DNA of 64,000 nucleotides from a virus, in IMG/VR virus record IMGVR_UViG_3300042526_000097, positions 25,419-89,418 of that record. One strand, 5' to 3'. Under the pieces are notes generated by a model. That model searched no databases. It saw only the letters and a list, made by a program, of their open reading frames with translations, and was not told the DNA's origin. The first letter of the stretch is position 1, and the number at the start of each line of letters is the position of its first letter. Shown piece by piece: positions 1 through 64,000 of the stretch. The position numbers were made by a program, and so were the translations under genes.

Positions 1-1
1 A

Positions 2-118
2 ACAGAAGAAATTCCCAAAGAAGTACAACTACCGACACAAGAAGAAATAATTGCTCGAAAAGAAGAACAACTTCTTGAAATGTTTGAGGAATTGCAACGA
101 CTAAAAGGTAACAACTAA
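2..118 (+). CDS. C-terminal fragment of an upstream gene, partial
   Basis: An open frame runs in from the left edge and stops with TAA at 116-118. The visible 38 residues are strongly charged and helical, rich in Glu, Lys and Gln. This is the end of a gene that starts outside the window. It has the same strand and spacing as the structural genes that follow, so it is probably a virion or tail protein, but too little is visible to name it. Confidence 0.6.
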   Translation, partial: TEEIPKEVQLPTQEEIIARKEEQLLEMFEELQRLKGNN

Positions 119-186
119 CAGTGATTAATAACATATACATAAAAGTTGGCACAGACATAGGAGTATCAGGGTTTTAGATTATTCAG

Positions 187-215
187 TTTATAAATTCAAA
201 TATTTAGTATCTTTG
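187..215 (+). promoter_or_regulatory. Bacteroidetes-type promoter for the muzzle-like gene
   Basis: TATCTTTG at 208-215 matches the Bacteroidetes -7 consensus TAnnTTTG. The -33 position (187-189) reads TTT rather than TTG. The ATG follows five bases after the motif, so the transcript would be leaderless or nearly so. The same octamer lies before three other plus-strand genes. Confidence 0.6.
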
Positions 216-220
216 TAGCC

Positions 221-3200
221 ATGAAACCCATCAAAGGATTATCACAGGATACTAGACCAGAAAGTCAACCAGAAGGAACTTATCCTTTTGGTAAGAATGG
301 CTTACAGTTTGATCTAGAGGGTTCTGTGACAAATGAGCCTGGCTTTAAGCAACTGACAAAGAACATAGTTCCTGCAGGTTATACTATCAATGGTATACTA
401 GAAACTGATACTACAAAGGTCTTGGTCTTCTTTACAAATGACATAAACTCAGGGTTAAAACTCTATGACCTAGCAAGTAATACAGTAAGTTTCTCTGTAA
501 TTGATACTGCTTTAACCTACAAACTTGGATTCAAAACTGAGAACTATATTACAGGTCAAGTACAAAGAAACAACCTAGGAGAACTTGTATGTGCTTTTAC
601 TGACAAGGTTACATTCCCTAAGTTCATAAATCTTGATAAGCCTCAAATAGATGAACTCAGATCTTGGAACTTATTTCCTGAATGTATATTTCCTACCATT
701 ACAAAGTCTATTGAAAGTGGAGGGTACTTGAGTGTAGGCTCATACTTCTTTGCTGTTAGATATTCAAGGTTAGATGGAACTGTAACAGGCTTCTCTGAAG
801 TTTCAAGTGGTATAGCTATACTATCTGATATAAATGAGACGTTTGCTGATAAGGCAATACAGTTACTAATTACCAATGCTGACACTACTTATGACTTTGT
901 AGAAGTTGCAGTAATAAGTAAAATAAGTGGAATAGTAAAAGCTTCACTACTGAACAAGACTCCAATAGTTTCAGGTATTAGTAGAACTACCTTTACCGGT
1001 AATGAAGTTATTACAACTATATCAGTTGAGGAAGTATTAATCAACTCTGTCTTCTACAACAAGGTAGGTACAATAGGTCAATTGAATGATGCTCTGTATA
1101 TTGGCAAGTTAGAGAGAAGTGATGAGATTCTAGACATGCAACCTTATGCTAACCTAGTACAGTTGCTTTGGACTTCAGAACTTATTGATGTTGAAAACTG
1201 TCCTGAAGAACACAAAACAGGTCAGAAGAAAGGGTTCATGCATGGGGAGACTTATGCCTTTTACATTAGATACAAAATGTCTAATGGTAATATGACAATA
1301 GCTTATCATATTCCTGGGATAGAAGCAGATGCTACTGCTTTAGGAATTAGCTCTGTAGCTACTGCAGGAGGTTTAGGAAACACCCCATTGTTTAAAGCTC
1401 AAGACTACATAAATACCTTTTCAAGTGTTACCCTTGAAGGCTTTACAGGTCCTTATTATAATGATACAGAAGTATACCCAATTACTGATGACTTTAATTC
1501 TATAGCATTTGGAGGGTATGACCTTAGAGGTGAAAGAGTAAGACACCACAAGATGCCATCATTAAGATGGTGTCAGGAAGAACTCTACTCTACACAGACT
1601 GATTATGGTTGTAAGAAGTTAGACATCTTAGGCATTAAGGCTATCAATGTAATTGTACCTACTAAGTACACTAATAAGATTATAGGGTATGAGATTCTTT
1701 ATGCTAAAAGGAATCTACAGAACATGACTATCTATGGTCAAGGATTAGCTATCTATGGGGCTACTTACTTAGATCCTTGGAGTCCTCAGTTATCAACTCT
1801 TACAGATGCCAAAGTTTACAGCAATGGAAACAACTGGGCCATAGCAGGCTATGCACCTAATCAAAGTTTTTTAAGGTTTCATTCTTTTGATATCTTGTTT
1901 AATAAGCCTAAGATAGCCCCTTCTTTTATAGCAGCTCAGTACAAGTTAACAACAAAGCATGTTGTTGAAAGATCTAGTTATTCCTACATAACAGGTACTT
2001 CAATGGGAGTTACTGGTACAGGGTTTACTGTTACTTCATTAGATAGTATTGCTAGTGCTACAGTATCTACTGTGTCTGCTTTTAATATAAATGCTTTAAA
2101 AGACCCTAAGTATTTACTCAATGATACTAATGCTGTTACTAATAATGCTAACACTCCTTTTGGTACCTACCTATCATACTTTAATGGGTACTTAGAAACT
2201 GCTTATTCAGCCCAGTTATTGGGCCCACCATTGCCAATGTCTACTTATCCTGTATTAGACGATCAGGGAGGTTGGCCAACTTCTCCCACAAGTGTAGAAA
2301 ATTACCTTACTAATTTGTGTGACACTAAGATAAACATATATGAAGCTTTCTATACTCAAGAGTTAGTATCTGCAGGAGATGTTAAAGCTCTCACAGATTC
2401 TAGTTCTTTTTGGGGAGGTGACATATTCTTATCTCAATACACTTTTCATACCTATGGACTATTAGACTATTACTGGGGGGTACAAACTCGAAATGGTGTA
2501 GACTTTCCATTAGATAGAAGAGGCCATAGGGTAATTAATAGGTTTATATGTGAAACTGTAGCTAACCTTTATACTAGATATGAAATACCAGGTAACAACT
2601 ACTCTTGGTGGTATCCTAAGAGACCACTAGGATCCGATCAAACTTTGTACCTACTAGATTACAATGGACATATAGACCCTAATCAATTTGGATTTACTAA
2701 AGGTGCAGAAGCTATCAATGACTTTGCAGCTGATGAGATATTCAATCCTTACCAAGAATACATAAACAAGTTTCCATACCGTATACATAGAGGAGGTAAG
2801 TTGTCTAGACAGACTACTAGATCTTGGAGAACCTTCCTAGCTTTAGACTACTATGAAATCCAAAAGAACATGGGATACATTGAGCATCTAGAAGGTATGG
2901 ATGATAGAATGCTTGTACACATGACTAACTCTTTATTTGTTAGTCAAGACAAGGGTAAGTTAGAAGCTGGTATGTTGTCAATTACTTTAGGAGCTGGAGA
3001 CATTTTCCAGTTTGAACCACAAGAGGCTCAATCTTCTAAGTTAGGTTATGGGGGTACTCAACACAACCTAGCCTGTATAAGAACTCCAATAGGGTATGTG
3101 TTTGCAGACTCTAAACAAGGGGAACTATATTTATACAAGTCTAAAGAGCTAAGTCTGTTAAACACAGGTATGCATAGGTTCTTAAGAGACTACTTAAAGA

Positions 3201-4375
3201 TATTTGGAAAGAACCCTTTCACAGGTAATGGTATTACTCTAGGATGGGATCAGAGGTATAAACGTATACTAGCTACAGTAAAGAACATCAGACCAGCAGA
3301 TGGAACTAATGTAGTAATCATAAATAGTCCTGCAGACATTCTAGAAGTAGTAGGTATAGTAGGTCCTCCAAACTACCCTGACTGTCTTATAACTACTAAT
3401 GGTATTGTTAAGATAGGAGATGTCATATTCTACCAAGGAAAGTATATGACTTACTTAGGCCAAAGTTCTAATACAGCTTATAGCTGTCCTGCAGATCCTT
3501 GTGATTGTATTGACCCTTATAACTTAAAGGTAGTCTTAATGAATGACCAAGTTTCCTCTCACGTTACATGGGGAGGAGTAGGAACATTCTCTTGGAATCT
3601 ATATGAAGTAGGTACTCTTACTAATACCCTAGTACAGTCAGGAACAGCTACAGGATACTTTGTTGACTTTACTGCCTTATTACCTGACACTGCTTATAAG
3701 TTTGAAATCTGGTCAGAGTGTGGACCTGAGTGTGTAAGTGGAATTAGATCTATTCAATGGTCTACTTCTCATGTAGTTAATTTACCTAGAAGCTATTGTT
3801 TATGGTATGCTGTGAACCCTGGGTTGTCTGACATCACAGTAACCTTAATGGACCAGTTATCAAACCCTACAATAGCTACATCTAACATACCTGTAACTAT
3901 TTACAAAGTAGGTAGCACTGGAACTCTAATCGGTACTCTCACAGGTACAATTACAACTGGTAACTACTCAGTCAACATCTCAGTTGTATTAGGAACAGGA
4001 GAGTACTTAGCTGCAGGAACTGGTTATGCAGGGACTATCACAGACCCTTCTTATTGTGGGTTTGCTGTCTATGTTGTACCAGAACCTAAAGTATCTTACA
4101 AGTTCCACTTGTCAAGCAACTTGAATCGATACCCAGGATGGTCAGACACAGGGAATGTAGAGGTACTATCAAATGGTGTGACATACACAGGCTCTTTCAA
4201 TTTAAACTCTATATCTAGTACATTTACTGCAGTTGTAAACTTGCCGGCACCTTCAGGTCCTGTAGTAGTAAGTATAGACCATAACTTAATGGTAGGACCT
4301 ACTAGTGTGGTTGAATCAGGAACAGGCTCTATAACACTTAACTCTAACAACTATATATCTTTAACTTACTCATAA
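221..4375 (+). CDS. Muzzle / tail stabilisation-like protein with C-terminal Ig-like domains
   Basis: A 1384-residue structural protein. The first ~1050 residues, with alternating beta-rich blades and an early ESQPEGTYPFGKNG segment, resemble the P22 stabilisation-protein/crAss muzzle family, which closes the distal end of the podovirus tail. Residues ~1097-1185 form a fibronectin type III-like domain (TWGGVGTFSWNLYEVG, then an SECGPECVSG turn). Two further beta-rich, Ser/Thr/Gly-rich modules follow to the C-terminus. It begins directly after a TAnnTTTG promoter and its stop overlaps the next start (TAATG), so the two genes are probably translated together. Family assignment is from recognition of the segment style and genome position; the Ig modules could bind host surface glycans. 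Confidence 0.65.
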   Translation: MKPIKGLSQDTRPESQPEGTYPFGKNGLQFDLEGSVTNEPGFKQLTKNIVPAGYTINGILETDTTKVLVFFTNDINSGLKLYDLASNTVSFSVIDTALTYKLGFKTENYITGQVQRNNLGELVCAFTDKVTFPKFINLDKPQIDELRSWNLFPECIFPTITKSIESGGYLSVGSYFFAVRYSRLDGTVTGFSEVSSGIAILSDINETFADKAIQLLITNADTTYDFVEVAVISKISGIVKASLLNKTPIVSGISRTTFTGNEVITTISVEEVLINSVFYNKVGTIGQLNDALYIGKLERSDEILDMQPYANLVQLLWTSELIDVENCPEEHKTGQKKGFMHGETYAFYIRYKMSNGNMTIAYHIPGIEADATALGISSVATAGGLGNTPLFKAQDYINTFSSVTLEGFTGPYYNDTEVYPITDDFNSIAFGGYDLRGERVRHHKMPSLRWCQEELYSTQTDYGCKKLDILGIKAINVIVPTKYTNKIIGYEILYAKRNLQNMTIYGQGLAIYGATYLDPWSPQLSTLTDAKVYSNGNNWAIAGYAPNQSFLRFHSFDILFNKPKIAPSFIAAQYKLTTKHVVERSSYSYITGTSMGVTGTGFTVTSLDSIASATVSTVSAFNINALKDPKYLLNDTNAVTNNANTPFGTYLSYFNGYLETAYSAQLLGPPLPMSTYPVLDDQGGWPTSPTSVENYLTNLCDTKINIYEAFYTQELVSAGDVKALTDSSSFWGGDIFLSQYTFHTYGLLDYYWGVQTRNGVDFPLDRRGHRVINRFICETVANLYTRYEIPGNNYSWWYPKRPLGSDQTLYLLDYNGHIDPNQFGFTKGAEAINDFAADEIFNPYQEYINKFPYRIHRGGKLSRQTTRSWRTFLALDYYEIQKNMGYIEHLEGMDDRMLVHMTNSLFVSQDKGKLEAGMLSITLGAGDIFQFEPQEAQSSKLGYGGTQHNLACIRTPIGYVFADSKQGELYLYKSKELSLLNTGMHRFLRDYLKIFGKNPFTGNGITLGWDQRYKRILATVKNIRPADGTNVVIINSPADILEVVGIVGPPNYPDCLITTNGIVKIGDVIFYQGKYMTYLGQSSNTAYSCPADPCDCIDPYNLKVVLMNDQVSSHVTWGGVGTFSWNLYEVGTLTNTLVQSGTATGYFVDFTALLPDTAYKFEIWSECGPECVSGIRSIQWSTSHVVNLPRSYCLWYAVNPGLSDITVTLMDQLSNPTIATSNIPVTIYKVGSTGTLIGTLTGTITTGNYSVNISVVLGTGEYLAAGTGYAGTITDPSYCGFAVYVVPEPKVSYKFHLSSNLNRYPGWSDTGNVEVLSNGVTYTGSFNLNSISSTFTAVVNLPAPSGPVVVSIDHNLMVGPTSVVESGTGSITLNSNNYISLTYS

Positions 4376-5172
4376 TGGCACAAGGATGTAATCAAACTAC
4401 TGCAGTCAACTTTGACCCAAACGCAACGTCTTGGGACCATTCTTGTGTCTACTTGATGAAGCTATCTTTCCCTAATAGCAATTCTCAAACTGAATACTGT
4501 CTAGCCTTTGAAGACTTGGACTTAGAGGATTCTGTAGATAAGTCATTTACTATGTCTTACTCTGTCAAGGACGGTGCATGGGTATTCTTCCATGATTACA
4601 TCCCTGACTTCTATTTCCATACCAGAGAAGCCTTGTTTACTTTAAAGGACAATGCCCTGTATAAAACTAATGCAGGTCCAGTAGGTCAGTACTTTAATGA
4701 AACCCCTAACTCTTTTTTTATAGACGTAGTGTTCAAAGCTGAAGGAGAACTTTTATTGGAAACAGTAAACTGGATCTCATCTGTACTGGAAGATAGTTCC
4801 GATGCCAGTACTGTTGGTAGTGAGTGGAATACACTTACTCACATCTCAATCTGGAACTCTCAGCAACACTCAGGTAGACTAGCTTTAAAAGACATCTTTG
4901 CAGACTTACAATACCAAACCTCTAGAAACACTAATGGCCAATGGAGTTTTAATGACTTTAGGAATATAGTCACTACCAGAGGAACAACCTTTATACAAGA
5001 CCTATTCCATAACTATGCTCTCAATCCTGGAACGACTAGTACCAAAGATTGGTATGATGCTGAATTGTTACAGGACAAGTACTTTGTAGTAAGGTTTGAG
5101 TTTGACAATACGTTGCAGAAACAACTGATATTACATGAAACAGCTGTACAAGCTATAAAAGCTAAAAGATAA
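4375..5172 (+). CDS. Muzzle-associated tail protein with a Bacteroidetes calcium-type repeat
   Basis: A 265-residue protein. Residues 5-25 (GCNQTTAVNFDPNAT...HSC) match the thrombospondin type 3-like GCtdp-A-NYdP-At-ddgSC repeat common in secreted Bacteroidetes proteins. Residues ~60-80 (SYSVKDGAWVFFHDYIPDF) resemble a segment usually found inside crAss muzzle proteins. It starts inside the stop codon of the muzzle-like gene (TAATG) and its own stop overlaps the next ATG (TAATG). The likely reading is a muzzle split into two polypeptides, or a tail tip subunit. The function is inferred from position and this shared segment. Confidence 0.55.
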   Translation: MAQGCNQTTAVNFDPNATSWDHSCVYLMKLSFPNSNSQTEYCLAFEDLDLEDSVDKSFTMSYSVKDGAWVFFHDYIPDFYFHTREALFTLKDNALYKTNAGPVGQYFNETPNSFFIDVVFKAEGELLLETVNWISSVLEDSSDASTVGSEWNTLTHISIWNSQQHSGRLALKDIFADLQYQTSRNTNGQWSFNDFRNIVTTRGTTFIQDLFHNYALNPGTTSTKDWYDAELLQDKYFVVRFEFDNTLQKQLILHETAVQAIKAKR

Positions 5173-7697
5173 TGAGAAAGAAACAAAATGGTGGCCCTAT
5201 GCTGTTTGTTAAAAATGGAGGTAATCTTTCTGCCCCGTCTGATAGACCGGGTGGTCCATTGATTTCTTACTATGCCAAGAAAGGTGGGAAGATTCCACAA
5301 GCTAATTTTACTAACTACTCTGGAACTCAAATGTATGGGACAGGAGGAAACTTTGACTATAACTTACCAAGTATGAAATACTCACAAACACCTAGTGGAC
5401 AGGCCTACAAGAATGGAGGTACTATACACATCAACCCTGCTAACAAGGGAAAGTTTAATGCTACTAAAGCTAGAACAGGAAAGTCTACTGAGGAGCTTAC
5501 TCACAGTTCTAATCCTGTGACTAAAAAGAGAGCTGTCTTTGCACAGAATGCTGCTAAGTGGAAACATGAAAATGGAGGACCACTATTAGTAGGTAATCAA
5601 CATGTAGCAATGGGTGGGACCCTTAGGATGTATGACCAAGGAGGTGCACTTAATGTTGCCTATGGTAATGGAGGAATGATTAAACGTGCAGATGGTTCTT
5701 ATTCCCAAAGAGGTTTATGGGATAACATCAGAGCTAATGCTGGGTCAGGTAAAGAACCTACAAAAGAGATGCTACAACAAGAACGTAAGATTACTTCTAA
5801 GTATAAAAATGGAGGTATGATAAATCCTTATGCTATGAACATAGTAGGTAAAGGACTTAAGAAGTATTTACTTGGTGGGCCTGCTGATGAAACTGATGGA
5901 GTTATTTCAGGTAATCAAACTCCATTCTCTTTATGGTCTAGAAACCAAAACATGCCTGCACAGACCCAACAAGAGGGTGTCTTTAACACGGCTAGCAACC
6001 AACAAAGAAAAAACTTTGTAACTCCTGAATTTGCACCAGGTACAGAAGGTAAAGGCATGTCAATTCCAGAAACTCCAGAACCACAAGATACGTTTAAAAA
6101 TGAAAAACAAGCAGCTGCTCTGTACAGTGGGTCTATTCAAGCAGGTTCATCTTTTATAGGTAACTTTGCTGAGACAAACAGACGTAAGTCAGAAGGGGCT
6201 CATGATACCGGTTTTGGGTCTGACGTAAAAGGAGCTGCTAAAGGTATGGGTACAGGAGCATCTATAGGTTCTACCTTTGGTCCTATTGGTACTTTTGCTG
6301 GAGCAGTTGTAGGAGGAGTAGCTGGGTACTTTAGTGGTAAAGCTGAGGGCAAGGTTAAGAAGAGAGCTTACGATGCATGGCAAGCTGACTACATGAAAGC
6401 AGAACAAAGTCGTATAGATTCCAATTCATCTAGATACCAAGATTTCCAATCTACTGGTAGTGGGTATTATGCTAAAGGAGGTAAGATGTATAGAGCAGGA
6501 GGCCAACTTCCTACTAAGTATGTAACTGACCCTAATGATAAAAGACTTAGAAACTATCAGGATAGTCTTAAACTTTACAATTCTTATGAAGATCTTAAGA
6601 AAAAACTAATAGACTCCAAGTATCAAAACCTCGGGACTGCAGGTTCTTTCGGAAAATTAACTGACAAAGAAGTTATTGAAGAGGCAACCAGAGACAAGTC
6701 AGATGACTCTATTCTAACCGATTATTTTGGAAAGTTTGTAGATAAAAGACCTTATATAAAAGCTAGTAAAGAAGGCTCTTTGTACAAAACTTTAGACTTC
6801 TACCCAGGTAAAATTAATGAAGAGTTAGGGTACCAATATTTTAGTACTACTATAAAGCCTAAGTCTGAGGAAGAGTGGCGTAGACATCGTATCCACGGGG
6901 ATTCAAGGCTAGTTAAAAACTACTCTAACGTGAACCCTATACAACCCGTAGAACTATCTATGAAAGCTTCTCCAAGTAATCCTCCTTCAAAAGTAGTTCC
7001 TGGTTATAAGAGAATGATAAGTAGATTGCCTGATCCAAAGAAAACTTCTCCAAGTATGCAATCTTTGCATCCTCAACAGATGCAATCCTCTCCTGTTTCT
7101 ATGCAAGGTCAACCTATGCAAATACAACCCATGACCTTACCTCAACAAAAAGGTAGACCAGTATATGGTCCAGGTAGTACTATCATAGGGTATAACGGAG
7201 AAGATGGTAAAATGAGAAAAGCATACCAGTACACAGGTGCACCTAATAACGAACTCAACTTACAAGATAAGGCTTTACTTGAAGATAAAGACAAGTGGCA
7301 ACAGTATTTGTCAAGTAAAGATAGTGGGTACAAGTTTGCAACAGGAGGTTCTATGGCTTCTAACTACATGGCCAATCAAAAGGCAGTAGGGGGAAATTTA
7401 GTTCCATTGTCTTCAGATGCTGTAGAAGTTAAAGGACCATCACATGCTAACGGTGGTGTTAAACTCCCTGAGATGGAAGCAGAAGTAGAAGGTAAAGAAG
7501 TAATCAAAGATGACTATGTGTTCTCAGAACAACTAGGATTTGCTAAAGAGGCCAAGAAATTGGCTAAAGCTAAAGGGCGTATAGAAGAGAAACCTTCTAC
7601 ACCTGAACGTATAAACTCTTTAAAATTACTTGAAAGTAAAGAAAATCAACTTAAATTAGCACAAGAATTCATCCGTAAACAAAACAACTTACAATAA
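5172..7697 (+). CDS. Cargo/ejection-type virion protein with glycine zipper
   Basis: An 841-residue protein studded with K-x-GG and NGG patches. Residues ~91-135 contain an NPANKGKFNATKARTGKS motif followed by a helical NPVTKKRAVFAQNA segment, typical of crAss-like virion proteins. Residues ~352-393 form a glycine zipper (GTGASIGSTFGPIGTFAGAV) that could insert in a membrane. Residues ~755-796 (GPSHANGGVKLPEMEAEVEG) match a conserved C-terminal block of these proteins. It precedes the giant proteins in the late operon and is probably packaged and ejected with the DNA. The role is inferred from composition and context. Confidence 0.55.
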   Translation: MRKKQNGGPMLFVKNGGNLSAPSDRPGGPLISYYAKKGGKIPQANFTNYSGTQMYGTGGNFDYNLPSMKYSQTPSGQAYKNGGTIHINPANKGKFNATKARTGKSTEELTHSSNPVTKKRAVFAQNAAKWKHENGGPLLVGNQHVAMGGTLRMYDQGGALNVAYGNGGMIKRADGSYSQRGLWDNIRANAGSGKEPTKEMLQQERKITSKYKNGGMINPYAMNIVGKGLKKYLLGGPADETDGVISGNQTPFSLWSRNQNMPAQTQQEGVFNTASNQQRKNFVTPEFAPGTEGKGMSIPETPEPQDTFKNEKQAAALYSGSIQAGSSFIGNFAETNRRKSEGAHDTGFGSDVKGAAKGMGTGASIGSTFGPIGTFAGAVVGGVAGYFSGKAEGKVKKRAYDAWQADYMKAEQSRIDSNSSRYQDFQSTGSGYYAKGGKMYRAGGQLPTKYVTDPNDKRLRNYQDSLKLYNSYEDLKKKLIDSKYQNLGTAGSFGKLTDKEVIEEATRDKSDDSILTDYFGKFVDKRPYIKASKEGSLYKTLDFYPGKINEELGYQYFSTTIKPKSEEEWRRHRIHGDSRLVKNYSNVNPIQPVELSMKASPSNPPSKVVPGYKRMISRLPDPKKTSPSMQSLHPQQMQSSPVSMQGQPMQIQPMTLPQQKGRPVYGPGSTIIGYNGEDGKMRKAYQYTGAPNNELNLQDKALLEDKDKWQQYLSSKDSGYKFATGGSMASNYMANQKAVGGNLVPLSSDAVEVKGPSHANGGVKLPEMEAEVEGKEVIKDDYVFSEQLGFAKEAKKLAKAKGRIEEKPSTPERINSLKLLESKENQLKLAQEFIRKQNNLQ

Positions 7698-7698
7698 C

Positions 7699-8967
7699 AT
7701 GGGAAAGTGGAAAGATTACTTCCAATCAGTGGAAGATGCAACAGGTAAAAAATTCAATCATGGGGACGGTGCCTTTGGTTCTTTTGGTTATAGAAAAACA
7801 GGGCATCTTAGAACTGTTTATGACAACTCCCCAGAGTTAAAAAGTAAATACAAATCTTATGATGACTTGTGGAATGTTATAAAATCAGGAGACTATAATA
7901 AACCTGAAGTACAAAGTATTGATGATACTTATGAAAAATGGTTACAAACAAAATCAAATGGAGATTTAATTAAAGCTGCAAAGTTTAACTTAAGTGATGC
8001 TAAGGTACCTGCAAACAATGACATATATGCCAAAAGAGTTGCTAAAGCTGCAAAGCTTGACACACAACCAGCAGCAATTATAACAGGAGAAAAAGTTAAC
8101 ACATCACCAGGTTCTACTGTAACCTTTAATCCTACTTCAAATAACTCTAAGGTTGAAGGGCTAAGTCAAATGGCAAACCAAGGAGTTATACCTGAAAGAA
8201 CTGTTATAGAACCTATGCAAAGACTAGGCACTACACCTTTAGTAGAGAAAAAAGAAACACCTCAAACACCTGAAGTTGTTCCAGTAGTAAGTAAAGTAAA
8301 AGCCCCACCTGAGAAACCTAGTAACCTTAAAAAGATATCTGAGCTTGCTATGAACACAGCTCCTTACTTATCTAACCTTTACAGTGCTACAATAAAACCA
8401 CCTGCTACTCCTTCTCCAATACTTAATGCCCCTACATCTTTACAAAGAGTAAGTATGGATGTAGATAGAACTCAGTTAGAAAGTGACTATAGAGATGCTT
8501 TAAGGACTAGCGACTTAGCAGATGTCTCTACATCTGTAAGAGCTAAGTTAGCTGCTAAGGCTCAGAAGTTTAATCAAATGTCTAAGATTAATGAGACTGA
8601 AAGAAATGCTAACTTAAACATCTCTAACAAAGAAAGAGAGATTAACACAGGTATAGACATGGCTAACCGTCAAGCCTTATACAATAAACAGTTACAAGAT
8701 GTTGAAAGAGAGAATGCTATGATAGCACAGAGGACTGCTAACGTAGCTAACTTCTCTGACAAGATAATTGCTCAACAAGCTAGAAAAGATCTGCAAGACT
8801 TGGAAGTAAAAAAGACTGAGATACTGGCTAACTCAGATACCTTTGGAAATCTTAAAACTTACCTAGAGAGTATGGGTGGAGAAAAGAAGACTATGGCTAT
8901 GGGAGGAAAACTCTATACAGCTGGTAGATTTATGAAGACACTTAAACCGATTAAAACAATCAAATAA
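7699..8967 (+). CDS. Putative virion cargo protein
   Basis: A 422-residue protein starting one base after the previous stop. The N-terminal ~120 residues form a compact region around GKKFNHGDGAFGSFGYRKTG. A disordered Pro/Thr-rich middle follows, then from about residue 260 a long Ala/Lys/Gln-rich coiled coil (RAKLAAKAQKFNQMSK). The C-terminus has a MGGKLYTAGRF patch like the glycine patches of the 841-aa neighbour. No catalytic motif is visible. Its position in a tight run of virion genes suggests an internal or ejected structural protein. Confidence 0.45.
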   Translation: MGKWKDYFQSVEDATGKKFNHGDGAFGSFGYRKTGHLRTVYDNSPELKSKYKSYDDLWNVIKSGDYNKPEVQSIDDTYEKWLQTKSNGDLIKAAKFNLSDAKVPANNDIYAKRVAKAAKLDTQPAAIITGEKVNTSPGSTVTFNPTSNNSKVEGLSQMANQGVIPERTVIEPMQRLGTTPLVEKKETPQTPEVVPVVSKVKAPPEKPSNLKKISELAMNTAPYLSNLYSATIKPPATPSPILNAPTSLQRVSMDVDRTQLESDYRDALRTSDLADVSTSVRAKLAAKAQKFNQMSKINETERNANLNISNKEREINTGIDMANRQALYNKQLQDVERENAMIAQRTANVANFSDKIIAQQARKDLQDLEVKKTEILANSDTFGNLKTYLESMGGEKKTMAMGGKLYTAGRFMKTLKPIKTIK

Positions 8968-8969
8968 CT

Positions 8970-11126
8970 ATGGGACTGTACGACAACTATAAAGTAAACC
9001 TATCTAATACTGTTAGACCTTTTGCAGGGTCTGTAGTCCCTGAGCTAAGAGAGATGAAGAAAGACATGGACACTGCTTCCTATAAAACTCTTGACCTCAA
9101 CATGTCCACTCAAGATTTATTAGCTACTACTCCAACATTAGATATAGATAAGGATGCTTACAATCAAGTAAGTTCAGAAGCTTTAGGAAAGATTGATGCA
9201 ATATCTCAAAGTGGGGAACTAGCTAGATCTTTACCTGATGCTCTTGCTGTAGCACATCAAACTGCAAGAAAATTAAACTCACTTGCAAAACGTCAAAAGG
9301 AGATGGAAGATTATGAATCAAAGTTAACTACTATGACTCCAGATGTACGAGAGTATCTAGTAGCTGAAACTAAAAGACAAAATGGACCTGCTCAGTTTGA
9401 TAGTAGAACACAAAGAGCTAACCCGATAGTTCCTGTTATGCCGGCCAAACAGATTAAAGATGATGAGATGGTTCGTCAAGCTGTAATTTCAATAGTAAGA
9501 TCTAAAGCGTGGTCAGTAACTGATAGTGATATGAATAGTATAACTCAAGACAAAGCAACAGGCAAATATACTGTAAAGACTAGTAATGGAATACAAGAGA
9601 TATCTGCTAAGGACTTAATAGAAACAGTTGATAAGGCCTTAGTAAATAGTAAAGAGTGGCAAGCTTCTTTAGAGCAGGATGCCAAAGCAGAGTCTTATGG
9701 AGTTCATAAGAACCTATCAGAAGAACAAGCAAAGCAAGAGATTGACAACCCAACTTTAGGGTATGCCAAACGTGCTCAAGATATATTTTTAAAAGGCGGT
9801 GTTACAGCTAAGCAGGCTTTAGAAATAGCTGGTTCAGAAAAGATTAAGATGGACAAGATAACTAATCTTAAGACTTATGCATCTGGGGCAGCTTCAAGAG
9901 AAGTTAGTGAAAGTAAAATGACTGGTACTATAGAGAAAGATGGTACTAGTGCTGCAGCAGCAAAGAGTAAAGAAACTTCTTATCTTGTAGGACTTAATTT
10001 AGGTATAACAGCAGCTAGTACAACTGCCCAAAAAACTAGTGCGGAAATTAGTAAAACTGCAAATCAATATCAGGCAGATATAGATAATACAAATAATGAA
10101 CTTGCTGTAGCTATAAAGAATTCTAAGCTACCTGGAAATGTTGGTATAGATGCACAAGCTGAAGTTGAAACTTTAAATAGAAAATTAAACGACTTAGCAG
10201 CTAGCAAAGCAATAGCAGAATCTGCTAATGCTGTTATACTAGATCAAGAAGCTAGAAGACTTAAAGGTAAATCTTGGGATGAACTTAATACTGCTAATAT
10301 GAATACAGCTTTAAAGAACATAAGTAGAGTAATAGGAAACCCTGAAGAGGCTAAGAAATTGACAACTGCTTTAATGAATGGGCAAGCAATACGTAGTGAA
10401 CTAGATCCAAAGAGACCGTTTGCAGGAACTACCTTGACAGTAGGTAACAAAAAATACGATGTTGAAACTACAACAAAAATAGATAAGGCTTTTAGAGCTG
10501 TTAGTAGTGATATATCAGATGTTTTAGATGCAGCAAGTAATAAAAAAGCAGCTCCTGATAATTCTAATACTATGTCTGTTCCAATTATAGGTACTATTAA
10601 AACTGCAATAGAAACTCAACTTCCTAATCTAACTTTATATGATGCTAGTAATATTAACAATGTGACTAAAGACAACTTAAACATAGATTGGAGTACAGCT
10701 CGGGTTACAAATTACATACCTAAACTAAAAAGAATACAAATTGTAACAGATAAAAAAGTGTTTTTAGCTGATGTAAGTAATATGTCACAGCTTAGAGATC
10801 AAATAGCAGATGACATGCTTTCTACTTCAAGCCCTCAAGTAAGACAAGTTGGTTTAAACCTAAAACTTAATAATACTGAAGCTTATGAAAAGGCATTTAA
10901 AGTAGGTAGTACAGTTATATACAAACACCCTGCTACAGGAGATGACCTTCTAATTAGTGGCAATAATTATGGTATAAAAAGAACAGCTAATAATACCTAT
11001 GTATTTGTAAATCAAAAAACTGGTAAACCTGAAAAGATTATATATAGCAAGGCTAGTGAACCTAAGATGAACTTTCAATTTGCTGAGATTGAGAACATGC
11101 TCAATAACATGATACCAAAAAACTAA
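8970..11126 (+). CDS. Putative virion cargo protein, largely helical
   Basis: A 718-residue protein, predominantly helical with long Ala/Lys/Asp-rich stretches and no catalytic motif I can recognise. The middle third (nt ~9990-10600) has more A-rich codon use than the flanks. It lies between two other virion-type proteins with only two to ten bases between genes. I do not recognise the family; an internal virion protein ejected with the polymerase complex is the likely role from context. Confidence 0.45.
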   Translation: MGLYDNYKVNLSNTVRPFAGSVVPELREMKKDMDTASYKTLDLNMSTQDLLATTPTLDIDKDAYNQVSSEALGKIDAISQSGELARSLPDALAVAHQTARKLNSLAKRQKEMEDYESKLTTMTPDVREYLVAETKRQNGPAQFDSRTQRANPIVPVMPAKQIKDDEMVRQAVISIVRSKAWSVTDSDMNSITQDKATGKYTVKTSNGIQEISAKDLIETVDKALVNSKEWQASLEQDAKAESYGVHKNLSEEQAKQEIDNPTLGYAKRAQDIFLKGGVTAKQALEIAGSEKIKMDKITNLKTYASGAASREVSESKMTGTIEKDGTSAAAAKSKETSYLVGLNLGITAASTTAQKTSAEISKTANQYQADIDNTNNELAVAIKNSKLPGNVGIDAQAEVETLNRKLNDLAASKAIAESANAVILDQEARRLKGKSWDELNTANMNTALKNISRVIGNPEEAKKLTTALMNGQAIRSELDPKRPFAGTTLTVGNKKYDVETTTKIDKAFRAVSSDISDVLDAASNKKAAPDNSNTMSVPIIGTIKTAIETQLPNLTLYDASNINNVTKDNLNIDWSTARVTNYIPKLKRIQIVTDKKVFLADVSNMSQLRDQIADDMLSTSSPQVRQVGLNLKLNNTEAYEKAFKVGSTVIYKHPATGDDLLISGNNYGIKRTANNTYVFVNQKTGKPEKIIYSKASEPKMNFQFAEIENMLNNMIPKN

Positions 11127-11136
11127 CTTGTAACTA

Positions 11137-14100
11137 ATGGCACTAGACCCTACAGACTTATATGATGAAAACTTAGGAGCTGGAGATAATCCAGATCCTA
11201 ATACTGCACCCCCACCGCCTAGTAAAAAGGGGTCTATAGATTTTAGTGATATCTATGCTCCAGCAGCTCCTTATCAAGGGGGAGATATATCTCAAAGACA
11301 AGCTGTTGACTATACAGGTTATTTACCTTATGGTCTAATGGAAGCTGAAGGTAGAAACCCTGAGTTAGAAAGAGGTGAGGCTCAACCTATGTATGAGAAG
11401 TTTGGTAATGCGGCTATGCAGACTGCTGTTAAGTTTGGTACTCAGTTAGTTGATATGGCCGGTGGACTTACTTCTTTAGCTACTCAGTGGGGAGACAATA
11501 GGGACTATCAGAATGGTTTTACTAAAGCAGCTGATGAGACTAATGCTTGGTTAGAAAAGAACTTTCCATTATATAGAAGTACTGAAGGTACATTTGGTTT
11601 AACAGATGCTTCTTGGTGGTTATCCAATACTGCAGGACTAGCAGCTTCTGTAGGGGGTTTTGCAATAGGTGGTATGGGTATAACAAGTCTATTTGGAGCT
11701 ATAGGTAAGTCGGTAGGATTAAGTGCCAGATTAGCTAGTGGATTAGTACAAGCAGGTGCAGACTTAGGTACTGCCTCTAAGATAGTTGGTACCGGAGCAG
11801 AAGTCCTAACAGCTGGGACATTAGCCTATGCTGAAGGAGCTATGTCTGGTAGAGTAGTATACAATCAAGTCTACAATGCAAGGATAGCAGCAGGGGATAG
11901 TGAAGAAACTGCTAAGCACATGGCTGCACAATCAGCTGCTACTACAGTTCAATTAAATACTATAGTCAATACAGGTATGAACATGATTGGTGGTATGGGT
12001 ATGTTCTTTAACCATGAGAAGGATGCTGTTTATAGAGTAGGTAGAAATGTACTTAAAGCAACTGAAGGTCAAACAGAGAAAGAGGCTGTTGAGGCTATAG
12101 GTAAGATGAAAGCAAGTGACTTTGCTACAGAACTAGGAACTAACATGACTCCTACAGGAAGAGTTGAGCACATACTCAAACATACCCGTGAAGCAGTTGC
12201 AGAAGGTGTAGAAGAGATGACCAATCAATTCGCTGAACAAGTAGGTACTGAAGAGGGTAAGAAAGGAAAGACTCATGGATTCCTAGAACAACTTAGCCAA
12301 CTAGACAACTACTTTAAGTATACAATGAATGAAGAAGGGGCACTTAACTTTGTAATGGGAGCTCTAGCCGGTCCTATACAGAATGCAGTTGCTTCTCACA
12401 TACCAATGCACAGAGTAGAGACTGGTAGTTATAGAACTGATCCAGTTACAAAAGAGTTAGTTGACAAAGATGGTAAGCCTGTACAGAATGCAAAAGATGC
12501 AGCTAAGGAATACTATGAGAATGGTAAAAGACTAACCTCTGCTAAGAGGAATAGAATAATAACTGAACAAGACTTTGAAGGTGTTAAGAATAGAATAGTA
12601 GAAGATCTTAAATACATTGGAGATCAGAAGGAACAACTGGCAGAAGCTACCAAGAATGGAGACATTAAAAAAGCAGATGAGATACGTGGTAACATCTTCA
12701 GTCTTATGAATCGTAATGCTGTACAGAATGGTATGTCTGCAAACTTAAAAGAATCCTATAGGTCCATAGCTGCCTTAGACAATACCAAGACTGATACACA
12801 AGAACTAACTGAAAAGTTAGAAGATGCTGCTAAGTCTAGAGAAGAAGTAAAAGCTCAAGGGGGTGATACTACTGAGTTAGATGCTGAGATAACTCAACTA
12901 CAAGATGCTGTAAATAAATCCAAGAATCAAACATCGGCAATGATGTTAGGGTTTGCAGGTAAAGTTGGTGATATGTCTTATAAAGATAAGGCTGAAAAAG
13001 CAATGAAAGACCTGGACAACCTACAGTCTCTTTATGATAAGACTTTTGCCAAGTTTGGTATGGACAAGGACCATGGTAACTCTGAAGAGAAACATGTGGC
13101 AGACTTTATCTATCAGCTAGCTGCTGACAAGTATTTAACTCAATCAGCATTAGAAGATGCTAGAGCAGAACTAGGTAAAGAAGACAAAGACTCTGAACCT
13201 AGTATAGATATAAATCTAATGCTAGACTCTTATGCTGCGGCACATAAAGCATTAAGAGACAGAGCTCGTATACTTAGAAATGCACCACAAAGAGTTATTA
13301 ATTATAATAAAATAATTGAGGAGTTAAACAGATTGTCTAATGAACCTCCTAGCTTAGCTAGAGATATGAGGTATGAAGAAATCCTAAATCAGTTTGGGGT
13401 CACTATGACTATGGAAGGTGAGTCAGGAGAAACTGCAGGAGAAAGACTCAAAAGTTCATTAGAAAAAATGGGGAATAAGTTAGAAACTACTATTCAGTCC
13501 GCCTTACAACAAAACCTAGATGACCCTGAATTCCAAGAGTGGAAAAAGTCTCATCCTAATGACACATTAGAAGACTATATTAAGCATGTGAATAAAAACA
13601 TGACTGACTCTATTTATCAACAACAATTAACTGATACCGTTGGAGAGTTAGAAGATAAGATAGGGGCCCTAGACGAAGTCTATACTAATACTACTTCTCC
13701 TAAAGGTCTAGAGAAGTTAATGAGAAACTCTGCTAACTTCTATAAAGAACTGAGTAAGAAGTATGAGACTTTACAAAAAGCTTCTCAAACTAAAAGAAGA
13801 GAAGCATTAGTCAATGAGTCTGAGAAACAAGCCTACAATAGAAAGGTACGTAAAAGACTTAGAGACATGTACATGAAGAAGATAGATGCATTAAAAGTAA
13901 GTGTAACTAGTCTTAATGCTGAACTGCAAAGATTGGCCCAAGAATTAATAGACAATCCTGAGAAAGCAATCTACATTGTAGACAATATTCAAATCTTAAG
14001 GGACAAGATAAACTTAATGACTCAGGACATTACTAACTATACTGAGTATATTAATAGTCTACAAGATTCACTAGTTGCACCTGCCCCTCCTTCACAGGCT

Positions 14101-17046
14101 ACATCAACAAATCAAGCTCCAGGACCTGGGGCACCCCCACCACCTAACACAACTCCACCACCACCAGGTCAAGCACCTCCCCCTCCTGCTGATGGATCTA
14201 CCACACCGCCTCCTTCTAATCCACCTCCTCCATCTAATCCTGTAGCTGATGCTGCTACTGCATGGCAAGAGACTTATGCTAGGATTGTAACCCCTGATAT
14301 AGAAGCTGAAGTAAGTAGAATTCTAGGAGATGCAAAGGCTAACGGCTCTTATAGCTTAGGGGCTTTTATACCTACTGGACTATCACAAGAAGAGAGCTCT
14401 CAGTTAATGCTTGCTTTTAAGAACTTTCAAGAAGCTATGGGTGTAGTTATGCAAGAGGTAGCTAGTACAGTAGGACAGGCTCAAGCTGCAATGGCAGTTA
14501 CACCTGACCAAGATACTACTATAGACCCACTCTTTGCAAACTTACAAGAGAACTACTTAGAGCCTAACATGGAGAAAACTGTCTTACCTGATCCACAGAA
14601 TAAACAAGGTGGAGTAAGAGGTAAGAAGCAAACATCTCCTCATGACTCAGGGGCTAGTAAGAGTACATTATACTTTAGACAAACAGATGCTAGTGGAAAG
14701 ATAACAGCTGTAAGCACAGACCAATGGTCCAATGGAGATAGTAGAGTAGTAAGACATGATCAGCTAACTCCAGGAACTGAAGTCACAGTAGCTATTGATA
14801 CTGCATACAATGGTACTAGAAAGAACTACAATCAAACAGCTACAGCTAATCCTAAGGCCCCTGGAGAAATACCATTAAGGTTTGAAGATTTCCTAGATGA
14901 TGCTACTGGTAAGTTAAAAACTGATAGAGAGAGTATAGAGAATGTCCCTATAAGCCTTACTCCTAAAGGCAGTACTACTCCTGCTCAATGGCTTCATGCA
15001 GTTCCTTGGGTAGAAGAGAAAGACCCTAAAGGTACAGGGGAAGATAGGTTCTTTAATGTGGCATCACCTGATCCAAGCATTCCAGTACAGTCTATAGTTG
15101 ATGAAGAATCAAGAGCTTTATTCGAACTAAGAAGAGCTATAGTTGAGGCATACAATAGAGGAGTAACTGAATTGACTACTACAGTATCTGATAAAGGTCC
15201 TGGCAGTTTTGTACTTACAAAGAATGATATACTAGCCTCTAACCTTAAAGAGACTAACATGCAAGGGGGAAAGACTAAAACTACAGTAGTCCCACTATCT
15301 CTTGTAAAAGAAGGTAACTTAACAGGTATAGATGGTAGACCTGAGATAACTAGTAAGGTAACAGGACTAGAATCTTTTATGGATAACAGGCTAGTAGCCT
15401 TAGTACGTATGGCTAATGGTTCAAGGGTCCCAGTACCTTTGGCCGGTAAGAAGTTAGCAGATACAGACAGAGTAGCTTGGCAGACCTTTAATAGAGTTAC
15501 TCAACTGTTTCTAAACTCTTCTAAACCTACAGAACAGAATACAGAAGAGATCCAAGAACTTAAAGCTCGTACAGGCTTTGATGTATCTACAAGAGATGGA
15601 TATAGAAACTTCATACTACAATACTTTACTTACTTCAATAACCCGGGGTCTACTGCAACAGGAGCTAGATTCATATTTGAAAATGATGTCCTCAAGGTAT
15701 CATTAAGAACTACTGAGGGTAGTGTGGAAGAGTATCTAATCAATACAGATGAAGATGGAGAGTTGACTACAGATGCTACTAAAGGGTTGACAAGATTGTT
15801 TGCCAACCGTTATAGGAATGTACAGTACACTAATTCCAAGACAGGAATGAAAGGACTTAATAGTGAAGAGAAGTTTGTAGAACCTATCTACTACCCTGGT
15901 CCAGATGGAGAGATGAGTTGGAGCTACAGAACCTATGACTTAGGATACAATGAGTTCATATCTACTTATGCCACTACCAATATACAACCTATAAACATGT
16001 CTGATGGAGGAGTAACCTATACAGATGAGAACGGTGTAGAGCAGCAAGGATTATTCTATGGGTCTAACCCAGTAATCAAGTATGACTTCAAAAAGATACT
16101 AGAGTCTACTAAGATACCTAACCCGGATACAACCCTAGCAGTTGATGTGGTTGCCTCAGATGCTACAATCACTACTGCACAACAAGCAGCTATGAATTCC
16201 TTGTCTAGTATCCTTGAAGAGAATCTACCTGAAGAAATAAGACCAGGTGTAACAGAGGTGTTTGAGTCTAATCCTGAACTAGCTTCTATTGGTACACAAG
16301 AAGAGTATTCTCAGTATCTTAATACTATATTTCCTGATAGTAAAGTAAAGGATATTGTTTACAGAGGTGAAAACGAGAAACAATATAAAGGAGAAAAAGA
16401 GTACCATTATTCTCCAATAAAAGATGCAACTATTGGATATGGGAATAGTCATGCTGCATTGCTCAATACTATTAACCCTTTTGAAGCAAAAATTCAAAGA
16501 GATACTCAAAATAAAATACCTAATGAATTTGATTCAGTATTAAATTATAATCCTAAAACTATTGATTTATCAATGGTTAAAATGTCAGATAGATTTGATT
16601 TCTTTGAAAAAAAGTACCCTAGAAAAGAAGAAGAAACTGATAGAGAGTATAATAATAGAAGAAGAGCATTTGCTGTAAATGGGGTATTTAATGAAGAATA
16701 CCTTAAAGGAAATGAACATGGTATAGTTCATTCAACTATAGGGAATGTTTTACCAGAAATTAAAGTATCTAAACCAGAACAAATACACATATTAGGAAGT
16801 AAACAAGATATAGAAGGATTTAAAGAGTTTGTGAGTAAAGGACAACCTGTGGCAAAAACAGTCAGCAATTCTGTAGGTACTCAGTCCAAAGCAGCTGAAA
16901 GTTTGGACAGTCTGCAGAACTTACTTAACTTTACACCACAATCCGAAAGGAATGGGAAGACTGCTCAGGAGGTTCTGGACTACCTTAAGGTTGCTCAGAT
17001 ATCACATTTACCTGAAGGGTACAACCCATTCAAGCGGTGTAGCTAA
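11137..17046 (+). CDS. Giant virion protein with hydrophobic segment, proline linker and ADP-ribosyltransferase-like C-terminus
   Basis: A 1969-residue protein. Residues ~163-240 are hydrophobic and glycine-rich (WWLSNTAGLAASVGG onward), fit for membrane insertion. Residues ~450-970 are coiled coil. Residues ~998-1035 are a Pro-rich linker with PPPP runs. Residues ~1733-1900 start with DIVYRGENEKQYKG, followed by YHYSPIKDATIGYGNSH and NTINPFEAKI; this order resembles the R...YST...-type ADP-ribosyltransferase fold of polyvalent phage proteins, though the motifs are divergent. That stretch (nt ~16320-16830) is more A-rich than its surroundings, suggesting a swapped-in domain. It is followed after two bases by the 5487-aa polymerase gene, so it is probably co-packaged and injected. 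Confidence 0.5.
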   Translation: MALDPTDLYDENLGAGDNPDPNTAPPPPSKKGSIDFSDIYAPAAPYQGGDISQRQAVDYTGYLPYGLMEAEGRNPELERGEAQPMYEKFGNAAMQTAVKFGTQLVDMAGGLTSLATQWGDNRDYQNGFTKAADETNAWLEKNFPLYRSTEGTFGLTDASWWLSNTAGLAASVGGFAIGGMGITSLFGAIGKSVGLSARLASGLVQAGADLGTASKIVGTGAEVLTAGTLAYAEGAMSGRVVYNQVYNARIAAGDSEETAKHMAAQSAATTVQLNTIVNTGMNMIGGMGMFFNHEKDAVYRVGRNVLKATEGQTEKEAVEAIGKMKASDFATELGTNMTPTGRVEHILKHTREAVAEGVEEMTNQFAEQVGTEEGKKGKTHGFLEQLSQLDNYFKYTMNEEGALNFVMGALAGPIQNAVASHIPMHRVETGSYRTDPVTKELVDKDGKPVQNAKDAAKEYYENGKRLTSAKRNRIITEQDFEGVKNRIVEDLKYIGDQKEQLAEATKNGDIKKADEIRGNIFSLMNRNAVQNGMSANLKESYRSIAALDNTKTDTQELTEKLEDAAKSREEVKAQGGDTTELDAEITQLQDAVNKSKNQTSAMMLGFAGKVGDMSYKDKAEKAMKDLDNLQSLYDKTFAKFGMDKDHGNSEEKHVADFIYQLAADKYLTQSALEDARAELGKEDKDSEPSIDINLMLDSYAAAHKALRDRARILRNAPQRVINYNKIIEELNRLSNEPPSLARDMRYEEILNQFGVTMTMEGESGETAGERLKSSLEKMGNKLETTIQSALQQNLDDPEFQEWKKSHPNDTLEDYIKHVNKNMTDSIYQQQLTDTVGELEDKIGALDEVYTNTTSPKGLEKLMRNSANFYKELSKKYETLQKASQTKRREALVNESEKQAYNRKVRKRLRDMYMKKIDALKVSVTSLNAELQRLAQELIDNPEKAIYIVDNIQILRDKINLMTQDITNYTEYINSLQDSLVAPAPPSQATSTNQAPGPGAPPPPNTTPPPPGQAPPPPADGSTTPPPSNPPPPSNPVADAATAWQETYARIVTPDIEAEVSRILGDAKANGSYSLGAFIPTGLSQEESSQLMLAFKNFQEAMGVVMQEVASTVGQAQAAMAVTPDQDTTIDPLFANLQENYLEPNMEKTVLPDPQNKQGGVRGKKQTSPHDSGASKSTLYFRQTDASGKITAVSTDQWSNGDSRVVRHDQLTPGTEVTVAIDTAYNGTRKNYNQTATANPKAPGEIPLRFEDFLDDATGKLKTDRESIENVPISLTPKGSTTPAQWLHAVPWVEEKDPKGTGEDRFFNVASPDPSIPVQSIVDEESRALFELRRAIVEAYNRGVTELTTTVSDKGPGSFVLTKNDILASNLKETNMQGGKTKTTVVPLSLVKEGNLTGIDGRPEITSKVTGLESFMDNRLVALVRMANGSRVPVPLAGKKLADTDRVAWQTFNRVTQLFLNSSKPTEQNTEEIQELKARTGFDVSTRDGYRNFILQYFTYFNNPGSTATGARFIFENDVLKVSLRTTEGSVEEYLINTDEDGELTTDATKGLTRLFANRYRNVQYTNSKTGMKGLNSEEKFVEPIYYPGPDGEMSWSYRTYDLGYNEFISTYATTNIQPINMSDGGVTYTDENGVEQQGLFYGSNPVIKYDFKKILESTKIPNPDTTLAVDVVASDATITTAQQAAMNSLSSILEENLPEEIRPGVTEVFESNPELASIGTQEEYSQYLNTIFPDSKVKDIVYRGENEKQYKGEKEYHYSPIKDATIGYGNSHAALLNTINPFEAKIQRDTQNKIPNEFDSVLNYNPKTIDLSMVKMSDRFDFFEKKYPRKEEETDREYNNRRRAFAVNGVFNEEYLKGNEHGIVHSTIGNVLPEIKVSKPEQIHILGSKQDIEGFKEFVSKGQPVAKTVSNSVGTQSKAAESLDSLQNLLNFTPQSERNGKTAQEVLDYLKVAQISHLPEGYNPFKRCS

Positions 17047-17048
17047 CT

Positions 17049-20000
17049 ATGAGTTGTTATACTTCCCCTATTACTGGCCAACCTTCTGTGTTGGCTCAGT
17101 TGCTTGACACTAACTACGGTCCAATGAAAAGAGACCGTATTATGTCTTACATATACTCTGACCAGTTCCTTAAAGAACATGGAGACTTCAGAAGTCCTAT
17201 TACCAAGATACCATTAGACAGTATAGGGAAAGAGCCTAGCTTTGAGTGGGTACAGTCTTTGATAATAAACAAGCAAGACAGAACTACAGGTCTAAATGAA
17301 TTAAGTCAAAACCTTTTGGGCTTTCTAGATAAGTTAAATGTATCTACAGAGTTTAGAAGTGAATTACAAAGTGTCTCTGGATATAATGCTGCTTCATTAA
17401 CAGACTTACTGTACAAAACTGTACTAGTAAGAAATGATTATAAGAACCCAGGTTTAGTTAAAGAAACAGCTTATGTAGCCTATTCTTTTTTAGGTAAGAA
17501 GAACAAGATTAGAACTGATCTTATTAACAGTATTGAAAACTTTAAAAACTATCCAGAGCTATACCAAAAATATAAAGCAGCTAATGGCAGGTTATCAGAC
17601 TATAAAATAAAAGAACTTATTGTAATTGACTACTTAGCTGATGCAATACAAAATGATTTTAAACATCCTAAGGACAGTTACATAAATAGAGAAGCTGAGT
17701 ACTGGCAGTTAAAGTCTGATTCTAAAATAGGTAGAGCTTTAGAGATATTACTTATAAAGTTTAAAAACTTCATTACAAACTTATTCAATGTAAAGTTATC
17801 TGAACAAGAGTTAGATGCCCTAGTATCAGACTTAGCCCATGACATACTTACTAAAAACTTTCGAAAGTTTGGTAGTGAGTTATCAGCAAAAGACCAGTTA
17901 ACTAACTATGAAGACACAGTAGCAAAAGACCCAGTTGCAGGTAATATTATAGATAAGTTTACTGATAAATTAAAACTAGTACTTACTGGGAGTTTATCGG
18001 CCAGATCACAAGGAACTTTCTACAGAAGCACAGAAGAAAACTTACATGACCTAGATTTTACGTACCAAGGAGGTAATGACCCTCAAGTATCTAAGTTCAT
18101 ACTAGATGTATACAGGAAATCTTCCTTAATGCCTTATGCAGATCGGCCTGCTTTCTTAAAGAAAAAGAGTACAGAACTTTTAAAAAGATTTCAAAACCAC
18201 CCAGTTCTTTTAGGCATTAAACAAGAATTCCCAGATTTTAAGATAGAGAATGCCTTTATGAATAAGTCTGATAGGTTTACTATTTCAGGTAGCATTGGAG
18301 AGCATGTTATAGATTTATTCTTTACACTTGATACTGATGTAGATTCTCATACACCTATGTTTCAAGACTGGGAAGCTACCTTTATTCAAAAGATAATAAT
18401 GGGTAGACGTAAAGACATTAAAGACTTTGCCAACTTTATACCTTTCTTTACAACTCAAGGAAAAATAGCTCAAACAAAAGGATTTAGACACTTTACATTT
18501 AAACCTATACTTAATAACCTAGAAGAATTAAGTCCTGAGATAGAAGAACAACTGCCTAGTGCAGAAGTTACCTTTGAGATGTTGAACCCTCAACAAAAAC
18601 AGGCTTATAACAACACTATTAACTTCTTAAGCTCTCCTGAACAGTTACGTACTTTGTCAGGGTATGCAGGTACTGGTAAAACAACTCTTACTAAATTCAT
18701 TGTAGCAGATTTAAAAAGAAAAGGCATAAACTTTAAACTAGCTTCACCTACTCATAGGGCTAAAGAAGTATTACAGTCAAGTACAAATGAACCTGCTATG
18801 ACTGTAGCAAAGTTACTAGGATTAGGACCTGCTACAGAATTAGAAGACTTTAACTTGGTAGATAAGATATTTCAACCTGCTAGACCTGATGCAATGCCTT
18901 CAGGTGGTATAGTTATTATTGATGAAGCAAGTATGATCAATGATGACCTATTTGACTATCTTACTTCTTTAGCTGCTAGAAAGGGTTCTAAGATATTATT
19001 CATAGGAGATGATGCCCAGTTAAAGCCGGTTAAACAGAGAACTATATCTAAAGTATTTTCAGTTGAAGGCCAAGATAAGTTAACTGAAGTGATGAGAACA
19101 TCTAATGGTAATCCCATGCCTTCTGTAGTTCTTCAACCTATTAGAGATAATCAGAATTCTACTAGGGATATGTTTCCTCACACTACAATGTTAAGTCCTT
19201 TTGGTGAGGGTATTGAATTTACAAAAGATGTTGATAGCTTTTTAGAAAAGTTAAGTGTTAGTGTAAAGGAAATGGTAAATTCGGGTAACCTTATGGCAGT
19301 TAGAGCTGCAGCCTATACCAATAAAGAAGTGGCTAACCTTAATAGCTACATCAGAGCAAAGATGTTTGGATTTGGTGCACCCAAGTTTGTAGAAGGTGAA
19401 CTGATGATGATGTATGAGAATAGATTTTTTAGTGGGGGAGATTGGGTATTACCTAATGGGATGGACTTACTAGTTAGTAAAGTTAGCAGAATAGAAAATA
19501 AAAAGATTAAAAACCCTATTACTAATGAGTATATTATTCTATCTGGTTTTGAGTTAGATCTTCAAGGTGCTAAAGAAAAAGAGTTTAGAGAAACTGTATT
19601 TGTACCAGACACTGTACCAAAAGAGTATTTAATTGCTTTAAATGAACTTAAAGATAGAGCTATAAAAGCTTACAGTGCTGCAGATCGAGCAGCAGCTTGG
19701 AAGGATTTCTTTTCATTTGATGAGAAAGTATTTAGTATAAACCCATACTACTTGTATAATGATAACGTACTAGCCTCTCCTGATGATTTTATTAATTTAC
19801 TTAGACAAAACAACCCATCTCTAAGTTCTAAAGAAATTGAAAAGATATTAAATCAACATAAGTTCAAAGACAGAACTTTTAACTATGGCTATGCTTTTAC
19901 TATCCATAAAAGTCAGGGAGGTACTTATGATGAAGTGTTTGTAAATGAAGATGACGTAGATATTGCTAGTTCTTTTACTAACCCTGACTGGCAGATGATT

Positions 20001-23000
20001 AACAGTCTTAAGTATGTAGGATTCTCTAGGTCATCTAAAAAGACTACAGTACTTTCTAAAAAAACTGATAACACTAATGCTGTTATACCAGAGACAATCT
20101 ATGAAAAGCCTACTGCTCCCCCTCCACCACCTCCACCTCCTTTAAGTAATCTTACTGAAGATGAAATAGAACAACAATACCAAGAACTAGAAGATGAGTT
20201 AGACTTAAGTGACTACCCTCTAGTATCTTACCTTAAAGAAGATTATGAGGATGACAGTGTATCTCTTTTAGAAAATACTAAATATTGGATCTCAGAACTT
20301 GAAAAGTTTAATAGTTTAAAATCACAAATTACTGAAGCTTTACAAGCAGGAGACAACGAGACAGCTCTTAATCTTAAGAAGTCTTTAGATAGTCTTACTA
20401 ATACTGGTGAGTTTAACTATATAACTAGTTGGTATGAGCCTGACAGGGAACAGTTTAGAAAGAGTTCTGACTACATACAAGAAAAAGTAGATGTAGTTAA
20501 GGGTGACTTGGAATACCTTAAAGAAAGGTTAGAAGATGAAAGACAAAACTTAGTAAACTCTTTAACTGCTAGACAAACTGATACTGAACTTGGAGTCTAT
20601 GAAGAGTTTGGAACATACTACAAGTTCAACACATCTCCTAGTGGTGTTATAACAGGAGAGTACAAACAGGGTAAAGATGGGGAGTGGAAACCTTTAAACA
20701 ATAAGACTGCCCAAGACAAGCATGAAAGATTTGTAAGTCCTCCTCAAGCTCCTGTTCAACTTCAGCAACAGACTCTACCACCACCACCCCCACCTCCTTC
20801 AGTTCAAACAACAGAACAAATATATTCTCAATTAGGAGATAAAACAAAATCTAAAGAAGCTCCAAATGTAATTCTTCCTGAAGATTTAGGTTTAAAATTT
20901 GATGGGTCACATAAATCTAACATGTGGACTGTACTTTCTCCAAACTTTAAAAAACAATACCCAAATGGAGTAATTGCATATAGAGGAAAAGTAGACAGTT
21001 CAGCAATTGGTAATCCTTTTTCTGTAACAAATAGAGGAGAAGATACTGTAAAACAATTTATAGAGTGGATTATAACAGGTAACAATTTTGGAGTTGAAAC
21101 CATACTAATGGGAGGTAAAAATTACAAGTTATCTGACCTTAGAAATGAGTACATTAATATAATTAAAAAAGCTAAAGGAGAAAAAATATTATATTATAAA
21201 GAGTTGGGGAGACCTTCTCATGCTACAGCTTTAGATTACTTAATTAACAGGTATAATTGGAATCAACCAACTGCTCAACAAACTTCCCTACCTCCAGTTT
21301 CTTCTACACCTGCTATTGCAAATAAAGCTACTACTCAACCATCTACTAGTGTTGAAGTAATTCCTCTAAATGAATCACAAAGATTTACTAGAGAATCAGC
21401 TGACACAGATAGCGAGTATATGTATTTATTTACAGATAATGCTGGTAGAACATCAGGCTCAGGAGTTATTGACCCTAACGGTTGGTATGCTAAAAAATAT
21501 GGTGCAGATAAAAAATATGCAAGTAAAACACAAGCTGTAGCAAGAGGTCTTAATAATGTTTATCCTATTACTACAATGGTAGATGATAAAAGAACTCAAT
21601 GGACAGATGCTCAATTTGATACCTATAAAAAAATCATTGATGATGAGATAGCAACTATTAAAGAAGCATCTAAAAATTATAAAGGAATTAAGTTTGGTGC
21701 AGAAATGCCTTTTGGTAAAGGTGCAATTTCTAATATGAAAGATAGTGCTCCTAAAATATGGAATTATCTTAATACAAAACTTGCTGAAATAGGTATTGAT
21801 AATACAGGAGATATGCCTATACCTACTCAACAATCTGCTAATCCTACTCAGCCTTCTGGTAACACAGCTAGTCCTGTAACTATAGAGCCTTTAATCTTAC
21901 CAGACAGTTTAACTGTAACTAAAAGATCAGAAGTAACCCAGGCTAATATAGACTCTATGAAGTCTACATTAAAGTTAGCCTTTGTAATGAAGGCTGCAGA
22001 GAATCCTACTCAACAGTTTAAAGTTCCTTGGCAGAACCCTTCTGCTAATAAGACTGTAGACAACTATGGATTCAATCAGTCAGACTATGCAAGGATAATG
22101 GATGAGATTCGTATGGAGATGGGGGATAGATTTCCTAGTAACCTTATATTCTTTCCTGCCTTTGAGTTTGCTATGAATAATAACCCTGAGAGGTTAATGA
22201 AAGTCTATGCAGATAGGATAAAAGAATTTACAGCAGGTAGGTCAGCTCTACGTCTCAATGACTTAGAGATGGCTAAGATGACTTCTAAGATGGAGATATC
22301 TATAACTACACCTGATGGTACTGTTGTAGATTACTTTACAAAGAGGCATGGCAGTGGAGCTCAAGAGGCTGTAGGTTCTCTAATGCTTACTGCATTTCTA
22401 GACTTATACAATAAAGCCAATGGAAGAGTATCAGCTCCTCACTTAATTGGTCAAATACTATTAATGGCTAAAGGCCACTCTAATATTGCAGGGCCTAACC
22501 AATCTGTGTGGACAGATATTGTCTCAAGCTTTACATTCAAAGGAGATGATCCTAAGTTGGGTTTACTTGACTTACTCTTTGAGAACCTAGCTCATCTAGG
22601 ATACCGTATAGACTACAACAGCAAAGTAGCCTTAAAGGACTACTTCTCTGAGAAAAAGAATGACCCGGGCTTTATGCAATCAAACTTTGATAAGACTCTT
22701 AACTTAGAAGACAGTAAAGACTGGGAAAGAGATTACAATGACTATCTAGAAGATACCATAGACCTTATTGAGGTGGATGATATGAAAGCTAAGACCTTAA
22801 GAGATTGGCAGGATAGTGCATTTGAAAGAAGTAGTAAAGACCAAGCAACTGCTAGGCTTAAACTATTTGTAGCTAATCAGAAGTTGATGGAAAGCTTTAG
22901 TGTTGGTGCAGTTAAATATGACCCTACTGATACTACTGCCATAGACTTGACAGATTCTATTAAGACTGTAGATACTATGACTCTAGCACAGGCTAGACAG

Positions 23001-26000
23001 ATCAATGGTAAAAAAGTAATGCATAAGCAGTTCAGCCCTGAATACCTTGAGAAGACTATACTTGCCAAGTTTCCAAGAATACCACAGAAGGGTCTCTTTG
23101 GATTCCCTAGCATTGTTCCGTTTGATACCTTGTATGAGAATACACAAGGAGTACTGTCTTCAATTCCAGGACTAGAATCAAACATCAGTAAAGCAGTAGA
23201 ACTACTAAGAGCTGAAGAAGATCCTAACCTTACAGAACTAGCAGACAGATTAGAGAAGGCTGATGGAAGAACTCAAAGAGAATTCATTAAGGTAATGAAC
23301 ATGCAGTACAATGAGTTCTATGTAGTCAATATCAATAGAAGAACTAATAACGGTAACAACTACTCAGAGTCTAGAGTCTTTGGAGCACAAAGATATTCCC
23401 AAGACCAGATGATTGTAGAGAGATGGAAACAGTCTCAAGTCTTAGCTCCTATCATTAAGATAAGACCTAACGGTGAAAGAGTAATAGATGTAGACAGAGC
23501 TAGAGTGCATGCAGAAGTTATAAAGATCCTAAGTAAGTTAGATAGAGTAGATGAACTTACTGATGAGAATGTAATACCTTATGCTATGATGTTAGCTCAA
23601 GAGGTAAACAAGTCCCCAGAACTTCAACAGTTCTTTGAAGGTATCAATTTAGTAGAGTTAGTAAATGAAGAGAGGGTACGTACTAGATTACCTAAAGAAG
23701 CACAAAGGCTACAACAGAAATCTCTTATAGCAAAGATGTTTGCTGAGCATGGTATAGACCTAAACAGTAAAGTGCTAGATGACTTAGCAGCCTACTACTA
23801 TAAAGATGGTAGAAGAATGGATGCAGTCTCTAATAGTCTTAAGAATACTAAGATGAGATCTTCTTGGATAGGACAGTTCTCTGAAACAGAAAGTACTGGT
23901 AAACCAAATGGTATCTTCTCTGCTTTCTTCTATGCAGCTGCAGGGATGTCTAACAGTAATGACATTGACTCTGAAGTAACAGAAGACCTTGAAAATTCAG
24001 TAATACAAAACAATCCACTCTATACTGAATCTACTACCACTAAGATCCTTGCCAAGTTTGCACGTAAGCATGTAGACAAGTTGTTCAATGCAGTTCATAC
24101 AAACTTAGAGGGTAAACAGATATGGGATTACTCCCTACCTACTTCTTTGAGTAGAGCAGTACTGGACCTAACTACTAATCATAACAACTACACTGAGAAG
24201 TTAAAAGCAAGTGTATGGGGTAATAATCACTACTTAAAGGAGTCAAGACTATCTAACTTAAAGCTAGGATACTTTGAAGGTCTTAAGGTTGATAACTCTC
24301 AGACTGGTACTATACGTCAAAGAATGTCTGATAGACAACAGCTATTGTCCTCTATTCTTCTCTACCAAAACCAGGGTAGAGACAGTGCCTTTATGGTATC
24401 ACTTACCCATTCAGATAAAACAACTACACCTGTATTCTCTGGTATACCTAAAGTAAATGTAGTCTCTGATGAAGGTGGTATATCAAAAGATGTTATAGAA
24501 GCTTTCTATACAATCTTTGAAGGAGAGTGGCAACGTATACTTCAAGTACAGAAGTTAAAGAAAGATCAAGGTACTACAGGTTCAAAGTCTATGGATACTA
24601 GTGGTCAACACTTCTTGTTACTTCCTAGTTTAAACTTTGAGAGTTTATCTGATGCTGAGAAGTTAGTTCTATTTGATGAAGATGGAAATGTAAAAAGCTT
24701 TTTAGATGAAGCAGGAGTTGAGTTCATAAAGAGTAAGATAGGAAATTACTTGAATGTAATCTTTGATGATGCTAAAGCATACTGGGAATCCAATGGAATT
24801 ACTAATGAACTCTTAGACAGTACTTATCTAACTAAGGCTTATAAAACCTTACAAGGTACTGCAGCCCAAAAAGCTGAGATGGCATTAGATACTGCAATAG
24901 CTGATTATGTTTTCAACTCTACACTTTGGAACATGTCTTCAGCTATAATGTTGATGGGTGATCCAGCCAATGCTGCTTGGAAAGGTAATGTTGAAAAGAC
25001 TATGGCTGAGTACACTAAACGTCTTGCTAAGGATATTGCACCTAGACAGCAGTTAATGTTTGAAAGACAAAGCTACTCTCAATTGACTGTAGCTGATGTG
25101 GAGATGAAGTATGAGTATGCAACTAAGTTTGGTAGTAATGTACAGAAGTCAGTAGCTACAGATGCCCAAGAGTTAACAACTGTAAGAGAGCACTTAGATG
25201 TGATGAGAGCAGCTGGTAAGGTATCAGATGATATGTACAAGACTCTTATAGCTAAGGTTAACAAGTTTGATACTAAAGAAGAAGAAGACTTTACACCTGA
25301 AGAGTTGACAGCAATGTTAGAAGATGGTAGTGGTCCTATGCAACCTAACAAACCAATATATGCTGGAGTAAGGTTTAAGAATGGACTAGTGCTCTATGAC
25401 TATATTAAAAGTTCATCTGTACCTTTATTTCCTCAATTCACTAAGAACTCTGAGCTAGATAAGGTAAGGTTACTTATGGAAGGTAAAGTACCAGGGTTAG
25501 ACAGGTTTAGTAGATTAGTATTTGAATCAGGTAGTAAAAATGGTAACTCTAATGACCCTTTAAAACTCTTCAGTGCTGATGGATCTTTCTTAGAACCTAC
25601 TCCTGAAAAGCTTATGTCTAATACCCGTATGCTTGATAGAGCTAACTTTGGTATACAACAAGAGGTTCCATTTGATATGAACAAGGATGAGGTCAATGTA
25701 ATTACTCAGATGGATAAACTTATTGTAGAGGGCATCTTAGGTATGGGTAACTTTACAATTGGTAATCAACTTGGGGTGTCAGGTTCACAGGTAAGAGCTA
25801 TGAAGGAAGATACTCGTATCAAAGCTGCTAGAATTAAACTTAAAAAACTCTATGAGAAGTTAGGTGTAGCTGACAACACTAAGACTATCCCTGCTAGCAA
25901 AGTAATCAAGATGCTTATAGAGGCTGCAAGAGAGAGTGAGTTCTCTCCTAATGACATAGCCTTACTTGAGGATACTTTAAAGATTACTAATGATGACAAT

Positions 26001-29000
26001 GCTGTAGAAGTATCAACCTACCCACTATTCTTTCACTCAGCTGTAGAAAGGTTTGAGAAGTTAATACTAGCTAAGGTCAAGTCTATCACAGAGTTTAAGA
26101 TGCCTGGTAAGTCTTATGTACAGGTATCTAGTATAGGATTAATACGTCAAGACAACCTATCTGATAAAGCTAGATTAGGTGTTATAACTGTAGGTGACTT
26201 TGACATGAGTAAACCTTTACGTCACATGCAGATTGATGAGACTACGGGAGAAGTAATCCCTGCACAAGTTATCATGCCATTCAACTTTATGATTGATGGC
26301 AAGAAAGCAGACATAAGAGATTACATAGTAGATGGTAAAATAGACTTAGATAGAATACCTAGAGAGTTACTACAGTTAGTAGGGGCCCGTATTCCAAACC
26401 AAGGTCACAACTCTATGATGGCTATAGAGATAGTAGGGTTTACACCAGACTGGATGGGGGATGCAATAATTGTACCTTCAGCTATTACAGGACAGATGGG
26501 GTCTGACTTTGACGTGGATAAGTTATTTACTTACCAAAGACCTTACATGCACAACAGTGCTACAGGTAAGTTTGAAACATACCAAGAGACTGGTACTAAC
26601 ATAGGCTCTTCTCCAGAAGAGTTTGACGAGTTAGAGAACTTAGCCAATAAGAGAATGGAAGCCTTAGGATACAAGAAGAATGATGATGGTAGTTTCCCTA
26701 GAAGAGAAGTACGTAGAACTGTAGAGACTATAGCTAAAGAAAGGTATGGTGATGAAGTACCTACACACCCTATAGAAAGAGGAGAAAAAACCTTAGAGGA
26801 ATTACAACAAGACTATTTCAATATACACTGGGGAGTTCTTACACATCCTGAGATGTACACTAAGGTTATGAAAGCTTTAGATAAAGGAGATTTAGGATTT
26901 GATAAAGGAGCAGCTAACAACTTGTTTGAACGTAAGTCAGAAGGACCTAATATGTTTTTCTCACCTATATCTCAATTGAAAACTTTTCAATCAGGTAAGG
27001 ATGCAAAGGACCTTGTAGGTATGACATCATTGTCTTCTACTTTTGATTCTAATCTACAGAATAGAAGCTTAAGACTAGGTACTTATGTAAAAGATACTAA
27101 GTCAGGTGAAGTTTCTGAAGTAGAAGATTCAGTCTTATTAGATGGTATTGATCTTACTACAATCTCAGGTGAGGCATTGTCTCAAGGGTATGAATCTAAG
27201 TTCAACCCTGATGGTACTCCAGACTTTAGTACTTGGTATTCTAAACATGATAATATTACCATAGACCAGTCAGGTGCAGTAGATAATGCCAAAGATAGAA
27301 GGTTAGATAACCTCAACATTACTATGGCTACTTACCCAGCTTTTGATGCTATGAATAAACTTCATGGTGAAACCAAAGATGGTAATAGATCTGTAAGTAA
27401 GTTGTTCCAATGTGCCCTTTCCAACCAAGATATACTAGTAGAGTATACTAGAGAGTACAGAAAAGGTAATGATAGTCTAAGTGAAGAAGAGGAATACAGT
27501 GTAGACTTAAGAAGTACTATAGTTAAGTCTTTAAAAGAAAAGTATAAGAAGCTTTATAAAGAATTAACAGGAAAAGATGCTACTTGGGATGATACAAATG
27601 CAGTTAACCTAGACATGAAAACTCTAACAAAAGCATTTAAAGAATCTCAAAAAGGTGAGGCACTTAGTCCTGAGTACTACTTAACACAGCTTAAAGTTTT
27701 AAGTACTTTTGATTATCTATCTTCTATAGGAGAAAGACTTAGAGAGTTACAGAAGACTCTTAACCAAGATACCAATGGTGCCGGTCCTAACCTACTTTAT
27801 GTTTTACAACAACTAGATAACTTTGACAACTTATACAAACAGAACTCTACTAAACTGTTTTTAAATGAAGACAGTCTTATAAGTGGACAGATGAAAGAGT
27901 TGTTTGATATGACTGTCCCTGTAGCTAAGGACCTTTTAAGTTCTGTCTTTCCTGTAGAAGCTATTAAAAATGTAGTAGGTACAGTAGCATCTTACCAAGG
28001 TAAATCAATGAGTCAGTTATCTTTAAAGACTCAGAAAGATATAGTAAGACAGATGAGATCTTTCACTGTTTCAAGTTCTCCAGCTCTTGCTGTAGACACT
28101 ACAACAGAAAGGGCTAGACTCTTGTACGGTACGGATACAGTAGACTCTTTAGCTAAACGTGTTGAGAGAGCTAAGATGCTTAATCCTGATAACACTTTCC
28201 TCAAAAGATTAGACACTAAGATAAACACTGTAGGTAGAGGCCCTGACTTTGTTTCTACTATAATACAACGTAGCGGTAGAATGACTGACAATGCAGTTAT
28301 ACAAGACTTTGCAAGATTGTTACAATCAAATGACCAGTTCTTAAGAGAGCTAGGAGAAGACTTAGTAAACTATGCTTTAACACTTACACCTCAAGCTAGT
28401 TCTACTTCTATTGTAAGTAAGATACCTGCAGGGGTAATACTTGGTACAGACATAGCATCTCAGTTACGTTTTGAGGACACTGTACTTAAAGCTATGGGTA
28501 ACATGCCTAAAGGATACATTGACCAATTACATCAACACAGTCCTTCTCTAGCTACCAAAGTAAGTAAGAAGATTATAAAGAAAGGTCTTTCTCAGTATGA
28601 GGTAGATGGTAGAGAATATCCTGAGGTACTAGCCTTACAAGTTAAACACTTAACAGCAATAGAGAAGATTCAACTTAGAACCTTTAAGCCTACTCCTATT
28701 GAAGAGAAGTTTGCACCATACTTAAGGTTCTATAGTAAAGAAGAAGGTAAAACTATACTTTATAAACTAGTGTCAGAAGGAAACTTCTTAACCTACCAAC
28801 GTATAGATACCTTAGGTAAGAAAGGGGTAGTAGAATACAACTCAAGTGTTCAAGGGCCAGTACGTTCTTTGTTCCCAGAAAATAGAGCAGCCTTTGACTA
28901 TAAGTCAGAAGAGGTATTAAGGTCTCTAGAAGTTGCTACTGAAGATTTGATTAACAAGACTAGTGATCCAAACAATGCTTACAGTAGATGGGGTATTACA

Positions 29001-32000
29001 GATGGAGGACAGGATGTTCTTACTAGAGGACTAGAGCAACTATCAGCTGATAGCAGTGTACCTACTTACTTAAGAACTTTATCACAAGCCTTAGCAGAAA
29101 CAGCTGAGAGAACTTCAGACTTAGAAGCTAGAATGTCAATGGACTACGCACTGAACCCTTTGACAGTTAAAACTACTACAAGTGGGGGTAGAGGCAGTTA
29201 TAATGCTGGAAGTAATACTCTATCTTTACGTTTAAATGCTGATGTAAAGAAATCTGCAGTAGTCCTACTACATGAGACTCTACATCAGAGATCTAGTGCA
29301 CTGCTTCATGCATTAGGTTGGGTATCTAGAGAAAGGTTGAAGATACAGAATAGTGGTATGTCTGAAGAGACATTTGAAAAACTGTGGCAAGAGTATCAGA
29401 CTAAGTCGTTAGAGTTTGCTAAAAAGAACCCTGAGGTTTATGAGAAAGTAAAGGAGTTAGACAGATTACGTTTACAAGCATTTGAACAGTTAAAGGCTCA
29501 GCTAATATCTCAAGGTATTGACATGGATGCTAAGATGCAGGACATCTTTAGAGACAAAATAGATGGTAGTAAGGAAGACAAGTTACTCTACAGTCTATCT
29601 AGTATGTCTGAGTTCATAGCTCATAACCTTACTGACTCAGACATGATGGAGTTTCTCAACACTGTAGAGTCTACAACTGAAAGTTCTTTTATTGACAGGT
29701 TAATAGACAGCTTCCTTAACTTCTTCTCAGAGATGATTAATGCTCTAGGAATAAACTACAATGATAAGAGTATACTAAAAGAATGTCTAGCACTGACTTA
29801 TGACATCACCGGCTTGAATAATACAGAAAGACTACAAGGTATAAATGAAAACTTTGCACCTCAATCAGTCTTTGCAGACACTGAGTCAATGGCCAATCAT
29901 CTACAGAATACTATAGAAAATGTATACAATCAGAATGTAGTTAGAACAGATAATCATCTAGGACATCTGTTGAACATAGAAGAGAAGTTACCTAGCACTC
30001 CATTTACAGGAGGAACTGAATTCTTTAATGAGACTATTAATAAACTCTCAAGACAACTCCAACAGTTAGACAATACTATGGCACGTCCAGTAGTAACTGA
30101 TGAAGACCGTAAGCGTAGAAACCAGGCTTTGTTAATATACAATGAAGCTAAAGAGGACTATGATAAACTGTCTACTTCTAAGGATGAGATGCAGATGATG
30201 GATACTGCTACAAGACAACTAGAGTGGGTTAAATCTGTAGTATCTAAACCTTCTATTCACTTACAAGAAGTTACAATAGCTTGGTCTATACTAGATACTT
30301 GGGGTAGTATGTCTGATATCTACACTACTAACTATATACCAGGTGATGTAGTTAAAGAGACTCTACAGAATGTAGAAGGTCTTGCTACTATACTCTCTAA
30401 GCAAATGCTTAAGCAAAGTATGTTCAGTGTAATTACAGCAGGAGAAAGACAAACAAATATTAAGTTAACTCCTGAAGACTTAGGTCTTAACTTAAAAGAG
30501 TTAGGGTGGCTAGAGAAAGAGGTTATAGCTTTAGAAAGAGATATGAACAAGGCTAGTCAGATGTTGACTACGTTTGCTCAGTATCAAGTACAGAATGCCC
30601 AATCACAGTTTAGGGATTTAACTAATACACTTAAAGAGTTTAAGAAACTAGTTGATCCATCTGACTATAGTAAGTTCATACAAGAGAATGAAGAAGGAAG
30701 TGTCTTTGGTCTTGTACAAGAGTTACATCCTAACTGGTTTAAGAAGACAGCTGGTGCCAGGTATCAACTTAAGAGTTGGTTAGAGGGTATGTTTGGATTA
30801 GACATGAAAGATCCTCTTCAAAGAGCTAGAAGATTAGATGGTGCAAAGGCAGCATACAATGCTTTCTGGAAAGACATGTTAGCAACTGGGGAAGTAGTAA
30901 GAATAGATAAACTACTAGACCTTGCAACAGGAGACCTTAGAACAGATCCTGAAGCTTTAGCAGAGATAGCTAGACTTAAAGCTGCTTCTAGAGAGAATCT
31001 AGTAGATGATATCATAGCTAAGTCTCAAGCAGACTATAAGAAGTACCTAGGTCTTAAGGCAGCAAAGGAAGAAGAGATTGATAACAGTGAAAAGACAGCT
31101 GACTTTAACCTTACGCCTGCTGAAGAGATAGCCTATATGGCAATGTCCCCTGCAGACCAACTGACCTTTAAGCTTAGTACTATCTTAAGACTTACTGTAG
31201 CTATGAAGGAACAAAAGAAAAGAGAGTGGGAATACTTTAACTCTCCTGTCAACTTCCTTAATACTATGCCTCAAGCAAGTGTATCTATTGATGAGAATCT
31301 CTACTTACAAAATGGTAGATTCAAACCTTGGTTTGTACCTAAGAACATACCTGAGAACTTTGATAAGAAGTATGACATCATCAACAATAATGCTAACCTT
31401 AAGAAAGGGTATGACATACTCAAAAACTTATCAGAACAGTTTAGGTCTTATTTACCACCTACAATAGCAGAGAACTTACATGAGAACTTCTTACCTATTA
31501 TCAGTCCTGAGATGATGGCAGAAGCTAGTGGGACACTAAGCAGACTTAAACAAACAGGTGTAGGTAGATCAATGCTTAACTCTATTTCAAGCTCTAGGAC
31601 AGAGACTATGAAAAGAGATGAGGGTGGTATTCCTATCTCTTATGTTAGTGAGGCCCCAAGAGTTATAGATTCAAGAGGTAAAAGAACTAAGAAGATAGAC
31701 ATGTCTAAAGTAAGTACTGACTTACCTAGAATGTTTGAGATGTTTGGTGAGATGGCTATACATTACAATGCTATGTACCCGGTTGGGGAGATCATGGATG
31801 TAGCTAAGAGGTTAGTTATGGAAGAGAACAAGAACCGTGCAGCTAGAGGAGATAAAGGCCTTCCTAATCTAGTTAACTTAATGAAGTTCTATCAAGATGC
31901 TGTAGTCTATAGAAAGTCTAAGCAACTAGAGGGTGTAGATACTACTCCTGTATATAGCCTTAACCCTATGAAGCACTATGCTAGAAAAGCAGAGATGGCT

Positions 32001-33512
32001 GGTCTAGTAACTGAGTTAGGTAAAGTGAATGAAGAGATAATCCTTAAACGTGTAGATGCAGACTCAGATCCTAACAACCCTTTATTTCAAAGAAGGAAGG
32101 AACTAGAGGAACGTATCAAGCTTATACAAGGAGAAGCTAGGTATGTTACAGCCTCTAAAGTGGGTGATACTATGATTAACTTCCAACAGTTAAAGAGTAT
32201 GTCATACAACCCATTCTCAGCAGTATCTAACCTTACCTTTGGGTATGTTGCTACATACATACATGCAAGGGGATTCAGAGCTGATAAGGATGGCTTCACT
32301 ACTGGGGACTATACAAGACAGCAATTGCAACAGGCTTACAATATGATGAAAGGTAACATAGCCAACTCATGGTTAAAGGCCTTTGGGTATTCTCACTCTG
32401 ACCTATCTAGAAAGATATCAGCACTCATCACAAGAGCTAATGCTATTGAGGCCTTAATAGATACTAGGTTTGGTGGTTCTAATCTTACAGAAAATGCTAG
32501 CAATTTAAAGAAGTTCTTAGATCCTACAGCTGCTCAGAAGTCTGGTGACTGGTTAACTAAAGGAGCAGTCATTGTAGCTCGAGCCCTTAATACACCTGTA
32601 CAAGTTACAGTTAATGGAGAAGTTAAAACTATCAATTTGTTTGAAGCTTTGAATATAGAAGGAGAATGGGATGCAGACAAGTATGGTGAGAACAAAGAGT
32701 GGAGTTCTAAGAATCCTTCAGAGCAAGTAGGTTGGAATAAGTATCTCTTTAGAACTAGAAAGGTGATGTTATTAATATTTGGTAACCAAGATAAGAACAT
32801 ACCTCTAAGTGCTAGAAGTTCTATATGGGGTAGGTTGCTTGGACAGTTCAGGTTATCTTGGATTCCAGAAGGTATCAAGACTAGATGGGGAGCTAACCAA
32901 GGGTATGATGAAATACTAGAAAGAGAGTTAGAGGGTAGATACAGAACTATGCTACGTATGCCTGGCTTTGGTTTACCTTTAATACTCAAGCAGATGGCTA
33001 GTGTAGTTACAGGTCAAGATGCCTTTGAAGGAACTAAAGTTACTTACACTGAGGGTGGTATAGAAAAGACTAGAGATATCAAAGACTTTGAAAAGGAGAA
33101 CATGAGAAGGAATATGGCTGGTATGGCCTACACTGCTCTGTTTGCTTCAATGTACTATCTACTCAAGGCTGCAATACCTGATGAAGAAGAACTTAGAAAG
33201 TTAAGAAGACAAGGTAAGAACCCTGCTACATCCTCTAGGATAGCTGCTAACATTGCCTATAGAAGCTTTCAGGATCTTATACTGTATGCAAGTCCTGATA
33301 TGTTTGAACAGATTACAGGTAATGTAGTTCCTGCATGGTCAGTAGTTTCAGACTTTAAGAAGGCTCTTGCTGCTTGGCATAGAATAGCTTTTGATGACAA
33401 GTATGAATGGGAAGACTTACTTCTTAAACAGACTAAAGCATTTCCATTTACTAACCTGGCTAACAAGTGGGAATTCTACTCTTCACATGATATAAGTGCT
33501 GCAGTAAGATAA
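17049..33512 (+). CDS. Giant virion RNA polymerase polyprotein with SF1 helicase and zincin motif
   Basis: A single 5487-residue open frame. In order: residues ~311-337 a nucleotidyltransferase-like LTGSLSARSQGTFYR...HDLDF pattern; ~509-1010 an SF1 helicase; Pro runs at ~1021 and ~1240; ~1277-1404 a DUF4326-like domain; ~1444-1590 a second small domain; the RNA polymerase core with RIPNQGHNSM at 3114-3123 and GSDFDVDKLF with Asp3153, 3155 and 3157; and a zincin HETLH at 4075-4079. crAss-like phages carry a single-chain-type polymerase related to phi14:2 gp66 and eukaryotic RNA-silencing polymerases, packaged in the virion to transcribe early genes. In relatives I recall these regions spread over several genes; here they are one chain. 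The C-terminal ~1300 residues are helical, unassigned, and resemble other crAss cargo proteins. Polymerase assignment rests on the catalytic loop and flanking block. Confidence 0.75.
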   Translation: MSCYTSPITGQPSVLAQLLDTNYGPMKRDRIMSYIYSDQFLKEHGDFRSPITKIPLDSIGKEPSFEWVQSLIINKQDRTTGLNELSQNLLGFLDKLNVSTEFRSELQSVSGYNAASLTDLLYKTVLVRNDYKNPGLVKETAYVAYSFLGKKNKIRTDLINSIENFKNYPELYQKYKAANGRLSDYKIKELIVIDYLADAIQNDFKHPKDSYINREAEYWQLKSDSKIGRALEILLIKFKNFITNLFNVKLSEQELDALVSDLAHDILTKNFRKFGSELSAKDQLTNYEDTVAKDPVAGNIIDKFTDKLKLVLTGSLSARSQGTFYRSTEENLHDLDFTYQGGNDPQVSKFILDVYRKSSLMPYADRPAFLKKKSTELLKRFQNHPVLLGIKQEFPDFKIENAFMNKSDRFTISGSIGEHVIDLFFTLDTDVDSHTPMFQDWEATFIQKIIMGRRKDIKDFANFIPFFTTQGKIAQTKGFRHFTFKPILNNLEELSPEIEEQLPSAEVTFEMLNPQQKQAYNNTINFLSSPEQLRTLSGYAGTGKTTLTKFIVADLKRKGINFKLASPTHRAKEVLQSSTNEPAMTVAKLLGLGPATELEDFNLVDKIFQPARPDAMPSGGIVIIDEASMINDDLFDYLTSLAARKGSKILFIGDDAQLKPVKQRTISKVFSVEGQDKLTEVMRTSNGNPMPSVVLQPIRDNQNSTRDMFPHTTMLSPFGEGIEFTKDVDSFLEKLSVSVKEMVNSGNLMAVRAAAYTNKEVANLNSYIRAKMFGFGAPKFVEGELMMMYENRFFSGGDWVLPNGMDLLVSKVSRIENKKIKNPITNEYIILSGFELDLQGAKEKEFRETVFVPDTVPKEYLIALNELKDRAIKAYSAADRAAAWKDFFSFDEKVFSINPYYLYNDNVLASPDDFINLLRQNNPSLSSKEIEKILNQHKFKDRTFNYGYAFTIHKSQGGTYDEVFVNEDDVDIASSFTNPDWQMINSLKYVGFSRSSKKTTVLSKKTDNTNAVIPETIYEKPTAPPPPPPPPLSNLTEDEIEQQYQELEDELDLSDYPLVSYLKEDYEDDSVSLLENTKYWISELEKFNSLKSQITEALQAGDNETALNLKKSLDSLTNTGEFNYITSWYEPDREQFRKSSDYIQEKVDVVKGDLEYLKERLEDERQNLVNSLTARQTDTELGVYEEFGTYYKFNTSPSGVITGEYKQGKDGEWKPLNNKTAQDKHERFVSPPQAPVQLQQQTLPPPPPPPSVQTTEQIYSQLGDKTKSKEAPNVILPEDLGLKFDGSHKSNMWTVLSPNFKKQYPNGVIAYRGKVDSSAIGNPFSVTNRGEDTVKQFIEWIITGNNFGVETILMGGKNYKLSDLRNEYINIIKKAKGEKILYYKELGRPSHATALDYLINRYNWNQPTAQQTSLPPVSSTPAIANKATTQPSTSVEVIPLNESQRFTRESADTDSEYMYLFTDNAGRTSGSGVIDPNGWYAKKYGADKKYASKTQAVARGLNNVYPITTMVDDKRTQWTDAQFDTYKKIIDDEIATIKEASKNYKGIKFGAEMPFGKGAISNMKDSAPKIWNYLNTKLAEIGIDNTGDMPIPTQQSANPTQPSGNTASPVTIEPLILPDSLTVTKRSEVTQANIDSMKSTLKLAFVMKAAENPTQQFKVPWQNPSANKTVDNYGFNQSDYARIMDEIRMEMGDRFPSNLIFFPAFEFAMNNNPERLMKVYADRIKEFTAGRSALRLNDLEMAKMTSKMEISITTPDGTVVDYFTKRHGSGAQEAVGSLMLTAFLDLYNKANGRVSAPHLIGQILLMAKGHSNIAGPNQSVWTDIVSSFTFKGDDPKLGLLDLLFENLAHLGYRIDYNSKVALKDYFSEKKNDPGFMQSNFDKTLNLEDSKDWERDYNDYLEDTIDLIEVDDMKAKTLRDWQDSAFERSSKDQATARLKLFVANQKLMESFSVGAVKYDPTDTTAIDLTDSIKTVDTMTLAQARQINGKKVMHKQFSPEYLEKTILAKFPRIPQKGLFGFPSIVPFDTLYENTQGVLSSIPGLESNISKAVELLRAEEDPNLTELADRLEKADGRTQREFIKVMNMQYNEFYVVNINRRTNNGNNYSESRVFGAQRYSQDQMIVERWKQSQVLAPIIKIRPNGERVIDVDRARVHAEVIKILSKLDRVDELTDENVIPYAMMLAQEVNKSPELQQFFEGINLVELVNEERVRTRLPKEAQRLQQKSLIAKMFAEHGIDLNSKVLDDLAAYYYKDGRRMDAVSNSLKNTKMRSSWIGQFSETESTGKPNGIFSAFFYAAAGMSNSNDIDSEVTEDLENSVIQNNPLYTESTTTKILAKFARKHVDKLFNAVHTNLEGKQIWDYSLPTSLSRAVLDLTTNHNNYTEKLKASVWGNNHYLKESRLSNLKLGYFEGLKVDNSQTGTIRQRMSDRQQLLSSILLYQNQGRDSAFMVSLTHSDKTTTPVFSGIPKVNVVSDEGGISKDVIEAFYTIFEGEWQRILQVQKLKKDQGTTGSKSMDTSGQHFLLLPSLNFESLSDAEKLVLFDEDGNVKSFLDEAGVEFIKSKIGNYLNVIFDDAKAYWESNGITNELLDSTYLTKAYKTLQGTAAQKAEMALDTAIADYVFNSTLWNMSSAIMLMGDPANAAWKGNVEKTMAEYTKRLAKDIAPRQQLMFERQSYSQLTVADVEMKYEYATKFGSNVQKSVATDAQELTTVREHLDVMRAAGKVSDDMYKTLIAKVNKFDTKEEEDFTPEELTAMLEDGSGPMQPNKPIYAGVRFKNGLVLYDYIKSSSVPLFPQFTKNSELDKVRLLMEGKVPGLDRFSRLVFESGSKNGNSNDPLKLFSADGSFLEPTPEKLMSNTRMLDRANFGIQQEVPFDMNKDEVNVITQMDKLIVEGILGMGNFTIGNQLGVSGSQVRAMKEDTRIKAARIKLKKLYEKLGVADNTKTIPASKVIKMLIEAARESEFSPNDIALLEDTLKITNDDNAVEVSTYPLFFHSAVERFEKLILAKVKSITEFKMPGKSYVQVSSIGLIRQDNLSDKARLGVITVGDFDMSKPLRHMQIDETTGEVIPAQVIMPFNFMIDGKKADIRDYIVDGKIDLDRIPRELLQLVGARIPNQGHNSMMAIEIVGFTPDWMGDAIIVPSAITGQMGSDFDVDKLFTYQRPYMHNSATGKFETYQETGTNIGSSPEEFDELENLANKRMEALGYKKNDDGSFPRREVRRTVETIAKERYGDEVPTHPIERGEKTLEELQQDYFNIHWGVLTHPEMYTKVMKALDKGDLGFDKGAANNLFERKSEGPNMFFSPISQLKTFQSGKDAKDLVGMTSLSSTFDSNLQNRSLRLGTYVKDTKSGEVSEVEDSVLLDGIDLTTISGEALSQGYESKFNPDGTPDFSTWYSKHDNITIDQSGAVDNAKDRRLDNLNITMATYPAFDAMNKLHGETKDGNRSVSKLFQCALSNQDILVEYTREYRKGNDSLSEEEEYSVDLRSTIVKSLKEKYKKLYKELTGKDATWDDTNAVNLDMKTLTKAFKESQKGEALSPEYYLTQLKVLSTFDYLSSIGERLRELQKTLNQDTNGAGPNLLYVLQQLDNFDNLYKQNSTKLFLNEDSLISGQMKELFDMTVPVAKDLLSSVFPVEAIKNVVGTVASYQGKSMSQLSLKTQKDIVRQMRSFTVSSSPALAVDTTTERARLLYGTDTVDSLAKRVERAKMLNPDNTFLKRLDTKINTVGRGPDFVSTIIQRSGRMTDNAVIQDFARLLQSNDQFLRELGEDLVNYALTLTPQASSTSIVSKIPAGVILGTDIASQLRFEDTVLKAMGNMPKGYIDQLHQHSPSLATKVSKKIIKKGLSQYEVDGREYPEVLALQVKHLTAIEKIQLRTFKPTPIEEKFAPYLRFYSKEEGKTILYKLVSEGNFLTYQRIDTLGKKGVVEYNSSVQGPVRSLFPENRAAFDYKSEEVLRSLEVATEDLINKTSDPNNAYSRWGITDGGQDVLTRGLEQLSADSSVPTYLRTLSQALAETAERTSDLEARMSMDYALNPLTVKTTTSGGRGSYNAGSNTLSLRLNADVKKSAVVLLHETLHQRSSALLHALGWVSRERLKIQNSGMSEETFEKLWQEYQTKSLEFAKKNPEVYEKVKELDRLRLQAFEQLKAQLISQGIDMDAKMQDIFRDKIDGSKEDKLLYSLSSMSEFIAHNLTDSDMMEFLNTVESTTESSFIDRLIDSFLNFFSEMINALGINYNDKSILKECLALTYDITGLNNTERLQGINENFAPQSVFADTESMANHLQNTIENVYNQNVVRTDNHLGHLLNIEEKLPSTPFTGGTEFFNETINKLSRQLQQLDNTMARPVVTDEDRKRRNQALLIYNEAKEDYDKLSTSKDEMQMMDTATRQLEWVKSVVSKPSIHLQEVTIAWSILDTWGSMSDIYTTNYIPGDVVKETLQNVEGLATILSKQMLKQSMFSVITAGERQTNIKLTPEDLGLNLKELGWLEKEVIALERDMNKASQMLTTFAQYQVQNAQSQFRDLTNTLKEFKKLVDPSDYSKFIQENEEGSVFGLVQELHPNWFKKTAGARYQLKSWLEGMFGLDMKDPLQRARRLDGAKAAYNAFWKDMLATGEVVRIDKLLDLATGDLRTDPEALAEIARLKAASRENLVDDIIAKSQADYKKYLGLKAAKEEEIDNSEKTADFNLTPAEEIAYMAMSPADQLTFKLSTILRLTVAMKEQKKREWEYFNSPVNFLNTMPQASVSIDENLYLQNGRFKPWFVPKNIPENFDKKYDIINNNANLKKGYDILKNLSEQFRSYLPPTIAENLHENFLPIISPEMMAEASGTLSRLKQTGVGRSMLNSISSSRTETMKRDEGGIPISYVSEAPRVIDSRGKRTKKIDMSKVSTDLPRMFEMFGEMAIHYNAMYPVGEIMDVAKRLVMEENKNRAARGDKGLPNLVNLMKFYQDAVVYRKSKQLEGVDTTPVYSLNPMKHYARKAEMAGLVTELGKVNEEIILKRVDADSDPNNPLFQRRKELEERIKLIQGEARYVTASKVGDTMINFQQLKSMSYNPFSAVSNLTFGYVATYIHARGFRADKDGFTTGDYTRQQLQQAYNMMKGNIANSWLKAFGYSHSDLSRKISALITRANAIEALIDTRFGGSNLTENASNLKKFLDPTAAQKSGDWLTKGAVIVARALNTPVQVTVNGEVKTINLFEALNIEGEWDADKYGENKEWSSKNPSEQVGWNKYLFRTRKVMLLIFGNQDKNIPLSARSSIWGRLLGQFRLSWIPEGIKTRWGANQGYDEILERELEGRYRTMLRMPGFGLPLILKQMASVVTGQDAFEGTKVTYTEGGIEKTRDIKDFEKENMRRNMAGMAYTALFASMYYLLKAAIPDEEELRKLRRQGKNPATSSRIAANIAYRSFQDLILYASPDMFEQITGNVVPAWSVVSDFKKALAAWHRIAFDDKYEWEDLLLKQTKAFPFTNLANKWEFYSSHDISAAVR
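18576..20080 (+). other. SF1 (RecD/Dda-like) helicase domain inside the giant protein
   Basis: Residues ~509-1010 of the 5487-aa protein. Visible motifs: LNPQQKQAY Q-motif, Walker A GYAGTGKTT (Gly541-Lys544-Thr545), SPTHRAKEVL motif Ia, Walker B IVIIDEAS (Asp625-Glu626), GDDAQLKPV motif III, and FTIHKSQGGTYDEV (residues 953-957 HKSQG) with YVGFSRSSKK motif VI. All SF1B motifs look intact. The same order occurs in the stand-alone helicase at 50254-51777, so the phage encodes two related SF1 helicases. Confidence 0.85.
20880..21260 (+). other. DUF4326-like inserted domain
   Basis: Residues ~1277-1404 of the giant protein. The pattern IAYRGKVDSSAIGNPFSV, then an acidic/aromatic helix, LRNEYI and a final HATALDYLINRYNW resembles DUF4326, a small domain seen alone in other phages. 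Base composition is more A-rich than in the flanking polymerase and helicase. Its biochemical role is not established to my knowledge. Confidence 0.4.
21380..21820 (+). other. Second inserted accessory domain (phage FTDN...GRTSGSG type)
   Basis: Residues ~1444-1590 of the giant protein. A RFTRESADTDSEYMYLFTDN start, GRTSGSGVIDPNGWYAKKYG, then ASKTQAVARGLNNVYPI and an FGAEMPFGKGAISNMK block. I recognise the pattern from stand-alone Bacteroidetes phage proteins of unknown function. It sits just after the DUF4326-like domain in the same A-rich patch, before the polymerase core. Confidence 0.4.
26380..26535 (+). other. RNA polymerase catalytic loop (DFDVD)
   Basis: Residues 3114-3165 of the giant protein. 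RIPNQGHNSM, then GFTPDWMGDAIIVPS and GSDFDVDKLF. The three aspartates (3153, 3155, 3157) match the DxDxD metal-binding loop of double-psi beta-barrel RNA polymerases; in crAss-like phages the block is typically RIPTQG...GSDFDxDKL. This is the best direct evidence that the giant protein is an RNA polymerase. Confidence 0.8.
29245..29325 (+). other. Zincin metalloprotease motif (HExxH)
   Basis: Codons 29271-29285 encode HETLH (residues 4075-4079) in the context SAVVLLHETLHQRSSALLHA: a hydrophobic strand/helix followed by HExxH and a distal His, as in gluzincin/metzincin-like active sites. This lies ~900 residues after the polymerase loop. A role in cutting the giant chain or degrading host envelope is possible; the sequence does not decide. 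Confidence 0.55.
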
Positions 33513-33521
33513 CACTATAGT

Positions 33522-33555
33522 AAAAGCTGGTACTACAATTGAGAGTACCAGTTTT
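33522..33555 (+). terminator. Intrinsic terminator of the giant-gene operon
   Basis: Perfect 8-bp inverted repeat CTGGTACT (33527-33534) and AGTACCAG (33544-33551), preceded by AAAAG and followed by TTTTA. It lies ten bases after the stop of the polymerase gene. The loop contains the TTG of the next promoter. Confidence 0.7.
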
Positions 33556-33567
33556 ATACTATCTTTG
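33539..33567 (+). promoter_or_regulatory. Promoter nested in the terminator hairpin
   Basis: TTG at 33539-33541, an 18-base spacer, then TATCTTTG at 33560-33567, matching the Bacteroidetes TTG/TAnnTTTG promoter. The ATG follows seven bases later at 33575, giving a leaderless or near-leaderless mRNA. The TTG is in the hairpin loop of the preceding terminator. Confidence 0.7.
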
Positions 33568-33574
33568 TACCACT

Positions 33575-34369
33575 ATGTTTACACCTAAGATCAGCATATC
33601 AGTCCCTAATACTTCTACTTCTGTAACTATTACAGACATTACAGGCACATACCCTACTGACAGCACCGGGTATGGACAGGGGTCTGGTTCCCCCGCTAGT
33701 AATGCTGTTTGGAATAAGTTAGTCTATGCTCTGTTCCTTGGAGATTCTCCTACCAAACTTAACTTTTTACCTTACACTACTAATATAGATGTATCTGCTT
33801 CTTTAGTAGGTGACTTTAAAGATGGTATTTGGTTATTCACTCAATACTTTTGTGAAGAAGTTGAAAACTTAACCTATACACTTAACACTGCTAAAACTGT
33901 AATGACTAAGGGAGATGGTGATGTGTGGGATAGTTCTTCTACAGGTAGTATCTTCTCAGGAGTTTATGGTCTTATCTACAATGGGTCTTCAACAGAACCT
34001 AGTGTCATAGATAATATAAGTGTAATCAACTCATTGACTAATCCTTCTATTACACTATCTTCTGCACTTACAGGAGCTTCTGCTAACTCTAATGTATGGA
34101 GAGTATATAGAGTACAGAAGTATGTACTGATAATGAATGAGGCAGAATCTAAGTTGATAGCAGATATTGGAGATATGTCCTTGAATGCTCTACACTGTGG
34201 AGTTGGATGTGATGCTGAGAAAGCTTCTAAGTTGTGGAATAGAATGTTATTAAAATACAGTGCTCAGATAAACATGTCTTGTGGTAACTACATTAAGGCA
34301 CATAATGCTGCTGTACTTTTTGCTCAAACTTGTAGTGACCCTAACCCTAACTGTACATCCTGTGAGTAA
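33575..34369 (+). CDS. Putative structural protein, first gene of the fibre/lysis operon
   Basis: A 264-residue protein. I chose ATG 33575 rather than the in-frame TTG at 33539, because the latter is part of the promoter. The N-terminal half is Ser/Thr-rich and beta-like; the C-terminal ~100 residues are helical with several cysteines (HCGVGCDAEKASKLW, NPNCTSCE). No family is recognised. It is transcribed just after the polymerase operon and is translationally coupled to the next gene through a TGTGAGTAA overlap. A tail or head-fibre attachment role is a guess from its place before the fibre gene. Confidence 0.5.
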   Translation: MFTPKISISVPNTSTSVTITDITGTYPTDSTGYGQGSGSPASNAVWNKLVYALFLGDSPTKLNFLPYTTNIDVSASLVGDFKDGIWLFTQYFCEEVENLTYTLNTAKTVMTKGDGDVWDSSSTGSIFSGVYGLIYNGSSTEPSVIDNISVINSLTNPSITLSSALTGASANSNVWRVYRVQKYVLIMNEAESKLIADIGDMSLNALHCGVGCDAEKASKLWNRMLLKYSAQINMSCGNYIKAHNAAVLFAQTCSDPNPNCTSCE

Positions 34370-34676
34370 CTTATACAAAATATCAGATTTTACAGGCTTT
34401 ATCACTAATGAGGAGGTCTGTAAAGCTTTATCAGGAGCAGAAGCTAAGATGGCTGATGCAGCTTTAAACATGGGATACAATGAGTTGTATCAGTTGGCAC
34501 ACAACAAGTGCAGTCCTAGTGACAAGAAAGCTGTGTACTGCTTATTCTTATACATCTATGCTTTAAGTTCTTTCCCTACTAATGGGGAGTCTGAATATAC
34601 CTTTTTGACTGAAGACCAACTATCAGGTCTATTAATTAATGTAGAACAAATATCTAAATCCTGCTGCTGTGAGTAA
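34362..34676 (+). CDS. Small protein coupled to neighbours, GTG start
   Basis: A 104-residue protein read from GTG 34362, which overlaps the previous stop (TGTGAGTAA). The longer frame upstream lies inside the previous gene. It has an acidic helical body (ITNEEVCKALSGAEAKMADA) and ends SKSCCCE, with three adjacent cysteines. Its stop is arranged exactly like the previous one, with the next gene again starting at GTG inside TGTGAGTAA. No family is recognised; probably a structural partner of the fibre proteins. Confidence 0.5.
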   Translation: MSNLYKISDFTGFITNEEVCKALSGAEAKMADAALNMGYNELYQLAHNKCSPSDKKAVYCLFLYIYALSSFPTNGESEYTFLTEDQLSGLLINVEQISKSCCCE

Positions 34677-36006
34677 CTGTACAACTTGTGGAGGTTTCCT
34701 CCGAGACCCATTTGATTTATCTACTACTACCTCTAGTGGTTGTCAGTGCAATACTGGAGGATTAGTAACAGAAAGCTCAGCTTTACCTACAGATACTTGC
34801 TGTGTTAGCTCTGTAAATGGACAAGTAGGTGTGGTTACTTTGACTACAGCTAATGTAACTGCAGCTACAGGTTATAGTTATTACAATGATACTTTAGTTG
34901 CAGCTTTTATAGATGCTACTACTCCAATAGTTTTTAATACAAGTACAGGAACTATTTCTCATGCTAACAGTGGTGCAACTGCTGGAACGTATGGTGGAAG
35001 TACTACTTACCCTGTCATTACAGTTAATGCTACAGGACATGTTACATCAGTTTCAAATCAATCTTTTTCAGCAGTAAGTATAGGTGCAGACCTAACTGCT
35101 ATAGAAGCTTTAACAGGTACAGGGTATCTGATTAGAATAGGTCCAGACACTTGGGCTTTAAGATCTATTTCAGGGGCATCAGGCCGTGTTGTATTTACAT
35201 ACCCGGATGGAGTAACAGGTTCTACTGTAATAGATTTAGCTGCTAGTGGAGTAGTTGCAGGTACTTATGGCAGTTCTATTTCATACCCTGTAATTAGTGT
35301 AGATACTTATGGTAGAGTTATTACTGCTTCAAGCTTAGTAATACCAACACCTACTCTTCCCGCACACACTCATACCCTAGGTGAATTATCTAATGTTAAT
35401 GATGCAGTAGATACTACGGCAGCTGTTAATGATGTTTTATATTGGACAGGTACTCAATGGTCTTACAAGAGTATTGCTGCAGGTACAGTACTGTATGATA
35501 GTGTTACAATAACTCCTAATGGTTCTTGGACAGTATGTACAGGAGATGGAGATGTTGATACTAGTTTAATGGACCAACCTATTAACCTTGTTAGGAAATT
35601 AGATGACCCTAAATTTGACAATGTAACTTACATTCATTATGCAGTTTATATTACAAAAGCTTCTTTTGCTGCACTTGCCACATTAACCACTGTAGGAACT
35701 AGAAAATATTCAAATGATTTAGCTATAGGGACATTGCCTGTAAACTATAGACCTATTCATACAGTAAGTTTTCCTGGTACAGCAGTACTTTGGGGAGCTT
35801 CTTATTGGAGTACTGGTCATACTACACAGTTTGCGAATACGCAAGTTTTAGATAGCATCTCTATTGTTATTAAACCTAATGGAACAATATCAATGAATTT
35901 AGCTTATGCAGATGCAACAGTTTTATGGGCCACATTAGCAAGTGTTGATTATTTAATAGTACCTGTAAGTTGTTCATTCCCTTCTAAAAAGTTTGTAACA
36001 TCATAA
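34669..36006 (+). CDS. Tail or head fibre protein with GTYG...YPVI repeats
   Basis: A 445-residue protein started at GTG 34669, overlapping the previous stop. The N-terminus is Cys-rich (NCTTCGGF...GCQCN). Two copies of a fibre repeat are visible near residues 104 and 196 (AGTYGGSTTYPVITVNATG and AGTYGSSISYPVISVDTYG), a pattern typical of phage tail/collar fibres. The C-terminal ~150 residues (nt ~35560 on) have a different, more A-rich codon use and no repeats, consistent with an exchangeable receptor-binding domain. Most likely the host-binding fibre. Confidence 0.6.
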   Translation: MSNCTTCGGFLRDPFDLSTTTSSGCQCNTGGLVTESSALPTDTCCVSSVNGQVGVVTLTTANVTAATGYSYYNDTLVAAFIDATTPIVFNTSTGTISHANSGATAGTYGGSTTYPVITVNATGHVTSVSNQSFSAVSIGADLTAIEALTGTGYLIRIGPDTWALRSISGASGRVVFTYPDGVTGSTVIDLAASGVVAGTYGSSISYPVISVDTYGRVITASSLVIPTPTLPAHTHTLGELSNVNDAVDTTAAVNDVLYWTGTQWSYKSIAAGTVLYDSVTITPNGSWTVCTGDGDVDTSLMDQPINLVRKLDDPKFDNVTYIHYAVYITKASFAALATLTTVGTRKYSNDLAIGTLPVNYRPIHTVSFPGTAVLWGASYWSTGHTTQFANTQVLDSISIVIKPNGTISMNLAYADATVLWATLASVDYLIVPVSCSFPSKKFVTS

Positions 36007-36007
36007 T

Positions 36008-36289
36008 ATGAGTTCATTAAGAAACATAGCAGAAGGATGGTATAACTTCATAAATGCAACATCTTATACAAAAAGATTAATGCAGTCTCGTCTAGAGATC
36101 TGTGACACCTGCCCTAGCAAGGAGCAGTTAAGTAGTATTGGAGAAAAGATAGTTACAACTATTAATAAGGAAGGTAACCTTTTCAAATGTAAAGAATGTG
36201 GTTGTCCATTGGCAGCAAAGACAGCTAACTTCAAAGAAAAATGCCCATTAGGTAAATGGGATATATCAGGAACCGAATCATACTACTAA
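36008..36289 (+). CDS. Small zinc-ribbon protein
   Basis: A 93-residue protein with two CxxC-type knuckles: CDTCP near residue 33 and CKECGC near 60, plus a late KCPLGKW. This arrangement is seen in small conserved proteins of crAss-like and other Bacteroidetes phages. The function is unknown; zinc binding is expected from the cysteine spacing. It lies between the fibre gene and the holin. Confidence 0.55.
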   Translation: MSSLRNIAEGWYNFINATSYTKRLMQSRLEICDTCPSKEQLSSIGEKIVTTINKEGNLFKCKECGCPLAAKTANFKEKCPLGKWDISGTESYY

Positions 36290-36290
36290 C

Positions 36291-36791
36291 ATGAACACAC
36301 TATCAATCTTCAAATACCCACTTCTACTTGTAACAGGAACATCCTTTGCAACATCTTTTGCCTGGTTATCAGTCAAGTATCTACCCTCTTTGATGATATT
36401 CTTTTGGCTAGTCCTAGCTGTACTAGGAGACCTATTGACAGGACTTCTTAAAGCATGGGCCAAAGGTCAGGTCACAAGTTCAACCGGCCTTAGAAGAACT
36501 GCTACTAAGATAGGTTCATACTGTGGAGCTATTATAGTAGTCATTATACTGATCAACATGCTAGGTATAGTTGACACTACCAACAGTTATAATCTTAAGA
36601 TTTTAATAGATGGCCTTATAGGTTTTATGGTATTCATTGAACTTTATTCTATTTGTGAAAATATATCAGAAGCATATCCAAATAGTCCCTTAACTTTGTG
36701 GTTGATAGAACCTATAATGTTAAAACTAAAAGGTAAATTTTTTAAACCTCCAACACCCCTAGATGATGCAACTACTCCGTCAAAGCTTTAA
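36291..36791 (+). CDS. Holin (phage_holin_4-like)
   Basis: A 166-residue membrane protein, start one base after the previous stop. Hydrophobic segments lie near residues 8-26, 30-52, 78-98 and 104-122. The loop GDLLTGLLKAWAKGQ followed by SSTGLRRTATK and the FIELYSICEN segment match the phage_holin_4 family. Holins open the inner membrane at the end of infection. Its end overlaps the spanin-like gene by 29 bases, and the endolysin follows, giving a complete lysis cassette. Confidence 0.8.
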   Translation: MNTLSIFKYPLLLVTGTSFATSFAWLSVKYLPSLMIFFWLVLAVLGDLLTGLLKAWAKGQVTSSTGLRRTATKIGSYCGAIIVVIILINMLGIVDTTNSYNLKILIDGLIGFMVFIELYSICENISEAYPNSPLTLWLIEPIMLKLKGKFFKPPTPLDDATTPSKL

Positions 36792-37296
36792 TGTCTTTAC
36801 TTTCTTTGTGATATTGTCATTGGCAGTATCCTCTTGCTACTCTTCTAAAGAGAAAGTACAAAAACTATTTGATAAATACCCTGTACAAACTGAGAGTGAG
36901 TGTGTATCTAGATACCCAGTCAATACTGAGTCATCTATAATACATGAGTTCATTCCAGGAGACACTGTCTACATTCCTAGTAATGTCATAGACTGTGATT
37001 CAGTCATTAAGTCTACTAAGGGTATTACAGATACAGTTTACTTAAAGAAGTTAGTGCATGTCCCATGTCCTCCTTCAAGAATTGTACATGATACTATGCA
37101 TATCTCTGAGAAGAGTGTAGTAGAAGATACTAGGAAGATTGACCTACTCAAAGGACAGATTTCTACATACCAAACAAAGGTAGATGAAATGTCAAAGAAG
37201 TTAGACAAAGTCAAAGCTACTAGAAATAAATTTATAGGAGGCTTTCTAGCCTTAGGTATTGGCCTTCTCATTTTAATTTACATAAGATTCAACTAG
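36763..37296 (+). CDS. Unimolecular spanin-like lipoprotein
   Basis: A 177-residue protein. Residues 1-25 form a signal sequence ending in a lipobox-like AVSSC. The central region is periplasmic in character with a late coiled coil (~residues 125-155), and residues ~158-174 are a C-terminal transmembrane segment (GGFLALGIGLLILIYI). Lipid anchor at one end and inner-membrane helix at the other is the plan of a u-spanin, which fuses outer and inner membranes in the last step of lysis. Position between holin and endolysin agrees. Assignment is by topology only. Confidence 0.6.
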   Translation: MMQLLRQSFNVFTFFVILSLAVSSCYSSKEKVQKLFDKYPVQTESECVSRYPVNTESSIIHEFIPGDTVYIPSNVIDCDSVIKSTKGITDTVYLKKLVHVPCPPSRIVHDTMHISEKSVVEDTRKIDLLKGQISTYQTKVDEMSKKLDKVKATRNKFIGGFLALGIGLLILIYIRFN

Positions 37297-37302
37297 CATT
37301 CC

Positions 37303-37842
37303 GTGATATATAGGTACAACAAGGCAACCTTAGACCTTATAAAAAGTTTCGAAAGTTTACATGATGGTGACCTTAAGACTATTGGTCTACAACCTAAGAT
37401 GGATCCAATAGGTATATGGACTGAAGGTTACGGCCGGGCTATGATAGACCCAAGGACCAAAGGACATCTTAGAGGTGTAAGTAATAAAGACTTAGCCTAC
37501 AAGTTAGCTAGTATCAAGACAGAAGAAGAGGCAATTAAAGCACTGAATGATGACCTAACTAGACTAGCTTATAAACCAATACTAGTTATACTAGATGGAG
37601 ATAGATGGGTAAGTCTGACAGACAATCAACAAGGGGCCCTTTCTTCTTTTGTATACAATTGTGGAGTAGGTAGACCTCAATACAAGATCTTCAATAACAT
37701 AATAAAGTGGTTGGAAAAAGAGATGAGTAATGAAGCATTAGCTTCTTACTGGAACAGCTCTGTAGTTAAAGCTAATGGTAAAGAGTTAGCAGGTTTAGTA
37801 CGTAGAAGAAGAGCAGAGTCTAACCTCTTCTTTCAAGCCTAA
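37303..37842 (+). CDS. Endolysin, GH24 lysozyme
   Basis: A 179-residue muramidase of the T4 lysozyme/GH24 family. The catalytic set is visible: Glu17 in KSFESLH, Asp34 and Thr40 in DPIGIWTEGYGRAM (D-x5-T spacing). The C-terminal WVSLTDNQQGALSSFVYNCG is also typical. The start is GTG at 37303; no ATG is near. There is no signal peptide, so release depends on the upstream holin. It is the last gene of the rightward late operon. Confidence 0.85.
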   Translation: MIYRYNKATLDLIKSFESLHDGDLKTIGLQPKMDPIGIWTEGYGRAMIDPRTKGHLRGVSNKDLAYKLASIKTEEEAIKALNDDLTRLAYKPILVILDGDRWVSLTDNQQGALSSFVYNCGVGRPQYKIFNNIIKWLEKEMSNEALASYWNSSVVKANGKELAGLVRRRRAESNLFFQA

Positions 37843-37851
37843 AGGTGATAG

Positions 37852-37885
37852 AAAAAAAACCCCATAGCCAAAGGCTACAGGGTTT
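37852..37885 (-). terminator. Intrinsic terminator at the end of the leftward operon
   Basis: Stem AAACCC (37857-37862) with GGGTTT (37880-37885) and inner stem TAGCC/GGCTA around an AAA loop, with a small internal loop. On the minus strand it is followed by eight U residues, a strong intrinsic terminator. In the plus direction the U tract is only three, so it is weaker there. The stop codon of the minus gene at 37875 is inside the stem. Confidence 0.75.
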
Positions 37886-38432
37886 CTGTGTAATCAACTT
37901 GTTTCTTAAAGAACATATAGTCTTCGGGAGCTTCTAACAGTTCAGTTGTTGGATCAGTGTCAAGAATAGAAAGTTCTCCTTCATTATAAAGGTGTCTTTT
38001 CCACTCTTCAATTAGAACAGGACTTCTAGATAAGGCAATTAAACGAAAGTCACTAAACTGTAACCCATTTCGTTCTTCTTGATACTCTAGTCCAGAATTA
38101 AGTCGTATGAAGTGCTTTGCACTATCAGACATTAAACTGTACTTTCCGTCCATAAAGTGCCTTACATCTTCTACCCATAAATCTGGAAAGTAGAATTCTA
38201 GATACTCTTCTTTGTCAGTAGTCATAACTAGTACACTCCCTTGTCTTACACCCTCAGGAACATACTTGGCATTATAAACTCTAACATAAATTGACTCACC
38301 ATCCTCTGACAAGAAACTGTTTATGAAGTTACTCTCCCCAAAGCTGTGCTCTGAGAGTCCTAGCAATGGTAGTAGAAAATAAGTACAGAGATTTACTTCT
38401 GTCATTGCTTTTATCATCTTTTGTAATTCCAT
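37875..38432 (-). CDS. Conserved hypothetical protein, end of the replication operon
   Basis: A 185-residue protein. I prefer the ATG at 38432 (MELQKMIKAMTEV) to the one at 38489, because a TTG-N18-TACCTTTG promoter lies at 38478-38450 between them. The sequence is acidic with mixed alpha/beta character, no signal peptide and no recognised motif. It is the last gene before the leftward terminator. Confidence 0.55.
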   Translation of the reverse strand: MELQKMIKAMTEVNLCTYFLLPLLGLSEHSFGESNFINSFLSEDGESIYVRVYNAKYVPEGVRQGSVLVMTTDKEEYLEFYFPDLWVEDVRHFMDGKYSLMSDSAKHFIRLNSGLEYQEERNGLQFSDFRLIALSRSPVLIEEWKRHLYNEGELSILDTDPTTELLEAPEDYMFFKKQVDYTETL

Positions 38433-38449
38433 AATTGTCTTATTTAGGA

Positions 38450-38478
38450 CAAAGGTACTACAGTTCTGGAAGGTCCAA
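38450..38478 (-). promoter_or_regulatory. Internal leftward promoter, Bacteroidetes type
   Basis: On the minus strand TTG (38478-38476), an 18-base spacer, then TACCTTTG (38457-38450). The ATG of the last leftward gene follows after 17 bases. It overlaps the end of the 5' nuclease gene. Confidence 0.55.
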
Positions 38479-39237
38479 GTCAATATCAACCACCTCTATA
38501 GGTACAAAACCTGATAGCAGATTAGGATCCCATTGAGGGTGATTAGGGTTTAACAGTGTTACAGTCTGTGATGTTTCTTCAAAGATTATAGGACCATAAT
38601 AGTCACCAAAGCTTTTAAGATATTGTTCAATTACTTTAGAGTACATGTCCATGTGGTCAATACACTCAGAGAGCAGCTTCTTAGCTTTTACTTCTCCCAT
38701 TCCAGGTATACCTTTTATGTTGTCAGTGCTATCTCCCATGAGTAATTGCATACAAAGATTGTACATAGCACTCTCTTTAGTAACTACTTCTAGGACAGAG
38801 TCCATCTTCTTGTAATCAAAGTGGATACCAGGTAGTTGTCTAAGGTCTTTATCAGGAGAACAATAGACTACTTCCATCTCTTCTTTCATTACATGTGGGT
38901 ATCCTGATAATACATCATCAGCCTCACAGTTTACTGGCATTACAAATTTCCAATGAGTCATAAGGTAGTTCTTAATGAAGACTTCCCATTTACTTACCCA
39001 TTCAGGTTTCTCTCCTCTATGACCTTTATAGTCTGCATATTTATACACTTCATACCTGAAGTATGTATCAGCAGTAAAAGACCCTAGATAGTGTGTAGCC
39101 TCTGTCTTCTTAAGTATTTCATTGACAATACTGTCTACAGCTTGGGCCACAAAGAACTCATCAGAGTCCTTGTGGTGCCAAGCTACAATGTAGACAATAC
39201 TATCTGCGTCTATTAGGGCTAGCCTTTTTTGTTGCAT
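38458..39237 (-). CDS. 5'-3' exonuclease / flap endonuclease-like
   Basis: A 259-residue FEN-family nuclease, like the N-terminal domain of DNA polymerase I or T5 exonuclease. Visible motifs: LIDADSI at residues ~7-13, NCEADDVLSG with paired acids, SPDKDLRQLPG, and the helix-hairpin-helix block GDSTDNIKGIPGMGEVKAKK. It would remove RNA primers and flaps during replication, complementing the polymerase at 52653-54803, which lacks this domain. It overlaps the upstream nuclease gene by 38 bases. Confidence 0.85.
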   Translation of the reverse strand: MQQKRLALIDADSIVYIVAWHHKDSDEFFVAQAVDSIVNEILKKTEATHYLGSFTADTYFRYEVYKYADYKGHRGEKPEWVSKWEVFIKNYLMTHWKFVMPVNCEADDVLSGYPHVMKEEMEVVYCSPDKDLRQLPGIHFDYKKMDSVLEVVTKESAMYNLCMQLLMGDSTDNIKGIPGMGEVKAKKLLSECIDHMDMYSKVIEQYLKSFGDYYGPIIFEETSQTVTLLNPNHPQWDPNLLSGFVPIEVVDIDLDLPEL

Positions 39238-39634
39238 TAGTAGGTTTTAAAGATTTATAGTATTCAAGTTCTGCTACCAGTTCAAAGAAGTCATGGGCAT
39301 ACATAAATGCATACTTACCTTTAGTCATGAACCTAAGTCCATTTTCACTAAGTTCAGTACGTCTATGCATTACAACATTCTTTATTCCAGGTACAATAGG
39401 AATTTCATCCATCACTTTAACATAACTCAATGTCCCTGTTACAGATTTACACTGTACATTAAATGGAAATCTTCCATTCTCAAGTTCATCTTCATTTGCT
39501 AGGTCAATCTTTTGAGCATCTCTACTCCTGTTGACTTGACGTGATGATTTAACATGTTTAAATCCTATGGCTTTAAACTTGTTGACACATTCTCTTTCGA
39601 AAGTATGTCCTACTTCTCTGTTACGGTTACTCAT
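39200..39634 (-). CDS. PD-(D/E)xK nuclease, Holliday-junction-resolvase-like
   Basis: A 144-residue protein. The order GHTFERECVNKFKAIGF, SSRQVNRSRDAQKIDL and FNVQCKSV gives the E...D...Q-x-K pattern of the PD-(D/E)xK fold used by archaeal-type resolvases and VRR/endonuclease families. Next to the FEN-like nuclease it probably processes recombination or packaging intermediates. The exact substrate cannot be read from the sequence. Confidence 0.65.
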   Translation of the reverse strand: MSNRNREVGHTFERECVNKFKAIGFKHVKSSRQVNRSRDAQKIDLANEDELENGRFPFNVQCKSVTGTLSYVKVMDEIPIVPGIKNVVMHRRTELSENGLRFMTKGKYAFMYAHDFFELVAELEYYKSLKPTNATKKASPNRRR

Positions 39635-39644
39635 AAATGTAAAG

Positions 39645-40820
39645 TTATGCTAAAGCAATTGCTTCATTCATTTCATCCTCTACTTTTTTAAGTTTAGAAT
39701 GACTTTCAAGTGCAATTACTTCTTCTAGTAAAGCTGCATACTCAGCATCGTTTAAGGCTGCATAGGTGCTACTGTGGTAGATACCTTTGTTTACACCTGC
39801 AAATGAGGAGTGTACAAAGTATCTTCTAGTAGTCATTGTACCATCAGATCCATACCCAATATTAATTGAGTGAATATCTGCTGGATCTACAAAGATGTTA
39901 TGTGTTGTTGAACCTGCAGTCTGATACCCTTTGATATAAGCAAGACCACCACAATGTAAGCCTTTACAACCTGGACGGCTAACTTGACTCCAAGATGGTA
40001 AGTAGTGAGAACAACCTACACGGATATGATGGCCAGTTGTTTTGTTACCTGCCATATCTTCACATACAAACTCATCACCAGATTCACCCATAATAGCAGG
40101 ACGGAATACTCTGTCCTCTACATACTCAGGTTCTGCATAAGTGATTATGCCGGTGTCTGGGTCAATAGTCTTAGAGTATCTATCTACTAGGACAGCATCT
40201 CCATCTGCATCTAAAGAGTACTTGGTAGTAACCTCGTCAGATACTTTGTAACATACTAACAAACCTTCTCTAGTGATAGCTACTTGAGTTGTAGTTGCAT
40301 GCTGTTTAGCAGCCTCTAAAGATAAACCTTCTTGTTCCATCAACTTGTTTGCCAAGTCTATGTTTACATAAGGTGCAGAGATATACTCAGCAAAGTTCTC
40401 AGCTCTTTCTTCACTGTACCCAGGACGGCCAGGTATAGGTCTTAGAAATCTTGTCCACGCTTTAATCAAGGGTTCAATTTCTATTCCCTTTTCTACTGCC
40501 TTAATAATCCTGTCAGCAAAAGATGAAGGCAAAGGTTTAGTAGACACGTGATTCCCAACCTTCAAGAAGAACTGATTGGTAGCAGTGTTAACCATTAAGT
40601 GAGGAGTCTTAGACTCAATCAACTCTTTGTAAGACTCTTTAGTCATTGGCTCGAATAGAGCTACAATGTCTTTAAGTTCTTCCATTGTAGTAACCTGAAG
40701 AGATTTATCTTCAAGTACTTTCATAGCATTATACTTCTCTTCTGAGAACGTACAGCTAAATGATTCCCCATTCACCATCCCGGTGATACGGTCTTGTATT
40801 CTGTTTACTGTAATCATCAT
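39645..40820 (-). CDS. rIIB-like protein
   Basis: A 391-residue protein. I chose the MMITVN start at 40820; the longer frame to 40865 overlaps the next gene. The C-terminal half, with REGLLVCYKVSDE, VGCSHYLPSW, GCKGLHCGGLAYIKG and NIFVDPADIHSIN, matches the C-terminal domain of T4 rIIB, which has a GLLAYK...CSNGLHV pattern. It follows a GHKL ATPase of rIIA type, as in T4. In T4 the pair affects lysis timing and superinfection exclusion; the role here is unknown. Confidence 0.6.
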   Translation of the reverse strand: MMITVNRIQDRITGMVNGESFSCTFSEEKYNAMKVLEDKSLQVTTMEELKDIVALFEPMTKESYKELIESKTPHLMVNTATNQFFLKVGNHVSTKPLPSSFADRIIKAVEKGIEIEPLIKAWTRFLRPIPGRPGYSEERAENFAEYISAPYVNIDLANKLMEQEGLSLEAAKQHATTTQVAITREGLLVCYKVSDEVTTKYSLDADGDAVLVDRYSKTIDPDTGIITYAEPEYVEDRVFRPAIMGESGDEFVCEDMAGNKTTGHHIRVGCSHYLPSWSQVSRPGCKGLHCGGLAYIKGYQTAGSTTHNIFVDPADIHSINIGYGSDGTMTTRRYFVHSSFAGVNKGIYHSSTYAALNDAEYAALLEEVIALESHSKLKKVEDEMNEAIALA

Positions 40821-40840
40821 TTTATTGATTTTAATTGTTA

Positions 40841-43525
40841 CTAAATTACATTCTTTTCTTGACAATACCTAATAATAGACTCTTCCATATTGTTAGGAAT
40901 AGTCCATTTATAAGGGGTTCTATACTGATTAAATGCTTCTGTGTAGTCAGAGTGCCCTAGAAGATATTCAATACCATTTAATAAACCTCTTACGGGTTTA
41001 GACCAATCCAAAAGTTCATTAAGTATGTTAAGAATATCAAGGTCAACTGCACAACCATCTTGTATCTCAGCACTGCCCCACATCTCCTTAGCTACTATAG
41101 ATATCTCTTCAGCAGTAGCCTCAGATTTAACTAACATCTGAAACTGCTGAACCTTATCTAAGTGAGATAACATATCAGTGTAGGCTTGAGAGTTGTTTTT
41201 CATAGCAGCATTATCAATCTTCATATCTACATGGTTAGCTTTAACATAATTTGTAAGAGTGTTATACTTCTCTTTCTGTTCTATGTCTAACGGGAAGTTC
41301 TGAAGAAAGCCCAGTTTGTTTAGCTGTTCTTTCACTAGCCTAGAGGTATTCCAACGTATTAATTTATTACTCATTGTTATTGTGTGCCCATTTACTTTTA
41401 AGAAAAACTTATTGATGTGTTTGAAGTCCTGATAGAGTTTTACTTTATCCTTAGCTACCTTAATTAATCTTATACCATGGGGATCAAAGAAGTGAGCACA
41501 ACGATAGGCTTCAGCATGACTATAAATGTTATAACGTCCTCTGAAGTCTATGTAGTCATCTTCATCACTATATCCTCTATAGTTATAGTCATCTACTACT
41601 TGCTTATCTCTAGGATAACCAATGCTTTCAGTTCTATTATCTCTAGTGAGTAAAGCAACAAACTCTAAGGTTTGGGCATCAACATCTGTACCATAATAAA
41701 TCTCTTCTTCATCCCAAGTATCAATCTCTTTTACAGGTACTTCTACTTTCTGCCACTCATAGACTCTATCTTGATAGTTTATACTTGAGCCGTTCTTAAG
41801 TCTTGGAGTATGTACTATAGTACTACCATTTAACTTCCTTCTCTCTTCATTAGTCAAATTGATGTTAGCTAACTCCTCAGCAGTCATGTTCTCTAAATCT
41901 GTGATATCTTCATCCTCTTCAGATGCTAAGAAATCTTCAGGTACTTCTATGTCCTCATAGATAAGAATTTCCTTAGAACTTAATAGATGTTTGTAAATCT
42001 TGTCTTCTAAAGTATGTCTTAGTTGTAAGGCCTTATTCTCTTCTAGGTCCTCAAGTATTAGCAGACTATTCATCCACTCAGGTTTCTCTAGAGTTGTAAA
42101 TCTACCATGCAGACTTATTAAGTACTTGTCCTTACGATTAGAAGCCCTAGAAGATTTTAAGATAACTATATCATTAAGATGAGTAGTCTCAGTCTCTAGT
42201 CTTTCTACTTTCTTACCCGACTTGTTAGCTTTAGTAATATGAGAATAGAAGACTTCTCTATTTGAGAAACTAGAGAGCATCTTAGTATGATACTTAATGC
42301 TTGGATCCCCTGTGAAATTAATATCTACCTTATCTAGGTTAACTATATTAGATAGTCTACCTAAGATGTTAGAGCTATTACTCCACTTGTTCTTAATAGA
42401 ATTACAAACTCTAAGCCATTTGATAAAGTCATTCTCTTGCATCTCTTTTTGTATAATCCTAGAGGCAGAATCAGATGCATCTTTAAATCTTTGAAGTACC
42501 ATAGCCTTAGTCTTTTCAGACCAGACTAGGGACTCCCTAGATGGAGAGATTTCAACATCTTCAGGTAATACTTTGATACCTACATTACCTAATATATCTT
42601 CTAGCTCTAACTCCTTGAAGTCTATAAAGCCATAGTTGACCTTGTTAAGTAACATGTGAGGCTTATTGAAGTATCTGTTATCTGATATTACTAAGCAATC
42701 ATCTTCATACAATATTTCAGGGGTAAAGTTTTGACGTATTGTTAGGTTGTTTTCTTTTACAAAGAAATCTACATTAGTAAAGTACATCAACTGTCTTTCA
42801 ACTGCATCTTTGTACTCTTGAAGATGATGTTTCTTAGCTTCCATAGTAACGATAACTCCATTCTTCTCAGTAGTCTTTTCTGCATAGATAACTCCAGTCT
42901 CAAAGTTAATAGGTACATTCTCTACACCAGTGTTTAAATTAAACTTTGGTATTACAGATTCCACCTTGGTATTGTAGACATTAAACTTATACCTTAGTCC
43001 ATTGTACCTAGACTCCATTGTATAGTAAGGATTAACAGACAAGGGAGCTTTAGCACCTATACCAAACTTACCTAAAGGAAGTTTAGATAGCCTCTTAGTA
43101 GAATACCCTAAAGAGAAGTATTTAGATAACCTATGGCCACCAAGACCTACACCGTGATCTTCAATTGTGACAAAGTCTTTATCCATATTGGCACCACAAT
43201 GGTATGTTACTACTACCTTATCGTTTGGAGAGAAGTATGTAGCATCATAATATGAAGGATCAAACTTACTGTCATTGTAAAGTTCCCCTTCTATTTCCTC
43301 GTAGTAGTCAGTAATCTGAGCTTTTCCACTTAAGATAAGTGCTGCTACGTTCTTTTCAGTAACTGAGTCAATACCATTAGATACTAACTCCCTGATAGTA
43401 CTCTTGATAGGATACTGATATTGGAATCTCTGTAAGATATCCATCATCAGTCCCATTGCTGAGCCCTCTATTCCTTTGTTAAAACCTCCTTGTATGTCTG
43501 TAGGGGTTTCTTGTAATATTGCCAT
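40841..43525 (-). CDS. rIIA-like GHKL ATPase
   Basis: An 894-residue protein with an N-terminal GHKL (Hsp90-type) ATP-binding domain: N-box RELVSNGIDS (Glu46, Asn50, Asp53), G1 box IEDHGVGLGG, and G2 box GKFGIGAKAPLS. The remaining ~700 residues are unassigned and acidic in the middle. The architecture matches T4 rIIA and the next gene downstream is rIIB-like. A MutL/Hsp90-like mechanism is possible; the rIIA label rests on the pair and domain order. Confidence 0.65.
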   Translation of the reverse strand: MAILQETPTDIQGGFNKGIEGSAMGLMMDILQRFQYQYPIKSTIRELVSNGIDSVTEKNVAALILSGKAQITDYYEEIEGELYNDSKFDPSYYDATYFSPNDKVVVTYHCGANMDKDFVTIEDHGVGLGGHRLSKYFSLGYSTKRLSKLPLGKFGIGAKAPLSVNPYYTMESRYNGLRYKFNVYNTKVESVIPKFNLNTGVENVPINFETGVIYAEKTTEKNGVIVTMEAKKHHLQEYKDAVERQLMYFTNVDFFVKENNLTIRQNFTPEILYEDDCLVISDNRYFNKPHMLLNKVNYGFIDFKELELEDILGNVGIKVLPEDVEISPSRESLVWSEKTKAMVLQRFKDASDSASRIIQKEMQENDFIKWLRVCNSIKNKWSNSSNILGRLSNIVNLDKVDINFTGDPSIKYHTKMLSSFSNREVFYSHITKANKSGKKVERLETETTHLNDIVILKSSRASNRKDKYLISLHGRFTTLEKPEWMNSLLILEDLEENKALQLRHTLEDKIYKHLLSSKEILIYEDIEVPEDFLASEEDEDITDLENMTAEELANINLTNEERRKLNGSTIVHTPRLKNGSSINYQDRVYEWQKVEVPVKEIDTWDEEEIYYGTDVDAQTLEFVALLTRDNRTESIGYPRDKQVVDDYNYRGYSDEDDYIDFRGRYNIYSHAEAYRCAHFFDPHGIRLIKVAKDKVKLYQDFKHINKFFLKVNGHTITMSNKLIRWNTSRLVKEQLNKLGFLQNFPLDIEQKEKYNTLTNYVKANHVDMKIDNAAMKNNSQAYTDMLSHLDKVQQFQMLVKSEATAEEISIVAKEMWGSAEIQDGCAVDLDILNILNELLDWSKPVRGLLNGIEYLLGHSDYTEAFNQYRTPYKWTIPNNMEESIIRYCQEKNVI

Positions 43526-43761
43526 TAATTTAATAGGGTTATGTGTGATTTAAAATCGTCTAATGGAACTTCTATTCTCTTACCATTATTAGTAAAGAGG
43601 ATTAGAAAGTCTCTTGGTCTAGTACCGGCATCTATGGCAAGACGGTTAACCATATCTACCTCGACCTGCTCACTGTTATTTTTATCAGTGTATTTAATAG
43701 AAGCAACCTTACCTATAAGTATCGACTCTAGGTAATCTTCTAACTCTTCAACTTCTGTCAT
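43525..43761 (-). CDS. Small hypothetical protein between primase and rIIA-like gene
   Basis: A 78-residue acidic protein with a short beta-rich centre. Its stop overlaps the rIIA-like start by one base and its start overlaps the primase stop by four, so it is an integral part of the operon. No motif is recognised. Confidence 0.5.
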   Translation of the reverse strand: MTEVEELEDYLESILIGKVASIKYTDKNNSEQVEVDMVNRLAIDAGTRPRDFLILFTNNGKRIEVPLDDFKSHITLLN

Positions 43762-44711
43762 GTTAATAGTTCTTGAATTAGTATAGAGGCCTCTATGGCC
43801 CCGTATTTAGCACAGAAATCTGTAGGGTCTTTTGTCCCAGTTGTTAAAGGAATTGTGACAGACCTAAATGGGTATAGATGAGGACTGGTCTTTCCATCAT
43901 TGTCAAAGAAAGTAACTACTTCAGTGTACCTCTGCTTTACCCACTCAATTAATAAAGGATCTGGTATCATATTCTCAGCCCTTGGAGCTATAGCATCATA
44001 ACCTAGAGACCTGAAGAACATTACATCCTTATAGGCCTTAGTGATTATAAGTATATCGTTATTAACTAACTGATTAAAACCTGGTATACAAGCATCTGTC
44101 CAATCCATTAGAAAAGACTTAGGATAAGGTTGATATAACTGATACTTGTCAAAGATTCTATAAGCATACATTAATCCTTTAGGACTTCTAGGGCAAGCAT
44201 CAGAATCATAAAGAAAGTAATAGTCTACAGCCTTTACATTGTATAGGTTTAAGATGTCCTCACTAACATTATACTTACTCCAATATTGAAAGTCTTTAAA
44301 GTTAAATTGTCTTGACTTTACTCTAATATGACAGAGTTCTTTTCTTACAGGTGTTATAACTAGAGTCTTAACAGCTGGAGTGGTACCAGCTAGAAGACCA
44401 AAGTCAGTAGCTATTTTAATCATAGCCTCTAACCTAGTCTCTAGCTGATATAACACTTTTACAAGATCAAAGATGTCTCCATAGTTAGGAGTGCATGGAA
44501 GAGCTTGGTCTTTCCACATGAACTCATTCACTCTACCAACACCATACTTTCTTTCGTAGATACCAAAAGAAGGTTTATCATCTACATTCCTTAATCTTGA
44601 ATTGTATACACTTCCAATCACTGGCTCAAACTCTAGATAGAAACAATAAAGAGAGTATTCATCTACATTCTCTAGTATCTCTTGCTCATCAAGTAAATCC
44701 AGGCTTAGCAT
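43758..44711 (-). CDS. DNA primase with degenerate TOPRIM
   Basis: A 317-residue DnaG-type primase of the short kind found in crAss-like phages. The N-terminal region (YSLYCFYLEF, then SVYNSRLRNVDDKPSFGIYE) resembles the catalytic N-lobe without a zinc finger. The TOPRIM core is ILIITKAYKDVMFFRSLG, FFDNDGKT and KDPTDF. The usual catalytic Glu of the TEGxxD motif is Lys here, while the DxD-type acids remain. It synthesises RNA primers with the DnaB-like helicase encoded in the same operon. Confidence 0.75.
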   Translation of the reverse strand: MLSLDLLDEQEILENVDEYSLYCFYLEFEPVIGSVYNSRLRNVDDKPSFGIYERKYGVGRVNEFMWKDQALPCTPNYGDIFDLVKVLYQLETRLEAMIKIATDFGLLAGTTPAVKTLVITPVRKELCHIRVKSRQFNFKDFQYWSKYNVSEDILNLYNVKAVDYYFLYDSDACPRSPKGLMYAYRIFDKYQLYQPYPKSFLMDWTDACIPGFNQLVNNDILIITKAYKDVMFFRSLGYDAIAPRAENMIPDPLLIEWVKQRYTEVVTFFDNDGKTSPHLYPFRSVTIPLTTGTKDPTDFCAKYGAIEASILIQELLT

Positions 44712-44716
44712 AGAAC

Positions 44717-45499
44717 TTAGTTTAAGTCAGAAGAAGTACTAAGATCTACAGGAGCTCCTCCTCCAAACAAGGCTGCTGCACTCTGAGGTGTAGCTGGTAC
44801 ACTGTCTGGGATGTCATCTGTTTCAGTCAATGGAGTACCATCATTAAGTTTGTTTGTAACTTCAAACTTGTTGAAAGCAATCTTAGATGCAATCTTAGGG
44901 ACAATGGCCGGCTCTACAAACGGGTAGGATTGTAAAAGCTTGTCACGGAACTTAGGATAGTGATTCTTAGTACTGTTTCTACGTAGTAACATTCTAAGTG
45001 GATACTCTTCCTTACCAAAGAACTCACTGCACATCTCAATGAACTGACTAGCTAAGTTCTTAGTTATTGCAACTAAAACATTCTCAGTCAAAAGCAATTG
45101 AGTGTTGTCCTTAGTGATAGGAATACCTTTGAATCTTTCAAACTTGATCTTGTCAGAAGTCATGTAGCATTTAGCAAACAGAGTGAACATGTTTTGCATC
45201 TCTTTAGAGGCATCGTTGGCTTCTTGAATTCTTTGACTCATGCTCTTAGGTTTCCCCTCACGATCATTTTCATCTGGTACATTCAAACACCATACTTTAA
45301 TAGTAGTGTTACCACCACCTTTACCTGTAATCAACATACCATTCTCATCTACAGCTTCCCCAAAAGGATCTGCATCATCACTGGTTGCTGTACTACCTGC
45401 TGTGGTAATAGTAAAGTCTACTGAAGGATTACTACCTTCTTTTTCTGTAATTTCTACATTCTTGAGAATTATATTCTCGTGGATACCTACTCCAATCAT
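44717..45499 (-). CDS. Putative single-stranded DNA-binding protein
   Basis: A 260-residue protein. The start GIHENIILKNVEITEKEG...VDFTI resembles the first strands of OB-fold SSB or DUF669-type phage proteins, and the tail is acidic (DLSTSSDLN), as in many SSBs. It follows its own terminator-promoter element and lies just upstream of the primase gene. There is no direct motif proof; it could be another recombination accessory. Confidence 0.4.
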   Translation of the reverse strand: MIGVGIHENIILKNVEITEKEGSNPSVDFTITTAGSTATSDDADPFGEAVDENGMLITGKGGGNTTIKVWCLNVPDENDREGKPKSMSQRIQEANDASKEMQNMFTLFAKCYMTSDKIKFERFKGIPITKDNTQLLLTENVLVAITKNLASQFIEMCSEFFGKEEYPLRMLLRRNSTKNHYPKFRDKLLQSYPFVEPAIVPKIASKIAFNKFEVTNKLNDGTPLTETDDIPDSVPATPQSAAALFGGGAPVDLSTSSDLN

Positions 45500-45525
45500 A
45501 AAATATTTATTTAATTAAAAGGTTA

Positions 45526-45556
45526 CAAATATAAGTAAAGAAGGGCTATCTTTCAA
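45526..45556 (-). promoter_or_regulatory. Promoter nested in a terminator hairpin, leftward
   Basis: On the minus strand TTG (45556-45554), a 20-base spacer, then TATATTTG (45533-45526), with the ATG of the SSB-like gene 26 bases further on. The TTG overlaps the loop edge of the hairpin at 45538-45565, as at 33527-33567. Confidence 0.6.
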
Positions 45557-45565
45557 GCCCTTCTT
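45538..45565 (-). terminator. Intrinsic (attenuator-like) terminator inside the replication operon
   Basis: A perfect 10-bp inverted repeat, AAGAAGGGCT and AGCCCTTCTT, with an eight-base loop, followed on the minus strand by a T-rich tract. It separates the 263-aa gene from the SSB-like gene and would reset transcription at the downstream promoter. Confidence 0.7.
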
Positions 45566-45571
45566 ATTGTT

Positions 45572-46363
45572 CTAGGACTGATTGCTCAAGTCTAAAGACA
45601 TCATTGGCATCTCAGAGATAGAAGTCTCATGGAACTCTTGCACAGGAGGTGCTACACGAGCTTGGTCAACGTCAAAGTCAGACCCTGGAGGTACCACTGC
45701 AACCACAGGAGTCATAGGGAATACATTAATATTCTCTCTTCTTGCTATGTCCGGCTTACCCATATCATCTCCTCTTGAGATAACCTTAGGCAATACAAAT
45801 ATACCATTAAGAGCCTTTGACTTAAGGTTGAAGTTAGTGTTGATTTCAAGGTCTATATACCCTTCCTCATTACACTCTAAGCCATACACCTCTTTAATCA
45901 ATGGGAGTAAAGTCTTACTACCAAAAGTACTTGCTCCTTGCTCCATTACAGAGAACACAGGAGTTCCATCTTCATTGTACTTTGTAGTAGAGAACAAGTC
46001 TACTTTGTTGCAACTCTTAGGGGCTACACCTATGAGTATAAGCTTATTGCTACGGGTAGCATCATCTACTTGGGTCCAGTCAGAGATACTAAAGACATCA
46101 AAGCCATTAGTCTTACCTTCGTTTGGTATAGACGTAGTAATCTTACCTTCTGCATCAACAGTTCTTACCTTATTAGAGTACTCCAAAGAGAAGGCATCTG
46201 TTAAAGCTTGTGAAGGGTAAACCTTACCTGATTTCCACACACGGATACCCATGAATGTAGAAGCAGGATTGTTGTTAGTACTACTCTTCTTGGCAGCACG
46301 TGTGGAGGATTTTGGTACTTCCTCAATTTTTATTTCATTTAAGAAATCTAAAGAAAAACTCAT
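45572..46363 (-). CDS. Conserved phage replication-block protein, unknown function
   Basis: A 263-residue protein. A Ser/Lys-rich N-terminal tail is followed by a beta-rich core (FMGIRVWKSGKVYPSQALTD, LILIGVAPKSCNKVDLFS) and a Pro-rich acidic C-terminus. I recognise the style from the replication modules of crAss-like phages but know no function. It lies between a RecA-family ATPase and the SSB-like gene, so a role in ssDNA handling or annealing is a reasonable guess. Confidence 0.5.
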   Translation of the reverse strand: MSFSLDFLNEIKIEEVPKSSTRAAKKSSTNNNPASTFMGIRVWKSGKVYPSQALTDAFSLEYSNKVRTVDAEGKITTSIPNEGKTNGFDVFSISDWTQVDDATRSNKLILIGVAPKSCNKVDLFSTTKYNEDGTPVFSVMEQGASTFGSKTLLPLIKEVYGLECNEEGYIDLEINTNFNLKSKALNGIFVLPKVISRGDDMGKPDIARRENINVFPMTPVVAVVPPGSDFDVDQARVAPPVQEFHETSISEMPMMSLDLSNQS

Positions 46364-46384
46364 TTGTTAGAATTTAAAAGTTAA

Positions 46385-47071
46385 TTAATTGCCATAGAAC
46401 TCTCTTGCATCTTTGAAGACTGCAGATAAGTCATTTGGTACTTGAAGACTGTTGAACATACCTTGAGGTGATTTAGCTGGTATAATTACACCAGTTCTTA
46501 AACACCTATTGGTAATGAAATTGTACTGTGGTTTACCTTCTCTGTCAAAAGACACTTCAGTAAACAAAGCAATAGTTACAACTGATAAAGGATTGTATTG
46601 ATCATCTACCAATTTACCCACTGTCTTACCCTTCTTGCCTACAATGATACCATTAGATACCATATCCTCCTCATGCATCATGATAGCAACATTCAAGTTA
46701 GCTCTCATACTCTTGCACTTACTAAGGACAGATTGATATGCCTTTGCTATCTCTGTGAACTTATCATAGCCCTTCTCTGCAGACTTTCTAAAGTAGATCT
46801 CAGACATAATGAAACCTGAATCATCTATGATTAAGTTCTTTATGTGAGCTGCTGCAGCACTGGTGTTGATACTTTCTAGTACATTTAAAATTGCAGTAGA
46901 AGAATCTATCTCAGACAGGTTAGAACCTACTTTATAGATTTCTCCACTACCTTTAAAGGGTAATGGCTTGTTAGCACAGTTAATAATATAAGTCTCCTTA
47001 GGGTCTAAGGATTGTATAGAGGTTGATTTACCTGTTCCGGTATCACCTACTACTAGGATTACATTAGCCAT
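46385..47071 (-). CDS. RecA-fold ATPase (Sak4-like / AAA_24)
   Basis: A 228-residue P-loop ATPase. Walker A is VVGDTGTGKST at residues ~6-16; the Walker B-like strand is IKNLIIDDSGF; the C-terminal NFITNRCLRTG block is typical of phage AAA_24/Sak4 proteins, single-domain RecA relatives that act in annealing-type recombination. It overlaps the DnaB-like gene by eight bases. Functional assignment to recombination is by family. Confidence 0.7.
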   Translation of the reverse strand: MANVILVVGDTGTGKSTSIQSLDPKETYIINCANKPLPFKGSGEIYKVGSNLSEIDSSTAILNVLESINTSAAAAHIKNLIIDDSGFIMSEIYFRKSAEKGYDKFTEIAKAYQSVLSKCKSMRANLNVAIMMHEEDMVSNGIIVGKKGKTVGKLVDDQYNPLSVVTIALFTEVSFDREGKPQYNFITNRCLRTGVIIPAKSPQGMFNSLQVPNDLSAVFKDAREFYGN

Positions 47072-48221
47072 TTTTTGTTAATTTAAGAGCTTGGCCTATC
47101 CATGGTCCCAGGTCTGGATCCAGGTCATCCGGGAGATCGTAGAACATACCAGCAACTCCATTCATAAATAGTGGAAACATCAGATTCACAGGACCATATC
47201 TGTTTTTAATTAGATAGGATACTATGAGACTGTCCCCCAAGCCACCTAACTGTGGGGGAGTACAAGGGAATCCATCAAAGGATTCTAGTTCAAACTTACA
47301 GGGTTTTACTAACCCTATCACATAGTCAGCATCACGATAGGTATAGGTACTATCACCAAAGTCCATTTGCTGTGGAGCAATGACATTGGCAGCACCTTTA
47401 TTACCATGCCTGACTAAGGCTTCTCTTCGAGACTTGATTAAGTCCTGATTGAATTGTTGAACAAATACAATAGTAGTACTGAACATATTCCTAAGGACAA
47501 CAGCTTTTTTACTCATGTCATCTATAGTCTCTTTACTGTTCTTACCATCTAGTAGGGCTAAGTGATCTATTACTAGTAGAGTCATAGGCACTTCTTGTTG
47601 GGGTATGAATGCTATAACTCCTCCCTTTTCTCCTTTAGCTTTCTCATCGGATGATAGCTCTGTACGTTTAACTATACCAAACTTTGAATAGTATTCATCT
47701 ATTAGGTAATTAGTCAGTATACTAGGGGATACAGTACTGTCTAGTATGTGCACATCTTTTAGTAAAAGTTCCACAAAGGTGTAAGCTTCTTGAATCTTTT
47801 CCATCTCCTCATCAGAGGGTTTCTTTTCTGGTATACGGCCCATAACAAAGTCTGAAGACCAATCCAGTCCATACTTCCAATTGAGGTATGTGCAACACCA
47901 TTTCACTTGCTTCTCTAGAGTTGATAATTCTAAAGAACAGTAAAATATCTTTATAGGTTTATTCTCTTTCTTGGCATGTAGCCACAGAGAGAAAACAAAC
48001 GTATAGTCAGTAAACTGTGTTTTACCCACATTCGGGTGGGCACCTATAAGATAATACCTACCTCTCTGTATACCATGTAGCTTATTAGTAAGCTTTAGAG
48101 TACCAGGGATACCAGTATTTAATCCTTTCCTACCTTTTTCAATTTGCTGTAGAAACTTAGGGTCTCTTATTCCCTCTAAGGTTAAGTTAACCTCTGGTAA
48201 ACCATGAGATAGTTGAGTCAT
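47064..48221 (-). CDS. Replicative DnaB-like helicase
   Basis: A 385-residue SF4 helicase. GIPGTLKLTNKLHGIQRG precedes Walker A GAHPNVGKTQ at residues ~59-68; IFYCSLELS is motif H1a-like; Walker B is MTLLVIDHLALLDG; IVFVQQFNQ is motif H3. It lacks the N-terminal DnaB domain, as do many phage versions. It would unwind the fork and work with the primase at 43758-44711. Confidence 0.8.
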   Translation of the reverse strand: MTQLSHGLPEVNLTLEGIRDPKFLQQIEKGRKGLNTGIPGTLKLTNKLHGIQRGRYYLIGAHPNVGKTQFTDYTFVFSLWLHAKKENKPIKIFYCSLELSTLEKQVKWCCTYLNWKYGLDWSSDFVMGRIPEKKPSDEEMEKIQEAYTFVELLLKDVHILDSTVSPSILTNYLIDEYYSKFGIVKRTELSSDEKAKGEKGGVIAFIPQQEVPMTLLVIDHLALLDGKNSKETIDDMSKKAVVLRNMFSTTIVFVQQFNQDLIKSRREALVRHGNKGAANVIAPQQMDFGDSTYTYRDADYVIGLVKPCKFELESFDGFPCTPPQLGGLGDSLIVSYLIKNRYGPVNLMFPLFMNGVAGMFYDLPDDLDPDLGPWIGQALKLTKNG

Positions 48222-48714
48222 GTACTTCAGTTTTTATGTGTTCTTTTAATGTTCCATCTTGATGCTTTTGGAGGACAGTATCATAATCAGTTTCCCATTC
48301 TCCTGAAGACATATAGTTGCCTACACTCTTCTTAAACTGCATGTTAGATTTATAATAAAGTGTCACTGCCAAAGCCATAACATCAATCTTATACCCTTTT
48401 TGGATTGCTTTTTTAAAGGCTAGAACTCCTTCATTAGAATACTTATTTAAGGCATAAGCTCTCCCAAAACTATCGTAGGCCTTTTGAGGTATTTGACATA
48501 ATGCAATGAACTGCTTATACTGTTCCTCAATAGTACCGCCTTGGATAGCAGGAGTCTGGACAACCTTTGTGGGTATATCCAGAGGAGGAGGTGGAGGAGG
48601 TTTCCCTACTGCAGCCATCTCTGACCTAGCCTTATCTGTAAACACAGGCTTGTTCTTATGAAGAGTAACATACTTATTCATGATAAGCCATGTCATTGTA
48701 TCTTTTAGATTCAT
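48187..48714 (-). CDS. Hypothetical protein upstream of the DnaB-like helicase
   Basis: A 175-residue helical protein with a PPPPPP run at residues ~39-44. It overlaps the start of the DnaB-like gene by 35 bases, so the two are translationally coupled. The size, helical C-terminus and coupling would suit a helicase loader or partner, but no loader motif or ATPase is visible; this is a guess from context. Confidence 0.5.
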   Translation of the reverse strand: MNLKDTMTWLIMNKYVTLHKNKPVFTDKARSEMAAVGKPPPPPPLDIPTKVVQTPAIQGGTIEEQYKQFIALCQIPQKAYDSFGRAYALNKYSNEGVLAFKKAIQKGYKIDVMALAVTLYYKSNMQFKKSVGNYMSSGEWETDYDTVLQKHQDGTLKEHIKTEVHDSTISWFTRG

Positions 48715-48718
48715 CTTA

Positions 48719-49930
48719 TTAGTTTATGTCTGGCACCTTTACCAGAGTCTCTTTAATACGTCTAGAGTCAAAGTCACTTATGGCACTTTCATACCAATTC
48801 TGATCTGCAGTATCTACTGCTACTAGTATTATGATTTTAGCTTTATGAGTTAGGTTGTCGTAACGGATACGAACCAACCTTCCTATTCTCTGTACTAGAT
48901 TACGGTCTACACTATCAACTTGTACTATAAGAGCATTATCAGGTTCACTAAGATTCTTACCTTCGTTTAGGGCCCTAACAGCACCTAACAAAGATATCTC
49001 TTTCTTTTGAAATTTCTCTAATGCATCTCTATTACTTTTTGAATGATATACCATATCTCCACATAAGACATTAGCCTGTTCAATACTACCTGCAAAGACT
49101 ACAGTTCTGCTGTTTGCACTTGTTATCTTTTCTAAACATAAGGTTGCTAGTCTCAGTTTAGAGGGTAAGTTATAGAGGAATTGGGCCCTATCAGAAATAG
49201 CTGAGAATCTAAAACCTTCTTTTCTTTTATCTGCCCTAGCTGCCATTGAAGCTATTTGAAGCTTTTTAGTCAGATACTTGTAATGAGCTAGTTCAGTAGT
49301 GTCAAAGGGTTTTAGTTTACTTCCAGCTTTTATGTTCTTATTAACACTATCCAAGTTAAACTTAATTACATGGACTTCAAAGTCTGCTATAAGACCCATG
49401 TCTACTGCCTCATCTGTAGTAATCTTATAGATGGTAGGAAAGAGTCTCTTTAGTAAGTGGACTCTCTCCATATCATCTGGATAAGCTACCTTGGGGAGAG
49501 TAGCAGTTAAACCTAGTACATAAGGTCTAGTAGGAAACTCTAGGAGTGTTTCAAGTTTTCTTAAGTTAGGTATAGTTACTCTATGACACTCATCATAGAT
49601 AATCATATCATACTTATCCAACTTCTCTTTCAGCAAAGCAGCATAGCATACAAACTTTATGTTACCAATGTCTGTATCCCATTTACTAAACTCTTCTGGC
49701 CAGTCTATATCTCTCATCTCTTCAGTTGGAACAACTATAAGTATCTGAGGAGACCCTTTGTCACTTTGATGCCACAGGTGACGGATAGACTCTATACAGC
49801 TAATAGCTATCTTAGTCTTACCGCACCCTGTAGCAAGTTCTGCACAACCATACCCTTCATTTTCTAACCAGGCTTCTTCAGCTTCTTTCTGTATCCTTAC
49901 CTTATTCTCTAATGCCTGTTCTTTGGTCAT
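48719..49930 (-). CDS. SF2 DNA helicase, DEAD/DEAH type
   Basis: A 403-residue helicase. Walker A ATGCGKTK near residue 34, ILIVVPTEEM motif Ia, DECH box IIYDECHR, LTATLPK motif III, VVFAGSIEQA motif IV, and QRIGRLVR motif VI. The layout is like UvsW-type phage SF2 helicases, which remodel recombination and replication intermediates. It overlaps its upstream neighbour by four bases. Confidence 0.8.
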   Translation of the reverse strand: MTKEQALENKVRIQKEAEEAWLENEGYGCAELATGCGKTKIAISCIESIRHLWHQSDKGSPQILIVVPTEEMRDIDWPEEFSKWDTDIGNIKFVCYAALLKEKLDKYDMIIYDECHRVTIPNLRKLETLLEFPTRPYVLGLTATLPKVAYPDDMERVHLLKRLFPTIYKITTDEAVDMGLIADFEVHVIKFNLDSVNKNIKAGSKLKPFDTTELAHYKYLTKKLQIASMAARADKRKEGFRFSAISDRAQFLYNLPSKLRLATLCLEKITSANSRTVVFAGSIEQANVLCGDMVYHSKSNRDALEKFQKKEISLLGAVRALNEGKNLSEPDNALIVQVDSVDRNLVQRIGRLVRIRYDNLTHKAKIIILVAVDTADQNWYESAISDFDSRRIKETLVKVPDIN

Positions 49931-50244
49931 TTCTTAAACCCTTTAGCTTGTAAGTAAAGAGAAGGAAGGAGTGCTCCTTCTCCTACTGTCATAAAAGATA
50001 GGTCTTCTTTGTGCCATTGAAGTAAGAGTTTAGTCCCTGTAGCTTGGAAGGTATGGTCTAAAGCATTAAACCTTAACATACCTGCTTTGTAAGCAAGTTC
50101 TACTTCATACTGTTCACTGTTTATTAGTAGAGAAGCTATTCTATTTGCATTTTCTCTATTAATCAAACTAGAGTTGTGTACTATTGTATCTACTATAGCT
50201 TGTTTCCTTACCTCATAAGAGGTCTTTTCTATTAGTTCTGTCAT
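49927..50244 (-). CDS. Hypothetical protein between two helicase genes
   Basis: A 105-residue helical protein with no recognised motif. Four-base overlap (ATGA type) with the SF2 helicase gene and nine bases after the SF1 gene indicate it belongs to the operon. Confidence 0.45.
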   Translation of the reverse strand: MTELIEKTSYEVRKQAIVDTIVHNSSLINRENANRIASLLINSEQYEVELAYKAGMLRFNALDHTFQATGTKLLLQWHKEDLSFMTVGEGALLPSLYLQAKGFKK

Positions 50245-50253
50245 GTTGTAATT

Positions 50254-51777
50254 TTAAGTGATTATAAATAGTTTTCTCTTAGCTCTTGTTACAGCTACAT
50301 ACTTAATCCTGTTCCTTTCTTCTGCTTGTAAGTCTTTGCCACCTATTACCTTCCTGTTACGGTTAATATCATCTAGCATGACTACACAGTTTTCATAAGA
50401 ACTACCTTGAGACTTGTGGACAGTTAAAGCATAGTTGTACTTTACTGAAGCAAACTCCTCTTGAAACTTAAAGTACTCTTTCCATGCTCCTTTCTTAGAG
50501 TAAGAATGAAAGGCTAAAGACTTTAAGTTATTAAGAGTAGTGTTGTATAAGTCCTCAGAGTCTTCATGAATTACCTGTATTTTTCTTACTAACTCCTTAT
50601 CATCCCTAACTATTTCAACTGTACAATCATACACTTTAAACTCTTGGTCTACTCGAAAGTTGTTAGGTATGAATCCTTTGTTGAGGAACTGTAGGGCCCA
50701 TAGTTTCTCTTCTCCTTCACGTATATGAGGGGGTTTACCAGCCAAAGCTTTTGTAACCATCTCTTCTTGTGTGTAGTGAGCATAGATAGGCAGCTTGATA
50801 GTCTTGACATTTGCTTGTAGCACCTTCATTTCTTCAGATGTGTTAGCTATAATCATCTTGTTACTTGATATTGTCTTATCAGCTACTAGATAATCACCCT
50901 TAACAATCTTAGGAGGATATTTGTCATCAAGTCTGTAACTACGTATCATGTCATTAGCCTTGTTAACTTGAAAGTTAGTCCAAGCAAGTACCTTGATATG
51001 ATCTTGATTGTTATCAAAATCTTCCTTAAACATAGGTAAGACAGTATCATAAAACTTTGAATTATCTAATTCTAATTCCTCTATACCAAAAGAAGGTGTA
51101 CTGCTTAAGAAGTCTTTGTAAGCTATGTCTTCCTGAACATGTGTACGGATAGCTGTAGCATACTTTAAGATAGGGTTATCTTTAGCTTGTCTCATAGGCT
51201 CAGTGAGGCAGAGTTTATGTACCTTGTAGGTATTAAACACTTCATCAGTAAACACATAAGATTGCTTCTCACCTACCGGGGGTATCTGTAAAGGGTCCCC
51301 TGTGAAGACTATCTTTAAGTTGTCATGCTTGTTTTTGTAGTCCATTAAGTGTAGAAACAGCTTAGGGTCTAGCATTGATACCTCATCAACTATAAGTATA
51401 CCTACCTCTCCTATTCTACCATCTTCATAGTTGTCAGCCTCATAACTTATTATACCCTTTTCAGATATCTTTTGTTTAAGGCTTAGAAGAGAGTGGATAG
51501 TAGCAAAGATAAAGTCCTCAGGTCGTTCTGAGTTAGTTCTAAGAACTCTTACAGCTTTGTGTGTAGGTGCAGAAATGGCTATAGACGTACTAGTTATAAA
51601 ATCTATTACTCTGTTTAGAGTATAGCTCTTACCTGTACCAGCAAAGCCTTCTAAGACTATAAAGTCTATTTTATTGTCATTTACTGTAGCATTCTCTAGG
51701 TATTCTAGTAATACTGTAGCTACTTCCTTCTGTGAAGGAGACAATGTATTGAATAGTACTACATCTTTAGTCATCAT
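50254..51777 (-). CDS. SF1 helicase, Dda/RecD-like
   Basis: A 507-residue SF1B helicase. Q-motif LSPSQKEVA, Walker A GFAGTGKSYT near residue 45, SAPTHKAVRVL motif Ia, Walker B ILIVDEVSMLD, GDPLQIPPVGE motif III, TVHKSQGSSYE motif V, and YVAVTRAKRK motif VI. T4 Dda, the model, displaces proteins and helps start replication. A closely similar motif set is present inside the virion polymerase polyprotein (18576-20080). Confidence 0.85.
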   Translation of the reverse strand: MMTKDVVLFNTLSPSQKEVATVLLEYLENATVNDNKIDFIVLEGFAGTGKSYTLNRVIDFITSTSIAISAPTHKAVRVLRTNSERPEDFIFATIHSLLSLKQKISEKGIISYEADNYEDGRIGEVGILIVDEVSMLDPKLFLHLMDYKNKHDNLKIVFTGDPLQIPPVGEKQSYVFTDEVFNTYKVHKLCLTEPMRQAKDNPILKYATAIRTHVQEDIAYKDFLSSTPSFGIEELELDNSKFYDTVLPMFKEDFDNNQDHIKVLAWTNFQVNKANDMIRSYRLDDKYPPKIVKGDYLVADKTISSNKMIIANTSEEMKVLQANVKTIKLPIYAHYTQEEMVTKALAGKPPHIREGEEKLWALQFLNKGFIPNNFRVDQEFKVYDCTVEIVRDDKELVRKIQVIHEDSEDLYNTTLNNLKSLAFHSYSKKGAWKEYFKFQEEFASVKYNYALTVHKSQGSSYENCVVMLDDINRNRKVIGGKDLQAEERNRIKYVAVTRAKRKLFIIT

Positions 51778-52294
51778 TTGCTACCTCCCTTTTACCTGCT
51801 GTTGGCTGTACTAATTGAAAAACTATAGAACCATTAGATACCCCTAATGCTGGAGTGCCTTTAGTAAGATCTGCTTCTGCTTCCTGTTTAATGAACTTAA
51901 AGAGTAGAGCATACTTTTCAGAGTCTAACTTCTTAGCTCTTTTCTTGTTGTCAGTAAGATAAGATAGTAAGTGATTAGTTTCTGAGTAAATCATTTCATG
52001 GGATCCCTCTCCTGCTTTTACATAGTTCTTAAGAGCAATAGGTAAGATTTTAAGCTTATCTTTCTGTAGTTCTTTCATTACCCACTGCTGTGTTTGTGTG
52101 GGCAATAAAGGCACTAGCTTTCTCTGAAAGTCTAGGACTAGTTCTTTCATGTTGTGTTGTGTTTCTTCTGGTAACCCTATTACTGAGTCATGAAAAACCT
52201 GTCCCATGATGATGGCATTGCATATAGCCTCTTTGATCTGTTGGGTTACTAGTGAAGGGTTTTCTTCTGTACGGGTTATTACTTGTTGGGTCAT
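51767..52294 (-). CDS. Hypothetical helical protein
   Basis: A 175-residue, mostly helical protein with no motif I recognise. It overlaps the SF1 helicase gene by 11 bases and the DnaA-like gene by four, so it is co-translated with replication genes. A replication accessory role is likely from context alone. Confidence 0.45.
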   Translation of the reverse strand: MTQQVITRTEENPSLVTQQIKEAICNAIIMGQVFHDSVIGLPEETQHNMKELVLDFQRKLVPLLPTQTQQWVMKELQKDKLKILPIALKNYVKAGEGSHEMIYSETNHLLSYLTDNKKRAKKLDSEKYALLFKFIKQEAEADLTKGTPALGVSNGSIVFQLVQPTAGKREVANDD

Positions 52295-52665
52295 ATTATG
52301 TTTTGTTTTATGATATGTTTGAAAAGATAAGTTGCTTCTAAATCGTTTGTACTTAATAAATTTTTAAATGTAGCTATGCTATGTATGATTGTAGTATGGT
52401 CTCTACCTCCTAAGTCTTTACCTATTTGTGTCAATGATACTGTTTGGTAGTTAGCCTTTAGTATGAATGAGTAGGCTTGTCTTATGACAACTAAATTCCT
52501 AGACCTACGAGACCCATATATATGTTCTACTGTAACATTAGCTCTGTTGTATTCGTTACTAGCCTGTATTAAAGCCTCTAAAAGTTTAGACTTTACATTA
52601 GGTGGGAATGCTTCGTAATGCCTTAATCCTGGTATTGCAAGATAGTTTATTGCTATTTGGTCCAT
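52291..52665 (-). CDS. DnaA domain IV-like DNA-binding protein
   Basis: A 124-residue protein that is mainly the C-terminal DNA-binding domain of DnaA. From residue ~50, GSRRSRNLVVIRQAYSFIL, then SLTQIGKDLGGRDHTTIIHS carries the DnaA signature helix (GGRDHTT). The ATPase domains are absent. It could bind a phage or host origin, or compete with host DnaA. It overlaps the DNA polymerase gene by 13 bases. Confidence 0.8.
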   Translation of the reverse strand: MDQIAINYLAIPGLRHYEAFPPNVKSKLLEALIQASNEYNRANVTVEHIYGSRRSRNLVVIRQAYSFILKANYQTVSLTQIGKDLGGRDHTTIIHSIATFKNLLSTNDLEATYLFKHIIKQNII

Positions 52666-54803
52666 ACGTCACTTATGTTTGTATCAGCCTTTAACAAGCC
52701 TGAGGGGATTATAATTTTAGCAGCCTCACACATTAAGTTATCAAACTCCACTTTCCACCACTCTGCTATGTCTTCTGTACAAGTAGTAGTTAGTTGGTCA
52801 TGGACATTTAATAGTAGATGTATCTTATCCTGTAAGTTGTTATCTCTAATATACTTATAGGTCTTCCACATAGCTAACTTAATGATGTCGGCTCCTGAAC
52901 CCTGAATTGGGTGATTTTTGCTTTGTCTCTCTATTCTACCTAGTGCAGTATTAAACTGTATACCTTTTAGGTGAGACTCTATTTCTGTTTTGTACATCTC
53001 CCAAGTTGGGAACCATCTCTTTCGAAAGATAGGACTTAAAGTTTGAGTGTAGCCATTCTGTACGCCAAACATACCAAAGGATTGTAAGGTCTTTTTAATT
53101 TGAGGAAATGTTTTAAAGTAGTCATCAATTAACTTCTCTGCTTCCTTAACAGAACATTTAAGTGTAGATGCCAGTTTATACTGTGACATACCGTAAGCCA
53201 GGCCAAAGTTAACAGACTTGATAGCTGTCCTGAATGTCTTATGTCCTTTACACTTACACTTATCTCTCTTAGTAACAAAGACACAGCCATCCTGAGTAGC
53301 ATCTGTCCATTTCTTTCCAAATACCATTGCAGCAGTTACACTGTGCAAGTCCTCTCCTCTTTCTATAGCCTTATACCATACATCATCTTGGGATGCAAAA
53401 GCTATAAGACATAACTCTTGGCCGGTATAGTCACTATCTACAAACTTCCAACCAGGTTCATAAATAAAACAGTTTCTATATCTATTACCTACTGCCTCAT
53501 ATCCTGGGATTTGTTGCATATTAGGTTTTAGAGATGAAGATCTGCCCGTACTTACTACTTGATTGTAATTAGTCCTTACTCTACCGTCAGGCTCAACAAA
53601 CTTCTCAATGAAAGCCTCACCAAAAGAAGACATAAGTTTCAAGGAGTCTTTATACTCTGATAGTCTTATGAATACCTCATGTGTAGCCTTAGATAGAGAC
53701 TCTTCGTCTAGTCCTTTGAGTTTAGGTTCTACACCCTGTAGTACATTTAATGCTTGTTGTTGAGAATTCCAGTTAATGTTTATAGTACCCTTAGGTAGTA
53801 CAAGTTCTCTAGATATCAACTCTTCATTGTGATGCTCTATTAGATAGTCTATCAATGGTTTGGTATCTTTCTCCTCTAGACTTGCAAGAATATACTGTTG
53901 CTCTGTGGGTAAATTAGGATGGTTTCTTATGTACTTTTTAATGACACCTAAGCTACCTCCCTCAATGTCAGGGAATACCATCTTTAAGAGCTCTGCTTTT
54001 TGTGTATGTGCATTGATATTAAAGTTAATAGTATCTTCTGTTTTGTAGTAGCTATGTGATACAGCCTTGTCTAATAATCTAACATCCTCTCGTATCCATT
54101 GGTCTAACTGTAGCTTAGCTTGGTTTACTATAGGTTCAGCAAGACTAACATTCTCCATCCACTTCTCATTATCTAACTTTACACCATGAAAGGTGCAGTC
54201 AGAAAAAGCTAAGAGACATCTCATCTCTAACCAAACAGCATTGCCTAAGTTCCAGTTGTCAATCTCAACCTTTTGAATGTCTCTTATCTTACCTAAATGG
54301 ACCACATCGTCTGCAGCATATTTAATCTTTTCAGGAGTTAAGTAACCATCTCCAAAACTAGTCTGTAAAGTCTTGTCTAGGTTTAGGTTACAATACTTCC
54401 AAGTAAGATCAGACAAAGAGTAGTTAGCATTCTCAATACCTCCATTGAGTATCTTCTCAGCAATCATAGTACAGTAGACATTGTGTATCTCTATATCATA
54501 GAACTTAAGAACTATATACTCAAAAGCAGCATTATGAATGAGTTTCAGTACTGACCAATCTTCTAGTATACTCTTAATGTAGTCTACTTGACCCGGAGAG
54601 AGCATACCAAATTCTAGTACATACTGTACATTACCTTCTACGTCACCAAACTGCATAGTCTTGCAACTCTTAGTACACCAAAAGGATGTAACATTAGTCT
54701 CAATATCAAACTGGACTTCTTTAAGGTCCTTAATCCAATCTTGAAACTCTTCCCAATTACCTGAGTATTGAGGCATGTCTGTACTTATTACCGTTTTAAT
54801 CAT
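52653..54803 (-). CDS. DNA polymerase, family A
   Basis: A 716-residue replicative polymerase. The N-terminal 3'-5' exonuclease domain has FDIETN (Asp33, Glu35), HNAAFEYIVL and YAADDVVHL. The polymerase domain has STGRSSSLKPNMQQIPG, motif A VDSDYTGQELCLIA, motif B KSVNFGLAYGMSQ and motif C LNVHDQL. No 5' nuclease domain is fused; that activity is the separate gene at 38458-39237. The motifs are intact, so it should both copy and proofread. Confidence 0.9.
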   Translation of the reverse strand: MIKTVISTDMPQYSGNWEEFQDWIKDLKEVQFDIETNVTSFWCTKSCKTMQFGDVEGNVQYVLEFGMLSPGQVDYIKSILEDWSVLKLIHNAAFEYIVLKFYDIEIHNVYCTMIAEKILNGGIENANYSLSDLTWKYCNLNLDKTLQTSFGDGYLTPEKIKYAADDVVHLGKIRDIQKVEIDNWNLGNAVWLEMRCLLAFSDCTFHGVKLDNEKWMENVSLAEPIVNQAKLQLDQWIREDVRLLDKAVSHSYYKTEDTINFNINAHTQKAELLKMVFPDIEGGSLGVIKKYIRNHPNLPTEQQYILASLEEKDTKPLIDYLIEHHNEELISRELVLPKGTININWNSQQQALNVLQGVEPKLKGLDEESLSKATHEVFIRLSEYKDSLKLMSSFGEAFIEKFVEPDGRVRTNYNQVVSTGRSSSLKPNMQQIPGYEAVGNRYRNCFIYEPGWKFVDSDYTGQELCLIAFASQDDVWYKAIERGEDLHSVTAAMVFGKKWTDATQDGCVFVTKRDKCKCKGHKTFRTAIKSVNFGLAYGMSQYKLASTLKCSVKEAEKLIDDYFKTFPQIKKTLQSFGMFGVQNGYTQTLSPIFRKRWFPTWEMYKTEIESHLKGIQFNTALGRIERQSKNHPIQGSGADIIKLAMWKTYKYIRDNNLQDKIHLLLNVHDQLTTTCTEDIAEWWKVEFDNLMCEAAKIIIPSGLLKADTNISDVWTK

Positions 54804-55185
54804 ATCTTTTATCTATTAGTTTAGACTCATCTGACAACGTGCTATAAGAATAGACTTCTAACCCAAACTCATCTATGTAAATCTCATCCCCATTAACTAC
54901 TAGCTGAGCAACTTTAATATCCTCAAGATCGATTAAATTGTTTTCTAGCATCTTCTCATGTATTGGTGAAAAGACTAAAGAATGGTCTACAGTAGTTTTA
55001 ACTTGAAAGTTTAAGCTCTTTAAGTATCTTATCGTATCAGTCCTGCTCATGCCAAACGGTAGAATTAACTCAACCGGGGAAAGTTTAAGCTTTTCTTCTC
55101 CTATCGTATGAGGACTGTCTATGAGTACTCTTGGACCATTTTCTGACATGAAGAGTCTGTAGTCTTTTGTAAAGTCGAATCCCAT
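54796..55185 (-). CDS. Hypothetical protein
   Basis: A 129-residue acidic alpha/beta protein overlapping the polymerase gene by eight bases and the uracil-DNA glycosylase gene by 67 bases, an unusually long same-strand overlap. No motif recognised. Confidence 0.45.
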   Translation of the reverse strand: MGFDFTKDYRLFMSENGPRVLIDSPHTIGEEKLKLSPVELILPFGMSRTDTIRYLKSLNFQVKTTVDHSLVFSPIHEKMLENNLIDLEDIKVAQLVVNGDEIYIDEFGLEVYSYSTLSDESKLIDKRYD

Positions 55186-55841
55186 ATTATAGGTTTTACA
55201 TTGTTTTTTAATAGGAATCTATTAGCCTTCACAAAATGGTTACTTTCAGTGAACTTATGTCTCCTATAGACTTCTGCCATAGGATGATAATTCTTTAGTA
55301 CCAATTTGGATCCCTTTATGTAAGGTCTTATGTAGGTGTTGTAAGTTTCTTCTGCACTATCTCCCCAAATCATAAAGACTATGGGTTGATTACTTTGTGC
55401 AAGAGCCTTTAATGTAGCCCCGGTGAACTGTTGCCACCCTAGACTGCTATGGGCCAAACTCTTTCCTTTTGTAGTAGTTAAGATAGTATTCAGTAAGAAC
55501 ACACCTTGTTTACTCCAATCAGATAAGTCCCCATTTGTTCTTTTAATAATAGATAACCCACTCTTAAGTAGTTCATTAAAGATGATATTAAGAGAACTAG
55601 ACACCTTACCCTCATTAGAAGAGAAAGCTAATCCACTGTCTCCCTCATCAGGGGAAGGGTCTAGTCCTAATATTACTACCTTAACATCCTCTAAGGGAGT
55701 CTCATATACTTTAAAGACTTCAGATAAGTGTGGACACAGTTCAGTAGAGATTGACCGTATCTTGTCATAAAGTACCTTAAAGTACTTCTTCTTTGTCTCT
55801 TTCTGTAGTACTGTGTACCATGTCTGTAGTTCTTTCTGCAT
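55119..55841 (-). CDS. Uracil-DNA glycosylase, family 1, atypical active site
   Basis: A 240-residue UDG. GVFLLNTILTTTKG...HSSLGWQQFTG (residues ~113-141) and NHFVKAN are characteristic of family 1. The water-activating loop reads GLDPSPDEGDSGLAF (Asp61 kept) instead of GQDPYHGPGQAHGLAF; the Tyr that excludes thymine is Ser and the Gln is Leu. The leucine loop HPSPLS is HPMAEV (His186 kept). The enzyme would remove uracil from DNA, but base choice may differ. The last 67 bases overlap the next gene. Confidence 0.8.
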   Translation of the reverse strand: MQKELQTWYTVLQKETKKKYFKVLYDKIRSISTELCPHLSEVFKVYETPLEDVKVVILGLDPSPDEGDSGLAFSSNEGKVSSSLNIIFNELLKSGLSIIKRTNGDLSDWSKQGVFLLNTILTTTKGKSLAHSSLGWQQFTGATLKALAQSNQPIVFMIWGDSAEETYNTYIRPYIKGSKLVLKNYHPMAEVYRRHKFTESNHFVKANRFLLKNNVKPIIWDSTLQKTTDSSCQKMVQEYS

Positions 55842-56031
55842 CTGCTCTTTTGTTATGTACTGTTTCTAAAATTAATCCACCACTAATGTGTTTGTCACCT
55901 ATCCTAAGGTTATCAGTAATGGTAGAAACAGTTGCTCCGTCTAGCTGTTTGAGTACAGCCATATCTATCTCATCAGTTCCTGTTAGGACTAACTTAATAG
56001 TTCCATTCTTAATAATAGTTCCGTGTATCAT
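55777..56031 (-). CDS. Small hypothetical protein
   Basis: An 84-residue protein with a beta-rich first half (GTIIKNGTIKLVLTG) and a charged tail. It overlaps the UDG gene by 65 bases. No motif recognised. It is the first gene of the replication block; I see no TAnnTTTG motif before it on the minus strand, so it may depend on the virion polymerase. Confidence 0.45.
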   Translation of the reverse strand: MIHGTIIKNGTIKLVLTGTDEIDMAVLKQLDGATVSTITDNLRIGDKHISGGLILETVHNKRADAERTTDMVHSTTERDKEEVL

Positions 56032-56055
56032 GCTGTTTATGTTTTAAAAATTTAA

Positions 56056-56082
56056 TTGTGTTTTAAAATTTATGTATCTTTG
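56056..56082 (+). promoter_or_regulatory. Bacteroidetes-type promoter for a lone rightward gene
   Basis: TTG at 56056-56058, a 16-base spacer (shorter than the others), and TATCTTTG at 56075-56082. The ATG follows after four bases, so the mRNA would be leaderless. Confidence 0.55.
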
Positions 56083-56086
56083 TATT

Positions 56087-56959
56087 ATGGCCAAGAAAAA
56101 ATATACTTATCCAGTTTCCCCTACACCTCAAGATGCTACTTATGCTTCTAGATCTTTACGTATTCCTCTTAAAGGCAGTCCAGAAGATATCTGGTATAGT
56201 GCTAACAAAGTAAAGACTTTTTCCCCTAATGGCCGTTTGCCTCTTACTAAAATTGTTAACTATTTAGGTGAAAAGATTAATCCTAACTTAGAAGTTATTC
56301 CTAAAAATCTAGTAAATTATAAAGGACGTGACATTGCTATAGCTTACCATGGGGGTAACAATACTGATGAAGTTTCAAAGTCTACAGGTTCTACTACAAG
56401 TGATTTATCTAATGCAGAACGTGGTGTAATGGCTAGACTTGCTTGGAATGCCTATAATAGAACAGGAAAGCAGCAAGGGGGTACAACTTATGATGACTAT
56501 AGAAATCTTACTGATGCTAGAGGCAATAAAGAACTTACTAAGATACAAGCCGGTAACCCTAATCCTATAATTGAAACTGCTAAAAGTTTTATAGATCCCG
56601 TAACAAGAATGGCTACTTATGTAGGACAAGCTTCATATACTATGGATCCTGAAAACAAGAACGTACTTATAACTGATAAGTATGATTTTAAGAATCCCAT
56701 GTCTACTGATAAGAATGGTAAGATGAAAAAGGGGTATCTAGATAAGCCTACTAATAATGCTGCAACAGATTTCTATAGGTCTGAACGTAAAAAGGCATCT
56801 CAACAAGATGAGGGTTATAATATGCCTATGCCTAATATAAAATTTAGTATACCTATATCAGATACTCAATACTATACCCCTCCAGTTGCTCCGGCTAAAC
56901 GCTTTGGAGGTAGTCTTTTTAGCAACATAAAAGCTGCAAAAAGAAGTAAGATGAATTGA
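56087..56959 (+). CDS. Putative late protein encoded alone on the plus strand
   Basis: A 290-residue protein. I start it at ATG 56087 (MAKKKYTYPV), four bases after TATCTTTG; the in-frame ATG at 56072 lies upstream of the -7 element. Central block: ARLAWNAYNRTGKQQGGTTYDDY, then FIDPVTRMATYVGQ...LITDKYDF, ending in an RFGGSLFSNIKAAKRSK tail. The GG/K-rich tail resembles that of the cargo proteins at 5172-8967. No enzyme motif recognised. Orientation and promoter match the late genes, so it may be a displaced virion protein. Confidence 0.55.
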   Translation: MAKKKYTYPVSPTPQDATYASRSLRIPLKGSPEDIWYSANKVKTFSPNGRLPLTKIVNYLGEKINPNLEVIPKNLVNYKGRDIAIAYHGGNNTDEVSKSTGSTTSDLSNAERGVMARLAWNAYNRTGKQQGGTTYDDYRNLTDARGNKELTKIQAGNPNPIIETAKSFIDPVTRMATYVGQASYTMDPENKNVLITDKYDFKNPMSTDKNGKMKKGYLDKPTNNAATDFYRSERKKASQQDEGYNMPMPNIKFSIPISDTQYYTPPVAPAKRFGGSLFSNIKAAKRSKMN

Positions 56960-57099
56960 ACCACTATGATGAGTGGGACAATAACACAAAAAATCCAGAC
57001 ATTAACAGCTTCATAAGTAGTATGCATATAAAATGCTAATTCTTCTAAAGCTTCTACACACCATTTAAATATGGTATTGATTTCAGTATTTGTAATCAT
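56872..57099 (-). CDS. Small single-span membrane protein
   Basis: A 75-residue protein: amphipathic N-terminus (residues 1-30), one long hydrophobic span (~33-60, VWIFCVIVPLIIVVQFILLL), then a basic tail. The YEAVNVWIFCVIVPL pattern resembles small membrane proteins of other tailed phages. Its last 88 bases run antisense to the end of the plus-strand gene at 56087-56959. It is coupled upstream to a 53-aa gene by an ATGA overlap. Confidence 0.55.
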   Translation of the reverse strand: MITNTEINTIFKWCVEALEELAFYMHTTYEAVNVWIFCVIVPLIIVVQFILLLFAAFMLLKRLPPKRLAGATGGV

Positions 57100-57257
57100 G
57101 GTTTAAAAGTTTGTAGGTACTCAAGTAAGTACTTCGCATAGGAAGTCATCAACTCTGCACCCTTGTAAACAAAAAAGTCTTTCCCTTCTTTTACAGCCTT
57201 GTTATAGGCCTTTTGTAATGGCTTCAGGTCTTCCACTGTTATTACTGGTCTTGGCAT
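57096..57257 (-). CDS. Small 53-residue protein
   Basis: A 53-residue open frame (MPRPVITVEDLKPLQKAYNK...). It fills the gap between two genes exactly: its ATG overlaps the dNMP kinase stop (TAATG) and its TGA overlaps the next ATG (ATGA). Such double coupling makes it very likely real. It is helical and basic, with FFVYKGAELMTSYAKYL in the second half. No family recognised. Confidence 0.6.
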   Translation of the reverse strand: MPRPVITVEDLKPLQKAYNKAVKEGKDFFVYKGAELMTSYAKYLLEYLQTFKP

Positions 57258-57961
57258 TAGTCTAAAAGTTTAAAGTGAACAAGCATTTTCTTGACTTCGT
57301 CCACTAGCTCCTCAATAGAACCTGAGTTGTTGAGTACATAGTCAAACTTGTGAGAGTCAAGAGCAGTTTCTGAAGAGTGTAATACTCTAGAGTGAAAAGA
57401 ACTCTTTCTATCTATTTGTATGCACAATCCTCCTTTGCTCTTGATAGCCTCATACTCGTTAGGAAATCTGAGGTCAGTGATGACCCAATTAGGATATATA
57501 TCCTTACTTACACTCTCACCTTTTTTCCATATACTAGAGTCAGAATCAAGTCCTAAGTTATACACTTCTGCAACAGGGTAGTAGCCAGCAAATAAAGCAT
57601 TAACCCAAGTGTTGGGATGTAGTCCATTTCTTATAGCCTCTGTTCCTAGCTTTTGTAGAAACAATCTATAAGTCATAGGTATAAAGGCACAAGCATCTTC
57701 TCCTTCATCTCCATCAAACTCTGTAATCTGTTTAAAGTAGGACCAAGATGAACTCATATAAGAGTCTTTGAACTTTTGATCTTCAAATTGTTCTGCTGGT
57801 ATGCCAGTAAGTAGAGAGGCTACATCTTTGAGTTTACCTGCAAACTTCTTGATTTTCCAGTCAGTTTGATTCTGTAGTAAATGTTGTATAATAATTCCTA
57901 CCGTGTCTTTGCCGGAACCTATTCTTCCTGAGATTCCTATCAGGTTTGGTTTCTTTGTCAT
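57257..57961 (-). CDS. Deoxynucleoside monophosphate kinase-like
   Basis: A 234-residue P-loop kinase. Walker A GISGRIGSGKDTVG at residues ~9-22; WVITDLRFPNEYEAIKSKGG and the following CIQIDR strand are typical of phage dNMP kinases (T4 gene 1 type and relatives). It would phosphorylate dNMPs from host DNA breakdown for phage replication. It overlaps neighbours on both sides by one to four bases. Confidence 0.75.
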   Translation of the reverse strand: MTKKPNLIGISGRIGSGKDTVGIIIQHLLQNQTDWKIKKFAGKLKDVASLLTGIPAEQFEDQKFKDSYMSSSWSYFKQITEFDGDEGEDACAFIPMTYRLFLQKLGTEAIRNGLHPNTWVNALFAGYYPVAEVYNLGLDSDSSIWKKGESVSKDIYPNWVITDLRFPNEYEAIKSKGGLCIQIDRKSSFHSRVLHSSETALDSHKFDYVLNNSGSIEELVDEVKKMLVHFKLLD

Positions 57962-58284
57962 GTGTTTAATAGTTTTTCAGTGAATTCTTCTACTTGTCTT
58001 CTCTTCTCATCATCCATCTGTACCATCATTCCAAGTACGTTCTGAACAGATAAGGTTTCCCAATTGTCTGTAAGTTCTTTTCTCATTACCTCTGCCATCT
58101 CTTTAGATACTATTAAGTTTAAATCTGTTTGGACGGAATCAATCTTTTTGATTTGGAAGTTTAGAAAGTTCTTAGCCTGTCTTTCTGCTTTTACTTCTAT
58201 AACAAAATGTCTTAAGTATTTAGAGGCATTAGTGAGTAGAAGTAAGGAGGTTTTTAAATAGTATTCTGATGAATTGTTTTGCAT
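57958..58284 (-). CDS. Hypothetical helical protein
   Basis: A 108-residue, all-helical, charged protein overlapping the dNMP kinase gene by four bases (ATGA-type). No motif recognised. Confidence 0.45.
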   Translation of the reverse strand: MQNNSSEYYLKTSLLLLTNASKYLRHFVIEVKAERQAKNFLNFQIKKIDSVQTDLNLIVSKEMAEVMRKELTDNWETLSVQNVLGMMVQMDDEKRRQVEEFTEKLLNT

Positions 58285-58297
58285 TTTATGTGATTTG

Positions 58298-58453
58298 TTA
58301 GTATGTAATTAAAAAAGATTCAGCTTTGTTTATCAGGCTCATCTCTTCTGCACGAGATTTACAGTGAGTCTTAGGACACTCTTTCGAGGGCAGACCAGAC
58401 TCTATTTGCCAGACAGGTATAAACTTGGCTCTACTACCTCTTAGTGTAGAGTA
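58298..58453 (-). pseudogene. 51-codon open frame without a start codon
   Basis: Between two minus-strand genes a frame stays open for 51 codons after an amber codon (58456-58454). The product looks protein-like (SRAKFIPVWQIESGLPSKEC, then CKSRAEEMSLINKAESFLI), with Trp and two cysteines, but contains no ATG, GTG or TTG except an internal ATG near the end. It may be a decayed gene, use an unusual start, or be chance. Confidence 0.3.
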
Positions 58454-58479
58454 CTAAATCTTAAAACAAAGAAACGAAA

Positions 58480-58770
58480 CTAAGCTTCTCCTCTAATGCC
58501 TACCATTGAAGGTACTGGCTGGATAATAGTTTTTTTAATTAATGTAAACTGCACAATTGATGTTAAGGAGATATACTCTCTAACAGAGACTGTTCCTACT
58601 GTCTGACCTTCGGGCCCTTGAGCAGGTACGTTGTCTACTTGTATTAGTAAAGCATCTCCTTCAATAATAGCACTGCCTTCTTCTCTATTTAAAGATAAAG
58701 GTTGCTTTCCGTGGGTGGTGTGAACCACTAGTGTGTCCCAGTCTTGAGACAGGTGTTCTGTTTTTAACAT
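58480..58770 (-). CDS. Hypothetical protein
   Basis: A 96-residue, beta-rich acidic protein (SAIIEGDALLIQVDNVPAQG). No motif recognised. It is divergent from the Dps/DUF5856-like gene, 40 bases away. A function cannot be proposed from sequence. Confidence 0.45.
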   Translation of the reverse strand: MLKTEHLSQDWDTLVVHTTHGKQPLSLNREEGSAIIEGDALLIQVDNVPAQGPEGQTVGTVSVREYISLTSIVQFTLIKKTIIQPVPSMVGIRGEA

Positions 58771-58788
58771 GTTTTTGTTTTTAATTGT

Positions 58789-58796
58789 TATCTTTG
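58789..58796 (+). promoter_or_regulatory. TATCTTTG element for the Dps-like gene
   Basis: TATCTTTG at 58789-58796, 14 bases before ATG 58811. No TTG at the expected distance, so only half of the promoter consensus is present. Confidence 0.5.
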
Positions 58797-58810
58797 TAAA
58801 AAATTATCAA

Positions 58811-59197
58811 ATGGCTACTTCATTACGTCTTGGTGGAATTGAATCCACTTCTTTTATCAATGACCTTCATACTATGCTGATGCAACTTAAGGTTACACAT
58901 TATAACACAACAGGCTATGCAGAGCATAAAGCCTTAGGTGAAGCCTATGATGCCTTGAACGATTTAGCTGATAGCATCTCTGAGAAGTTAATGGGGTATA
59001 CTGGTACTCGTATCTCTACTATAGTCTTAGGAACTGTAAATGCTTCTAGTGCTTCTTCTCTTGCTGAGAGTATTAAATCTATTGCTGCTACAATCATTAC
59101 TTATGCTACTACTAAGAAGTATGAAGACTTAGGTAACTTAGGACAAGAGCTATCAGGTATAGGTGCTGAGCTAAAGTATCTTTCTACACTTAAGTAG
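58811..59197 (+). CDS. DUF5856 / Dps-like four-helix protein
   Basis: A 128-residue helical protein. I start it at ATG 58811 (MATSLRLGG), downstream of TATCTTTG; the longer frame to 58769 includes the promoter. FINDLHTMLMQLKVTHYNTTGYAEHKALGEAYDALN matches the ferritin-like pattern of phage DUF5856 and Dps proteins (short helix, W/Y-T-x-xYaeHkalgefYd). The ferritin-type Glu set is incomplete, so metal binding is uncertain. It is the second plus-strand gene embedded in the leftward block and ends one base from a convergent gene. Confidence 0.65.
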   Translation: MATSLRLGGIESTSFINDLHTMLMQLKVTHYNTTGYAEHKALGEAYDALNDLADSISEKLMGYTGTRISTIVLGTVNASSASSLAESIKSIAATIITYATTKKYEDLGNLGQELSGIGAELKYLSTLK

Positions 59198-59437
59198 TCA
59201 ACAACCCCCCCAACTCTCTACAACAGCTTTTACTAGTTTCTTTTCTTTGGTGATACCAAAAGTAGAGTTATAGTAGATTCGTATCTGATCAGTTGTGTAG
59301 TGTCTTACTATCCCTCCATCACAATGCACTACGCACCATACATCATTCTCAAGCATACCTGAGTTAGTGACATATATTGCATAGCCATCTTTGTTGCCTT
59401 CGACTACTACAGGGATGGGTTGTTTAAATTCTAGCAT
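59198..59437 (-). CDS. Small hypothetical protein
   Basis: A 79-residue protein with beta-rich pattern (YAIYVTNSGMLENDVWCVVH) ending in SWGGC. Its stop abuts the stop of the convergent Dps-like gene, leaving no room for a terminator. It overlaps the radical SAM gene start by one base. No motif recognised. Confidence 0.45.
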   Translation of the reverse strand: MLEFKQPIPVVVEGNKDGYAIYVTNSGMLENDVWCVVHCDGGIVRHYTTDQIRIYYNSTFGITKEKKLVKAVVESWGGC

Positions 59438-60282
59438 TAGAAGATGTATCTTATGTTTTTAGGGTCAAAGAATTGAGAGTAGAGTTGTGTAAAGACCTTT
59501 ACCATGGAACTTTTTAAGTAAGCTTTATACCTTATATTGTCTGGGGCATACTCAGAATCTTTAAACTCTTGGAACTCTGGTCTTCTACATAAACTGTTTA
59601 CAGCAGGTGAGTTTCTCATCTCTTGTATTATGTTGTATGTTAAGAAGATACATTCACATTTGAGGTCGATACCTCTATTGTGTAGTAGTTCAAATAGTTT
59701 ATGATACTCTTTTAACCACCCTTCTGTGTAGATAATAGGACTGAAGTTTATCTGTACCTCTAGCTGTTCTTGTAGCTTAGGTATGCTGTCTATTCTATCT
59801 ATTATCTTGTCAGTGTTGGGTTCAAGTATGTCAGAGTATATCTGTGGCATAAGGCTTACTCTTATTCTGTTTTTGGTAGGATCTAAATCATAAGTGGGAA
59901 AACGGGTAGGGTATTTAGTAGCAAAGGTAGACTTAAATTTCTCTGAACTGTTAAAGAAATCAAAGACTTTTTGCCATTCGTAGTGCTTAGACATTAGTGG
60001 TACATCAGTACTGCATCCAATGTCTACGGTGTAGTATGTAGGATCTGTCTGATTAGGTATCTTGGGCCAAGGTTTATCTTTTACCCATCTATTTACAGAC
60101 TTAAAGATTAAATCTCTTTCTGTGTATATCTGTACAGTATCAGAATTATACCTTCCAACGTAACAGTAGGATTTCATACAGCCACCTAAACAACCATAGA
60201 TAAAGTTAGGTGAAATACAATCTGCACTCCTACCGTTATCTCTAGTCTTAAAGGTTTTAGTAGACTTATGTAGTACTTTCAT
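59437..60282 (-). CDS. Spore photoproduct lyase-like radical SAM protein
   Basis: A 281-residue protein. Near the N-terminus FIYGCLGGCMKSYCYVGRYN carries three cysteines (31, 35, 40) followed by Tyr, like the iron-sulphur motif of spore photoproduct lyases, but with spacing C-x3-C-x4-C instead of C-x3-C-x2-C. Later STDVPLMSKHYEW and QEQLEVQINFSPIIYTEGW fit the TIM-barrel strands of this family. Phage SPL-like proteins are of unknown substrate; DNA photoproduct repair or base modification are possible. Confidence 0.6.
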   Translation of the reverse strand: MKVLHKSTKTFKTRDNGRSADCISPNFIYGCLGGCMKSYCYVGRYNSDTVQIYTERDLIFKSVNRWVKDKPWPKIPNQTDPTYYTVDIGCSTDVPLMSKHYEWQKVFDFFNSSEKFKSTFATKYPTRFPTYDLDPTKNRIRVSLMPQIYSDILEPNTDKIIDRIDSIPKLQEQLEVQINFSPIIYTEGWLKEYHKLFELLHNRGIDLKCECIFLTYNIIQEMRNSPAVNSLCRRPEFQEFKDSEYAPDNIRYKAYLKSSMVKVFTQLYSQFFDPKNIRYIF

Positions 60283-60745
60283 CAGTAGATTTTACATCCC
60301 TAACCGCTCGAACATAGCCGGTGTAGTTCTCGTCGTAGTTGGACTGAGAGCCACTGGCGAAGTACTGATACCAGGCGAAGCCGTTACCGTCCTCACTAGA
60401 ACTCCAATAGTAGGCAGCGGCAAAACCCCCAATACTTTCTCTATTAACCCACATTAGATGCAATTCTTCTCTTGTAGGTAATCTCCAACCATCTCCCAAA
60501 TCTTCACATACTTTCTTTGCATCTTCCCAATTATGTTTTCCTAAGTCTTTGGGATACACTTCAAACTTTAGATGTTGCTCTAATATAATTGGTTTAGGCT
60601 GACTGTACTTTTTTTCAATGTCATGTTCAATCTTAAGGACTAAATCGTGGATAGATAAGACCGTATCAAGGTCTTTCTCTTTGATGTCATAGCCTACTAT
60701 CGCTGAGGCTATTCTCATGTAGTTGAGTTTTTCTTTGTCTGTCAT
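60266..60745 (-). CDS. DUF1566/C-type-lectin-fold protein with variable-region-like C-terminus
   Basis: A 159-residue protein, started at ATG 60745 (the TTG at 60769 is less likely). The N-terminal ~60 residues are helical. From residue ~80, NWEDAKKVCEDLGDGWRLP then REELHLMW is the DUF1566/formylglycine-enzyme-like fold. The end, YYWSSSEDGNGFAWYQYFAS through YVRAVRDV, has the layout of variable proteins of Bacteroidetes diversity-generating retroelements. In the last ~44 codons of that region 20 end in C, against the A/T-ending habit of this genome. It overlaps the radical SAM gene start by 17 bases. Binding of a ligand or surface is the expected role. Confidence 0.65.
   Translation of the reverse strand: MTDKEKLNYMRIASAIVGYDIKEKDLDTVLSIHDLVLKIEHDIEKKYSQPKPIILEQHLKFEVYPKDLGKHNWEDAKKVCEDLGDGWRLPTREELHLMWVNRESIGGFAAAYYWSSSEDGNGFAWYQYFASGSQSNYDENYTGYVRAVRDVKSTDESTT
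60290..60430 (-). other. Putative DGR variable repeat (VR)
   Basis: A locally GC-rich stretch in an AT-rich genome, dense in NNC codons (GCC, TAC, GAC, GGC, AAC, TTC, ACC), ending in GTTCGAGCGGTTAGG, which looks like an initiation-of-mutagenic-homing end. These are the marks of a VR derived from AAC codons in a template repeat. No reverse transcriptase or template repeat is seen in this window. Confidence 0.5.
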
Positions 60746-60772
60746 CTTATTTCTTTTTAAATTGTTCAAACC

Positions 60773-60856
60773 TTAATCACATAAAAACAAACATAATAAA
60801 GGTATTAGTATCATTATCCATACTATTATATGTTGTTGAGTGTCATATTTATTCAT
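60773..60856 (-). CDS. Putative 27-residue membrane microprotein
   Basis: An ATG-initiated frame, MNKYDTQQHIIVWIMILIPL onward, ending LFLCD. One hydrophobic span covers most of it. It starts one base after the stop of the upstream gene, in the only gap of this stretch. Too short to be sure. Confidence 0.35.
   Translation of the reverse strand: MNKYDTQQHIIVWIMILIPLLCLFLCD
60788..60795 (-). promoter_or_regulatory. TATGTTTG element upstream of the DUF1566 gene
   Basis: TATGTTTG on the minus strand, matching TAnnTTTG, 42 bases before ATG 60745. No TTG is found at the proper distance. It overlaps the putative microprotein frame. Confidence 0.35.
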
Positions 60857-60857
60857 T

Positions 60858-61517
60858 TTATTTCTTTTTTACTTGATTAAACCATTCATTTACATTTTCT
60901 ACTTCTTTGCCTATTCCCCTTGTAAAAAGAAAATCTACAATAAGTTTTTTAACTTCTTCCTCACTATACATTCTTTCTTGTTGCCATTTAGCACCTAAAA
61001 TAATAGCTTCTTCTTTTGAATGATTTATATTTGAATGATTTGTATATTTAGAGTTCTTTAATGCAAATTCTTCAAGTGTTTCTTGTTTAGCTTCATCTAA
61101 TGGAATACAATCACAATAGATTGTATGACCACAATAACACTTAATCTGCTTAGGCTCTAACGCACCCTTCAATGACATATAGTTTTTGGCTCTTTCTTTA
61201 GCTTCATCTTTTGGAATGATTCTTAATTTATATTCCCAACTTTTATCTAATGGGTAATTCCAATTTTTGTCAACCTCTACACTCTCACAACTTGGATTCT
61301 TAACAAACCATTCTAAGAACTCATTGTCAATAGCTTGTACACCATCTTTGATTAAGTCTTGGTCTGTTGTTAAAATGATTTTTTGACAACCTTTATGTGG
61401 TGTGTATTCTGCCTTGAAAATCATATTACAATCTGGTTTCCAAAAATAATCACCTGCTTTAATTACTTCATCATTAGTGATGTAGATATTGTCATTTATT
61501 TGGTGTATGTTCTTCAT
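60858..61517 (-). CDS. Accessory protein common in Bacteroidetes mobile DNA, unknown function
   Basis: A 219-residue protein. The block DGVQAIDNEFLEWFVKNPSC (residues ~58-77) recurs in many Bacteroidetes phage and prophage proteins that I recognise by style. A CYCGHTIYCDC cluster near residue 127 suggests a metal knuckle, and the C-terminus is helical with WQQERMYSEEEVKKL. Codon use is more A-rich than in its neighbours, indicating recent acquisition. Function unknown. Confidence 0.55.
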   Translation of the reverse strand: MKNIHQINDNIYITNDEVIKAGDYFWKPDCNMIFKAEYTPHKGCQKIILTTDQDLIKDGVQAIDNEFLEWFVKNPSCESVEVDKNWNYPLDKSWEYKLRIIPKDEAKERAKNYMSLKGALEPKQIKCYCGHTIYCDCIPLDEAKQETLEEFALKNSKYTNHSNINHSKEEAIILGAKWQQERMYSEEEVKKLIVDFLFTRGIGKEVENVNEWFNQVKKK

Positions 61518-61573
61518 AATGTGTCGTATAATTTACTCTGTTACGTTTACGTTGTGTAAGATAAAGGACAATA

Positions 61574-61756
61574 CTACAATTCTCTATATTGCTCAGAGTT
61601 TAGCCAATCTACAAATTCATGCTTAGCAAAGTCCCTAGCAAACTCATCGTCTGCATATCTTTTAGCATTGAAATAGTTTCTTAACTCCTCTGCTGGTAGT
61701 ATTCCCATTGGGCCTGTAAGTAGTGTCTCATTATCAAGGGTTTCTTGTGTCAGCAT
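61574..61756 (-). CDS. Small hypothetical protein
   Basis: A 60-residue acidic helical protein (AEELRNYFNAKRYADDEFAR). Overlaps its upstream neighbour by 23 bases. No motif recognised. The 56 bases after it hold no gene. Confidence 0.45.
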   Translation of the reverse strand: MLTQETLDNETLLTGPMGILPAEELRNYFNAKRYADDEFARDFAKHEFVDWLNSEQYREL

Positions 61757-62084
61757 TTTCTTGGTTTTGAATGTTATTTAATTTTGTTTCTTCCTCTAGT
61801 TTAAGTTGTTCTACAACACTCTTAACGGCCTGCATGTATTGTGATACAATTGAAGGGCCTACAGATTTGTAGCCACTCTTTAGGTTGTTGTAATGGTTTA
61901 CTGGTACTCTAGTCAGATACTTCTGTTTGTAGATTGCACTCTCATCTATATACTTTAAAGAATTGTCTTGAGAGTTCTTAAGAAGTTCTGCACCTGTGAT
62001 CTTAGTACCCATTACTTTATCTATATAAAGAGGTGGTAGACTTTCAGCTAGTTGTCTTAGTTGTTTTGCTATTGCTTTTTTCAT
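61734..62084 (-). CDS. Hypothetical protein of crAss-like accessory type
   Basis: A 116-residue protein starting KKAIAKQLRQLAESLPPLYI; a helical segment around residues 57-75 (YLTRVPVNHYNNLKSGYK) is followed by a coiled C-terminus. This start is familiar from small crAss-like phage proteins; no function known. Confidence 0.45.
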   Translation of the reverse strand: MKKAIAKQLRQLAESLPPLYIDKVMGTKITGAELLKNSQDNSLKYIDESAIYKQKYLTRVPVNHYNNLKSGYKSVGPSIVSQYMQAVKSVVEQLKLEEETKLNNIQNQENADTRNP

Positions 62085-62097
62085 AATTCAAAGTAAG

Positions 62098-62628
62098 TTA
62101 AAGTTTTAGAGTTTCTTCAGCTTTTCCTTCTTTTTTTCTAAATAACAACCAAGGTTTATTTGTTTTGGCATTCATGTAGTCACTGTTAGAGCCTTTGATA
62201 CGATTGTACCAGTCTCTGTACTCATCAAACTTCTCTTTTGAGGTTATAATTGAAGAGTTACCAAGACCACTAGAACCATCTAGGTAGACTTTCTGATGTT
62301 TGAAAGTACCAAAGAGGAATATCTCATCAGGATTACTCTCATTGTCTTTCCATGTACCCATTCTTGATATCACCTCATCACTGAACTTCTTTTCACCAAT
62401 ACTAGCAAAAGGCTTAACCTCTTTGGTAGTCCTAGAAGCTTCAATGAAATTAGGAAAACATAACTCTATGATTTCTTTAGGGAAGGTCATATCTTTTACC
62501 TCTACCCACGTATCACCTATTAGGGCTTGTATGAATGTATGCTTTTCTGCTTTTAGTCTAGTGCCAACATCTGAAAACAGTCCGTCTGTTTTGAATAGTT
62601 GGCCTGACTTTGTTCTTAAATACTGCAT
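62098..62628 (-). CDS. Hypothetical protein
   Basis: A 176-residue mixed alpha/beta protein (GTRLKAEKHTFIQALIGDTW at the N-terminus). No motif recognised. Located in the small-gene accessory block. The 114 bases between it and the next gene show no convincing gene. Confidence 0.45.
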   Translation of the reverse strand: MQYLRTKSGQLFKTDGLFSDVGTRLKAEKHTFIQALIGDTWVEVKDMTFPKEIIELCFPNFIEASRTTKEVKPFASIGEKKFSDEVISRMGTWKDNESNPDEIFLFGTFKHQKVYLDGSSGLGNSSIITSKEKFDEYRDWYNRIKGSNSDYMNAKTNKPWLLFRKKEGKAEETLKL

Positions 62629-62742
62629 GTTTATAAAATTTTAAAGGTTTGTAATAAAAGAAACAACCATCCGGCTTTGTAGTGTTAGACACATCACACA
62701 CTCGGTTTTATTAGTGTTGGCTTCAGGTTGCTTCTTAATGAT

Positions 62743-63102
62743 TTAAGGGTGCTTTTTGTATGAGTATTCAAACTGAAAGCATAGGAAAGAGTAGTAGTTT
62801 GTTTTTATTATAGGCTCTCCAAATATATCCTTGTGCTTAGAGTATACACTTAGTAGATACCAGGTGCTTAAGTCAATTCTAAGATGTAGGCTTATAAGCT
62901 TGAATCTTTTAAAGAACAGAAAGGTATGTACTAGCAGTACAGGGATCCATAACATTACTAGAAATAGAAAGGTTACTATATCCTCTATGGTAGTGTAAGG
63001 AGTAGGGACAATGTCTTTAATACTGACGTACTCTTGTAGGTTTCTATACATTAGTAAGGCCATAACAATTGAAAGGACAATGTAGATTAATAAGTAAGAC
63101 AT
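62743..63102 (-). CDS. Small membrane protein, two spans
   Basis: A 119-residue protein with hydrophobic segments at residues ~3-20 and ~42-66 (VTFLFLVMLWIPVLLVHTFL) and a basic, aromatic C-terminal domain. Overlaps the upstream gene by 16 bases. No family recognised; topology suggests an inner-membrane protein. Confidence 0.5.
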   Translation of the reverse strand: MSYLLIYIVLSIVMALLMYRNLQEYVSIKDIVPTPYTTIEDIVTFLFLVMLWIPVLLVHTFLFFKRFKLISLHLRIDLSTWYLLSVYSKHKDIFGEPIIKTNYYSFLCFQFEYSYKKHP

Positions 63103-63335
63103 AATGCAAGGGGGTTTAAAGGGTTAATAGAATAGTTTATTTCTTGATCAATGTACTTGGTCCACTCATCAGGTGTAATACCTGAGATAATAAACTCTCT
63201 CCAATCGGGAGATACAGTGGGCATAGCAACTTGAATCTTCACTCCTGACATGTAAGTTTCTAGTTCCTCAGGAGTACAAGGAACATCTAGTGTGTGTTTC
63301 ATACCGGTTAAGGTAGAGGTTCTTGTGATTTTCAT
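63087..63335 (-). CDS. Small conserved phage protein (SPDxREFIxxGITPxEW type)
   Basis: An 82-residue protein. I start it at ATG 63335 (MKITRTSTLTGM) rather than the far upstream frame at 63404, which runs into the structured RNA. PCTPEELETYMSG and SPDWREFIISGITPDEW are a recurrent motif of small phage proteins of unknown function. First protein gene of the leftward accessory block; the tRNA cluster lies upstream. Confidence 0.55.
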   Translation of the reverse strand: MKITRTSTLTGMKHTLDVPCTPEELETYMSGVKIQVAMPTVSPDWREFIISGITPDEWTKYIDQEINYSINPLNPLALCLTY

Positions 63336-63357
63336 CTTTAATTGTTTTAGGTGTAAG

Positions 63358-63440
63358 AAAAAAAAGTGGAGTGTTGGGTAACGATTTACCCAACATAAAA
63401 CCAATAGTGCCTGAAAGCTGTCGTCTATTTAGTCTCCACT
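63358..63440 (-). terminator. Structured 76-base element followed by U8, after the tRNAs
   Basis: On the minus strand AGTGGAG (complement of 63434-63440) and CTCCACT (63365-63371) close a 76-base region; inside it a perfect 9-bp hairpin pairs 63373-63381 with 63386-63394. Eight T residues follow (63365-63358). It works as an intrinsic terminator for the tRNA transcript; the 7-bp closing stem and 76-base length are tRNA-like, but no T-loop or anticodon arm is found. Confidence 0.55.
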
Positions 63441-63445
63441 TGTTG

Positions 63446-63657
63446 TAGTCAGGACAGGATTCGAACCTGTATTAAGTTACTCATTAATAGGGACTGTCTA
63501 CGGGTTTTCTTTATACGGAAATTAATCCTTTCGTATGGGCTGTTTGTTAGTCCCATCTTTAAGGTGTTACCACCTCATACCTCTTCGTAATGTATATTAA
63601 TTTCTCACTTATCATTTGGGAGCAACCCATTAGCGTCTACCATTCCGCCACCTGACT
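63446..63657 (-). tRNA. tRNA-Leu-like gene interrupted in the anticodon arm
   Basis: 5' part: acceptor AGTCAGG, T8 G9, D-arm GCG-GAATGGTAGA-CGC, which is the tRNA-Leu type. 3' part: T-arm ACAGG-TTCGAAT-CCTGT, acceptor CCTGACT, discriminator A. The acceptor stem pairs perfectly over seven bases. AATGG (63631-63627) can pair with CTATT (63490-63486) as the anticodon stem, followed by a ~15-base variable arm (class II). Between them are 136 bases instead of seven, so about 129 bases interrupt the anticodon loop. CCA is not encoded. The anticodon cannot be read. Confidence 0.55.
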
Positions 63658-63660
63658 ATT

Positions 63661-63872
63661 TTCCCCACCTTGAGATTACTGGTGAGTAGATGTATCGGTT
63701 TTCTTTCTTTCAATAAACCTGCGGGTCTTACCCTCTTAAAATTAGTCAAACTACTTGGAGCCTCTGTTACCTAGCTTTATCCCAAAGAGACTGGCGTTAA
63801 GGATGTCCAGTCCAATACCCTATTCATTGTTTAAGTCTTGAATTAAAGACTCTGAGTATCTCTTACTCATTG
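63661..63872 (-). other. Unassigned stretch between two tRNA-like genes
   Basis: No ORF or tRNA recognised. On the minus strand there are several short hairpins: GACTGG/CCAGTC near 63788-63815, GGGT-AAG-ACCC near 63723-63733, and GGTTT/AAACC near 63698-63719. It could be a structured RNA, another interrupted tRNA too degenerate to see, or spacer. Confidence 0.3.
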
Positions 63873-63944
63873 CAGTCAGGACAGGATTTGAACCTATATT
63901 CTCCCTCCCTTTAGAGCTGTGTTGCACAATTACACCACCTGACC
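63873..63944 (-). tRNA. tRNA-like gene with irregular anticodon arm
   Basis: Acceptor GGTCAGG/CCTGACT (one G-U), D-arm GTGT-loop-ACAC, T-arm ATAGG-TTCAAAT-CCTGT, discriminator G. The anticodon region CTCT-AAAGGGAG-GGAG folds only with four pairs and an eight-base loop lacking U33, so no anticodon is assigned. Its T-arm and acceptor are nearly the same as those of the neighbouring tRNA-Leu-like gene. It may be a degenerate copy. Confidence 0.4.
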
Positions 63945-64000
63945 TATTATCATCTAATCATTCCATTGAATGTAAATATAGTCATTGTTGTTGTGTTCAT

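Follow-up and report, generated by a model that had tools for sequence, protein, structure and literature searches.

A family of small phage genes with the variable repeat of diversity-generating retroelement targets, and no reverse transcriptase, that may be diversified in trans

Introduction

Diversity-generating retroelements (DGRs) have been described in Bacteroidota phages, in Hankyphage (PMC6199706) and in crAss-like phages (PMC7290462, PMC12386605), where the diversified protein carries a C-terminal DGR-type variable region, as does the protein described here. The targets in Hankyphage and the crAss-like phages are tail proteins encoded next to the reverse transcriptase (RT), whereas the present target is a small protein of an accessory block that lacks one. 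Variable repeats (VRs) served in trans are documented from single genomes that also contain the RT, as in Thiohalocapsa PB-PSB1 (PMC10907252), and in gut prophages a second VR can lie at a distance from the RT cassette, its neighbours being counter-defence and not tail genes (PMC12629997). In both, as here, the VR lies away from the RT, but those VRs share a genome with their RT, which the present gene would not. DUF1566, with CLec folds, has been reported as the most frequent domain of DGR targets (PMC6642488). By its own account, a large survey of DGRs would not have picked up targets located far from the RT (PMC8144416), and RT-less phage targets are therefore a blind spot. In the literature that we searched, with partial coverage, we found no family of RT-less phage targets sharing its cassette with bacteria.

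Results

The DNA analysed (the window, 64,000 nucleotides) comprises positions 25419-89418 of a linear virus record of 89,418 bases. The terminase of its phage finds its best matches among crAss-like phage terminases (31-32% identity over 96-99%), a Crassvirales-like context, and by the sequence of this protein we place the phage among the crAss-like phages. An ORF of 5487 aa at 17049-33512 has the motif GSDFDVDK and, over about residues 500-1000, a region resembling Dda helicase; it is apparently a crAss-type giant polymerase fusion, which we take to agree with this placement. The accessory block that holds the target gene has a dNMP kinase close by, and the target is about 3.3 kb from the end of the record; the features of the locus are as follows.

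60266..60745, minus strand: very probable DGR target gene, RT-less, ATG at 60745, 159 aa; phage-specific N-terminus (about residues 1-48), then Lcl_C/DUF1566
60299..60424, minus strand: VR cassette, codons 108-149; GC-rich, with constant bases common to other phages and lake Bacteroidota MAGs
60317..60391, minus strand: mutable core, codons 119-143; NNC/NNT codons varying only at positions 1 and 2
60299..60316, minus strand: constant end TATGTTCGAGCGGTTAGG, codons 144-149; IMH-like by position and conservation
59437..60282, minus strand: spore-photoproduct-lyase-like radical-SAM gene (Pfam SPL, E 2.1e-12)
60858..61517, minus strand: upstream gene, beginning MKNIHQINDNIYIT; family also near the target in three of the phages described below (L003, L004 and L094)

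The first-pass annotation of this DNA had proposed a DGR-type target with a lectin fold at 60266-60745, and the exact ORF, its domain match and the signature of its VR bear this out. The protein, which contains YWSSSEDGNGFAWYQYFASGSQSNYDENYTGYVRAVRD, matches Pfam Lcl_C (PF07603) over residues 69-149 (E 4.6e-11, above cut-off). Its scaffold is assigned from this Lcl_C/DUF1566 profile match, our own AlphaFold model (pLDDT 51) being too poor for use or for a structure search. Residues 85-149 have a sequence homologue of solved structure in the C-terminal domain of the Legionella collagen-like protein Lcl (PDB 8q4e, 8qk8; PMC11162425). The Legionella domain is an adhesin that binds glycosaminoglycans, and this homology leaves the ligand of the phage protein unspecified.

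The VR forms the C-terminal ~125 nt of the gene. The richness in NNC codons that had been noticed there is real: of codons 109-149, 20/41 end in C, against 17/108 of the gene's other codons, and the share in five further genes of the window is 13-22%. Codons 109-149 have a GC content of 0.553, a level reached by only 0.13% of 123-nt windows; the window as a whole has 0.367 and the remaining codons of the gene 0.358. Constant codons within the mutable core are CAG, TTC, TGG, GGC and GCC. The GC-rich end likened to an IMH corresponds to the constant codons 144-149, and no hairpin was found 3' of it (z = 0.09).

Eight further phages carry relatives of the target: L003, L004 and L005 came from a protein search, and L012/L014, L018, L034, L059 and L094 were added by DNA patterns, L017 and L024 being rejected as chance pattern matches. 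L012 and L014 represent the same phage, recovered from two samples (contigs of 16.6 and 180 kb) with identical VRs, L018 and L059 are mutually related, and L003 is a related crAss-like phage whose orthologous target lies behind the same upstream gene as in the window. Because most other pairs have little or nothing in common except the target gene, within the stretches compared, their sequences suggest that the gene moves between phages. Small RT-less target genes like this one thus form a family spread over Bacteroidota-type phages that for the most part have no other kinship; annotated phage records added distant relatives only (33-46% identity). The VR differs in every independent member, and all members are open reading frames without stops.

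The neighbourhood of the gene varies among these phages. The radical-SAM gene that had been remarked on as an unusual neighbour is indeed adjacent, with a 17-nt overlap at the end of the target; the gene directly after the target in L003, however, is a different one, and the adjacency is therefore probably incidental and the neighbour unrelated. A family starting MKNIHxxxxNIYIT occurs near the target in several phages (60858-61517 in the window, 6753-7574 in L003, near 3328 and 5357 in L094), a 161-kb phage among them, and may be either a common accessory family or a travelling companion of the target. Among relatives of the dNMP kinase, only that of the L003 contig is close, and the others come without the target gene.

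Several members were found by patterns that fix third bases, so that codon statistics over all members are biased, and we relied on an unbiased set of members consisting of the window, L003, L004, L005 and L059, the last found by its 3' end only. In these five members, found without fixing core bases, mean pairwise difference at codon positions 1, 2 and 3 is.488,.312 and.080 in the 25-codon core, and.127,.082 and.233 in the 51 codons upstream; the distribution of variable sites over codon positions differs between core and upstream codons (Fisher P 1.3e-4). Between the window and L003 alone there are 15, 11 and 1 differences at the three positions in 25 VR codons, and 4, 1 and 7 in 52 upstream codons. 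In the wider set of RT-less members, pattern-selected ones included, the A of CAG was changed in 0/16 such codons. The claim that many codons lie one change from AAC is confirmed, and it is explained by relatives that retain the third base of the codon and differ at the first two. The gene therefore has a VR near its 3' end in which variation is confined to template adenines, as judged against a template predicted from the relatives.

Variation among the relatives predicts this template codon by codon. It would code roughly for YWSSSE-NNNNN-AW-N-Q-N-F-NN-G-N-Q-NNNN-K-NN-x-N-YVRAV, with AAC or AAT at the N positions and CAG, AAG, TTC, TGG and GGC as constant codons, in the order TATTGGAGTTCTAGTGAG, an A-rich core containing TGGAATCAGAACTTCAACAATGGCAATCAG, then TATGTTCGAGCGGTT. 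A pattern search of viral contigs for the core matched 26 contigs, and the predicted core was found beside RTs (RT in 9/10 contigs tested); no template pattern with the constant YWSSSE flank was found in the viral contigs searched. L034, the sole member of the target family among the 26, was rejected as a template, being another RT-less target.

Pairs of template repeat (TR) and VR in the RT-bearing viral contigs show which adenines are mutated in complete DGRs, and 13 pairs in the same codon register could be compared with the RT-less genes. All 26 first- and second-position core sites that were mutated at least 2 times in the 13 complete DGRs also vary in the RT-less genes, against 8/24 other sites (P 1.5e-7). 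CAG is nearly always spared in the cis DGRs (2/38 codons changed), and at AAC-class codons Tyr leads the replacement residues in both the cis DGRs and the RT-less members, as has also been reported for a reconstituted DGR (PMC12875486). The complete DGRs of six viral contigs (L016, L037, L039, L043, L044 and L049) have DUF1566/C-type-lectin-like targets, and the RT-less family shares with them the codon register, the mutable sites, the spared CAG and the template core W-N-Q-N-F-N-N-G-N-Q. In these six, template and RT are no more than about 1-2 kb away from the target, whereas no RT was found in the tested records of the RT-less family and no template in the window's record. The contig L016, a small viral one of 4984 bases, served as a control; its DGR, of another type, is complete and compact, with target, accessory ORF, template and RT.

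The excess of substitutions at NNC codons among relatives, anticipated by the first-pass annotation, is thus strong and falls at sites that complete DGRs mutate, which supports its central claim of a DGR-type target with a mutated VR, template and RT being absent from the window. We hold with high confidence that the gene at 60266-60745 is a DGR target.

The absence of an RT noted for the window extends to the whole 89,418-base record, in which there is no RVT_1 match. RVT_1 was likewise found in none of the records of L003, L004, L005, L012, L014, L018 and L034, and a DGR-RT profile that finds both controls gave no match in the examined stretches of L059, L094 or other members; relatives of 180 kb and 75 kb are among those without an RT. 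An A-tolerant ungapped scan and blastn detected no template-like repeat above background in the window's record, which therefore has neither the nearby template nor the DGR-type RT in the same element that a complete (cis) DGR has. The search for both in the rest of the record, which had been proposed as a check, accordingly found neither. The L003 contig spans the junction where the two ends of the record would meet, again without an RT. Since both the whole record and this contig lack one, it is unlikely that RT and template lie elsewhere in the same phage genome, as had been suggested. No template with the exact constant bases of this VR was found in any of the phage contigs or Bacteroidota genomes searched.

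The cassette of the phages recurs, its constant bases almost unchanged, in MAGs of lake Bacteroidota, where it forms part of large surface-type proteins; both 3'-end types of the phages, GTTCGAGCGGTT and GTGCGTGCAGTT, are represented there. In two such MAGs, G010 and G012, about four or five VR-like cassettes apiece lie within large proteins of surface type, some of which have collagen-like repeats (loci L020, L021, L023, L030, L033, L090 and L092); the L033 copy has an in-frame stop inside the VR. No RT over cut-off was found in G010 or G012, in the knowledge that MAGs can be incomplete, and their cassettes are possibly those of a multi-target DGR whose core escaped binning. In a further MAG, G011, locus L022 comprises a 341-aa ORF with three tandem DUF1566-type repeats and an adjoining single-repeat gene, only some of these repeats being VR-like. 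Three RTs of G011 and G014 were rejected as DGR RTs: one has LPAGAPSSP (retron-like), another QGSPLSP (group-II-intron-like) and the third is a fragment, and none has a DGR motif.

A template of the predicted layout stands next to a DGR-type RT (IGNLTSQ/YVDD-type) in 8/395 Bacteroidota genomes. VR, TR and RT occur together in G478, which was drawn as a relative of G010 and also appeared in the draw from the family of G012, and which is a family-level relative of the cassette-bearing lake MAGs; its DGR target, a large protein of surface type, resembles those of the lake MAGs. The Bacteroidota chromosomal DGRs (L071-L078, and L084/L089 in G478) have the same template layout as predicted here, but the constant bases of their templates are unlike those of this VR, and none is therefore its template.

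Discussion

Our preferred explanation, which we consider rather probable, is that the gene belongs to a travelling family of RT-less targets diversified in trans by a DGR of the host or of a resident element. The VR would have been written by mutagenic retrohoming from a template of the predicted layout; the phage would carry the target only, with a cassette common to large surface proteins of lake Bacteroidota; and the target would be diversified in trans, now or recently, by a DGR that is not part of the phage but belongs to the host chromosome or to some other resident element. The proposition that bare DGR targets in phages use the DGR of the host in trans, so that a single bacterial template diversifies both the phage gene and surface proteins of the host, is plausible, and we advance it tentatively at somewhat less than even chances. 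In favour of diversification in trans are the VR signature, the match to cis DGRs, the predicted template core beside RTs in viral contigs and Bacteroidota genomes, the records without RT, the precedent of VRs served in trans within one genome, the sharing of the cassette with bacteria and the joint presence of VR, TR and RT in G478, whereas the lack of an exactly matching template, the lack of an RT in G010 and G012, the identical VRs of L012 and L014 and a non-significant synonymous test count against it. In that test, the lower divergence of the VR at synonymous sites looked significant with a pattern-selected member in the set (P 0.02), but not in the unbiased members, and we dropped synonymous homogenisation as evidence. 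An active VR should be homogenised at these sites, and the VR may be active at present or may not. That the host supplies the DGR, that the VR is active now and that the product binds a ligand are presumptive.

The main rival, less likely but to which we still give appreciable weight, is that the VR is frozen or fed by recombination, diversified cassettes having been acquired from bacterial or phage DGR targets with no retrohoming in these phages, so that each VR would record DGR activity that took place elsewhere. It accords with the missing RT and template, with a phage whose VR is identical in two samples, with the apparent travel of the gene between phages and with the synonymous test in unbiased members. 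It does not readily account for the window and L003, whose targets are orthologous and in a conserved place and whose VRs differ almost only at A-type sites, nor for a VR that is different in each independent member and always an open frame without stops.

An ordinary cis DGR whose RT and template lie in unassembled sequence of the phage we regard as unlikely. The record is linear, its target is close to one end, and crAss-like phages with complete DGRs exist (PMC7290462, PMC12386605). The L003 contig nevertheless crosses the record-end junction without an RT, the 180-kb and 75-kb relatives have none, and chance loss would be needed in all family members tested. Positive selection on a fast-evolving lectin loop with biased codons, and no DGR at all, is very improbable and was rejected on codon positions: the protein family includes known adhesin domains and selection can drive hypervariable loops, but here the third bases (C/T) are fixed while positions 1 and 2 vary, and the variable sites match the adenines mutated in true DGRs, the same CAG adenines being spared.

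If host DGRs do serve RT-less targets in trans, phages would obtain targeted hypermutation without carrying the machine, and the binding proteins of phage and host would be fed from the same template. With the VR signature and the template predicted here, further cases can be sought directly and hosts identified.
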